Made by a program: the position numbers and the translations under genes. A DNA stretch of 40,341 nt, from IMG/VR virus record IMGVR_UViG_3300007512_001400, positions 1 to 40,341 of that record. The stretch is one strand, 5' to 3'. This document shows, in pieces, positions 1 through 40,341 of this stretch; position 1 is the first letter of the stretch; every line of letters starts with the position of its first letter. Below the pieces are notes generated by a model. It was given only the letters and a program-made list of their open reading frames with translations. It was not told the origin of the DNA and made no database searches. This stretch comes from a virus.

Positions 1-1392
1 ATCGCCGGGCCGAACATCGAGCACAAGATGGTCGGCTCGGACGTGGCGGGTGCTCCTCCGGTGGCTCCGGCCGACGAGGGATCGCCCCGGCGCATCTTCG
101 TGGAGGTGGAGATCACCTACCCGCTCGGGCGGGGTGCGACGCACACGCCCACGCTGGAGGTGGTGCCCGACTCGACCGTCTACAGCGACTCGGACCTCTG
201 GCAGACCGGCCCCGGCCCGCTCATCGAGAACGATGTCGCGCAGCGCCCGGCGGACTACGAGAACCTCCTCCCGGCCCGCTACCGCCTCGGCTACCGCGAG
301 ATCCAGACCGAGTACATCGCCAACGACACCATCGCCCACGGGGCTCCCCTGGCGGGGTCGGCGGTCGGCGAGGTGACGGCCGAGCAGATCATCAGCATCG
401 ACCGCGACAGCCTGCGGTTCCCCCGGCGGGTGTGGAGCAACGATCGGGGCGAGGGCATCTACGTCCACGACGCAGTGGCGGTCGTGGACAAGATCGTGGA
501 CGTGGACAACTCGGAACTCGGCTCGTCGAGCCGCCTCATCGAGCTGGACACGGCGGTCGGCACGCAGCTCTCCGGGGCGGGCCACACCCTCTGCACGATC
601 AAGTATTTCGCGCAGGACCCGATCCCGAACTACGGCGTGAACGGCGGCGGCTACCAGATCGCCTACTACTACCGCAGCTACGCCCCGCAGACGGCGGGGT
701 CCAAGGACGGCGACATCACCTCGACGGGTGACGGCACGCTGCCGACGACGCTCCAGGTGGAGCCGCTGCTCGCCAGCCCGAGCGTCTGGACCGGCCAGGT
801 CGGCATGGGTGGCCTGGAGAAGGGCTTCCCCTACCTGGCCCCGCTCGACCAGATCCCCATCCACGACGGGACGACCGTGCCGGTGGGCACGGACCAGATC
901 GCAGGGGTCACGGAGGAGTGGTTCTTCGCTGCGACCGCCGAGGTCGCAGTGTCCGACTTCGACGCGGACACCGGCCTGCTCAACCTGCACGCCTTCGTGC
1001 AGCAGGACGTGCAGGACATCGTGTCCTTCGGTGGTCCCGGCAACGATGAGAAGCCCCGGAAGGACGCCGAGTTCAGGGCCTACTACCCCTTCGCCGACGA
1101 CGACGCCTACCGCCCGACCATCATGGCGCAGCCGTTGTCGGGGGCGACCAGGCACAAGTGCTGGGTCCCGTTCCTCGCCCGAGCGGTCGAGGACGTGCGG
1201 GGCGTGGCCGGAGGGCTCCTGTTCCGCAAGTCGGAGCTGCTGCTCATCGTGCTCTCGCGATTCGCCGAGCTGGACGACAACAACAACGTCCTGTTCGTGG
1301 ACCCGAAGGCTGACAACCGAACGCTGGCGGCGGTCTACCGGACTCGCAACCTGCTGCTGACCGTGGGAGACCGGACATGCCTCGGAAGCTGA
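1..1392 (+). CDS. Virion structural protein, 5' end outside window
   Basis: The frame is open from base 1, so the gene probably begins to the left. The first ATG inside the window is at 28 and gives 454 residues. I recognise no catalytic domain. The protein is acidic and rich in beta-promoting residues, Gly, Asp and Pro, like the four large proteins that follow. The last part (LLIVLSRFAELDDNN, then a short tail) looks like a folded beta domain. It overlaps the next gene by 16 bp, which suggests one transcript and coupled translation. A tail or baseplate-associated virion component is the best guess from context. A non-virion role cannot be excluded from sequence alone. Confidence 0.6.
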   Translation: MAGPNIEHKMVGSDVAGAPPVAPADEGSPRRIFVEVEITYPLGRGATHTPTLEVVPDSTVYSDSDLWQTGPGPLIENDVAQRPADYENLLPARYRLGYREIQTEYIANDTIAHGAPLAGSAVGEVTAEQIISIDRDSLRFPRRVWSNDRGEGIYVHDAVAVVDKIVDVDNSELGSSSRLIELDTAVGTQLSGAGHTLCTIKYFAQDPIPNYGVNGGGYQIAYYYRSYAPQTAGSKDGDITSTGDGTLPTTLQVEPLLASPSVWTGQVGMGGLEKGFPYLAPLDQIPIHDGTTVPVGTDQIAGVTEEWFFAATAEVAVSDFDADTGLLNLHAFVQQDVQDIVSFGGPGNDEKPRKDAEFRAYYPFADDDAYRPTIMAQPLSGATRHKCWVPFLARAVEDVRGVAGGLLFRKSELLLIVLSRFAELDDNNNVLFVDPKADNRTLAAVYRTRNLLLTVGDRTCLGS

Positions 1393-4300
1393 ATCCCGGC
1401 ACGCTGAAGACGGGGCATGGGAAGACCGGCCCCGACAAGGTCGCCACGAGGCCGTCGCTCACGGGTGCGGGCCTGGTCGGCCCCGGCCCGAACGTGGGGG
1501 TCATCGAGACGCCCATCCCGCACGTCCCCGGCCAGCTCGCGATGGAGTCGGTCGCGACGCACCTGGACGACCCGAAGCAGGCGCACAAGGCGTCCGCCAT
1601 CGAGCACGACGGCCACCCGGACCTGCTGTGGTCGAGCAACGTCGAGGGGGCTCTCGACGAGCTGATCGGCACCGTCGTCAAGCGCCCGCCGATGCTCGGC
1701 GAGTGGGACCCGTCCACCACCTTCAGCGGCATCCCCGACTGGGGCTACCTCAAGCTCCGCGACGCCAGCATGGAGAACTACGCCGGGTCGGGCCTGGTCT
1801 ACACCGACGCCTCGGTCCAGAACGCGGGCAACGTCTTCCCGTACCTCCTGCGCACCATCGGGCCGCCCCGCGACGCCGAGTTCGTCTGGCCGATGGCCGA
1901 CCCCCGGACCGACTGGACCTTCAACACGGGCATCGAGGTGCTCGCCTCCCTCGAAGGGGCTGGCGAAGGCCGGACCCACATCGGGGGCTACACCCGCGAC
2001 GGCGACACCGGGCCTGCGCCCCTGCCGATCTTCCGCTCCGCCCGCATCTACCCCCGGCCCACCGGCAACGACGCGGAGACGGGGCGACCGGCTCGCGTGC
2101 CGGTGACCCTCTCCGGCACCGTCTTCCCGGCGGACCGGGGCGTGCTCGCCCTGTTCCACTTCGTCGTGCCTCGCGGTGGCGACGTGAAGACCAGCTTCTT
2201 GGCGCAGCCCCTCGTCTCCGACGAGACGGCCGCGCTCTCCGCTCAGGGTCGGGTGGTGGCCGCCATCCTGCTCGGCAACGGCATCCTGGGCGACCCCTGC
2301 TACAGCGGCGAGGCCTGCGACGACGGGCACCAGTGCGACGGGGACCCCGGCGGCATCTTCGACACCGGGACGGACTCGGACGGGAACCACGACCCCTTCC
2401 TGTTCCCCGGCCGGGCGACGGGCCAGTACGGTCTGAAGGAGATCCACGAGGGCGTGGACAGCGACTCCAACGCGCTCAAGGCCCCCTACGACGACCTCGA
2501 CGGCGACACGGTGGCGGGCACGAGCCGCACGTCGGCCGACACGGTCCCGGCCCCCGGCCAGGTCCGCCTCGGCACCGACCCGGAAGCCGACGCGACGCTG
2601 CTGACGGCCTACGGCATCCCCATCCTCGGCGGGACCAGCAACTTCTACGACGTGGCCCCCGTGGCGCAGAACGGCAGCCTGGCGCAGCCGATCCACGGTG
2701 ACGCCCTGGTGTTCGAGCCGAACTTCTTCCGCTACCGGTTGCCCGTCCTCAAGGACTACAGCCCGGCGACGGGCCTGAAGTGGACCCCCCGAGGCGAGGT
2801 GTCCACGGCGAGCTTCGAGTCGCGGCGGTTCTTCGACCCGCCGACGACCTACAACAACCTGACCTACGAGGACGGCTCGGCGGTCGGGGCCAGCTTCAGG
2901 ACGGCCGGGCTCTACGACGGCTTCGACGAGGACTACTGGGTCTGGCAGGTCGCCCGCTACCGGCAGACCTTCCTGATGCCCTCCATCGCCCTCGACGGCA
3001 ACCGCGACGAGGTGGGCACGTACATGCTCGTCCACTTCAAGCGGGAGGCCGACTTCGAGTCCTTCGCACGGGACGGCATCTTCCCGTGGGACGCCCCGGT
3101 GCCCTACGAGGTCTACGGCGTGTCCCCGGTCGATGCTCCCGAGGACACGGACAACCTGGCGAACCCGTGGCTGCCCGCCACGGCCCCGGTGGCCCCGGAC
3201 GGTCCGGCCCCGGACTACGGCTACGCGGCGAACCCGTGGCACGTCGTCCGCAACCGCGTCTTCATGGACCCCGCAGGCAAGAACCTGCCCGCGATGGGCT
3301 CCACGGCCTTCGACTGGGCCACCGACTCGGTCCCCGGCGACGAGCACATCGTGTGGGTGTCCGGGGTCGCGTACTTCGTGCCCCGCGATCCGGCCAACGG
3401 CAACCAGAGCTTCACCATCCAGCAGCTCGACGCCACCGTGACGCCGGGCTTCTGGACCTCCTTCAGGACCGACAGCCTCGACCTGACGGGCGTGGGCGGC
3501 ATCGGTCCGGCGGACGTGGCGTCGCAGAACCCCGCGTTCCTGGTGACGGCCCCGTGGGGCTACGGCGACGACGGCGGGGCTCCGGCCCTGGGAAGCTCCC
3601 TGGTGGTCCCGGTCAACACCGACCCGGCCCTCGGCATCATCCCGAGCACGGACTACCAGCTCCAGTGGCGGCTGGAGCTGCCCTTCACCCACCTCGGCTC
3701 CAACGGTGGCGGCGTCTTCACGGACGCGAACTCCCCGCTGGACGCGGACACGGCCGACGTGTCCCTGCCGGGTGAGATCGTGCTGGTCGGCGACGATCTG
3801 CTGCCGTCCTTCTCCCGCGACGCGGTGATGCGCGCCCACTTCCGGCGGCCCATCGCCCACGTCGATACGACCCTGGTGAGCCAGCCGTGGGCTCTGGACG
3901 ACGGCCACGGAGCCCTGCTCACGCACGTCCAGGCGGGCAAGGTGCTGATGCACACGACCCGCTGGGACGCCGTGAACAAGGACGGCATCTTCGGCAACTT
4001 CCACCTGGGCGGTGGTCCCCCGCACACGATGGACGCAGCTCTGCACCCGGCCTCGAAGGACTACAGCGAGACGTTCCTCGACGAGGTGGCCCGGTACGTG
4101 GAGACCTACCCCGGTGCTCTGGCGGCCCACGGCCACTACAACGCGAACGCCCTGGTGGCCCTGACCGGCCCCGGCATGGGCGGCTGGGCTCTCGGACTCA
4201 TCGAGACGCCGACCCGCATCGCCCTGGCGAACGCTCCGTGGGACGAGGTCAGCTTCTTGCTGACGGACGAGCACCTGACCGACCAGACGGCCGGTTCCGG

Positions 4301-5084
4301 GCTCGACTTCCTCCAGGTGGCCGGTCTGCCCGACCGCAACCCCTCGGTGGGGGCCGTGAACACGGTGCCGTACCCCTCGGCGGGCGTGCTCATCTACCCG
4401 CAGACGGACTTCTCGACGGGTCACTTCCCCGTGCAGGCGACCCACATGGCGGACCCGCAGCCGGACTACAGCGCGGCGGTGGGCGTGCGGAAGTACACGC
4501 GGGTCCTCGACGCGGCCTTCGTCAACCACGCCACGCCGGTCCCGCAGACCGGGGCGACCGAGGTCACCCTCCGTCTCGACGGCATCACGCTGGACGACAT
4601 CGCGTACAGGGCTCCCGGCCCTGGCGGTCTGACGGACAGCCGCGTCGCCGTCCTGGTGAAGGTGCCCGGCCTGACGACCTGGCTGGATGCCGGGCGAGCG
4701 GATGGCGGCGGCCCCTCGAAGCAGGACCCGAACCTCGACGGTGCGGGCTGCCAGGTGGCGGGGACGGGGACGTACACGTTCACGGACCCGGTGACGGGCT
4801 ACAAGGGCTGCTACGTCAAGGTCCACGTCGGCCCGGTGGCGACCCTGTTCTCGAACCCGGCGGCGCTCTCGGGCTACACGGTCGGCTCTCCTCTCGGGGA
4901 GAGCCCGCTGATGGTCCAGGTGCGGATGGATGTCGGGGCGGTGGACTACGCCCTGGAGAAGCGGTACGTCGTCGGCGGCGTCTTCGAGGTCGCCTCGAAG
5001 ACGGGCGGCGACTCGGACCTGGTGCGTGGGCTCTTCGGGATCACGCTGGTTCACCCCAACGACTCCCTGGTGGACCCCGACTGA
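1377..5084 (+). CDS. Large virion/tail structural protein (1235 aa)
   Basis: ATG at 1377 lies inside the end of the preceding gene. Residues about 60-100 contain the pattern HLDDPKQAHKASAIEHDG, a spacer, then NVEGALDEL. This arrangement (H-x-HxASAI-x-G, then V-x-x-ALDEL) is common near the N-terminus of phage fibre, decoration and tail proteins and is the main evidence for a virion role. The remaining 1100 residues are Gly/Asp/Pro/aromatic-rich with no enzymatic motif. A short Cys-rich stretch near residues 308-325 (CYSGEACDDGHQC) resembles Cys-rich segments of secreted Myxococcota proteins. It ends 48 bp before the beta-helix protein. Function beyond virion component is unknown. Confidence 0.65.
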   Translation: MPRKLNPGTLKTGHGKTGPDKVATRPSLTGAGLVGPGPNVGVIETPIPHVPGQLAMESVATHLDDPKQAHKASAIEHDGHPDLLWSSNVEGALDELIGTVVKRPPMLGEWDPSTTFSGIPDWGYLKLRDASMENYAGSGLVYTDASVQNAGNVFPYLLRTIGPPRDAEFVWPMADPRTDWTFNTGIEVLASLEGAGEGRTHIGGYTRDGDTGPAPLPIFRSARIYPRPTGNDAETGRPARVPVTLSGTVFPADRGVLALFHFVVPRGGDVKTSFLAQPLVSDETAALSAQGRVVAAILLGNGILGDPCYSGEACDDGHQCDGDPGGIFDTGTDSDGNHDPFLFPGRATGQYGLKEIHEGVDSDSNALKAPYDDLDGDTVAGTSRTSADTVPAPGQVRLGTDPEADATLLTAYGIPILGGTSNFYDVAPVAQNGSLAQPIHGDALVFEPNFFRYRLPVLKDYSPATGLKWTPRGEVSTASFESRRFFDPPTTYNNLTYEDGSAVGASFRTAGLYDGFDEDYWVWQVARYRQTFLMPSIALDGNRDEVGTYMLVHFKREADFESFARDGIFPWDAPVPYEVYGVSPVDAPEDTDNLANPWLPATAPVAPDGPAPDYGYAANPWHVVRNRVFMDPAGKNLPAMGSTAFDWATDSVPGDEHIVWVSGVAYFVPRDPANGNQSFTIQQLDATVTPGFWTSFRTDSLDLTGVGGIGPADVASQNPAFLVTAPWGYGDDGGAPALGSSLVVPVNTDPALGIIPSTDYQLQWRLELPFTHLGSNGGGVFTDANSPLDADTADVSLPGEIVLVGDDLLPSFSRDAVMRAHFRRPIAHVDTTLVSQPWALDDGHGALLTHVQAGKVLMHTTRWDAVNKDGIFGNFHLGGGPPHTMDAALHPASKDYSETFLDEVARYVETYPGALAAHGHYNANALVALTGPGMGGWALGLIETPTRIALANAPWDEVSFLLTDEHLTDQTAGSGLDFLQVAGLPDRNPSVGAVNTVPYPSAGVLIYPQTDFSTGHFPVQATHMADPQPDYSAAVGVRKYTRVLDAAFVNHATPVPQTGATEVTLRLDGITLDDIAYRAPGPGGLTDSRVAVLVKVPGLTTWLDAGRADGGGPSKQDPNLDGAGCQVAGTGTYTFTDPVTGYKGCYVKVHVGPVATLFSNPAALSGYTVGSPLGESPLMVQVRMDVGAVDYALEKRYVVGGVFEVASKTGGDSDLVRGLFGITLVHPNDSLVDPD

Positions 5085-5087
5085 TGC

Positions 5088-5104
5088 GGTGGGGAGCCTA
5101 TACC
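5088..5104 (+). promoter_or_regulatory. Recurrent intergenic motif (class 2), upstream of tailspike-like gene
   Basis: The 48-bp gap between two structural genes holds GGTGGGGAGCCTATACC, which aligns without gaps to motifs at 26297, 27668, 34237 and 35384 (GGTA-N6/7-CTAT core). The TATACC part is AT-rich for this genome. I infer a promoter or transcript start element. No convincing -35 box is visible. Confidence 0.35.
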
Positions 5105-5132
5105 TGCGCTGAAGCAGATGGAGTGAGGTCTG

Positions 5133-8100
5133 ATGGCTGACTACCCACTGACGAAGCTCGACAAGGCGCTCGATCGTCGGGGGCACTCCACCGAGGAGAA
5201 GCCTTCGTGGCGTGAGCGGCTGGCTCGACACGACAGCGTGCCCGCCTCCAAGGCGGTCCTGGCCCCCGAGGTCATCAAGGGCTTCAGCGGGTCGTGGGCG
5301 GCTGCCTTCGACCTGACCGGCTCGGTGCGTGACGAGCAGCTCGCGGGCCACCCTGCCCCGCTCCAGCGTCGCCAGAACAACCTCGGGATGCCGGGGATGC
5401 CGGAGATCAACTTCCGGCCCTACGACCACGGCACCAACCGGCACGGCAAGCACGGCCCGAGCCTGCTCGGCCACCCGATCTCCTTCGAGGTCGTCGGCCC
5501 GACCGCGAAGCACGATCTCCTGCTGCACCAGTGGTACATCTCCACCTCCGGCGGCCGGGACACGCTGCACCTCGACACCGTGACCTACCGCTCGACGGTG
5601 GGCACCCCGGACCTCCTCTCCGGCCACGCCGGGCAGGACTCGATCCCCGAGATCTACAACCTGTCGGGCGCGGTGCCGGACGGCGGGCTGTACGTCGTCA
5701 TCTCGATGACCGGCTCCCCCGGCACGGTGAGCGACAACCTGGTCGCGACCCCCGGCGAGGGTGGTGTCGGCGACGGCCTCTTCGGCGATGACGGTGCCCC
5801 TCCGGGTGCTGGTGCTCGTCGGGCCATCGTGCCCCTGACGCAGGACTCGAAGTACGAGGTCTTCCGGGTCATCAGCTTCGACGAAGGCAAGATCGAACTC
5901 GACGACAACAAGCCGCTGACGGACTACTTCGACTTCGACGTGGCGACGCAGACATGCGTCATCCGGTCGATCACGATCATCCGCCCGGCTGCGACCCGCC
6001 TGGTGGCGGTGCCGGGTTCCGGCCGCCGGGGTGCCGAGCAGACCTTCGCGTTCGTCCCGCCGAAGGAGTCCCTCAACGCCGACTACCAGCCCATCCACAC
6101 GCAGTGGACGAGCACGGGCCTGTTCGCCCCCCACGGGAGCGCGGCCGAGAAGGACAACAACGCCCCGTGGGGCTACCTCGGTCACGCGGACGACTGGGAG
6201 CAGAAGGTCGCCCTGCCCATCCCGAGGCCCCTGTTCCGGGGGCTCGGCCGCCTCCAGGGGGTCAACGGCGAAGCCGTGAACCAGATGAACCTGGGCCGGT
6301 TCCGCATCATCGTCAGCTCGGCGACGGACCACTTCGACGCCTCGGCCGACGTGGGCCGCATCGTCCACATCCACGAAGTCCGTCAGGTGCAGGACGGCAA
6401 CTGGGAGACCATCGACACGGACCCGGCCGTCCCGGTGGACCTGATCGCGAAGCCGAACCTCGACCGGCTGCTCGGCTACTACGAGATCGTGGCGGCGGGT
6501 ACGGCCGACCAGGGCCTCGGGGTGAACACCTACTACGACCTGCGGATGATCTCGCAGATCGACCCCAACCTCGGGCTGCCCTTCTACGGGCACGGCCAGT
6601 ATTTCCAGATGGCGACCGGCTCGGGTGCGGGTCAGGAAGTCAAGCTGGAGTGGACGCTCCACGACCCCATCGAGGCCCTCTGGCTGAACGACTACCTGCC
6701 CCCGTCCGACCTGGACTCGGCCAGGCTCCAGAACCTCATCGACCCGTCGTGGGTCGAGAAGAGCCTCAAGGGTCGGTCCGCCGTCGAGGCGACCAGCCAC
6801 CAGGCGATGCCCGACAAGGCCATCTTCGACACGTCGTCGAGTGGGGCCGGGGCCGCCGGGACGAACGCGAACCCCGGCTCCCTGCTCGACCTCGGCTTCC
6901 GGGTGGTGTTCTTCCCGGCGAAGGTGGACGGCAACGACGTGGTGCCGGACTTCGACCGGCCCATCGAGGGCAACGACCTGATCCTGAACCCGGACCAGGC
7001 GCAGCCGCAGTGGATCGAGGTGGACTACGCCGCCGGGCTCGTCCACCTGTCGCACCCGCCCGTCCTGGGTGGTGATCTGCTCGTCAACGCGGGCGTGCTC
7101 ACGAGCGGCGACAACCCGCGTGGCGAGATGGTGTTCTTCGCCGCCTGCGTGCCCTTCAGCCGCGAGCCGGGCCAGACCGGGGCGAACCCCCGCGTCACCA
7201 CCGGCCAGCAGTTCGGCCGGGCAGGCGACTTCTGCCTGGTGGACTCCCCGGAGGCCACGGACACCTACGGCCACCGGGTCTTCTGGCCCGTCGCCGCGAA
7301 GCTGCTCAACAGCGGCCCGCAGGAGGAGATCTACCTCGACACCCGGCTCGCGGCGGACTCGCTGCCCGCGACCGGCTTCGTGGACGTGGTGCAGGGGGAC
7401 AACGACCCCCTCGGTGCCCCCCTGTACGAGAACGCTGCGGGCGACCGGCTCTGCACCTTCGGCTACAGCCGGGTCATCTACTCGGACGCCGTGAACAACG
7501 GCGGCAACACCACCCTGACCGGCTCCTTCGGCGGTGCCGATCCCACGGCGGCGTTCAACGTCAACGCGGCGAACCCCGCGACTGCGGTTCTTCGCCGGAA
7601 CATCGTGACCCCGAACACCCCGGACGGCCGGGCGGGGACGGACTACCAGTTCGACACGACCTACGGGTGGGCCAAGCGGGGCTACGCCCTGCGGTTCAAG
7701 CACGGCACCGTCCAGGCCGAGCCGGACGGCTCGCTGACCATCTCGACGACGGACCCCCGAACGGCCGCGCACGAGGATCTGTTCGCCGACCTGTTCTCCG
7801 ACTGGCTCATCAGCGGCGGCGCGGTGACCACCTCGATGCCGGGCACGGACCTCGGGCTCGACTTCGACGAGATGGTCGTCCTCATCCAGGGCGTCCGCTC
7901 GATCATCGCGGCCCACGAGTTCACCGTCCCGGCCGTCCCCAACGACGACGCCTACGCCTACGTGGACGGCACGGACCCGAAGTGCCCGGTGCTCTCCACG
8001 AGCAGCACCCTGGCTCTGCCTGGCCCGAACGACGTGCTGCTGGGCCGCTACACCACGGACGGTGGCGGCGGGTTCATCACGTCCTACGTGGACATGCGCA

Positions 8101-10994
8101 ACCCGCTGGTGGACGTGGACAAGCGGCTGGACATCACGGTCGGTGCCCCCATCGGCCACGGCCAGCCTGGCGACGCCCACTTCTTGGAGCTGGCCGACGC
8201 CATCGAGTTCGTGTTCGAGGCGTCGCAGCCCGGCACGCTCGGCAGCGACGAGGGCCGGTTCCGCCGGATCAAGGTCATCGGCCCGACCCTGGAGGACAAC
8301 ACCAAGCTGCCCATCAGCCACCAGGGGCTCGACGGCCTCATCATCGAGGGCTCGGCCTGGCGGCAGGACGGCCTCTCGACGGACCCGGTGGAGATCCTCT
8401 GGAAGGGCGACTCGGCTCCGGCCCTGTTCAGCTTCCACGACAACGCGGGCTGGATCTTCCGCGACCTGGCGTTCCGGTACGACGATGAGGGTGGCGCTCC
8501 TTCGGCCACCATCAACGACCGGCTGTTCGCGCAGATCACGGACGGCTACGCGAACAACTTCCTGTTCGAGAACGTGCAGCTCAAGGGCAAGGCGCACGGC
8601 TGGTTCTGGTTCGAGGGCAGCTCAGGCGGCGGCTACTCGCGCTTCACGATGCGGAACTGCGTCTCGGACCAGACCACGGACTTCGTGGTCCGGGTCGAGT
8701 CGAACGTCGGCCAGGCGGCCAGCCTGCTGATCGAGGACTGCAACTTCCTCACCGGCAAGGCGGCACAGTTCCAGTGCGGCCTGGCGGCGGGCTCGGGGGC
8801 CATCCACGAGGTGTCCACCGATGGGATCAGCACGCGGATCTACCGCACGAAGATCGACGGTGGCGACGCGGGCATCCGTCTCGGCTACACCATCCTCCAG
8901 CCGAAGTGGATCGTGGACTGCAACATCACCGACACGGACCTGATGGCCCTCTACCTCCAGGGCGAGGACATCCGTGTGCAGGGCAACTTCATCGGCACGG
9001 TCCACACGGCGGCGGCCGGAGCGATCCACGCTCGCAAGGTGGCGGTGTTCATGCCCGCCGGGGCGGGCTACAACCACTTCTCGGACAACTGGATCTCGCA
9101 GATCGGCGGCGACGCGCTCTACGGGGTCAACACGCCCATCGCCCTCAGCCACAACAGCTACGTGGGCAACGGCTTCCAGGGCGACGTGTTCCTGGGTGAC
9201 GAGGACCGCTTCGTCAACAACAAGGTGCTCCTGGGCGACCTGACCCCGGCCGACGACTGCTTCGTCAACAACAACAGCGTGGGTGGTGAGCTTCTTGGCT
9301 CCGGCGCATCCGGCGGCCACTACTCGAACAACTGGTGGTCGGGCGACACCGCCACCGCGCATGTCCCGCCCTCCGGCGGGCTGTTCAACAACGAGCGGTT
9401 CGGTACGGGCGACGGCTCGGACGGCGGCCGGGTCACCCTGGCGAACGACTCGAAGTTCACCGGGTGCGTCTTCTACGATGGCGTGCAGAACAGCGGGTTC
9501 ACGGCGAACCGCAACCGCTTCGAGGCCTGCGAGATCGAGCTGTGGTCGGACGTGAACTTCCAGGGGGACGACAACAGCTTCGAGGGCTGCCACATCAGCG
9601 AGCGGGGTGCGTTGGACCTGGAGTTCAAGATCGACGGGGTCGGCACCATCCTCAACGGGAACACCTTCTCGCTCGGGACGGTGACCCTCGGTGACTCCGG
9701 GGCGGCCGAGAAGACCTACCTGGTCGTCTCTGACAACGTCTTCATCGGGCTCGGGACCTCTCCGCTCGTCCGGGGCGGCATGTGGATCTCCGGGGACCAC
9801 TGCACCATCACCGGCAACGTGGTGGGCGGCTACGAGCAGTCGAGCGCGGACGCCGACAAGTGGGGCATCTACTTCCAGGGCGACTACACGACCATCGCCG
9901 ACAACGCGGTGACCGAGTTCGGCATCCGGGCTGACGGCGACTACATCACGATCTCCGGCAACAGGGTGACGACCGACATCGCGGCAACGGGCAACTACCT
10001 GGCGATCAACGGCAACGCCGTGCTGGACGACATCGTCGTCGTCTCGGCGACGGGTCGGACGACGGTTTCCGGCAACTCCGCCAACGGGGACCTGGACTTC
10101 ACCGGGGACGACAGTGCGCTGACTGGCAACGTCTCGTTCGGCAAGACCGACGTGGTCGGTGACGATCTCACCGTGCAGGGCAACAGGTTCGCCGGGACGT
10201 TCCAGACGCTCGGCGACCGGATGGAGATCACCGGGAACTACTTCAACACGACCGTCAACATCGGGATCACGGCCACGCCGGGCACGACCCAGACCGGCCT
10301 GCTCATCTCGTCCAACAAGTTCAACGGCTCGGTCAACGTAGACCCCGATGCCTACCTGGTGAACTGCGTCTTCTCCGACAACCAGTGCGGCGGGCTGGTG
10401 GATCTGTCCGGGAACCTGGCCCCCCTGGAGTGCCAGATCGTCGGCAACGACTTCGCCTCGACCTTCGACGCCCACGGGGCGCAGCGATGCACCTTCTCGG
10501 GCAACCGGGGGGCGGGCAACTGGGATCTGACGCTGCTGGACGACTGCGCGATCACGGGCAACGTCCTGTGGGACAACAGCGGGACGCCGCTTCTCGACGT
10601 GTCGAACGGCAACGACCTGACGGTGACGGGCAACCAGGTCGCGGGCGAGGTCACCGCGACGGGCGCAGACGGGTCCACCTTCGGCAACAACAAGATCGGC
10701 GGTGACCTCAAGCTCGACTCGGCCAACGACTACATCGTCACGGGCAACCGGGTCCTCGGCGAGATCATCGTGCCCGCCGGAGCCTCCGACACCAACGGCG
10801 GTATCATCATGGGCAACCGAGCGCAGAACATCGGCGACAGTGCCTCTGGTGCGATGCCCACGAACTACGTCGTCTGCGTGGGGAACAAGGTCAACAGCAC
10901 GACCACGGCGGGCGTCCAGGGTCAGGTCTTCGCGACCACCCCGGTCACCGCCTCGGCCATGACGTTGAACATCAAGGACGACGCGGACATCTAG
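5133..10994 (+). CDS. Parallel beta-helix tailspike/fibre-like protein (1953 aa)
   Basis: ATG at 5133 follows GAGTGAGG at a suitable distance. Residues 1 to about 1030 are beta-rich and unassigned. From about 1035 to 1940 the sequence becomes a long right-handed parallel beta-helix. Short coils of roughly 17-20 residues repeat with a turn of the form (I/V)(T/S)GN-x-(V/F), for example ITGNVVGG, ISGNRVTT, VSGNSANG, VQGNRFAG, ITGNYFNT and VTGNQVAG. Such solenoids are typical of pectate-lyase-like phage tailspikes and capsule-degrading fibres. I see no clear catalytic triad, so depolymerase activity is not shown. Its position between large structural genes supports a tail fibre or tailspike role in receptor binding. 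Confidence 0.75.
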   Translation: MADYPLTKLDKALDRRGHSTEEKPSWRERLARHDSVPASKAVLAPEVIKGFSGSWAAAFDLTGSVRDEQLAGHPAPLQRRQNNLGMPGMPEINFRPYDHGTNRHGKHGPSLLGHPISFEVVGPTAKHDLLLHQWYISTSGGRDTLHLDTVTYRSTVGTPDLLSGHAGQDSIPEIYNLSGAVPDGGLYVVISMTGSPGTVSDNLVATPGEGGVGDGLFGDDGAPPGAGARRAIVPLTQDSKYEVFRVISFDEGKIELDDNKPLTDYFDFDVATQTCVIRSITIIRPAATRLVAVPGSGRRGAEQTFAFVPPKESLNADYQPIHTQWTSTGLFAPHGSAAEKDNNAPWGYLGHADDWEQKVALPIPRPLFRGLGRLQGVNGEAVNQMNLGRFRIIVSSATDHFDASADVGRIVHIHEVRQVQDGNWETIDTDPAVPVDLIAKPNLDRLLGYYEIVAAGTADQGLGVNTYYDLRMISQIDPNLGLPFYGHGQYFQMATGSGAGQEVKLEWTLHDPIEALWLNDYLPPSDLDSARLQNLIDPSWVEKSLKGRSAVEATSHQAMPDKAIFDTSSSGAGAAGTNANPGSLLDLGFRVVFFPAKVDGNDVVPDFDRPIEGNDLILNPDQAQPQWIEVDYAAGLVHLSHPPVLGGDLLVNAGVLTSGDNPRGEMVFFAACVPFSREPGQTGANPRVTTGQQFGRAGDFCLVDSPEATDTYGHRVFWPVAAKLLNSGPQEEIYLDTRLAADSLPATGFVDVVQGDNDPLGAPLYENAAGDRLCTFGYSRVIYSDAVNNGGNTTLTGSFGGADPTAAFNVNAANPATAVLRRNIVTPNTPDGRAGTDYQFDTTYGWAKRGYALRFKHGTVQAEPDGSLTISTTDPRTAAHEDLFADLFSDWLISGGAVTTSMPGTDLGLDFDEMVVLIQGVRSIIAAHEFTVPAVPNDDAYAYVDGTDPKCPVLSTSSTLALPGPNDVLLGRYTTDGGGGFITSYVDMRNPLVDVDKRLDITVGAPIGHGQPGDAHFLELADAIEFVFEASQPGTLGSDEGRFRRIKVIGPTLEDNTKLPISHQGLDGLIIEGSAWRQDGLSTDPVEILWKGDSAPALFSFHDNAGWIFRDLAFRYDDEGGAPSATINDRLFAQITDGYANNFLFENVQLKGKAHGWFWFEGSSGGGYSRFTMRNCVSDQTTDFVVRVESNVGQAASLLIEDCNFLTGKAAQFQCGLAAGSGAIHEVSTDGISTRIYRTKIDGGDAGIRLGYTILQPKWIVDCNITDTDLMALYLQGEDIRVQGNFIGTVHTAAAGAIHARKVAVFMPAGAGYNHFSDNWISQIGGDALYGVNTPIALSHNSYVGNGFQGDVFLGDEDRFVNNKVLLGDLTPADDCFVNNNSVGGELLGSGASGGHYSNNWWSGDTATAHVPPSGGLFNNERFGTGDGSDGGRVTLANDSKFTGCVFYDGVQNSGFTANRNRFEACEIELWSDVNFQGDDNSFEGCHISERGALDLEFKIDGVGTILNGNTFSLGTVTLGDSGAAEKTYLVVSDNVFIGLGTSPLVRGGMWISGDHCTITGNVVGGYEQSSADADKWGIYFQGDYTTIADNAVTEFGIRADGDYITISGNRVTTDIAATGNYLAINGNAVLDDIVVVSATGRTTVSGNSANGDLDFTGDDSALTGNVSFGKTDVVGDDLTVQGNRFAGTFQTLGDRMEITGNYFNTTVNIGITATPGTTQTGLLISSNKFNGSVNVDPDAYLVNCVFSDNQCGGLVDLSGNLAPLECQIVGNDFASTFDAHGAQRCTFSGNRGAGNWDLTLLDDCAITGNVLWDNSGTPLLDVSNGNDLTVTGNQVAGEVTATGADGSTFGNNKIGGDLKLDSANDYIVTGNRVLGEIIVPAGASDTNGGIIMGNRAQNIGDSASGAMPTNYVVCVGNKVNSTTTAGVQGQVFATTPVTASAMTLNIKDDADI

Positions 10995-11006
10995 GGGAGC
11001 TGACGG

Positions 11007-11837
11007 ATGCGACTGCTTGTAGACCTGCTCAGCCACCTCTCGGATGCGCCCGACGTGATCCAGGTGCAGCGCGTGCCTGCCGAGGCTCCGGCGCACCAGG
11101 AGCCGATCAACGGGAAGTACGCCATCCCCGTGCCCCTGAACATGGACTTCCCGGTGTCGGCGACCGACTACATCCTCGACGGGGCCGGGGACATCGACGG
11201 CGGCGACCTGGTGAGCGAGAGCTACGCCCACCTGCTCGCGCTCTACCCGATGTTCGACAACGTCTACTTCAACCCGCTGCTCACCAGCGACCATGTCGCC
11301 GAGCTGGTCCTCGACCAGACCTTCTGGTTCGTGGACCGAACGCTCGACCCGCAGGCCAACTTCTTCCCCCGGTTCCAGACCGGCCGGGAGGAGGGGGTGC
11401 CGGACGACGGCCAGATGCCGACGCACACGGCGATGATGCCGGTCAACGATGGGGTGACGCCGAACAGGCCGGGCCTGATCATCACGGACTCCATCGACAT
11501 CAGCGCGTACACCCTGGACTGCAACGACGTGCCCGTGGGCACCGACGAGTTCATGGTCTTCTGGAAGCTCTACAACTTCCAGCACACGCACGACGTGGCG
11601 GCTGATGCCGGGCTGCTGGCGGGGACGAACTCTCCGGCTCACCGGCTGCTCGAAGAGACCGACCAGGAGCCGAACGACTTCTCGGTCTGGCTCACGACCG
11701 ACGACGGCTCGAACTGGTGTCAGGTGAACCTGTTGGAGCCCATCGCCTTCTGCGAGAAGACGACCGCGATCCGGTTGGCCTTCCGTAACGACGGCGCTTC
11801 CAAGGTGTTCCTCGCCAGCTTCGCGCTGCTGTTCTGA
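11007..11837 (+). CDS. Probable virion protein (276 aa), unknown fold
   Basis: ATG at 11007 follows GGGAGCTGACGG, 12 bp after the tailspike stop codon, so the two are probably co-transcribed. No recognised domain. The sequence is acidic with many aromatic residues and a beta-rich C-terminus (VWLTTDDGSNWCQVNL, then AFRNDGASKVFLASFALLF), resembling a carbohydrate-binding or jelly-roll-like module in general character only. It lies between two giant structural genes, so an accessory fibre, baseplate or adaptor role is likely. No signal peptide or membrane segment is present. Confidence 0.55.
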   Translation: MRLLVDLLSHLSDAPDVIQVQRVPAEAPAHQEPINGKYAIPVPLNMDFPVSATDYILDGAGDIDGGDLVSESYAHLLALYPMFDNVYFNPLLTSDHVAELVLDQTFWFVDRTLDPQANFFPRFQTGREEGVPDDGQMPTHTAMMPVNDGVTPNRPGLIITDSIDISAYTLDCNDVPVGTDEFMVFWKLYNFQHTHDVAADAGLLAGTNSPAHRLLEETDQEPNDFSVWLTTDDGSNWCQVNLLEPIAFCEKTTAIRLAFRNDGASKVFLASFALLF

Positions 11838-11848
11838 AGGCGGAAATC

Positions 11849-14800
11849 ATGGCACTCGATCACGGAACTGGCGTTTCTCGCACCCTGAGCCCCCTCGACC
11901 GGGCCTGGGCCTCGGTCATCTGGCAGAAGGGCAAGCCCCCGCTGGACGCCGAGCTGAACCTCATGTCCAGCGTCGAGCTGGAGCGGATGCGCCAGTACGT
12001 CGCGGGCGTCATGCCCTCCGGGTTCTTGATGGACCCGACGCGCTCCGAGTTCGACTTCAAGTTCGATCCGCTGTGGGTCAACCACTTCCACCTCGGCGTC
12101 CCTCGGGCCGCTCAGGGGGCGCTCGACGGCGACGAGACGCAGCCGGTCGTGTGGGCCAACGTCAACGGCTGGATCATCCCGGTCGCGGGCACGGACATCA
12201 CCGGCACGTCCGGGGTCCACAACGTCGTCAAGCTCTACCCCGGCCCCGGCTCCGACACCCGCACCGACTTCGTGTTCTTGGAGGCGTGGGCGACCACCGT
12301 CGAGCCCAACCCCTCGCTCCTCAACAAGCCGACCGCCTCGACCGTCTGGAAGTACGGCAACGTCAAGCACGGCGGCACGAACATCACGGACGACCTCGAA
12401 GACCCGGCCATCGGCCACGAGACGACGAAGCGCGTCCAGATCCAGTACCGCATCCGCGTCTACGGCTCCGGCCTCGGCGGCGGGGCGGGCGTGAACCTGG
12501 CCGCCCACCCGGACGGCTTCGGTGACCCGAACATCCTCGGCCAGGCCACGGCCACGGCCCCGGTGGCGGGGATGCAGTGGGTCAACATGCGGGAGGCCCT
12601 CGGCGACCCGAGCCTCTGGCGTGCGGGCGACGGCGACCCGAACAACGCCCTCGGCACCATCGACGGCTACGTCTACGCCATCCCCATCGCGGCGGTCTTC
12701 CGCCGGGCGGGTGGTGTCTACGTCGCGGTCAAGCAGAGCGGCAACCCGGCGCAGAACGAGTCCACCCTGCGGACCCCCGGCGTCGCGACGCTGGTGGACC
12801 CGCTCACGGGTGCCGTGCCGCTGCTCCAGGCGTCCCTGGGGGCCATGCTGGGGCCGGACGACGGCAAGCTGGCCGACTTCACCATCGCGGTCACGAACCT
12901 CAACGGCTGCGGCCTGGAGGACTCCGCCCACGTCCTGTCGAGCATCTTCCTCAAGATCGAAGACGAGATCGTCGGCATCTCGAACGTGGACCTGGTCAAC
13001 GGCGAGATCACCATCCCGGCAGGCGGCCGTGGGCGGTGGGGAACGGCCGCTGTGGGCCACGAGACGGGTGCCCTGGTCAACCAGTTCAACACCCGGCCGG
13101 ACGGCCTCTACGCGGACGAGGTGGCCTCCCAGGACGTGCTCGACCTGCGTCGGGCGGTGAACCCCGGCGACTGGGACTACAACCGCATCCTGGCCCACAA
13201 CGTCGGGTCGCTGGTGAAGGGCACCCTCCGCACCTCGTGGAAGGAGAGCAACCCCGGTGACACCGAGGGTCCGGTGGTCCACGAGGTCGCCGAGCTGTTC
13301 GGCGGCTCCGACCCGGCCCCGAACCACAGCGACGCGGTGGACGGGCCGGACGGCATTCGCACCGTCTGGTCGGACGCGGCCACCATCCAGCCGGACGTGA
13401 CGCTGCTGCTCAAGCACGACGCGACCCCGGACTCGGACGGGAACGTCGGCTTCACGAACACCGGCTTCGACGCCGACGTGGAGTGGGACGTGGGTGCCGA
13501 CCTGAAGCCCATCGGCTTCATGAACCTGGGCGGCCTGGCGTCGGGCTGGTACAACGGCTCCTCCGTCCATCTGTTCATCGGCGGCTCGGACGGCAGCAGC
13601 GGTGCTCGCGGCACCTTCCGGTCGGCGGGTGTCGAGGACGTGCGCTTCGTCACGCCCAACGAGTTCTGGAAGACGGGATACCCCACGGTCGCCCCGGCCA
13701 ACGGCAACCAGCACCCGGTCACCGTGCGTTTCCTCGGCGAGAAGCAGACCACGGCCCCGCCGAGCGCGCTCGCAGAGAGCATCCGGTCGAGCTACCCCGG
13801 CCCGCAGTACCCCTGGCGGGAGACGCGGTTCGAGCGGCCCTTCATCGTCCTGGGCGGCCTGCTGCACAGCAACCTGCGCCTGACGGGCGTGGATGTCGCG
13901 GACCTGTCCTCGGCGGCCGACATCTTCGGGACCACCCGCTACTACCTGGACCTCACCAGCCAGGGCCTCGACTTCAACGCGGACGGCGGCTACTTCAAGA
14001 AGGAGGGCGGCCAGTTCCAGAACGACCCGTCCCTGGTGTCCACCCCGCTCCTGCGGGCCGAGCGCACCCTCTACGGGATGCTGACCAACAACGGCCGGGA
14101 CCACACGGGGGCCTCCTCCGAGGTCTACCTGGTGCTGTTCGGCGACCCGGCCGACCGGAACAACAACGGGGCCTTCCGGGTCATCGGTGCCGGTTCGACG
14201 GCGGACTACACACACCACTCCGGCACGGACGCCGGGATGCTCGTGCTGGAGCCGCTCTCGGCGGACTTCGCGGGCTGGAACGTGGGCACGGGCAACACCC
14301 TGACCGTGGATTTCCGGTCGCAGTGGCACAACGCCGACGACATCAGCAGCTACAACACGCGGGTCGCGGACTTCATGGTCGTGCTCACCGACATCGGCGG
14401 TGAGGGCGGCGACTCGACCCCGTGGGACCTCGGCAACCTGCCCGCCGCTCTGGAGCTGGCGGAGTCCGGCGGGTGGCAGGGCGGACCCCGGTACGCCCCG
14501 AGCAAGATGGTCCTCTCGACCACGCTGCTCTACCACCCCGGCCGGTCGGCGATGACCCGCGTGCCGGACGAGATCGTCCGCTTCGCGATGCGGGGCGGCT
14601 CGGAGGAGACGCTCGGCACCTACCTGCGCCGGGCTCCGTCGAGCATCGACACGACCTTCTCGGCCATCGGCACGGCCACGGACGAGACGTACTGGCCCAC
14701 GGTCCACGTCCAGACCTGGAACCGCCTGGACGGCCTGGGCTGGCACGCCCCGGACGCCCCGGCCTACGGCGGCTCGGTGGTGGGCTTCACCGAGCAGGAC

Positions 14801-17800
14801 CGGGAGCACGAGGTCTTCGTGGACCGGGGCAGCAAGACGGCCATCTTCCGGCCGTTCCGCAACCGGGACATGACCCTCCAGGCGCTCACCTGGACGGACC
14901 TGAACCCCGACTGCCTGCTCGGCAGCTACACCTACCCGGACGCCACGGCGAAGGACCCGATCCAGATCCTCACGGGTCCGGGCGGGGCCGGGCACGGTGC
15001 GGCGGGCAAGCAGATGGGCTTCCTGGTGCCTCGGGAGTTCATGCCCCGCTTCGGTCGGCAGGACATCCCGTACCGGCAGCTCAACGCCGGGACGGCCCCC
15101 ACGGCCGCCGGGTTCATGCCGGGCATCAACCACCTGTTCACCGATGTCACCGATGTCACGAACCCCGTGTTCAACATCATCGGCGGCGAGCGGAACGCGG
15201 GTGGCTCGGAGGTCAACTCCCTGTTCCTGGTGACCCGTGCGACGGAGATCGCCTACGCGAAGGCGAACGCCAGCTACGGGCCGAAGGGCGTCGGGGCCTA
15301 CGGTGCCCGCAAGACCACCGACATCGACCCCAACGCCGGGGCCGACGCGCAGGCGGTCATCGCGGCCCTCGGGGCGGTGAACTCCTCCGACCTCGGGCGT
15401 GGGCTGAAGGGCATCCAGATGCCCCCGTACATGGGCATCGCCCGGCTGTACGGCGTCTACGAGTACGAGGACTACATCGAGCAGGGCGGCACGGCGTTCA
15501 AGTCGAACCGCTACGAGATGGAGTCCGGGCCGCCGCTGGCGACCAACCTCCTCCGCGAGGACGCCGACCAGCAGACGCTCTTCATCCTCCGTGACGGTGC
15601 CCGCGACCTGACGCTGGAGCTGGACGACCACACGTACATCATCCCGAGCAACGCGCTGGACATCACCCGCATCCCGGCCGACCCCGGTCTGGCCCACGCG
15701 GGCTACGTCGAGGGTGTCTCGAAGTTCGAGGACTTCGACTACGTGGTCGAGGCGACGGTGTTCTTCTTCGCGAAGGGGTTCATCAACGAGAACAACGTGG
15801 TCCTGGTCCGCGAGCGCAACGGCAGCTTCGGGCTGAACACGGACGGCGACGACCCCGAGCTGGAGAACGTGCCGATGTGCATCCCCTCTCCGGCGGGGGT
15901 GAACGACCGGCTCTACGTGGCCTACAACCGCACCGTCTACCAGGGCGACCCCTACATGAGTCGCGACGGGGACACGCGGCAGGAGGCCGACTACGAGAAC
16001 CGCTACGGCCGCCTCTCGCCGAGCCAGAGCTGGCTCCTCCGCACGGCGGTCCAGCAGTTCGACTCGGCCGGGGACTTCGTGCCCGAGATGGACAACGAGC
16101 GGGCCTTCGAGGTTCTTGCCTCGATGGACTTCTACACGACGCTCGGCACGGGCAAGGTCGGCGGCGAGCTGTTCCCCGGCACCCCGCTCGACGTGGGGCA
16201 CATCCAGACCGACCTGGTGTCGGCGACGCGGATGCCGCTCACCGAGACGGCGAACGACTGGCGCATCAACGTGCGGGCGTTCACCGAGGGGCAGAAGGAG
16301 AACAGCAGCAGGGCCTCGGTCGGCCTGGAGGTATCGTCCATCGACTCGTTCGTGAAGGCGAACAGCAACGACGACGCCTTCTTCATCACCTTCTCGCTGC
16401 TCGACGGCACGACGGTCACCCTGTACGGGGCGACGACGGCCTTCACGCCGACGCTGACCGGAGCCCCGAACAACATCCCGGCGGAGGACATCTTCAACGT
16501 CGAGCAGAACAGCGGGCACGACGCCCTGGAGCTGCTCAACGAGACGGTGAACTTCGGTGTGTCGGTCGTCGATGGGCAGTCCGTCTCGCAGACGGTCACC
16601 GTCAACGGGGCAAGGGTCGGCGACGGGGTGGTCGTCAACCGGCGGTCGGCTCACGCGGGCATCGAGTTCCACGCCTACGTCACGAACCCGGACGAGGTGA
16701 CGGTCGTCGCCCGGAACACCAACCCGGACGTGCCCTTCGAGTCGCTCTCCGACCACGACGCCATCAAGCAGATCACGGTCACCGTGGCGGACCTCGGTGG
16801 TGTGGATGTCCCGGCGAACAGCAACACCGCGACGGCGGAAGCCTTCGTCGGGGCGGCGGTCGGCGACGTGGTCGTGGTCAACCCCCCGGCGGCTCTCCCG
16901 GCCGGGCTGATCATCACGGCCGACACGGTGACGGTCATCGACCAGGTCACCCTGCGAGTCCACAACACCACGGCCGCTCCCATCGGGCTCGGCGGCGACC
17001 GCATCTGCGACGTGGCCGTGCTCAAGGAGCACCCGCAGGGCAGCGTCAACCTCTCGGCGACCGTCCTCGACTTCAAGGTGATCCACACCAGGGGCACCAA
17101 CGAGGGGATGGCGCAGAGCATCGCGGCGACCATCAACCTGCACAGCCAGCTCGGCAGGACCGTGACGGCCCGCTACGACGGCTCGTCCGTGATCCTCATC
17201 GAGGCCATCCCCACGGGGGCCGAGGGCAACGGCATCGGCGTCCGCTTCGGTCGGCAGTCCTTCGGGGCCACGGTCGGCCAGACGATGGAGCTGACCGAGG
17301 ACACGATGGCGTTCGTGGTGCCGCGCACCAACGAGCTGCCGGTCGGCCACTCGACCACGTCCACCAACCTCGCCGGAGGCGTGGACCTCCCGGTGAACGC
17401 GGGCAACGGGACGAGCCAGATGGCTCTGACCGGCATGACCGAGCGCCTCCCGCTCGGCGTGCTCGTGCAGGACAACGACTTCCTGTGCGAGAACCCGCTC
17501 GGGGACGACGCCTCCGCGATGAACTCGGCGGCGGCTCCGCTGCGGCCCATCCAGACCCTCATGCCCCTCACGGGCGGCGGGGAGGAGTTCTCCAGGTTCT
17601 TGGGGGCTCCCGGTGAGCTGGTGGCCCTGGCGGACGTGCAGGTGGCTCCGGTGTCGTGGGCGGCCTGGACCGACACGGCTCCGAACGGGGCGACCCGCAA
17701 GTTCCGCATCTACCGGGGCGGCGGCTCGGCCTTCGTGCTCTCGGGCGACAACCCCGGCGGCCCCATCGACTGGGTGAGCGAGAGCTTCCCGAAGTCGAGC

Positions 17801-18139
17801 CAGCCGGTGCTCAAGGGCGGTGTGCTGGCCTGCCGGGCGATGCTCGTGCGGAGCTACTACGAGGAGGCCTTCTCGGGCGGGAGCCTGGCGAAGACCCACG
17901 ACGGCGACGAGGTGCAGCTCGTGGTGCTGACCCACGCCCACCTCGGCGACGGCCTGTCGGTCCAGAACGGCGTGACCCTCGACGGCATCATCAGCCCGAG
18001 CGGCTACGGCGAGGGCTACGCCGCCGCCGACCGCTACCGCTGCATGGGGCGGCCGATGGTCCGTGGGTACAGTCGGGCGGTCCCCGACCCGTCGCAGGTG
18101 GTGCTGGCGGTGTACCCGGAGGACCAGCGGGGTAGCTGA
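11849..18139 (+). CDS. Giant virion structural protein (2096 aa)
   Basis: ATG at 11849 follows GAAGGCGG. Residues about 16-40 read LDRAWASVIWQKGKPPLDAELN. The pattern V-x-W-Q-x-G-x-P-x-L-D-A-E-L-N is characteristic of the N-terminus of large phage tail/baseplate proteins, and is my reason for the assignment. The rest is long, beta-rich and Gly/Asp/Asn-rich. A segment near residues 1560-1720 contains two similar stretches ending in VTVNGARVGDGVVVN and VTVADLGGVDVP, a possible duplicated beta domain. No protease or glycosidase motif is recognised. The stop overlaps the next start by one base (TGATG), so translation is coupled. Confidence 0.65.
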   Translation: MALDHGTGVSRTLSPLDRAWASVIWQKGKPPLDAELNLMSSVELERMRQYVAGVMPSGFLMDPTRSEFDFKFDPLWVNHFHLGVPRAAQGALDGDETQPVVWANVNGWIIPVAGTDITGTSGVHNVVKLYPGPGSDTRTDFVFLEAWATTVEPNPSLLNKPTASTVWKYGNVKHGGTNITDDLEDPAIGHETTKRVQIQYRIRVYGSGLGGGAGVNLAAHPDGFGDPNILGQATATAPVAGMQWVNMREALGDPSLWRAGDGDPNNALGTIDGYVYAIPIAAVFRRAGGVYVAVKQSGNPAQNESTLRTPGVATLVDPLTGAVPLLQASLGAMLGPDDGKLADFTIAVTNLNGCGLEDSAHVLSSIFLKIEDEIVGISNVDLVNGEITIPAGGRGRWGTAAVGHETGALVNQFNTRPDGLYADEVASQDVLDLRRAVNPGDWDYNRILAHNVGSLVKGTLRTSWKESNPGDTEGPVVHEVAELFGGSDPAPNHSDAVDGPDGIRTVWSDAATIQPDVTLLLKHDATPDSDGNVGFTNTGFDADVEWDVGADLKPIGFMNLGGLASGWYNGSSVHLFIGGSDGSSGARGTFRSAGVEDVRFVTPNEFWKTGYPTVAPANGNQHPVTVRFLGEKQTTAPPSALAESIRSSYPGPQYPWRETRFERPFIVLGGLLHSNLRLTGVDVADLSSAADIFGTTRYYLDLTSQGLDFNADGGYFKKEGGQFQNDPSLVSTPLLRAERTLYGMLTNNGRDHTGASSEVYLVLFGDPADRNNNGAFRVIGAGSTADYTHHSGTDAGMLVLEPLSADFAGWNVGTGNTLTVDFRSQWHNADDISSYNTRVADFMVVLTDIGGEGGDSTPWDLGNLPAALELAESGGWQGGPRYAPSKMVLSTTLLYHPGRSAMTRVPDEIVRFAMRGGSEETLGTYLRRAPSSIDTTFSAIGTATDETYWPTVHVQTWNRLDGLGWHAPDAPAYGGSVVGFTEQDREHEVFVDRGSKTAIFRPFRNRDMTLQALTWTDLNPDCLLGSYTYPDATAKDPIQILTGPGGAGHGAAGKQMGFLVPREFMPRFGRQDIPYRQLNAGTAPTAAGFMPGINHLFTDVTDVTNPVFNIIGGERNAGGSEVNSLFLVTRATEIAYAKANASYGPKGVGAYGARKTTDIDPNAGADAQAVIAALGAVNSSDLGRGLKGIQMPPYMGIARLYGVYEYEDYIEQGGTAFKSNRYEMESGPPLATNLLREDADQQTLFILRDGARDLTLELDDHTYIIPSNALDITRIPADPGLAHAGYVEGVSKFEDFDYVVEATVFFFAKGFINENNVVLVRERNGSFGLNTDGDDPELENVPMCIPSPAGVNDRLYVAYNRTVYQGDPYMSRDGDTRQEADYENRYGRLSPSQSWLLRTAVQQFDSAGDFVPEMDNERAFEVLASMDFYTTLGTGKVGGELFPGTPLDVGHIQTDLVSATRMPLTETANDWRINVRAFTEGQKENSSRASVGLEVSSIDSFVKANSNDDAFFITFSLLDGTTVTLYGATTAFTPTLTGAPNNIPAEDIFNVEQNSGHDALELLNETVNFGVSVVDGQSVSQTVTVNGARVGDGVVVNRRSAHAGIEFHAYVTNPDEVTVVARNTNPDVPFESLSDHDAIKQITVTVADLGGVDVPANSNTATAEAFVGAAVGDVVVVNPPAALPAGLIITADTVTVIDQVTLRVHNTTAAPIGLGGDRICDVAVLKEHPQGSVNLSATVLDFKVIHTRGTNEGMAQSIAATINLHSQLGRTVTARYDGSSVILIEAIPTGAEGNGIGVRFGRQSFGATVGQTMELTEDTMAFVVPRTNELPVGHSTTSTNLAGGVDLPVNAGNGTSQMALTGMTERLPLGVLVQDNDFLCENPLGDDASAMNSAAAPLRPIQTLMPLTGGGEEFSRFLGAPGELVALADVQVAPVSWAAWTDTAPNGATRKFRIYRGGGSAFVLSGDNPGGPIDWVSESFPKSSQPVLKGGVLACRAMLVRSYYEEAFSGGSLAKTHDGDEVQLVVLTHAHLGDGLSVQNGVTLDGIISPSGYGEGYAAADRYRCMGRPMVRGYSRAVPDPSQVVLAVYPEDQRGS

Positions 18140-18483
18140 TGCCGTTCCTGAATCGCCGCCACATCGCTTCGTCGGCGCGTCGTGAGGCCGACAAGGCGTA
18201 CAAGGCGCAGCTCCGACGTGCCCTCGGGAACCCCGGCCTGACGACGGCCGAGCGCGAGAACCTCAAGGCGAGGCTGGCGCAAGTAGGCGGGCCGCGTGTA
18301 TATGACGCGGCCTCGCCACCACCGCCGGGGGCCATCGCGCTCCCGGCTCAAGAACCCGCAGCCCCGGCCGAGGCCGAGCTGAAGGGGATGAAGAAGGCGG
18401 AGCTTCAGGCACTTGCCGCAGAGCGTGGCCTGCCCACGTCCGGCACGAAGGCCGTCCTGGTCGAACGCCTGCTGTCCCGCTGA
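18139..18483 (+). CDS. SAP-domain protein (114 aa)
   Basis: The ATG shares a base with the preceding TGA stop. Residues 1-50 are basic and helical (RRHIASSARREADKAYKAQL). A Pro/Ala linker follows, and residues about 81-113 form a SAP motif: LKGMKKAELQALAAERGLP, then a Gly turn and KAVLVERLL. SAP domains are helix-extended-helix DNA-binding modules. The same motif in phage virion blocks often forms a tail-end appendage of head-tail or packaging proteins. A DNA-contacting virion or packaging accessory role is likely but not proved. A strong inverted repeat lies within the linker-coding part. Confidence 0.7.
   Translation: MPFLNRRHIASSARREADKAYKAQLRRALGNPGLTTAERENLKARLAQVGGPRVYDAASPPPPGAIALPAQEPAAPAEAELKGMKKAELQALAAERGLPTSGTKAVLVERLLSR
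18290..18312 (+). repeat. 8-bp perfect inverted repeat with AT-rich centre
   Basis: GGCCGCGT and ACGCGGCC flank a 7-base centre GTATATG. TATATG is unusual in this GC-rich sequence. The repeat lies inside the SAP gene linker, 186 bp before the membrane protein gene. It could be an operator or promoter region for that gene, or coincidence of Gly/Pro/Arg codons. Confidence 0.35.
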
Positions 18484-18497
18484 CCAAGGAGGAAGCC

Positions 18498-19064
18498 ATG
18501 CGCTACCTGTCCGCTCTGTTGCTCGCCCTGTTCCTGACCACCGGCTCCGCCTTCGCGGAAGCACCGGCCCCGGACGCAGCCACCCCCGCAGCCGCAGCCA
18601 CCGTCGCCGACGACGATGACTCCGCGAAGATCGTCGCGGGCACCCCCGTCGTGGAGGAGGCCGCCGAGGCGACCGCCGCCGATGACGACGACTCCGCGAA
18701 GGTCGGGGCCGACATCGACAAGGTGCCCGAGACGGACGAGGAGGTCGGCAAGCTCATCGGGATGCTGCTCGACGCGGCCAACAACGGGCACTGGACCGTC
18801 TTCGTCGGCCTGCTCCTGATGCTGGTCATCTTCGTGCTGAACCGCATCGGCCTGGCCGCGAAGGTCGGCCCGAAGTGGGTGCCGTGGGTGACGCTCGGCG
18901 TCGGTGCCGCCGCGTCCATCGGGCTCGGCCTCGCCACCGGGGTCGGCATCGGCGAGTCCATCACCCTCGGCCTGCTCGAAGGCGGCATCGCCATCGCCCT
19001 GTGGGAGCTGGTCGCCAAGCACGTCACCTCGAAGAAGGCAGACGGCACCCCTCGCGAGGCCTGA
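18498..19064 (+). CDS. Exported multi-span membrane protein, holin candidate (188 aa)
   Basis: ATG at 18498 follows a strong AAGGAGGAAG ribosome binding site. Residues 1-20 form a signal peptide with cleavage expected after AFA. An acidic/Ala linker follows with two copies of DDDDSAK (residues 38-44 and 62-68). Hydrophobic segments lie at about 100-116, 128-146 and 155-172, ending in a short Lys-rich tail. Small size, several membrane spans and a place at the end of the virion block fit a holin or other lysis/membrane protein. The cleavable signal plus long acidic periplasmic linker is unusual for a holin, so this stays tentative. Confidence 0.5.
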   Translation: MRYLSALLLALFLTTGSAFAEAPAPDAATPAAAATVADDDDSAKIVAGTPVVEEAAEATAADDDDSAKVGADIDKVPETDEEVGKLIGMLLDAANNGHWTVFVGLLLMLVIFVLNRIGLAAKVGPKWVPWVTLGVGAAASIGLGLATGVGIGESITLGLLEGGIAIALWELVAKHVTSKKADGTPREA

Positions 19065-19070
19065 CCCTGG

Positions 19071-19709
19071 ATGTACGAGTGGCTTGAGCAGGTGCAGGCT
19101 CAGGCGGTCGTCGCCTGGGCCTGCCGCACTTTCGAGAAGGACCTCGCTGTCTCCACGGCGTTCGGGCCTTCAGGGATCGTGCTGCTGCACCTGCTGAGCC
19201 GCGTCCGGCCCCTCGCCAGCGTGTTCTTCGTGGACACCGGGTTCCACTTCCCCGAGACGCTGGCTCTGCTCGACCAGGTCCGCGACCGCTTCGACTTCGA
19301 CATCCGGGTGATCCGCTCGGATGTCGAGGTCAGCCCGACCCTCCACAGGGACGCCCCAGACCGCTGCTGTGCCCTCCGCAAGGTCGCCCCCACCTGGGAG
19401 GCCCTGGCGGACAAGAAAGCCTGGATGACGGGCCTGCGGCGGGACCAGGGGCCGACCAGGGCGGGCATCAAGGTGGCGGAGCCGCAGGTGGTGAACGGGC
19501 GGGACCTGGTGAAGGTCAGCCCGCTCGCGACGTGGACATCGGCCGATGTCTGGCGGTACATCCGCCAGCACGACCTGCCGTTCAACGCCCTGCACGACCG
19601 GGGCTACCCCTCCATCGGGTGCTCGCCCTGCACGGAGCCCTCGACGGGCTCGGAGCGGTCAGGCCGCTGGCCGGGGTGCGGCAAGACCGAGTGCGGGATG
19701 CACCTCTAG
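19071..19709 (+). CDS. cysH: APS/PAPS reductase (CysH family, 212 aa)
   Basis: This enzyme family reduces adenylyl-sulfate (APS) or PAPS to sulfite in sulfate assimilation. Landmarks in order: nucleotide-binding loop STAFGPSG (28-35), FFVDTGFHFPET (52-63), Cys pair CC (99-100), WMTGLRRDQGPTR (118-130), KVSPLATWT (148-156), GCSPC (183-187) and the catalytic KTECGMH (205-211, Cys208). The two Cys pairs are the [4Fe-4S] ligands of the APS-type enzyme, and the C-terminal Cys is the nucleophile. The protein therefore looks complete and active rather than a degenerate DndC-like relative. It starts 7 bp after the membrane protein gene. It is best read as a viral auxiliary metabolic gene; use in DNA modification is an alternative. 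Confidence 0.88.
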   Translation: MYEWLEQVQAQAVVAWACRTFEKDLAVSTAFGPSGIVLLHLLSRVRPLASVFFVDTGFHFPETLALLDQVRDRFDFDIRVIRSDVEVSPTLHRDAPDRCCALRKVAPTWEALADKKAWMTGLRRDQGPTRAGIKVAEPQVVNGRDLVKVSPLATWTSADVWRYIRQHDLPFNALHDRGYPSIGCSPCTEPSTGSERSGRWPGCGKTECGMHL

Positions 19710-19710
19710 C

Positions 19711-20111
19711 TCACGCGACCACCCCGTACCGCTGGACGAGGTACACGACGCTGCCGACCAGCCCGGCGGCCACGGCGAGCCAGCAGACGATTCCCAGGCC
19801 CGAGCCGATGAGGCCGGTGGTCCACGACGCCTGGATCGCCTCGCGGGTGGCCTCGTGCTCTCGCCTGGCCCGGTCGAAGTCGGAGACGGGCGGGGGTAGA
19901 CCCGGCGGCCGACCACGCGACGCGGGCGCTGCTGCTCGGCCGCGATGTCCCCGGCCACCTTCGCCTGCGCGCCTCGGACGCGGCCCTGCACGGCGGCGGC
20001 GGTGACGACGCGGACCAGGAGGAGGGCGATGAACCCGATCGCCACGAGGGCGATGGAGCCGTAGAGGAGGTCGGGGTTGGCTCCGGTGAACAGGGTGGTC
20101 AGGTCGGTCAC
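19711..20111 (-). CDS. Two-span membrane protein interrupted by an apparent -1 frameshift
   Basis: Translation starts at GTG 20111, overlapping the upstream stop as GTGA. The first frame gives VTDLTTLFTGANPDLLYG and one membrane span (about residues 17-38), then a basic/Gln stretch. Near 19890-19905 the coding signal (G/C third positions, sensible residues) moves to the -1 frame. That frame reads SDFDRARREHEATREAI, a second span (LIGSGLGIVCWLAVAAGLV) and a stop at 19711. The second part has no ATG, GTG or TTG near its beginning. A run of five G (19892-19896) lies at the switch. Either a base is missing (assembly error or mutation) or recoding occurs. Last gene of the leftward operon, convergent with cysH with only one base between. 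Confidence 0.5.
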
Positions 20112-20278
20112 TTCGTGTCCCTTCGGGGGTACAGCCGCTCGGCCCGGCGTCGGGCCTCGGCAGGTTCGATCTGGAAGTCCGCACCCACGGCGATGAGCAT
20201 GGTCGCCATGCCGCGCATGAGGCGTTGACGTTTCTCCGGGTCGGCCAGGATGGCCTTGATGTCTACTCGGCGGCTCAC
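20108..20278 (-). CDS. Small hypothetical protein (56 aa)
   Basis: A GTG start at 20278 overlaps the upstream stop as GTGA, and its own stop overlaps the next GTG in the same way. The frame is open further upstream but codon composition supports this short form. The protein is charged and helical: SRRVDIKAILADPEKRQRL, then a hydrophobic helix (MATMLIAVGADF), and an Arg-rich end. No family recognised. The tight coupling on both sides is the main evidence that it is a real gene. Confidence 0.55.
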   Translation of the reverse strand: MSRRVDIKAILADPEKRQRLMRGMATMLIAVGADFQIEPAEARRRAERLYPRRDTK

Positions 20279-20640
20279 AGCCCGGCCTCCCAGGTGGTGA
20301 TGAAGTGGTTGAGGGCGTCCTTCGCGGCCTGGAGGTTCTCGTCGGTCGGCTCGTTGCCCCCCTCGAACTCCAGGGTGAAGCCCCGCGTGCTGGCGAACAG
20401 CCGCCAGGACCGGCCCGGAGCGAACTCGCGGACCCACACCCAGTTGCGGTGCCAGCCGGTCCAGCAGAAGTCCTGCGGGCCGAGGACCTCCTTGGCGAAC
20501 CGGACGCTGGTCAGCTCCCGGTCGGACGCCTCCATCGAGGCCTGGCGCATCCAGGCGAGGTAGCGGTCCCAGGCGGTCGCGTCGCGTTGGATGTGGTTCG
20601 TCAGCGGGGTCGTCGTGATCTCGTCGATGCGTTTGCTCAT
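20275..20640 (-). CDS. Hypothetical protein (121 aa)
   Basis: ATG at 20640 overlaps the upstream stop as ATGA; GAGG lies 7 bases before it. The frame stays open upstream but that part is low-quality Pro/Arg/His sequence, so I chose this start. Many Trp residues (WDRYLAWM, FCWTGWHRNWVWVREF) and an acidic C-terminus (EGGNEPTDENLQAAKDAL) suggest a compact globular protein. No family recognised. Belongs to the leftward operon from the 22900 promoter. Confidence 0.6.
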   Translation of the reverse strand: MSKRIDEITTTPLTNHIQRDATAWDRYLAWMRQASMEASDRELTSVRFAKEVLGPQDFCWTGWHRNWVWVREFAPGRSWRLFASTRGFTLEFEGGNEPTDENLQAAKDALNHFITTWEAGL

Positions 20641-20867
20641 CGTCGCCTCGTCTTCTCGTGCCGCAGCTTGCCGATGATGATCTCCAGCTCGTGCAGGGTG
20701 AAGCTCTCCAGCCCGAGGGTGACGAACCGGGGCTGGCGCTCGGGGTGCCACTGGATGGACCCGATCTTCGAGGTGCTGCCGTCGATGACCCCGTCCTTCG
20801 CCGGGTTCTCCCGGTCCACGTCGAGCGCGTGGGGGTCCATCGTGTGCTTGAAGGCGAGTCCGGCCAT
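20637..20867 (-). CDS. Hypothetical protein (76 aa)
   Basis: ATG at 20867 shares a base with the preceding stop (TGATG) and is preceded by GGAGG at about 9 bases, inside the end of the upstream gene. The sequence begins MAGLAFKHTMDPHALD and ends in a helical, basic segment (LHELEIIIGKLRHEKTRRR). The frame is open further upstream without plausible sequence. No family recognised; likely a small intracellular early protein. Confidence 0.6.
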   Translation of the reverse strand: MAGLAFKHTMDPHALDVDRENPAKDGVIDGSTSKIGSIQWHPERQPRFVTLGLESFTLHELEIIIGKLRHEKTRRR

Positions 20868-21733
20868 CAGCTTGCCTCCGGGGCCACCATCCCGGTGAAG
20901 GTCCAGTTGGAGAACTTCTCGGTCAGGGCCTTGGCCTGCGGGCCGATGGCGGGGCCACCGCCCGTGTCGAACTGGTTGTCCCGGTAGAAGTAGCCGCAGT
21001 GGGCGCAGCCGGTCATGTGCAGCGAGTTGCCGCAGACCGCGCACCAGTTGGTCGGAGCCGCGCCCGTGCTGCGCGTCGCGTCCTTGACCTCGTTCCAGAG
21101 GAGGTACTGGCTGCTGTGGATGGCGAGATCGGCGTCGGCCTCCTTGTCGAACTGCCCCTGGCGGCTGTTCGGGTCCTTGCCGTACTCGTACACGAACGCG
21201 ATGGAGCAGATGCCCACGGGGCGGCCGTCCTGCCGTCCCGGCTCGACCGCCTTCGGCGAGGGGTCGGCTCCCCGCTTGATGGCGAAGTAGTCCGGCACGC
21301 GGCGGGTGGGGTCCTTGACCGGGTTGCTCTGGAACCAGCACCAGCGGGGGCGTCCGTCCTCGCCGAGCGGGTTGATGAGCCGGTCGTAGTCCACGTTCGC
21401 CTGCTGCCAGGTGTGGGCGTCGTCGTCGTACTCGTTCGGGCTCCAGCCCCCACGGTAGAGGACGTTGTGGCCCATCGCCCGCCGCAGCGTGACCGTGCCC
21501 TTGTGGCGGGACAGGCTGAAGACGTGGACGGACCCCTGGACGTGGACGCCGGGGACGGCGAAGTACCACGACTTGGCGTCGTCACCCTCGGTCGCCTCCG
21601 CGAACTTCGCGGCGACCACGTCGTTGTCGATGTGGGGGGTGAGGAGCTGCACCTGGTCCAGGGTCGGGGAGTTCAGGCTGCGGGAGTCCTCGATGATGCT
21701 GGCGAAGGCGAGAGCGGCGTGGAGACGGGTCAT
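20867..21733 (-). CDS. Hypothetical protein with C-terminal zinc ribbon (288 aa)
   Basis: ATG at 21733 is preceded by AGGA. The body (1-225) is unassigned and Trp/Tyr/Asp-rich. Residues 231-246 (CAVCG, then CAHCG after 7 residues) form a short zinc ribbon with ligands Cys231, Cys234, Cys243 and Cys246. Such ribbons mediate nucleic-acid or protein contacts. It is the second gene of the leftward operon, separated by 58 bp from the DUF6011 gene, with a GC-rich hairpin in that gap. Specific function unknown. Confidence 0.65.
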   Translation of the reverse strand: MTRLHAALAFASIIEDSRSLNSPTLDQVQLLTPHIDNDVVAAKFAEATEGDDAKSWYFAVPGVHVQGSVHVFSLSRHKGTVTLRRAMGHNVLYRGGWSPNEYDDDAHTWQQANVDYDRLINPLGEDGRPRWCWFQSNPVKDPTRRVPDYFAIKRGADPSPKAVEPGRQDGRPVGICSIAFVYEYGKDPNSRQGQFDKEADADLAIHSSQYLLWNEVKDATRSTGAAPTNWCAVCGNSLHMTGCAHCGYFYRDNQFDTGGGPAIGPQAKALTEKFSNWTFTGMVAPEAS

Positions 21734-21758
21734 TGGGGGTCCTGTCCAGGGTCTTGTT

Positions 21759-21782
21759 CCGGGGCCGGTCTCCCCGCCCCGG
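21759..21782 (-). repeat. GC-rich hairpin in operon gap
   Basis: On the minus strand CCGGGGC and GCCCCGG form a perfect 7-bp stem around a 10-base loop, in the only sizeable gap of the leftward operon. There is no T-run after it, so it is not a typical intrinsic terminator. It may stabilise mRNA, attenuate transcription or mark a processing site. Confidence 0.4.
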
Positions 21783-21791
21783 AGGGGTTGG

Positions 21792-22868
21792 CTACTTGCG
21801 GCCGTTGAAGTGCTCGGCGACCAGCTTGCGGACCTGCGCCTCGTAGCGGGCGGGGGCGGTCCAGCACTCGCGGTCGCGGTCCCAGGTGCGGCCCTTCAGC
21901 GGGTCGCGGTTCCAGGGCACGGCGGCCTTGAAGGCCGAGGTGAAGGCGAAGTCGCGGTAGGGCGTGAACGCCTCGACCGTGCCCGCCAGCTTGCCGGGGC
22001 GGACGATGAGCGGCTTCGGGGCCGCCGCCCGCGAGGTCTTCGGGGGGTACGCGGCCTTGAAGGCCTTGCGCACGTCCCACGCCGTCGCGTTGTCCACCTT
22101 GACGACCTTGCTGGCCTTGTCGGCGGGGACGGTGGCCCACTGGCCGCCGAAGTCCTCACCGAGGATGGTCCAGACCAGGCCCTTGCGGGTGGCGGGGAAG
22201 CGCCAGCCGTACTTGAAGCGGCCCTCGCGCTCGACCGGGGTGGCCTCCTTCACGCTCCGCATGTTGCGGCGGACGTTCGACTTCGCCCGGCAGCGGACGA
22301 TGAAGTCGGTGCTGTCGGGCACGCTGCTGATGATGACGTTGGTGTTCCGCTCGCGGAGCCGGTCGCCGAGGCTCTCGAACCCGAGGGCGGTGACGACGGC
22401 CGCGCAGTCGAGGACCACGTCGGTCTCGTCCAGGTGCGCCGAGGCCCACCAGACCAGCACGTTGCAGAGGTCGCGGGGCTTGGCCTTCAGGGCCTTCGCC
22501 GCGAGCTTCACCGGCTTGTCGAGGCCGCTGGCGTGCAGGATGCCGAGGGCGTCCTCGACCATCGCGACTGTGATGGTCGTGAAGTCGATCTCGTAGTGCT
22601 TGCGGGAGCAGACCGGGCCGATGCCGCGCGTCACGCTCACCGCGTCGCGGAGGGCCGTGCCGCACACGCAGCAGTCGGTGGCCGCCAGGTCGAAGACCTT
22701 GCCCCACTCGCGGATGATGCCGAGAGCGTCGGCCGCCGCGTGGGCCGCCGTCGAGTTCGTGCCGCCCTTGGCGAGCTTCGCGGGCTTGCTGCCCGATGCG
22801 GGGGCGACCAGATCCGCAGGGTCGGTCGTGTTCAGCATGTCCATCAGGGCGGGGTTCGTGGCGTCCAT
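21792..22868 (-). CDS. DUF6011-type zinc protein with HARP-like C-terminus (358 aa)
   Basis: I place the start at ATG 22868, preceded by GGAGG. A longer in-frame GTG start at 22889 would lie inside the promoter motif. Residues 64-91 hold CCVCGTALRDAVSVTRGIGPVC, the zinc-binding C-x2-C...RGIGPxC motif of DUF6011, common in phage and actinobacterial proteins. Near the C-terminus, VPWNRDPLKGRTWDRDRECW (about residue 320) resembles the HARP/SMARCAL1-type motif (hydrophobic, then P-G-R-x-W-D-x-x-x-x-x-W) found with helicases and in phage DNA-metabolism proteins. A role in binding DNA ends or forks is plausible, not shown. It is the first gene of the leftward operon behind the promoter at 22885-22922. 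Confidence 0.7.
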   Translation of the reverse strand: MDATNPALMDMLNTTDPADLVAPASGSKPAKLAKGGTNSTAAHAAADALGIIREWGKVFDLAATDCCVCGTALRDAVSVTRGIGPVCSRKHYEIDFTTITVAMVEDALGILHASGLDKPVKLAAKALKAKPRDLCNVLVWWASAHLDETDVVLDCAAVVTALGFESLGDRLRERNTNVIISSVPDSTDFIVRCRAKSNVRRNMRSVKEATPVEREGRFKYGWRFPATRKGLVWTILGEDFGGQWATVPADKASKVVKVDNATAWDVRKAFKAAYPPKTSRAAAPKPLIVRPGKLAGTVEAFTPYRDFAFTSAFKAAVPWNRDPLKGRTWDRDRECWTAPARYEAQVRKLVAEHFNGRK

Positions 22869-22884
22869 CGGGTCCTCCGTTGCG

Positions 22885-22922
22885 TTCACCCCTACTACTG
22901 CCCTCCAGAGCCTTCTGAGCCC
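22885..22922 (-). promoter_or_regulatory. Phage promoter (class 1), leftward
   Basis: On the minus strand GGGCTCAGAA (22922-22913) is followed, 19 nt after CTCAG, by GTAGGGGTGAAC within CAGTAGTAGGGGTGAA (22900-22885). Taking GCTCAG and TAGTAG as the two boxes gives a 17-bp spacer, the usual bacterial promoter spacing. A ribosome binding site and the ATG at 22868 follow. The same bipartite element with identical spacing occurs at four other gene starts. Confidence 0.7.
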
Positions 22923-22931
22923 TGCGGGCAG

Positions 22932-22962
22932 AAAAATCTACAAGGGCGAAAGCCCTTGTAGA
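22932..22962 (-). terminator. Intrinsic-terminator-like hairpin, leftward
   Basis: TCTACAAGGGC and GCCCTTGTAGA (22937-22947, 22952-22962) form a perfect 11-bp stem around GAAA. Read leftward the stem is followed by TTTTT (complement of 22932-22936), giving a standard intrinsic terminator. Read rightward there is no T-run, but the loop is a stable GNRA tetraloop. It lies between the two divergent promoters, so its role may be insulation or an RNA element. Confidence 0.65.
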
Positions 22963-23014
22963 ACAGGCACTTGCGCGGCCCGCCAGGGCAAGAATCTGGA
23001 TTTCGCGCGGGGCG

Positions 23015-23053
23015 GGGCTCAGAACGCCGACGTGCCCAGTAGTAGGGGTGAAC
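23015..23053 (+). promoter_or_regulatory. Phage promoter (class 1), rightward
   Basis: GGGCTCAGAA (23015-23024) is followed, exactly 19 nt after CTCAG, by GTAGGGGTGAAC inside CAGTAGTAGGGGTGAAC (23037-23053). ACGGAGGAA and the ATG at 23067 follow. With the leftward copy at 22885 it forms a divergent pair, so the two ends of the region are inverted repeats of each other. Confidence 0.7.
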
Positions 23054-23066
23054 GACGGAGGAAGTG

Positions 23067-23504
<438 letters not shown>

Positions 23505-23515
23505 AGGACGACGAC

Positions 23516-23707
23516 ATGACCCCCGACCGCCTGCTCGTGCTCCTCCCCACCGTGGACCAGGCTCATCCGGCCGAGTGCCGGTGCGACACCGACCCCATCC
23601 TGGTCGCCTGCAACCCCTGCCGCCGCGAGGCCCGCCTGCGGGCCGACACCCGGCGAGCGGCCCGCCGCCGCATCCGCGAGGGCTCAGGAGGAGGGCGTTC
23701 CGAGTAG
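23516..23707 (+). CDS. Small Cys/Arg-rich zinc-binding protein (63 aa)
   Basis: ATG at 23516 lies 11 bp after the preceding stop; only a weak AAGGAC site precedes it. Four Cys occur as C-x-C, 11 residues, C-x2-C (AECRCDTDP, then ACNPCRRE), followed by an Arg-rich helix (RLRADTRRAARRRIRE). This suggests a small zinc-stabilised nucleic-acid-binding protein. Its 3' end contains the -35-like half of the next promoter. No family recognised. Confidence 0.55.
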   Translation: MTPDRLLVLLPTVDQAHPAECRCDTDPILVACNPCRREARLRADTRRAARRRIREGSGGGRSE

Positions 23708-23714
23708 TAGGTGT
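23680..23714 (+). promoter_or_regulatory. Phage promoter (class 1), internal
   Basis: GGGCTCAG (23680-23687), 19 nt, then GTAGGTG within GAGTAGTAGGTGTG. Spacing is identical to the other class 1 sites, with a slightly divergent downstream half. About 60 bp of leader and GAGAGG precede the ATG at 23776. Confidence 0.6.
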
Positions 23715-23775
23715 GCGAGAGCAACCACGGCGAGAGCCGGACCGGCCGAGAGGCCACTGACCGAGAGGTAGCGAG

Positions 23776-24183
23776 ATGAGCACCCACGTACTTCTGACCC
23801 TGGTTCGCCTGGAGCGCGTCACCGCCTACAAGGTGGTCACCGACGAGCGGAAGGTCGAGCGAGCCGACTTCAACTTCGACGGCGTGGCCTACGACGCCGC
23901 GAACACCGGCTTCGAGGTCTTCGGCAACGTCGCGCAGGTGGACGGCCAGAGCATGAGCGGCCTGTTCCCCCTGGCGGGCACCCGCTTCGTGCAGGAGCGC
24001 CGCCCGCAGCACGCGAACTTCGACGCCTACGTCCTCAACGACGACAAGACCGGCATGGTCCCCTTCGACGATGCCGACATCGACAACCGCCTCTGGACCG
24101 AGGTGCTCCTCGACGGCAAGCGCATCGGCGTCGTCATCGAGACGCCCCGCGAGATCCAGGCGCTCATCCAGGGAGGCAAGTGA
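23776..24183 (+). CDS. Hypothetical protein (135 aa)
   Basis: ATG at 23776 follows GAGAGGTAGCGAG. The protein alternates short beta strands and charged loops (LTLVRLERVTAYKVV, FDGVAYDAANTGFEVFG) and ends in EVLLDGKRIGVVIETPREI. No family recognised. It has its own class 1 promoter and its stop overlaps the next start (TGATG), so it is co-translated with the WGR-domain gene. Confidence 0.65.
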   Translation: MSTHVLLTLVRLERVTAYKVVTDERKVERADFNFDGVAYDAANTGFEVFGNVAQVDGQSMSGLFPLAGTRFVQERRPQHANFDAYVLNDDKTGMVPFDDADIDNRLWTEVLLDGKRIGVVIETPREIQALIQGGK

Positions 24184-25088
24184 TGGCGAGGCTGACCCTG
24201 TCCGACGCCCGCTCCACGATGGGGCGGGGCCGACCCTGGACCTTCCGGCTGGAATGCACGACGGGCGGCAGCAACAAGTTCTGGCTCGCCACGGGTCGGG
24301 GCCGCAACGAGCCGGTCGAGATCCACTACGGGGCCATCGGCAGCAAGGGCACCATCCTCGTGAAGGACTGGGCCTACGTCGAGGCGAAGACCCCGCAGAA
24401 GGTCGCGAAGGGCTACGACTACGCCGACACCCCCTACGTCCGGGTCCGTCAGGTCGTCATCGACGCCTTCGTGAAGGGCGGCATGGCCGCCGCGCAGGCC
24501 ATCGGCTCGAAGGCCAAGGCCGGGAAGACGCCCGCCCCGAAGCCCGCTCCGAAGACCCCCGCCCCGAAGCCCGCCCCGGCGGCTCCGGCCGCCCCGGCCG
24601 GGCTGGCCACCTCCTGGCGATGCGACCAGGGCGGGGTGCTGGTCCGCATCAAGGGCGCGGTCACCGAGGTCGCCTTCGACCAGTTCCCGGCCTCCTGGCA
24701 GGGTCCGGTCTTCCACACGTTCAAGGACGACCTGGAGCGGGTGGCGGGCGAGGCCTACGGGGTGAAGGGGACGACGGTCGCGTCCACCTGGAGCACCGGA
24801 GGCCCGAACAACCAGCAGCACCTCTTCCACGTCGCCAGCACGGACCGGCGGGTGTTCCACGCCATCGTCGAGTGGCTCCGCAAGGGCATCGGCCCGATGG
24901 CGACCCCCATCACCGGGGCCGCCCCGAGTCTGCCCGGCCCCTTCGGGATGATCGTCTCGGTCAAGCCGGTGGGCCAGGGCGTCTGGCACGCCCTGAACGC
25001 CCTCGGCAACAAGGTCATGGACCTGACCCGCAAGGGTGCCCAGGATCTCGTGGCCGACCACCCCCACATCACCGTGACGGGACTCTGA
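24183..25088 (+). CDS. WGR-like domain protein (301 aa)
   Basis: I place the start at ATG 24183, overlapping the upstream stop; a GTG one codon earlier is less likely. Residues about 19-80 match the WGR fold: FRLECTTGGSNKFWLATG, VEIHYGAIGSKG, then KVAKGYDYA. The namesake Trp-Gly-Arg is Tyr-Gly-Ala here. WGR domains occur in PARPs and bacterial DNA-associated proteins and bind nucleic acid. An Ala/Lys/Pro linker (108-140) joins a C-terminal region (141-301) with no recognised family. The protein probably binds DNA or a nucleotide-modified partner. Confidence 0.65.
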   Translation: MARLTLSDARSTMGRGRPWTFRLECTTGGSNKFWLATGRGRNEPVEIHYGAIGSKGTILVKDWAYVEAKTPQKVAKGYDYADTPYVRVRQVVIDAFVKGGMAAAQAIGSKAKAGKTPAPKPAPKTPAPKPAPAAPAAPAGLATSWRCDQGGVLVRIKGAVTEVAFDQFPASWQGPVFHTFKDDLERVAGEAYGVKGTTVASTWSTGGPNNQQHLFHVASTDRRVFHAIVEWLRKGIGPMATPITGAAPSLPGPFGMIVSVKPVGQGVWHALNALGNKVMDLTRKGAQDLVADHPHITVTGL

Positions 25089-25258
25089 TGGACAAGCTGA
25101 CCCCCAAAGAGCGAGCCCGCTGCGACCACCCCGAGCGCAAGATGGCGGCATCCGGCCGAATGTCCTGGTGCTGGACGTGCTTCTACATCGGGATGACCAA
25201 GTCCTTGCAGCGCAGCCTGGAGACGCCCCAGGGTTCGTCGAAGCCCTCCCCCGAGTAG
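25088..25258 (+). CDS. Small zinc-binding protein (56 aa)
   Basis: The ATG shares a base with the preceding TGA. The 56 residues include CDHPERKMAASGRMSWCWTC, a Cys/His plus C-x2-C arrangement able to bind one zinc. The C-terminus is Ser/Pro-rich. No family recognised. The stop codon TAG is part of the class 2 motif that precedes the next gene. Confidence 0.55.
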   Translation: MDKLTPKERARCDHPERKMAASGRMSWCWTCFYIGMTKSLQRSLETPQGSSKPSPE

Positions 25259-25270
25259 GATGGGGCATGG
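25254..25270 (+). promoter_or_regulatory. Recurrent intergenic motif (class 2)
   Basis: AGTAGGATGGGGCATGG overlaps a stop codon and the next ATG. TAGGAT lies 5 bases before the ATG, as in leaderless promoters, but AGGATGGGG could equally act as a ribosome binding site. It is the weakest member of the class. Confidence 0.3.
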
Positions 25271-25512
25271 CAGAGCCCTCCCGAGCCGACCGCCTGCGGC
25301 AGGCGCAGTACCCCTGGGACGATGACCTCGAAGCGTTCGTCCGGGCCAACCAGCCGTGCTCCCGCAAGCAGATCGACGAGTGGGCCGCGACGACGAGCTG
25401 GAGGCCCTACCGCAACGAGGTGTCCACCGCTCTCCAGCGGGTGAGGGGCCGAGGGCGCATCCTCTGCACCGGCACCGGAGCGAAGTCCCGCTGGCGAGCC
25501 GTCGAGGAGTAG
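25267..25512 (+). CDS. Winged-helix-like small protein (81 aa)
   Basis: ATG at 25267, 8 bp after the previous stop. The order helix (LEAFVRANQP), helix (SRKQIDEWAA), recognition-type helix (YRNEVSTALQRVRGRG) and beta wing (RILCTGTGAKSRWRAV) fits a minimal winged helix-turn-helix. Such small proteins act as repressors or DNA-binding accessories. Fold inferred by eye only. Confidence 0.5.
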   Translation: MAEPSRADRLRQAQYPWDDDLEAFVRANQPCSRKQIDEWAATTSWRPYRNEVSTALQRVRGRGRILCTGTGAKSRWRAVEE

Positions 25513-25516
25513 GCCG

Positions 25517-25948
25517 ATGGCGACCAAGTGGGTGGTCGTCTACCGCCGCCTCGGCTGCAAGCGGCTGCCGAAGGTAGGCTTCCCCGACGACGTGCGCCCC
25601 GGCGACATCCTCACCTTCTTCCGCCAGGGCTACCGCAACAGGCGGGTCGCCAGCATCCACCCCGGCTACATCATCATCGAGCCGCTCATCGCCAACGAGA
25701 AGCCGTTCAAGGTGCCGCACGGGGACTTCGACAAGGCCGTTCGCGAGGTCCAGGTAGACGCCCCGGCCGATCCTCCGGCCCCGCCCCCGAAGCCGAAGAA
25801 GAAGCCGCCCGCGAAGAAGAAGAAGCCGCCGCCGAAGGCGAAGGAGCCCGATCCCCCGAAGCCGAAGAAGCCGAAGAAGCGGTATCGGAAGAAGCCCCCC
25901 ATCGACTTCCTCGACTTCCTCGACGACCGCTACCGGGAGGACGATTGA
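25517..25948 (+). CDS. Hypothetical protein with Lys/Pro-rich tail (143 aa)
   Basis: ATG at 25517, 4 bp after the upstream stop. Residues 1-75 look like a small beta domain (KWVVVYRRLGCKRLPKVGF, GDILTFFRQGYRNRRVASI). Residues about 80-128 are a Lys/Pro repeat tail (PPKPKKKPPAKKKK type), and the end is acidic (DFLDFLDDRYREDD). The tail suggests non-specific nucleic-acid binding with an acidic protein-interaction tip, as in single-strand-binding-type proteins, but no OB-fold signature is certain. Confidence 0.6.
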   Translation: MATKWVVVYRRLGCKRLPKVGFPDDVRPGDILTFFRQGYRNRRVASIHPGYIIIEPLIANEKPFKVPHGDFDKAVREVQVDAPADPPAPPPKPKKKPPAKKKKPPPKAKEPDPPKPKKPKKRYRKKPPIDFLDFLDDRYREDD

Positions 25949-26301
25949 GGGTCGGCATCATCGGCAGCAGGGACTACCCGGACCTCCGGGCCGTCTGGCA
26001 CTTCGTCGGCAAGCTGGCCGACCGCTGCCCGGACGCGGTCATCGTCTCCGGCGGGGCACGGGGGGTGGACACGGCCGCTGCGGCCTCGGGCCGTTTGGCC
26101 GGTCTGACGGTCGTCGAGCACGAGCCCGAGTGGGAGCGGCACGGCAAGAAACTGGCTCCCCTGGCCCGGAACAGCCGCCTGGTCGCGGACATCGACGTGC
26201 TGTTCGCGTTCTGGGACGGCGAGAGCACGGGGACGAAGGACGCCATCGACAAGGCCGAGCAGCGGGGCATCCGGGTGAGGGTGTTCCAGCCGTCGCGGTA
26301 G
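25945..26301 (+). CDS. SLOG/DUF2493 (YspA-like) protein (118 aa)
   Basis: Start is TTG 25945, overlapping the previous stop (TTGA) and preceded by GGGAGG at 4 bases; no ATG or GTG lies nearby in frame. Motifs GIIGSRDY (4-11), VSGGARGVD (34-42), GKKLAPLARN (67-76) and GTKDAIDKA (96-104) match the DUF2493 branch of the SLOG superfamily, a Rossmann-like fold related to DprA and lysine-decarboxylase-like proteins. The family is predicted to bind or process nucleotide-derived ligands. Its substrate in phages is unknown. Confidence 0.8.
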   Translation: MRVGIIGSRDYPDLRAVWHFVGKLADRCPDAVIVSGGARGVDTAAAASGRLAGLTVVEHEPEWERHGKKLAPLARNSRLVADIDVLFAFWDGESTGTKDAIDKAEQRGIRVRVFQPSR

Positions 26302-26313
26302 GGTGCCTATGAA
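26297..26313 (+). promoter_or_regulatory. Recurrent intergenic motif (class 2)
   Basis: GGTAGGGTGCCTATGAA fills the 35-bp gap before the next gene. It contains TAGGGT, a good high-GC -10-like box, and the CTATG shared with copies at 34237 and 5088. A seven-codon reading frame (26309-26332, MNPRRWR) starts within it and ends just before the gene. Confidence 0.4.
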
Positions 26314-26336
26314 CCCGAGGAGGTGGAGGTAGCCTC

Positions 26337-27080
26337 ATGCAGCGGCTCCGGCTGATGACGTACAAGGGCCTGATCGTCGCCCCCGACGTAGCGGATGCCC
26401 TGCGCTCGCTGGAGAACCAGGCCAGCAAGGCGGGCTGGCGGGTGAAGTTCGCCAAGCCCCCACGGCAGAAGTACAACCCGGCCGGGCTCATCGCCGCCGG
26501 TCGCGAGGTCTGGCTCACGTTCGAGAAGGACGGGGCCGACGCCCAGGACGCGCTCTACGCCGCCTGGGGGGTCGCCGTGCCGCTCGGGTTCACCCCGAAG
26601 CTCCGCGACCCCCTGCTGGAGCCGGGCCACCCGGTGTTCCGGTACTTCGGCCCCTGGCAGGCCCTCTACGGCAAGCTGCTGGCGGAGGGTCGGGGTCACC
26701 TGGCGTGGCCCTCGGTCTGCTGCGCTGCGCAGGTGGACGTGGGCGTCTGGCAGGGCGACAAGGAGGAGACGCGGTTCGTGCAGGCGCAGCTCCACCGGGC
26801 GGGCCGGAACTGCGGCCCCATCGACGGAGTGGTCGGCCAGCGGACGGCAGCGGCCATCGAGAGCCTGTCCTTGCCGCGAGCCTCCCTGGCGGTGGTGGCC
26901 GAGCACCTGCTCAAGATGGAGCCCCCGAAGCCGTCCCCGAGCACGGTTCGAGGGCACCTGCACCTCCCGAAGCAGAAGCTCGTGGTCCAGGCCCACGGAG
27001 GGGTGAAGGCATGGCCGATCGACAACGGGTCGGGGTTCGAGGTGTCCGGGCCGGGCCGCATCGTGGTGGACGTGCAGTGA
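26337..27080 (+). CDS. Protein with peptidoglycan-binding-like domain (247 aa)
   Basis: ATG at 26337 follows GAGGAGGTGGAGG. Residues about 145-178 (RFVQAQLHRAGRNCGPIDGV, then VGQRTAAAIESL) match the PG_binding_1 helical repeat, in which GPIDGxxGxxT-x-AA is the hallmark. The flanking N-terminal 140 residues and C-terminal 65 residues are unassigned, with no lytic-enzyme motif and no signal peptide. The domain is common in endolysins. Here it may target a lysis or virion protein to peptidoglycan, but its position among early genes leaves other uses open. Confidence 0.6.
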   Translation: MQRLRLMTYKGLIVAPDVADALRSLENQASKAGWRVKFAKPPRQKYNPAGLIAAGREVWLTFEKDGADAQDALYAAWGVAVPLGFTPKLRDPLLEPGHPVFRYFGPWQALYGKLLAEGRGHLAWPSVCCAAQVDVGVWQGDKEETRFVQAQLHRAGRNCGPIDGVVGQRTAAAIESLSLPRASLAVVAEHLLKMEPPKPSPSTVRGHLHLPKQKLVVQAHGGVKAWPIDNGSGFEVSGPGRIVVDVQ

Positions 27081-27646
27081 GCTGCCTCGCCCGAGAAGCT
27101 CGACGACCGGAGGAGGATCTCCTCCTCGGCATCGCTGCGGCTCTGGATCGTGGCCTGGCCGAGATGGGGCGGGCGGTCGTCCGCGAGGTCGTGGGCCAGG
27201 CGAACCGGCTCGGCGTGAACCCGGACCACCTGCCCTACGTCTTCTGGGCGCTCGCGGAGCAGGCCAACCTGCCTCGCATGGGGCGGGCTGAAGCCGCTGC
27301 CCTGGAGCTGATGCTCACGATCACCAGCCGCTCGGGCACGATGCCGAACTACTCGGCGTCGTTCTCGGTGCCGCACGACGCGGGGACCGACGCGGCCATC
27401 AACGTCATCGCGAAGCACCTGGGGACGTGGGCGGTGAAGTCGATGCTCCCGCTCCTGCGGAAGGCCTACGACCTGGCGCTCAAGACGCAGGTGCGGGCGG
27501 TGCCGAAGAAGACGCAGGGCAAGGTGAGCCCCGCCAACGCCTACGAGTACCTCCGCCGCATCTTCCCGAAGGCTCTCATGCTCAAGTCCCGCATGTTCCG
27601 AGACGGCGAGCTGCTCCTGCGGGTGGTCCGGGCCGTGCAAGGGTAG
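27077..27646 (+). CDS. Hypothetical helical protein (189 aa)
   Basis: GTG at 27077 overlaps the previous stop as GTGA; the frame is open upstream but only as a shadow of the preceding gene. Mostly alpha-helical (LLLGIAAALDRGLAEMGRAV, DAAINVIAKHLGTWAVKSML) with a basic C-terminus. No family recognised. Immediately upstream of the replication block, so possibly a replication accessory protein. Confidence 0.55.
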   Translation: MSCLAREARRPEEDLLLGIAAALDRGLAEMGRAVVREVVGQANRLGVNPDHLPYVFWALAEQANLPRMGRAEAAALELMLTITSRSGTMPNYSASFSVPHDAGTDAAINVIAKHLGTWAVKSMLPLLRKAYDLALKTQVRAVPKKTQGKVSPANAYEYLRRIFPKALMLKSRMFRDGELLLRVVRAVQG

Positions 27647-27661
27647 GTTCACCTGCTCCGC

Positions 27662-27688
27662 CGCACGGGTAGGCGGGCTACCTGTGCG
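27662..27688 (+). promoter_or_regulatory. Inverted repeat with class 2 motif before the SNF2 helicase
   Basis: CGCACGGGTAG (27662-27672) and CTACCTGTGCG (27678-27688) pair over 11 bp with one G-T mismatch around GCGGG. The class 2 motif GGTAGGCGGGCTACCTG (27668-27684) lies within it. A second GTAGGTT lies at 27643-27649. This could be an operator, a leader hairpin or a promoter for the replication genes. GGAGAC and the ATG at 27700 follow. Confidence 0.45.
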
Positions 27689-27699
27689 ACGGAGACCGG

Positions 27700-29328
27700 A
27701 TGGCTGACTCACGGATCGAACGTGTCGCGGCGAAGCTGAAGAAGATCCGAGAGCGGACCGACCTCAAGCTCAAGCCCACGACCCACCTCAAGCAGACGTT
27801 CACCGGCTTCGACGGCGTCGAGCGGGACCTGTCCATCCGCTACTACCAGGTGCAGGGCATCCTCCACCTGATCTTCATGAAGCGGTTCCTGCTGGGCGAC
27901 GACACCGGGCTCGGCAAGACGCTCCAGGCCATCGCGGCCCTCTGCTACATCTGGGAGAAGGACCCCTCCCGCAAGGCCATCGTCCTGACCACGAAGTCGG
28001 CGACGCCGCAGTGGGCCAAGGAGTTCGGCAAGTTCACGCGAGGCGTCCGGGTCATCGTCGCGGCGGGCACCCGCAAGCAGCGGGAGGCGGCCTACGCGGC
28101 CTGGCGGAAGTCGAGCAAGCCCACCGTGATGATCATGGGCTACCGCTCGGCCGTGAACGACATCCGCAAGCTCCAGAACGACGGCGAGTACATCCTCATC
28201 ACCGACGAGGCGACCGCCTACAAGAACCCGAAGACGCAGGTGCATCAGGCCGTCCGCCACATGAGCGAGATGGCCGACCGGACGTGGGCTCTGACCGCGA
28301 CCCTCATCAAGAACCACCTGATGGAGGGGCACGGCATCTACCAGGTCGTCGTGCCGGGGCTGTTCGGGTCCACGAACAGCTTCATGTACTACTACTGCAT
28401 CGTCGAGATGATGCAGATCGGGCGTGGCCGGAAGGTCCCCCGCATCGTCGGCTACTACCCGGAGAAGGTCGGCGAGTTCCGCGACCGCATCGGCCCCTAC
28501 TACCTCGGCCGCCCGAAGCACGAGGTGGCCTCCGAGCTGCCCACGCTGACCCGCGAGGTGTTCGAGGTGCCGATGTCCACGGCGCAGGAGGAGAAGTACG
28601 CCGAGGCCCTGACCGGCCTGCTCTACGTCGGCGAGAAGCGAGCGGAGGGTGAGGAGGAGAAGGAGGTCACGAAGCTGACCGCCCTGATCTACTGCCAGGA
28701 GATCGTCAATCACCCCTCGCTCATCGAGTGCGACGGCGGGTCCGGCAAGCTCGACGCCCTGCTGGAGCTGCTCACCGAGGGCGACCTGGCCGGGGAGAAC
28801 GTCATCGTCTTCAGCCGGTTCAGCAAGATGGTCGATCTGCTGATGCCCGCCTTCAAGCGGAAGAAGCTCGACGCGGTGCGGGTGACCGGGGCCGAGACGG
28901 GGCCGCAACGGCAGGAGGCGCAGGATCGCTTCCAGAACCCCAACGACCCGTGCAACATCATCTGCATCACGATGGCGGGTGGCGACGCCATCAACCTCCA
29001 GGCGGCCAAGGCCATCATCTTCTACGACACGCCCTGGTCGGCCGGTGACTACATCCAGATCCTCGGCCGGATGATCCGCATCGGGTCGCTGCACGACAGC
29101 GTGCTGGCGATCCACCTGGTGGCCCGGTCGAAGAAGCTCAAGAAGGACGCGACCATCGACCAGCGGGTCATGGACGTGATCGGCAGCAAGATGAAGCTCA
29201 TCGAGGCGGTCCTCGGGGAGCGCGTGAAGGGTACTCAGAGGGAGCGGGACAAGAAGCCCGAGGTGCTCGAAGTGCGCAGCGAGATCAACGACCTGTTCGA
29301 GGCCCTTCAAGAGGACGCGAAGGAATGA
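27700..29328 (+). CDS. SNF2-family DNA helicase/translocase (542 aa)
   Basis: ATP-driven double-strand DNA translocase of the SNF2 branch of superfamily 2. Motifs: Q-like YYQVQG (48-53), Walker A GDDTGLGKT (66-74), motif Ia VLTTKSATPQW (95-105), Walker B ITDEAT (167-172; DEAT rather than DEAH), motif III ALTAT (197-201), motif IV IVFSRFSKM (370-378), motif V AGGDAINLQAA (427-437) and motif VI QILGRMIRIG (454-463). Both RecA-like lobes are complete. It starts after a hairpin leader and overlaps the DnaC-like gene by 4 bp. In phages such helicases are thought to act in replication-fork or recombination steps. Confidence 0.88.
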   Translation: MADSRIERVAAKLKKIRERTDLKLKPTTHLKQTFTGFDGVERDLSIRYYQVQGILHLIFMKRFLLGDDTGLGKTLQAIAALCYIWEKDPSRKAIVLTTKSATPQWAKEFGKFTRGVRVIVAAGTRKQREAAYAAWRKSSKPTVMIMGYRSAVNDIRKLQNDGEYILITDEATAYKNPKTQVHQAVRHMSEMADRTWALTATLIKNHLMEGHGIYQVVVPGLFGSTNSFMYYYCIVEMMQIGRGRKVPRIVGYYPEKVGEFRDRIGPYYLGRPKHEVASELPTLTREVFEVPMSTAQEEKYAEALTGLLYVGEKRAEGEEEKEVTKLTALIYCQEIVNHPSLIECDGGSGKLDALLELLTEGDLAGENVIVFSRFSKMVDLLMPAFKRKKLDAVRVTGAETGPQRQEAQDRFQNPNDPCNIICITMAGGDAINLQAAKAIIFYDTPWSAGDYIQILGRMIRIGSLHDSVLAIHLVARSKKLKKDATIDQRVMDVIGSKMKLIEAVLGERVKGTQRERDKKPEVLEVRSEINDLFEALQEDAKE

Positions 29329-30503
29329 GCAACAAGCCGGAACGGCCGGACATCAACCAGAACCACCCGTTGCTCGACTTCCCCACCGGCAGCGGCGACC
29401 CCGACTGCGACAAGTGCAAGGGGCGGGGCGTCGTGCCGGTCATGGTGGACGTGGGCGGCGGGGTGAAGTGGCCCGGCGGTGGGACGCGGGACTGCGACTG
29501 CGTCTACAAGCGGGACCTCATCGCCAACGTCAAGCGGGTGTGGAAGGTGCTGATGAACGTCGAGTCGGTGGACGAGAGCCCGCTGCTCGGCATGACGGGG
29601 CAGAGCCTCTGGATCACCGCCTCCTCCTACGACTTCCGCCGCCACCTGCGGCACGTCGCCTTCCGCAAGGGGCCGAAGTGGGACGCCCGCGTGGTGGCCG
29701 ACGCGACCCTGGTCACGGCGTGGCTGTCCGGGGCCAGCGAGGTGTTCGACGCCGACGTGCTCGTCGAGCGCGACGGGTTCCAGCGGGACCGCCCGTCCGA
29801 GCACTACGTGACCCTGGTGGACCTGGCCGTCCCCTTCGATCTGCTCATCATCCGGCTCGGGGTGAAGGCCGCGAAGAACCGGGAGACGCCCAACGTCATC
29901 GCCGAGGCCATCAACGAGCGGGAGTTGCAGGGCAAGCCCACCTGGGTCGTGGACTCGCTCATCAAGCCGCTCGCCCCCGGCCACATCTGCTACAGCGAGA
30001 CGGTCATGGAGATCCTCGACGGCTTCCGGCGAGTGCATCTCTCCGAGGACCAGCCCGCAGCCCGTGGGGCCGCCGGGCAGTACCCCGCAGCACGGAGGCA
30101 GCAGAGCGCCCCAGAGGCCGCCCAGGGCCTCGCAGGGGGTTCGGCCTCCGCCTACACCCGCAGGAAGCCGGGCATCGCTCGCAGGCCCGCCCAGGGCCGC
30201 CCGGTGGCCCCTCCGGTCGTCGATGAGGACTCCCCGTTCGAGCAGCTCCCGATGGAGGACGACGGCGAGCGCACGGGGCCGGTGCCGACGCCCGACCCGG
30301 CGGACGACGAGCTGGACCTGGACGAGCTGCTGGCGAACGCCCACGACCCCGGCTCGACAGGGGTCGGCCTGCTGCCCGACGACGAGTTCGACCCGGACGA
30401 GCTGCTCGAAGACTTCCCCACGGCGGACGAGCTTGGCGGCAACGCCGAGAAGCTGCCCGCGTTCCTTCGGCACCCGAAGGGCAAGAAGGGGGGTGACGAG
30501 TGA
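29325..30503 (+). CDS. DnaC-like helicase-loader homologue with degenerate ATPase motifs (392 aa)
   Basis: ATG overlaps the helicase stop. Residues 28-59 carry C-x2-C-x-G-x-G and C-x-C (CDKCKGRG, RDCDC), the N-terminal zinc element of DnaC/IstB-type loaders. Residues about 85-240 follow the loader layout, but the Walker A position reads GMTGQSLWITAS and Walker B reads FDLLIIRLG, without the GKT or the acidic residues. The segment NVIAEAINERELQGKPTWVVDS matches the region after Walker B. Residues 245-392 are a disordered Pro/Ala then acidic tail with repeated DDELDLDELL and DDEFDPDELL. It is placed directly before the DnaB-like helicase (GTGA overlap), which fits a loader or adaptor that no longer hydrolyses ATP. 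Confidence 0.55.
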   Translation: MSNKPERPDINQNHPLLDFPTGSGDPDCDKCKGRGVVPVMVDVGGGVKWPGGGTRDCDCVYKRDLIANVKRVWKVLMNVESVDESPLLGMTGQSLWITASSYDFRRHLRHVAFRKGPKWDARVVADATLVTAWLSGASEVFDADVLVERDGFQRDRPSEHYVTLVDLAVPFDLLIIRLGVKAAKNRETPNVIAEAINERELQGKPTWVVDSLIKPLAPGHICYSETVMEILDGFRRVHLSEDQPAARGAAGQYPAARRQQSAPEAAQGLAGGSASAYTRRKPGIARRPAQGRPVAPPVVDEDSPFEQLPMEDDGERTGPVPTPDPADDELDLDELLANAHDPGSTGVGLLPDDEFDPDELLEDFPTADELGGNAEKLPAFLRHPKGKKGGDE

Positions 30504-32065
30504 AGTCCCTCCTGCGGTCCGTCTTCGTCGCCGACTCGGGCGACAACCCGGAGCTGCTGCTCCGCAACTACCAGTGGCTCAACGGCTCGGGCCTCGGCTT
30601 CGACGTGCCGGAGTACGGGGTCATCTGGGCCTTCGTGCAGGAGTTCGTGCGGGCGCACAGCCACGTCCCGAACCTGGCGACGCTGCGGTCGCACTTCGAG
30701 CACGCGAAGGAAGACACGGTCCTCGACCAGCTCAAGCAGTTGGAGGGCCTGAAGGCTCGGACGAAGGGCGACTTCCAGCGGGTGCTGGAGGACAAGGCCA
30801 ACGACCGGCGGCAGCGCATGTGGGCGGAGACGCTCAAGGACGCCTCGATCATCACTTCGACCGGCATGGAGGTGCAGCAGGGCCGGGAGAAGAAGATCCT
30901 CAAGGGGCCGATCGACTCGGCCCGGTACGTCGTCGAGAAGGCGCACGACGTGGTGGCCCCGACCATCGGCGGTCGGCTCTCCGGCGAGGTGACGAAGGAC
31001 GGAGCAGCGGTCAAGGAGGAGTACGAGCGGGTGGAGAGCGACCCGCTGGCGGGCATCGGGCAGTTCACGTTCCTCGACCAGATGGACCGGGCTCTGGCCG
31101 GGGCGAAGCGGCACGAGCTGTGGATTCACGCGGCCTTCACGGGCGGCATGAAGTCCACCTTCATGCTGAACTGGGCCTACAACCAGGCCGTCATCTTCCA
31201 GCACAACGTCCTGATCTTCAGCCTGGAGATGCCGTACAACCAGTGCCGCCGCATCCTGTACGCCATCCACTCGATGCACCCGAAGTTCCGCGAGATTCGG
31301 ATGCGGCTCGGGCTCCAGCAGGACCTCGAATCCGACGTGGGCCTGAACTACCAGGACATCCGCGACGGCACGCTCAAGGACTGGCACCCCAACGCCAAGA
31401 CCTTCTACTTCGACTACGTCATCCCCGACTTCAACGGGGAGGACGTGGTGCAGCACCCCTACCTGCCCTGCGACTACGGGAAGATCCACATCGAGGTCGC
31501 CGACCCCGACAAGGACGACTTCACCATGCACGACCTTCGGAGCATGGCCGAGGTCATCTACAGCAAGGACCCCTTCCAGATGATCTTCGTGGACCACTGC
31601 GGGCTGATGTCGCCCCGGCGGCACCGCAACAGCACCACGGAGTCCCTCAACGAGGTCATCCGCGACCTCAAGAAGCTCGCCCTCGGCTTCAACCGGGGCA
31701 TGGGCATGGCCGTCGTCGGCCTCTTCCAGATCAGCCGCGAGGGCTACAAGTCGGCCCTCAAGATGAAGGAGAAGACGGGCAAGGCGGGCTACAACCTGAC
31801 CCACCTGTCCTACGCCAACGAGGCCGAGCGGTCGGGTGACATCGTCACCTCGACCTGGATCGACGAAGACCTGAAGAAGCAGAGCCGGGTGCAGTTCAAC
31901 TGCCTCAAGTCGAGGGACCAGGCCCCCTTCGACCCCTTCATCGCTCGCGTGGAGTGGCCGTGTCGTCGGCTGCTGTCCTGCTTCGACGTGGCCCGCACGG
32001 CGGAGGAGAACGCGAAGCTCGGCGACGAGATCGACAAGGCCGCGAAGGAACTTGAGGACGACTGA
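30500..32065 (+). CDS. DnaB-like replicative helicase (521 aa)
   Basis: GTG at 30500 overlaps the preceding stop (GTGA). The N-terminal 180 residues are a helical domain. The RecA-type core has Walker A FTGGMKST (213-220), H1a FSLEMPYNQCRR (240-251), Walker B MIFVDHCGLM (361-370), H3 VVGLFQISREGYKSA (405-419) and H4-like LSYANEAERSGDIV. This is the layout of the DnaB/gp41 hexameric 5'-3' helicases, although Walker A is GGMKST rather than GxGKT. It would unwind the phage replication fork, probably loaded by the protein before it. It shares one base with the methyltransferase gene. Confidence 0.82.
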   Translation: MKSLLRSVFVADSGDNPELLLRNYQWLNGSGLGFDVPEYGVIWAFVQEFVRAHSHVPNLATLRSHFEHAKEDTVLDQLKQLEGLKARTKGDFQRVLEDKANDRRQRMWAETLKDASIITSTGMEVQQGREKKILKGPIDSARYVVEKAHDVVAPTIGGRLSGEVTKDGAAVKEEYERVESDPLAGIGQFTFLDQMDRALAGAKRHELWIHAAFTGGMKSTFMLNWAYNQAVIFQHNVLIFSLEMPYNQCRRILYAIHSMHPKFREIRMRLGLQQDLESDVGLNYQDIRDGTLKDWHPNAKTFYFDYVIPDFNGEDVVQHPYLPCDYGKIHIEVADPDKDDFTMHDLRSMAEVIYSKDPFQMIFVDHCGLMSPRRHRNSTTESLNEVIRDLKKLALGFNRGMGMAVVGLFQISREGYKSALKMKEKTGKAGYNLTHLSYANEAERSGDIVTSTWIDEDLKKQSRVQFNCLKSRDQAPFDPFIARVEWPCRRLLSCFDVARTAEENAKLGDEIDKAAKELEDD

Positions 32066-34230
32066 TGCCCGCCCTGACCGCCATCCACCTGTGCCGCAAG
32101 CCCCTCGAAGGGACCGTCGCCGCCAACGCCCTGAAGCACGGCACCGGCTCCCTGAACATCGACGGAACACGGCTCGGCGGGGGGACGACCCTCCGCACCC
32201 AGAATGAGCAGCCCAACGGCCCGGCGATGCGGGACGGAGATTGGCAGGGTGGGACGACCGGCTCGACCAAGGGCCGGTGGCCTGCAAACGTAATCCTGCA
32301 ACATCGGCAGTCTGCGTGGTATGCTCTTCGTGGGGACATCACGGAGGCCGACCATGAGCAGGCGATTGCCCACTACGGCGTTGTCGAAGCCGTGCAAGCA
32401 CTGTGGCGAGCCCATCAAGGGGATGCCGTCGCAGTTGGCGAAGCGGAAGTTCTGTTCCCGCAAGTGTGCGGGGGCTGCGGGAGCAGCAGCGGCACGCGGG
32501 AAGAGGAAGACCGAGTGGGTGAAGATCACCTGCAAACAGTGCGGCAAGGAGTTCGAGGTGACTCCGGCGTGGGCACGGAACGGACGGAGGAAGTTCTGCT
32601 CGAAGGAGTGTCATACGAAAGGCAACTACCGGCCCGACCGGACAGGGAAGCGACACAAGGACGATTCTCGGAAGAAGATGGCGGACGCTGCTACTGGCAA
32701 GTTCTTGCGCGAGAACTCATCTCAGTGGAAGGGGGGCCGCTACTACTCTGCGACGGGGTACGTCTACGTCATGGTGAGCATCCTCGATCCGGCGAGGCAG
32801 GCCCTCGCCCGGACGATGTTGAAGGGGAAGAAAAACCAGACGTATGCGCTGGAGCATCGGGTCGAAGCCGCTGCGAAGATGGGGCGGGCGATTCTCGACT
32901 CGGAGGTTGTGCATCACCTGAATGGGGTGAAGGACGACAACCGCCCCGAGAATCTGGTAGTGCAGAGCCGCAAGGGCCATACGCAAGCTCACCGGGAGAC
33001 GGAACGGGAGCTTCGACGACTGCGGAAACGGGTCAAAGAACTGGAGGCGGAGAACTCATCCTTGAGGTTGAAGCTCGTTACCTCGACGGGCTGAACCACC
33101 TGTTCCGCCACAGCACGACCGAGGGCTGCAAGCTGGTCGGCCACCACTACGAGGACTTCCTCATCAACGTGTACGCCGACAAGGGCAACTACGATGGCTA
33201 CAACGAGATGCCCGGAGCCGAGAAGGTCGAGGACATCCTCTCCGAAGGCAACGGCCAGATGGTCGAGGAGTGGGAGTGCGTCGAGGGGTGCCCGGTAGCC
33301 GAACTCGACCAGCAGAGCGGGGTGACGCGGGGCGTCGGAGGCTCCTCCTCCGGCATGTCGGCCTTCGGCCAGAACCTCGGCTGGAACCCGCACAACAACC
33401 GGCCAACCCACATCGCCCGACAGAACGACGAGGGTGGGGCCAGCCGCTACTTCAAGCAGGTCGGCAACTACGACCTGCGCGAGTACCTGCGCACGATGGC
33501 TTCGACCCCCGACAAGACGGCCTTCGTCATCGACATGGACCACTGGCCCGAAGACATCGAGACATGGGAGGACGGTTCCCTGTGTGGCCTCGTCGTCCGG
33601 GGCTCCATCAAACAGGAGCACGTTGACGAGTTCATGCGTCTCCTCCCGCCGGGCGGCCACCTCTTCCGCATCGCTTCCGAGGAGCAGCCTGCCGGACACC
33701 GAGGGGCGATTCTTCTGGAGGACGCTGGGTTCGAGATCCGCGACTGCATCCTGCTCGTTCGAGAGCCCGGCCGGTTCCACTACGTCGCCAAGGCGGGCCG
33801 CAAGGAGCGGGAGGCTGGGTGCAGTCACCTGGCGGGCAAGGCCGGTCACGAGGCCGTGGAGCGCAAGGAAGGCTCCGCCGGGGTGAACAACCCGAGGGCC
33901 GGAGCTGGTCGGACGGCGAAGCACGTCAAGAACTTCCACCCGACCGTCAAGCCCATCGGCCTGATGGAGCGGCTGCTCGGCGACGTGCCCGAGGACGCCG
34001 TGGTGCTCGATCCCTTCCTCGGCTCGGGGACGACGGCCATCGCCTGCTCGAAGACGGAGCACGAGTTCGTGGGCATCGAGCGGGAGCCGGAGTACCTCGC
34101 CATCGCCGATGCGCGTGTTCGGCACTGGGATTCTGCCCACGTCGGCTGGCGGGGAGCGACCATCGAGTCGGACCACGAGCAGCCTGCTGCGGAGGCCGAG
34201 GAGCTGGATTTGTTCGACCTGTTCGACTGA
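32065..34230 (+). CDS. DNA methyltransferase, C-terminal half (TRD, motifs X and I), carrying an HNH insertion
   Basis: The ATG shares a base with the helicase stop. Residues 1-80 begin HLCRKPLEGTVAANALKHGTG, NIDGTR and GRWPANVIL, segments that in one-piece phage N4/N6 methyltransferases lie after the DPPY-containing half. About 268 codons of unrelated sequence follow (the HNH cassette, read out of frame). The family pattern then resumes at about 346 (RHSTTEGCKLVG, CPVAELDQQSG, YVAKAGRKERE), ending with motif X HPTVKPIGLM and motif I VLDPFLGSGTTA, then EREPEYLAIADARV. DPPY is missing; it is in the gene at 35715. The frame stays open across the insert, so a single long product is possible. Residues near 480-580 hold an extra module resembling a degenerate motif IV-VIII region. 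Confidence 0.75.
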   Translation: MPALTAIHLCRKPLEGTVAANALKHGTGSLNIDGTRLGGGTTLRTQNEQPNGPAMRDGDWQGGTTGSTKGRWPANVILQHRQSAWYALRGDITEADHEQAIAHYGVVEAVQALWRAHQGDAVAVGEAEVLFPQVCGGCGSSSGTREEEDRVGEDHLQTVRQGVRGDSGVGTERTEEVLLEGVSYERQLPARPDREATQGRFSEEDGGRCYWQVLARELISVEGGPLLLCDGVRLRHGEHPRSGEAGPRPDDVEGEEKPDVCAGASGRSRCEDGAGDSRLGGCASPEWGEGRQPPRESGSAEPQGPYASSPGDGTGASTTAETGQRTGGGELILEVEARYLDGLNHLFRHSTTEGCKLVGHHYEDFLINVYADKGNYDGYNEMPGAEKVEDILSEGNGQMVEEWECVEGCPVAELDQQSGVTRGVGGSSSGMSAFGQNLGWNPHNNRPTHIARQNDEGGASRYFKQVGNYDLREYLRTMASTPDKTAFVIDMDHWPEDIETWEDGSLCGLVVRGSIKQEHVDEFMRLLPPGGHLFRIASEEQPAGHRGAILLEDAGFEIRDCILLVREPGRFHYVAKAGRKEREAGCSHLAGKAGHEAVERKEGSAGVNNPRAGAGRTAKHVKNFHPTVKPIGLMERLLGDVPEDAVVLDPFLGSGTTAIACSKTEHEFVGIEREPEYLAIADARVRHWDSAHVGWRGATIESDHEQPAAEAEELDLFDLFD
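32297..33099 (+). mobile_element. HNH homing-endonuclease cassette inserted in the methyltransferase
   Basis: Methyltransferase similarity stops after NVIL near 32296 and resumes at RHSTTEGC near 33100. The edges are uncertain by 10-20 bp. The 0.8-kb insert is almost filled by the endonuclease gene, its ribosome binding site and a possible promoter (TATGCT near 32319). It is visibly lower in GC with more A/T third positions. Too little non-coding sequence remains for a group I intron core. Confidence 0.7.
32354..33094 (+). CDS. HNH homing endonuclease with two zinc fingers (246 aa)
   Basis: I choose ATG 32354 (GGAGG six bases upstream) over ATG 32321, which has no such site. Two Cys4 fingers lie at 14-38 (CKHCG, then FCSRKC) and 60-86 (CKQCG, then FCSKEC). 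The HNH_3-type nuclease core is EHRVEAA (167-173), VVHHLNGVKDDNRPENLVV (185-203). A coiled coil follows (214-240, RELRRLRKRVKELEAENSSL). HNH endonucleases cut a specific site and spread their own gene by repair. The gene is read in a different frame from the surrounding methyltransferase. Codon use is less GC-biased than its neighbours, suggesting recent arrival. Confidence 0.88.
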   Translation: MSRRLPTTALSKPCKHCGEPIKGMPSQLAKRKFCSRKCAGAAGAAAARGKRKTEWVKITCKQCGKEFEVTPAWARNGRRKFCSKECHTKGNYRPDRTGKRHKDDSRKKMADAATGKFLRENSSQWKGGRYYSATGYVYVMVSILDPARQALARTMLKGKKNQTYALEHRVEAAAKMGRAILDSEVVHHLNGVKDDNRPENLVVQSRKGHTQAHRETERELRRLRKRVKELEAENSSLRLKLVTSTG

Positions 34231-34236
34231 CGGGCC

Positions 34237-34253
34237 GGTATCGAGGCTATGTC
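34237..34253 (+). promoter_or_regulatory. Recurrent intergenic motif (class 2)
   Basis: GGTATCGAGGCTATGTC in the 58-bp gap before the protease gene keeps the GGTA and GCTATG ends of the motif. Downstream TCCTGT (34259) and ACAGGA (34276) can pair and would partly cover the ribosome binding site. Confidence 0.35.
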
Positions 34254-34288
34254 CGTGATCCTGTAGCGACCAGCGACAGGAGACCGGG

Positions 34289-35083
34289 ATGCCGAAGTTC
34301 GACCTGCGTGGCTTCCGCGAGGAGCCGGACAGCCCGAAGCACTGGGGGTTCGAGGACAACCTGCGAGCCCGGATGGTCCGTGTGACCAGCGGCGACGTGG
34401 ACCTCCGCCCGTTCACCAGCCCGAGGCACAACCAGCGGAGCACCAGCTCGTGCGTCGCGCAGAGCACGGTGAAGGCCCTGGAGATCAAGCGCATCATGGA
34501 CAAGGGCCGTGACGCGCACATCGACCTCTCCCGCCTGGCGGTCTACTACCTGGCTCGGGAGCTGATGTTCCCGAAGGAGACGGACAAGGACGACGGGACG
34601 TACATCTCGCACGCCTTCGACGTGATGCGTCGCTTCGGCGTGCCGCCCGAGGCCGACTGGCCGTGGGACCCGGCGGCCATCTTCGAGGCCCCGTCGTGGT
34701 CGGCGATGCGGAAGGCCTACGTCAGCAAGATCGACAGCTTCTACAAGATCCGCTCGACCGGCCAGGCACGGGTGGACATGGTCGTCGAGGCCCTCCAGGC
34801 GAACAACCCGGTGGTCTTCGGGACGAACGTGGACCGGAGCTGGACCCGCTACCGGAAGGGCGACGTGCTCGACCCGGTGAGCAACGACGACCGCACCGGC
34901 CGCCACGCCACCGTGCTCGTGGGCATCAAGGACGGGCTCTTCATCGGCGAGAACTCGTGGGGCAACAACTGGGGCGACGACGGCTTCTACCTGATGGACC
35001 CGGCCACCATCGCCAGCTCGGTGACGAAGGACCTCTGGGTTCCGCAGGCCGGGTTCGAGACGTACCAGGAGCAGACCGCATGA
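34289..35083 (+). CDS. Papain-like (C1 family) cysteine peptidase (264 aa)
   Basis: ATG at 34289 follows ACAGGAGACC. The C1A layout is present: oxyanion Gln49 and nucleophile Cys55 (NQRSTSSCVAQS), His206 (GRHATVLVGI) and Asn222 in GENSWGNNWGDDGFYLM, the classic N-S-W-G-x-x-W-G motif. There is no signal peptide or pro-domain, so the enzyme is probably intracellular or virion-associated. C1-type peptidases occur in many large-phage genomes with unknown targets; candidates are prohead or host-protein processing. It overlaps the next gene by 4 bp (ATGA), linking it to an exported Cys-rich protein. Confidence 0.85.
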   Translation: MPKFDLRGFREEPDSPKHWGFEDNLRARMVRVTSGDVDLRPFTSPRHNQRSTSSCVAQSTVKALEIKRIMDKGRDAHIDLSRLAVYYLARELMFPKETDKDDGTYISHAFDVMRRFGVPPEADWPWDPAAIFEAPSWSAMRKAYVSKIDSFYKIRSTGQARVDMVVEALQANNPVVFGTNVDRSWTRYRKGDVLDPVSNDDRTGRHATVLVGIKDGLFIGENSWGNNWGDDGFYLMDPATIASSVTKDLWVPQAGFETYQEQTA

Positions 35084-35373
35084 AGCTCATCCGCACCATC
35101 CTGATGCTGACCGTGGCCTTCCTGATGCTGGGGGCCACCTGCCAGACCCGGCCGCCCCCGGTCCCCATCGAGCCGACCGACACGGCGAACTGCGCCTCGG
35201 CCTGCGCGAAGCTCCAGCACCTCGGGTGCCCCGAGGGCGACCCCCTCGAAGACGGGACCACCTGCACGAAGTTCTGCGAGGACACGCAGCAGAGCGGCCA
35301 CGCCCTCAACCCGACGTGCGTGATGGGCATGACCGCCTGCTCCGAGCTGCCTGGCTGCACCAACCCTCGCTGA
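35080..35373 (+). CDS. Exported Cys-rich small protein, possible lipoprotein (97 aa)
   Basis: ATG overlaps the peptidase stop. Residues 1-20 are a signal sequence (KLIRTILMLTVAFLMLGAT) ending before Cys21; GATC is a poor lipobox, so lipidation is uncertain. A Pro-rich spacer follows, then eight Cys (38, 42, 50, 62, 66, 80, 87, 93), enough for four disulfides. The spacing C-x3-C-x7-C and C-x3-C resembles small secreted proteins of Myxococcota. It may act in the periplasm or on the outer membrane, for example superinfection exclusion or a spanin-like role, but nothing shows which. Confidence 0.6.
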   Translation: MKLIRTILMLTVAFLMLGATCQTRPPPVPIEPTDTANCASACAKLQHLGCPEGDPLEDGTTCTKFCEDTQQSGHALNPTCVMGMTACSELPGCTNPR

Positions 35374-35383
35374 CTCCCCAGCG

Positions 35384-35400
35384 GGTAGGGTGGGTATGGC
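35384..35400 (+). promoter_or_regulatory. Recurrent intergenic motif (class 2)
   Basis: GGTAGGGTGGGTATGGC ends in the start codon of the next gene. TAGGGT lies 4 bases before the ATG, the position expected for a leaderless transcript; the purine run could instead serve as a ribosome binding site. Confidence 0.35.
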
Positions 35401-35566
35401 CCGACGCCCGCCCATGCGACCGCACAACGACTGCACGACGTGCGGCCAGCCCGTGGGTCCCAAGGGCATCAAGTTCGACCGGGGCGGCGGGTGTTGTGCC
35501 CCCTGCCTGGCGAGCTACCGGGCAACCAACCGGCCAAAGAAGAGGGGGCGACGGTGCCGAAGTTGA
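35396..35566 (+). CDS. Small zinc-ribbon protein (56 aa)
   Basis: ATG at 35396, no classical ribosome binding site apart from the purine-rich class 2 motif. Cys13, Cys16, Cys34 and Cys37 (CTTCGQPV, then CCAPCL) form a zinc ribbon; the C-terminus is basic (NRPKKRGRRCRS), suiting nucleic-acid binding. It overlaps the next gene by 13 bp. Short, but the motif content and start context make it a convincing gene. Confidence 0.6.
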   Translation: MARRPPMRPHNDCTTCGQPVGPKGIKFDRGGGCCAPCLASYRATNRPKKRGRRCRS

Positions 35567-35718
35567 TCCTGTTGCTGGTCTGCCTGTGGATGGTGGACCG
35601 AGTCGAGGGCGACTGGGCCGTGCTGGTGTCCCCGGACGGCGTGGTGAAGGACATGCTGCTCACCGATCTCCCCGAGGGGACGGACGAGGGCGACTGCCTG
35701 GAATGGGGTGAGGAGTGA
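35554..35718 (+). CDS. DUF3006-like small protein (54 aa)
   Basis: The pattern VDRVEGDWAVLV (14-25), a turn, then LPEGTDEGDCLEW (39-51) matches DUF3006, small beta-barrel proteins of unknown function. I chose GTG 35554 because AGAGGGGG precedes it; ATG 35590 would remove the short hydrophobic LILLLVCLW stretch but has no such site. Its stop overlaps the following GTG (GTGA), coupling it to the methyltransferase half. Confidence 0.65.
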   Translation: MPKLILLLVCLWMVDRVEGDWAVLVSPDGVVKDMLLTDLPEGTDEGDCLEWGEE

Positions 35719-37202
35719 GCGTCCTCCGTCTCCGCCTGGGGGACAGCTTCGAGGTTCTTGCCGAGCTGGAGGCGGGCAGCATCGGGGCGGTGGTCACGGA
35801 CCCGCCGTACCTCATCGGCTTCATGAACAAGGCGTGGGACGCCGAGACGCAGGGTGGGGAGAAGGCCGAGTGGCACCTGCGGTGGCTCAAGGAGGCCCTG
35901 CGGGTCCTCGAACCCGGCGGCATCATCAAGGTCTTCTCGGCGACCAGGACCGGGCACCGCCTGGCCGCCGCGATGGAGGAGGCCGGATTCTTGCTCGACC
36001 CGGCGGAGAGCCTCGAAGCCTGGGGCTACGGCTGTCTCACCGACGACGCCGAGATCCTGACCGAGAACGGGTGGAAGCTCGGGGTCGATGTCCAGCAAGG
36101 GGAGCGGGTGGCCTGCTGGGACTCGGAGACGGGGGCCGTCAAATTGAATGCTGTGCAGGAGGTCATCTGCAAACCCTACAAGGGTGAGATGGTGGTCTTC
36201 CGCAACGACAACACCGACCAGGTGCTCACCCCGAACCACCGAGTCTACAAGAAGCACCGCATACGCAAGATGGTCGATGGTGTCCGGGTCACGACGGAGG
36301 AGCCGGAGTGGTCCGTGCAACCAGCGGGGGAGATCAACCGCTGGAACAACATCCGACTCCCGCTAGCGGGCATCCATGACGGCCCCGGTATTGGCGGGGA
36401 GGATTGGGCGCGGCTCCTGGCCTGGCTGTGGACGGAGGGCGGTTTCGACCAACAGCCCTACGGCGTCCGCATCTACCAGTCCTCGGTCAACATGGAGCAC
36501 GTCAACGAGATCCAGGCGTTGCTCGGCCGACTGGTGCCGGACCACAAGCTCTACACCCGAGAGCGCACCTACAAGGACCGGACGTACACCGAGTTCTGCT
36601 GGTTCTTCGCGGGGGAGATGGCCCGGAAGGTGCGGAAGGCGTTGCCGGAGAAGCGGCCTACCTGGAATCTGCTCTGGGGCATGACGCAGGCGGAAAAGCG
36701 CGCCTTCGTCGATGCCGCCCTCAAGGGCGACGGGTCGTGCAACCGAGGTCGGTGGGCGTTCTACCAGAAGCACCCGGATGACCTGGTGTGGTTCCAGGCT
36801 CTCGCCCACCTGATGAACCGACAGGGGCGGATCAACTTCCGCAAGCGGGTGGTCGGCCTGCACATGAACCCGCAGACGCAGCTCCAAGGTCGCCACCTTC
36901 GGGCTGCGGTGTCCGAGCACTACGAAGGCGACGTGTGGTGTGTTCGGGTGCCAACGGGAGCCTTTGTGGCTCGGCGGGCGGACAAGGTGTTCATCACGGG
37001 CAACAGCGGCTTCCCGAAGTACCTGAACACGAGCAAGGCCATCGACCAGCAGCTCGGCAAGCAGCCGGGGGTGGTCGGCGACCCCTCGCAGATCACCGCA
37101 GCGGCGACCCTGGAGGCGGCGAAGTTCGATGGTTGGGCCACGGCCTTGAAACCGGGGTGGGAGCCCTTCATTGTGGGCCGCAAACCAGCCCCCGGAGCCT
37201 GA
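35715..37202 (+). CDS. DNA methyltransferase, N-terminal half (DPPY), with an intein (495 aa precursor)
   Basis: GTG 35715 overlaps the upstream stop; GGTGAGG precedes it. Extein 1-106 holds LRLGDSFEVL, the catalytic VTDPPYLIGFMNKAWD (27-42) and ALRVLEPGGIIKVFSATRTGHRLA. Extein 431-495 resumes with SGFPKYLNTSKAID and ends GWATALKPGWEPFIVGRKPAPGA. One-piece relatives continue at this point into RKPLEGTVAAN, the start of the gene at 32065. The protein therefore has motif IV and its surroundings but no motif X or I. After splicing it would be a 171-residue half-enzyme that probably needs the other half in trans. The DPPY motif is compatible with N4-cytosine or N6-adenine methylation. Confidence 0.8.
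   Translation: MSVLRLRLGDSFEVLAELEAGSIGAVVTDPPYLIGFMNKAWDAETQGGEKAEWHLRWLKEALRVLEPGGIIKVFSATRTGHRLAAAMEEAGFLLDPAESLEAWGYGCLTDDAEILTENGWKLGVDVQQGERVACWDSETGAVKLNAVQEVICKPYKGEMVVFRNDNTDQVLTPNHRVYKKHRIRKMVDGVRVTTEEPEWSVQPAGEINRWNNIRLPLAGIHDGPGIGGEDWARLLAWLWTEGGFDQQPYGVRIYQSSVNMEHVNEIQALLGRLVPDHKLYTRERTYKDRTYTEFCWFFAGEMARKVRKALPEKRPTWNLLWGMTQAEKRAFVDAALKGDGSCNRGRWAFYQKHPDDLVWFQALAHLMNRQGRINFRKRVVGLHMNPQTQLQGRHLRAAVSEHYEGDVWCVRVPTGAFVARRADKVFITGNSGFPKYLNTSKAIDQQLGKQPGVVGDPSQITAAATLEAAKFDGWATALKPGWEPFIVGRKPAPGA
36033..37004 (+). mobile_element. Intein with LAGLIDADG endonuclease (324 aa)
   Basis: Precursor residues Cys107 to Asn430. Block A begins CLTDDAEILTENGWKLG; block B is VLTPNHRVY (TxxH, 172-175). 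LAGLIDADG-type repeats are LLAWLWTEGGF (234-244) and RAFVDAALKGDGS (329-341). Block F/G ends CVRVPTGAFVARRA, VFITGN with Ser431 as the +1 nucleophile. The usual penultimate His is Gly (TGN). It is inserted in the conserved YG/SGFPK site of the methyltransferase. A/T-ending codons are more frequent than in the exteins, which suggests recent transfer. Confidence 0.85.
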
Positions 37203-37203
37203 T

Positions 37204-37572
37204 TTGCCTCTCCACTACGTCCGCTCGTCGCGGAGCGAGGACTTCCCCGTCTGGAAGGACGACAACACCTGGCTGTGCCGCCGACACGCCCCCTCGGCGA
37301 AGATGCCTGCGTCCGTGGACCGCTGCCTCTACGGCTGCCGCAACGTCAAGAGACCGACACGCCCCGAGGCCCAACCCGTCAAGAAGCTGACACTCGTGCC
37401 GGATGGGCCGTGGGCGAAGTTCGACCGGATGGGTGAGGCGGAGCTGTTCGAGCAGCCCATCGGCGAGCTGCGGAAGTACGCGACGCACGGGGTGGGGGTC
37501 GAGCGGGCCTCGAAGCTCCGAGGCGGCAAGGCGGTCCTGGTGCCGCTGATCCTGGCGAAGCGGGCGGCCTAG
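37204..37572 (+). CDS. Zinc-binding protein with Rho-N/SAP-like C-terminus (122 aa)
   Basis: Start taken as TTG 37204, one base after the upstream stop, with GGAG six bases before it; no ATG or GTG is nearby in frame. Cys25, His28, Cys41 and Cys45 (CRRHAP, then CLYGC) can bind zinc. Residues 85-118 (PIGELRKYATHGVGVERASK, then LRGGKAVLVPLIL) resemble the Rho N-terminal/SAP-like helix-extended-helix. A nucleic-acid-binding role is likely. Last gene of the rightward operon; its stop overlaps the stop of the leftward gene in a shared CTAG. Confidence 0.6.
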   Translation: MPLHYVRSSRSEDFPVWKDDNTWLCRRHAPSAKMPASVDRCLYGCRNVKRPTRPEAQPVKKLTLVPDGPWAKFDRMGEAELFEQPIGELRKYATHGVGVERASKLRGGKAVLVPLILAKRAA

Positions 37573-38531
37573 AGCCAGTTGAACTCGGTCGGCTCGTGCT
37601 CGGCGGGCATCCCGTCGCCGCGCTCGAACGTCAGGGCGGCCTTCTGCCAGTCCTCGGGCGGGGTGACATCCCCACCCAGGCGCTCCAGGGCCTTCGAGCC
37701 GGTCGAGAGGACCACGGTGTGCGACCAGTCGTGCCGGTTCGCCTCGGCCCACTTCTGGTCGAAGCGTTCCTGGTGGGTGTGCGCTCCCCGGTGCGAGACG
37801 GGCATCCAGACGGTCTTGATCTTGCCGTTCACCCGGAGGCGGCCGAGGTAGACGCGGCGGTAGTGCTCGCCGAAGACGCTGAACTTGTAGACGCCGCCGA
37901 CTTCGAGGTCCCTGACCCCGACGTACTGGACCTTGGCCCTCTTCGCCTTGGCCTCCGCCGCCCGGCGGGCCTTCTCGGCGGCCATGTCGGCGGCGAGGGT
38001 GTACTCCCCGTGGGCCGTGCTGCCGACCTCTTCGAGGCGGATCTGGCTGCCGTTGACGCACCACTGGAACTCGGCCGGGATGATGCCGGTCTTCGGGAGC
38101 CCCTCGCGCAGCAGGATGGGCATGAACACGTCCTCGCGGAGGTCCACGAGGAAGCCCTCGGGGGAGAGCACCTTCCAGGCCCGGCCGCCTTCACCCCGCT
38201 GCTCGGCCCCCACGATGCGGTAGCCGCCCTTGGGGTCGTTCGGGAGGATGGTGGGCGTCGGGTCCGGCTGCGGTGCGGGCGGGGTCACCCGCCCCTGCAT
38301 GGCGTCCCGCAGCGACGCTCGCGGGCGGGGCACGTAGGGGGTGGCCCACTGCTTGGCGTTGTCCCACGTCGCCGCGTCCGGCTTGAGCAGGCTGGAGACG
38401 GGGAACGCTGGCTGGCACTCGACTTCGACGCGGTGCTGGAGACGCCACCAGTGGCCGCTGACGGCCGCGAGCGTCTGCTTCGGCTTCGTGAAGAAGTGGA
38501 CCTCGGGGGGGATGTAGCCCTTGCGGCTCAT
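37569..38531 (-). CDS. Hypothetical protein (320 aa)
   Basis: ATG at 38531 overlaps the upstream stop (ATGA) and follows GAGGAG. Residues 1-110 are unassigned and Trp/Pro-rich. The middle (SPEGFLVDLREDVFMPILLR, IPAEFQWCVNGSQIRLEEVG) and the C-terminal segment (VQYVGVRDLEVGGVYKF, KALERLGGDVTPPEDW) look like two beta domains joined by an Ala/Lys/Glu helix. No family recognised. Last gene of the leftward operon. Confidence 0.6.
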   Translation of the reverse strand: MSRKGYIPPEVHFFTKPKQTLAAVSGHWWRLQHRVEVECQPAFPVSSLLKPDAATWDNAKQWATPYVPRPRASLRDAMQGRVTPPAPQPDPTPTILPNDPKGGYRIVGAEQRGEGGRAWKVLSPEGFLVDLREDVFMPILLREGLPKTGIIPAEFQWCVNGSQIRLEEVGSTAHGEYTLAADMAAEKARRAAEAKAKRAKVQYVGVRDLEVGGVYKFSVFGEHYRRVYLGRLRVNGKIKTVWMPVSHRGAHTHQERFDQKWAEANRHDWSHTVVLSTGSKALERLGGDVTPPEDWQKAALTFERGDGMPAEHEPTEFNWL

Positions 38532-38737
38532 GGCGTTGGCTCCTCGGTCGGCGGCTTGATGAGCCACATGGCACAGCCGCCGAGGGTGAGGGTCAGGAGC
38601 ACCCCTACCAGCGGGAAGGCGTAGCAAACCGCCAGGGCTGCGGGGATGGCGAGGGCGAGGGCGAGCCTCGGTGCCCACTTGCGGGCGGAGCGCACGAGGC
38701 GTTGTCCTTGCGTGTCGAACTCGGGGTTCCTGGGCAT
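38528..38737 (-). CDS. Small membrane protein (69 aa)
   Basis: Two adjacent ATGs (38740, 38737) overlap the upstream stop; I use 38737, better spaced from GGACAGG. A basic N-terminus precedes two hydrophobic segments (LALALAIPAALAVCYAFPLV, GVLLTLTLGGCAMWLI) that probably form a hairpin in the membrane; the tail is Pro/Glu-rich. No family recognised. Confidence 0.6.
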   Translation of the reverse strand: MPRNPEFDTQGQRLVRSARKWAPRLALALAIPAALAVCYAFPLVGVLLTLTLGGCAMWLIKPPTEEPTP

Positions 38738-39057
38738 CATCCTGCCTGTCCGGCGAAGCCGTTGATCTGTTCCCACCCGGAGCCGCCGCCGCAGGGGTTC
38801 CCTGCCCAGCGGTTGTTGTCCCACGCCTGGAAGCCGCGAACCGCCCGCTCGGTCTGGCGAGGCAGCAGGGTCATCCCGGCCTCCTCCAGCTCCTTGCGGA
38901 TGTCGTGCGTGCGGACCCCCAGCCGGGCGTTGAGACACTGGAGGTGCCGCCAGTCGAAGGTGTCCTCGTCGTCGTCCAGCCGCCACTCGATGAAGTCGTT
39001 GATGGAGGCGAACTCGGGGTCGCTCGGGTCCAGGTCGTGTTCGGGGAGGGCGCGCAT
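38737..39057 (-). CDS. Hypothetical protein (106 aa)
   Basis: ATG at 39057 lies two bases after the upstream stop. Acidic N-terminus, helical middle (DIRKELEEAGMTLLPRQTER), and a Gly/Trp-rich end (RGFQAWDNNRWAGNPCGG, GSGWEQINGFAGQAG). I have the impression of similar endings in other phage and bacterial hypothetical proteins, but cannot name a family. Co-transcribed with its neighbours. Confidence 0.6.
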   Translation of the reverse strand: MRALPEHDLDPSDPEFASINDFIEWRLDDDEDTFDWRHLQCLNARLGVRTHDIRKELEEAGMTLLPRQTERAVRGFQAWDNNRWAGNPCGGGSGWEQINGFAGQAG

Positions 39058-39059
39058 GA

Positions 39060-39602
39060 TCAGACCGGGCACGCGAAGTTGGAGGGGGCGTGCTTGGCGA
39101 ACAGGGCGCGAGCCGTCTCGACGGGCACCTGCGCCATCAGGTCGCGGGTCGCTCGGGAGTGCCGCTCGCCGCCGGACCAGACCGCGTGGTCGTCGCTTAT
39201 GTGCGCGTACCAGTCGGTCGCCGCGAGCATCACGTCGAGCTTCGCGGCGGGGTCCGTGTCGAGGGCGTGGATGCGGGTGTTGTGGGTGTGCAGCTTGGCG
39301 GTCATGTCGGCGACCGCCGCGTCGATGGTGCTGCCGTCGCGGGTGTAGATGTTGTGGAACCCGCCGGTCGCGCCCTGGACGCGAGCCTCGCCGCACCAGC
39401 CGCCCTTCTGGGCCTCGGTGAAGGTGGCGGCCACCTTCTCGGCGTCGATGGCGTTCAGGGCGTCGTAGCCTGCTCGCCAGGGGGTCAGCGGGATGTCCTT
39501 GATGACGGTGCCGTCGTTGAGCAGCACGGCGGCCTTGGTCGGCCCGGCGTAGGTCGAGCCGGAGGCTCGGTTCATCCAGTAGCGCAGGTTTCGCAGGCTC
39601 AT
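39060..39602 (-). CDS. Hypothetical protein (180 aa)
   Basis: ATG at 39602 follows GGGAG and the class 1 promoter at 39621-39655. The sequence starts MSLRNLRYWMNRASGS and has a mixed alpha/beta character (AAVLLNDGTVIKDIPLTPW, VKL-type helices with several His: LHTHNTRIH, HISDDHAVW). No catalytic motif can be assigned to those His. Function unknown. Confidence 0.62.
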   Translation of the reverse strand: MSLRNLRYWMNRASGSTYAGPTKAAVLLNDGTVIKDIPLTPWRAGYDALNAIDAEKVAATFTEAQKGGWCGEARVQGATGGFHNIYTRDGSTIDAAVADMTAKLHTHNTRIHALDTDPAAKLDVMLAATDWYAHISDDHAVWSGGERHSRATRDLMAQVPVETARALFAKHAPSNFACPV

Positions 39603-39620
39603 CGTGGTCTCCCGTCGTCC

Positions 39621-39655
39621 GTCTCTACTACTGGTCGGTGGTGGAGGTTGAGCCC
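39621..39655 (-). promoter_or_regulatory. Phage promoter (class 1), leftward, internal
   Basis: GGGCTCAA (39655-39648), 19 nt after CTCAA, then GTAGAGACGGACG within CAGTAGTAGAGAC. It keeps the exact spacing of the other sites. The upstream half overlaps the end of the preceding gene. Confidence 0.6.
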
Positions 39656-39900
39656 CGCTTGTCGAGCACCCGCTCAATCTCGGCCCTGCGAGGGTTGCCT
39701 TCAGCGAAGGCCAGCCGGGCCAGCCGGTGCCGCACCAGGAAGGAGGCTCGGGCGAGAGCCTTCTGCCCCTCGGAGTCCTTGTGGCGAACGCCAGCGTCGT
39801 CGTCCAGGGACTTGCCCTCCAGCACCCAGTACGCCATCTGCGCGACGGTGGGGTGGTGCAGTGCGTCGAGGAGGATGCGGCGGGCTTCCTGTTCGGTCAT
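39628..39900 (-). CDS. Hypothetical helical protein (90 aa)
   Basis: ATG at 39900, 4 bp after the upstream stop, without a clear ribosome binding site. Helical and charged (EQEARRILLDAL, GQKALARASFLVRHRLARLA, RRAEIERVLDKRG). No family recognised. Its 3' end carries the -35-like half of the next promoter. Confidence 0.55.
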   Translation of the reverse strand: MTEQEARRILLDALHHPTVAQMAYWVLEGKSLDDDAGVRHKDSEGQKALARASFLVRHRLARLAFAEGNPRRAEIERVLDKRGSTSTTDQ

Positions 39901-39904
39901 CGGA

Positions 39905-40240
39905 CTAGAAGCCGTTCGCCCAGTAGCCGTTGGACAGGAGCAGCGCCTTGCCGTCCTTCTCCTGCTCGTCGAGGACCAGGGCACCGATGAAGTCCATCGC
40001 CTCGCTCACGTCGTCGGCGATGCTCGGGTCCACCAGGGCGTAGCAGGGACCCTTCCAGTGGCCGCCCTTCTCGATGGGCTTGACGTGCTTCTGGGCCAGC
40101 TCGCGGAGGTACTCGTGCCACTCGGGGGTGTTGCGCTCGATGTCCGTCCGTCCCCGGCGGGGCGCGGGCTTCGTCTTGCGCATGGTCACCTTCACGGTGC
40201 CGCTCTTGAGGTTCAGCGTGTGCTTGATGGGATGGCTCAT
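39905..40240 (-). CDS. Hypothetical protein (111 aa)
   Basis: ATG at 40240 follows ACGGAGACG and the class 1 promoter at 40255-40292. Basic N-terminal half (KVTMRKTKPAPRRGRTD), helical middle (EWHEYLRELAQKHVKPI) and an acidic C-terminal half (DVSEAMDFIGALVLDEQEKD). First gene of the leftward operon, so probably early expressed. No family recognised. Confidence 0.62.
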   Translation of the reverse strand: MSHPIKHTLNLKSGTVKVTMRKTKPAPRRGRTDIERNTPEWHEYLRELAQKHVKPIEKGGHWKGPCYALVDPSIADDVSEAMDFIGALVLDEQEKDGKALLLSNGYWANGF

Positions 40241-40254
40241 CGTCGTCTCCGTCG

Positions 40255-40292
40255 TTCACCCCTACGACCGGCGAGCACGACGTTCTGAGCCC
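40255..40292 (-). promoter_or_regulatory. Phage promoter (class 1), leftward
   Basis: GGGCTCAGAA (40292-40283), exactly 19 nt after CTCAG, then GTAGGGGTGAACGACGG. The TAGTAG box reads TCGTAG here. The downstream leader ACGACGGAG matches the copy at 23051-23060. Confidence 0.7.
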
Positions 40293-40313
40293 ACGAAGTT
40301 CTTTTCCAACGGG

Positions 40314-40341
40314 GGCTCAGCCCGTCAGTAGTAGGGGTGAA
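40314..40341 (+). promoter_or_regulatory. Possible rightward class 1 promoter at window edge
   Basis: CAGTAGTAGGGGTGAA (40326-40341) is identical to the copies at 23037 and 22900 and points rightward out of the window. GGCTCAG is also present but only 10 nt before GTAGGGG instead of 19. The upstream box may therefore be different or degenerate. Confidence 0.45.

Follow-up and report, generated by a model that had tools for sequence, protein, structure and literature searches.

The methyltransferase encoded in the window, which is the whole 40,341-base stretch of an IMG/VR virus record and probably part of a larger genome, was divided into three modules carried by two genes. These are N, the catalytic half with the DPPY motif; T, a target-recognition-type module; and P-XI, in which a degenerate catalytic-half copy (P) precedes the half with motif X and the AdoMet-binding motif I (XI). 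On balance, the comparisons favour a single AdoMet-binding core (P-XI) that would be completed in trans by the catalytic N and an exchangeable T.

Division of the methyltransferase between two genes

The Pfam N6_N4_Mtase profile was covered by two separate genes, with profile positions 3–73 in the N gene and positions 159–219 in the C-half gene, as the preliminary description had proposed. The ORF carrying DPPY and ending in WEPFIVGRKPAPGA and the C-half ORF starting at MPALTAIHLCRKPLEGTVAAN, which is T fused to P-XI, were both found where that description had placed them (Table 1). The two genes lay in reverse order, 1,484 bp apart, with four small ORFs between them. In one-piece relatives the same segments were contiguous at the RKP junction; a survey of approximately 140 loci contained 113 one-piece N-T-XI ORFs in 110 loci. 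The joined extein could be aligned end to end with one-piece phage genes, and a second copy of either half was not found in the record. The earlier reading of two swapped halves was right as to the two genes and their reverse order, but the modules numbered three (N, T and P-XI). Motifs IV–VIII, the TRD and motifs X and I did not occur in this order on one chain, and the system is a split derivative of beta-class PF01555 rather than an ordinary member. Motif IV (DPPY) was invariant in the N alignment (A6).

Table 1. Features of the methyltransferase locus in the window.
Feature	Position	Strand	Evidence
T module, first part, MPALTAIHLCRKPLEGTVAAN...GRWPANVILQH	32065–32304	+	HMM T positions 1–93, E 6e-34; aligned with other T modules
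HNH-carrying insert in T module, 807 nt, host frame open	32305–33111	+	Comparison with uninterrupted T modules
HNH_3 endonuclease ORF	32354–33094	+	PF13392 E 6e-10; phrog_1271 E 8e-21
T module, second part, STTEGCKLVG...GGASRYFKQV	33112–33462	+	HMM T positions 84–193, E 3e-39
P, degenerate catalytic-half copy, GLVVRGSI in place of DPPY	33463–33777	+	tblastn, profile-profile comparison, alignment A8
XI, motif X (HYVAKAG) and AdoMet-binding motif I (DPFLGSGTT)	33778–34230	+	PF01555 positions 159–219, E 4e-16; HMM XI E 3e-87
Papain-family peptidase C1, intervening	34289–35083	+	PF00112 E 5e-14
Small lipoprotein-like protein, intervening	35080–35373	+	Sequence reading and ORFs
Small Cys-rich ORF, intervening	35396–35566	+	Sequence reading
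DUF3006 ORF, intervening	35554–35718	+	PF11213 E 6e-9
N gene, catalytic half, DPPY at 35799, C-terminal end ...WEPFIVGRKPAPGA then stop	35715–37202	+	PF01555 positions 3–73, E 4e-9; HMM N
Intein-like insert in N, LAGLIDADG-like motifs LLAWLWTEGGF and FVDAALKGDGS	36033–37004	+	Empty site in relatives; homologous inserts

Split modules were also present in 14 further metagenomic phage records. The nearest relatives, L003 (best segment 59% identical) and L004/L005 (46%), likewise had the C-half gene ahead of the N gene; these genes lay next to each other in L005, overlapping as TGATG, and its C-half carried no HNH insert. A scan based on the upstream helicase (alignment A5) gathered 30 contigs, mostly of large phages of up to 536 kb, and by module HMMs the majority of the closer relatives in the helicase clade were seen to carry the system. 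A similar peptidase gene and a similar lipoprotein-like gene were seen in L013 and L129, with the peptidase between the core and N.

At the break, N ended 5 residues after GRK and T started 10 residues before RKP. These ends leave no room for intein halves, and none were found there, so trans-splicing is unlikely. The products of N and the C-half most likely act together after translation.

A degenerate catalytic-half domain in the C-half

The content of the C-half had been given incompletely in the preliminary description, which missed the additional N-like domain P. When P was searched by tblastn against one-piece relatives, the matching segment was the catalytic N region and not the region before motif X. 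Profile-profile comparison of N with P-XI gave an E value of 4e-5, and P retained the N-like pattern R-x-L-x-PG-x-H ... EDxGFEIRD. DPPY was absent from P in all 11 aligned rows (A8) and in the remaining loci, while XI retained motif I. P directly preceded XI in 15 loci, as P-XI or T-P-XI; among the approximately 140 surveyed loci it never shared an ORF with an intact N, and no one-piece relative contained it. Four apparent carriers of P were rejected: DPPY was intact in the GenBank phages Lactococcus AM9 and Staphylococcus phiRNIID, and the other two, uncultured phage LR745208 and marine virus AG-345-F15, carried one-piece genes. Judged by sequence, the AdoMet half within the C-half is fused to a catalytic-half copy that has degenerated.

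Structure models and proposed completion of the core in trans

The AlphaFold model of the L127 N protein (pLDDT 68) matched residues 4–143 of CcrM, with a VIA Z of 8.4 and a Foldseek E value of 6e-7 to PDB 6pbd. The model of the L133 T-P-XI protein was weak (pLDDT 58.8, pTM 0.52), and P was its best-defined part (approximately 78–93). Its XI matched the AdoMet half of methyltransferases, including CcrM residues 168–257 (Z 6.2, 37% identity), and its P, in the same weak model, matched the other half of other methyltransferases separately from XI. A P-XI that formed a complete fold by itself would have no room for N, which would count against completion in trans.

An active enzyme would need both N and P-XI, because the AdoMet site is missing from N and DPPY from P-XI. 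The complementary motifs and the matching junction between N and the C-half argue for completion in trans. The subunits would assemble without covalent joining, and XI would pair with N in trans, by which the Rossmann sheet and the active site would be completed. P may serve as an inactive partner at the usual beta-class dimer interface, or it may keep XI stable before N joins. Beta-class enzymes of known structure are able to dimerise, and the CcrM interface includes residues 113–134 of the N-half (PMC6787082); since the interface lies in that half, an N-like P would be a reasonable partner surface for N. Assembly from separate chains has a counterpart in a C5-methyltransferase: when it is severed after motif VIII and ahead of the recognition domain, the separately expressed fragments reassemble in vivo (PMC3404938). 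T would then choose the DNA sequence.

A rather unlikely alternative, which nevertheless deserves consideration, is a pseudo-methyltransferase heterodimer in the style of METTL3-METTL14 or MTA1-MTA9, in which P-XI would fold alone, N would sit beside it, and AdoMet would be used across the interface. Consistent with such a heterodimer, both halves occurred in canonical order within P-XI, and Foldseek aligned the weak T-P-XI model along 225–290 columns of beta-class enzymes. In that alignment, however, the rmsd across P and XI was 14–20 Å, so that packing of P on XI as one fold is not shown by the model. In METTL3 and MTA1 the AdoMet-binding part lies in the catalytic subunit itself, whereas N is devoid of any AdoMet-binding part. 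Multi-subunit assembly of this style is represented by the MTA1 complex, which comprises MTA1 together with MTA9, p1 and p2 (PMC9852454).

Module composition in related phages

P-XI was present as a single copy in each of the 15 records that carried it, the window included, and N and T were present in all 15. No other XI of this family could be found in these records; the further matches were motif-I-only and belonged to other methyltransferases. The numbers of N and T varied: L127 carried seven T, one N and one P-XI, L144 carried six N, six T and one P-XI, and L133 carried about five T. N, T and P-XI were three genes in L140 and L141, and the order in L129 was P-XI, T, peptidase, lipoprotein and N. 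T was often a separate gene in relatives; free-standing T genes encoded 130–225 residues and free-standing N genes approximately 180–270 residues without intein; the starts and stops of the module genes mostly overlapped. Six tandem T genes occurred in L136, with neither N nor P-XI in its 152-kb fragment, and the N gene of five relatives had a stop just after DPPY, downstream of which no signal of RNA structure was obtained (z-scores −1.1 to 0.4). The T-only array and these stops both speak against completion in trans.

Exact module edges could be drawn: N ended with ...WEPFLVGRKP, T extended from M-x-VITxARKPLxG to GGASRFFKQ, and XI started at HYVAKA. The short strand at RKP was present in both N and T; an origin of N and T from duplicated copies would be expected to leave this strand on both.

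Within T, four conserved anchors were separated by three hypervariable stretches. The six tandem T genes of L136 shared 35–56% identity with one another, and between L140 and L141 the end of T was almost identical while the middle differed in length and sequence, a pattern like that of recombining specificity proteins. T alone had no match in Pfam or NCBIfam. Where T lies in the one-piece gene, and the way it varies, suggest that it is a target-recognition-type module.

The copy numbers suggest that several T and N modules may be used with one core. With the chances about even, P-XI would be shared in trans by several N and T subunits as a combinatorial methyltransferase, to which specificities are added by duplicating a T gene of 150–220 residues and not the whole enzyme. 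One core with several T (and N) would provide several methylation specificities, and the purpose, plausibly, would be protection of the phage DNA against many restriction enzymes.

Origin, gene order and selection

Phylogenetic analysis placed split XI on one side of a tree branch (support 92/91; few columns), and in the N tree 21 of 22 split-clade rows fell in one branch with support 99; the branching of the T family tree was not settled. Because split XI and split N each gather in one branch, the split probably arose once. The divided enzyme belongs to one lineage of large phages. In the helicase tree, core-before-N phages formed a subclade (support 94, taking in two records in which the system was not found) that lay within a wider set of N-before-core phages. 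N, T, P-XI corresponds to the module order of the one-piece gene, and basal relatives are N-first, so the swap is probably derived, and the arrangement of the window probably reflects a later relocation within one subclade. The main evolutionary events were the split and the gain of P.

Pairwise dN/dS values (Nei-Gojobori) were 0.07–0.27 for N pieces, 0.16–0.30 for P-XI and 0.17–0.24 for most T, and reached 0.41 in the first part of T in the window. The values for N were low both before and after the stop that follows DPPY. All modules were under purifying selection.

It is improbable that the modules are decaying remnants of one-piece methyltransferases with no joint function. Stop codons after DPPY and a T-only array could be read as decay, but the dN/dS values were low throughout, DPPY was retained in every N, and the module set was conserved across deep divergence.

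Homing elements

Two mobile insertions had been described, a LAGLIDADG intein in the N-half and an HNH cassette in the C-half. For the first, the insert in N had intein-like ends (GYG^C...TGN^SGF), with a precise empty site in the N genes of L127, L140 and L144 and homologous inserts in L129, L130 and L133. The penultimate His was lacking; the penultimate residue was Gly (TGN), as in all intein-bearing N relatives seen. The HNH cassette was borne out by the HNH_3 ORF, with limits of the insert better drawn as in Table 1. This ORF was in the +1 frame relative to the T-P-XI gene and had GGAGG before its ATG. The host frame remained open through the in-frame insert, for which the chance was approximately 2% given codon usage, so translation of the T-P-XI chain may run on through the insert. 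An intron of group I or II enclosing the HNH gene was rejected, as Rfam gave no intron match in the window up to E 1 and returned just a sub-threshold snoRNA.

The preliminary description had also called the split homing-driven. Homing elements are highly improbable as the cause of both the break and the swap, even though the window has an intein in N and an HNH gene in T, inteins are common in these modules, and in L003 a minus-strand endonuclease-like gene lies between the core and N. Split relatives with neither an intein nor an HNH gene in their modules were found (L134, L140, L141 and L144), and the elements lay inside modules, away from the breaks; homing was therefore probably not what created the split. 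The nesting of the swap within N-first lineages also stands against homing as its driver.

An assembly artefact, by which the 40-kb metagenomic contig would join two genomes, was rejected as practically negligible, because the same arrangement recurred in relatives on independent contigs (L003, L005, L129 and L128) and identical contigs came from separate assemblies.

Relation to known methyltransferases

One-piece beta-class phage methyltransferases (Mycobacterium phage Slagathor gp61, WGH20261.1; phrog_67) share the order N, T, X-I and the RKP junction, but consist of one chain without P, with DPPY intact in the AdoMet-binding chain. CcrM, the beta-class homodimer matched by both the N and XI models, is a single polypeptide with no separate T or P. 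Division of the conserved motifs of one enzyme between two chains has been described for M.AquI and M.EcoHK31I (PMC3404938). The motifs are likewise divided here; however, those enzymes belong to the 5-methylcytosine class, whereas the amino profile and DPPY set the present system apart from that class, and no extra catalytic-like domain or multiplied specificity genes were described for them. The permuted M.BssHII type (PMC5944983) begins anew between motif VIII and the recognition domain, which is also where T starts, and has been explained by a duplication model; it is nevertheless a single chain, whereas here separate genes occur in several orders.

A separate exchangeable specificity subunit with a shared modification core is also known from Type I HsdM and HsdS. 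HsdM, however, is a complete methyltransferase, whereas N has no motif I and P-XI has no DPPY, and none of the searches connected T with HsdS. METTL3-METTL14 and MTA1-MTA9-p1-p2 (PMC9852454) are likewise multi-subunit adenine methyltransferases with a degenerate partner, comparable to P without DPPY, but their catalytic subunit binds AdoMet itself, whereas N has neither motif X nor motif I, and they have no exchangeable specificity genes.

Existing families cover the pieces, including phrog_6025 (192 aa, N-like) and phrog_3008 (244 aa, T plus XI); the P domain, by contrast, was not seen in the GenBank phages examined. The literature covered, which took in few subscription papers, contained two-chain C5 and permuted enzymes but no shared core combined with a motif-less catalytic-like domain and multiplied recognition genes. 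The pieces belong to the known families PF01555, phrog_67, phrog_6025 and phrog_3008, and the arrangement itself was not found described.

If the core is indeed completed in trans, this would be an amino-methyltransferase with its catalytic centre, cofactor site and specificity on different polypeptides and with multiplied specificity genes grouped about a single core. It would offer phages a cheap route to widen their methylation repertoire and would be a natural system for swapping methylation specificities. For the long-standing problem of how the alpha, beta, gamma and permuted motif orders came about by duplication, degeneration and splitting, it would provide a living intermediate.

Stop-bearing insertions in the catalytic gene

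In five metagenomic phage relatives, the N gene (catalytic module of the split methyltransferase) carried an 8–14 nt insertion with a stop codon immediately 3' of DPPY[G/E], and the N sequence on either side of it appears conserved. The remainder of N resumed in the -1 frame past the insertion in four of the five; the N gene of the window had no such insertion after DPPY. The stop could reflect programmed frameshifting or readthrough; alternatively, two peptides could be produced, the second restarting at the conserved FM(G).

Modules, inserts and nested HNH ORFs

Six stand-alone genes for T (target-recognition-type module) were found in tandem in the 152-kb record L136, and neither N nor P-XI (degenerate catalytic copy fused to the AdoMet-binding half, XI) was detected anywhere in that record. 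In L003, a single ORF comprised two tandem fused T modules followed by P-XI, and the interval separating this core from N held an endonuclease-like gene with Cys-rich motifs, encoded on the minus strand. Large in-frame intein-like insertions interrupted XI in two relatives, and a DnaB-like helicase upstream of the L005 methyltransferase had an intein-like insert after NEAER. A sub-threshold Rfam match (snoRNA family sR58, E 0.36) in the window is probably due to chance.

HNH ORFs were nested in the +1 frame of host ORFs (T module, or intein in N), while the host frame itself remained open. Codon-usage simulation placed the chance of such an open frame at about 2% for the window and 0/5000 for L005; its occurrence by chance is unlikely.

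Coordinates of the features described or of the regions containing them
Feature	Record	Position
N-gene stop-bearing insertion	L003	8945-8985
N-gene stop-bearing insertion	L128	18213-18253
N-gene stop-bearing insertion	L129	14779-14815
N-gene stop-bearing insertion	L130	12232-12265
N-gene stop-bearing insertion	L133	17971-18010
Nested HNH ORF region	window	32305-33111
Nested HNH ORF region	L005	8050-8823
Nested HNH ORF region	L003	9542-10354
Six tandem T genes	L136	12789-16578
Fused T-T-P-XI ORF	L003	6019-8034
Insertion in XI	L128	11961-13805
Insertion in XI	L130	9381-11663
DnaB-like helicase	L005	2157-5048
Endonuclease-like gene	L003	8041-8895 (minus strand)
sR58 match	window	5105-5153
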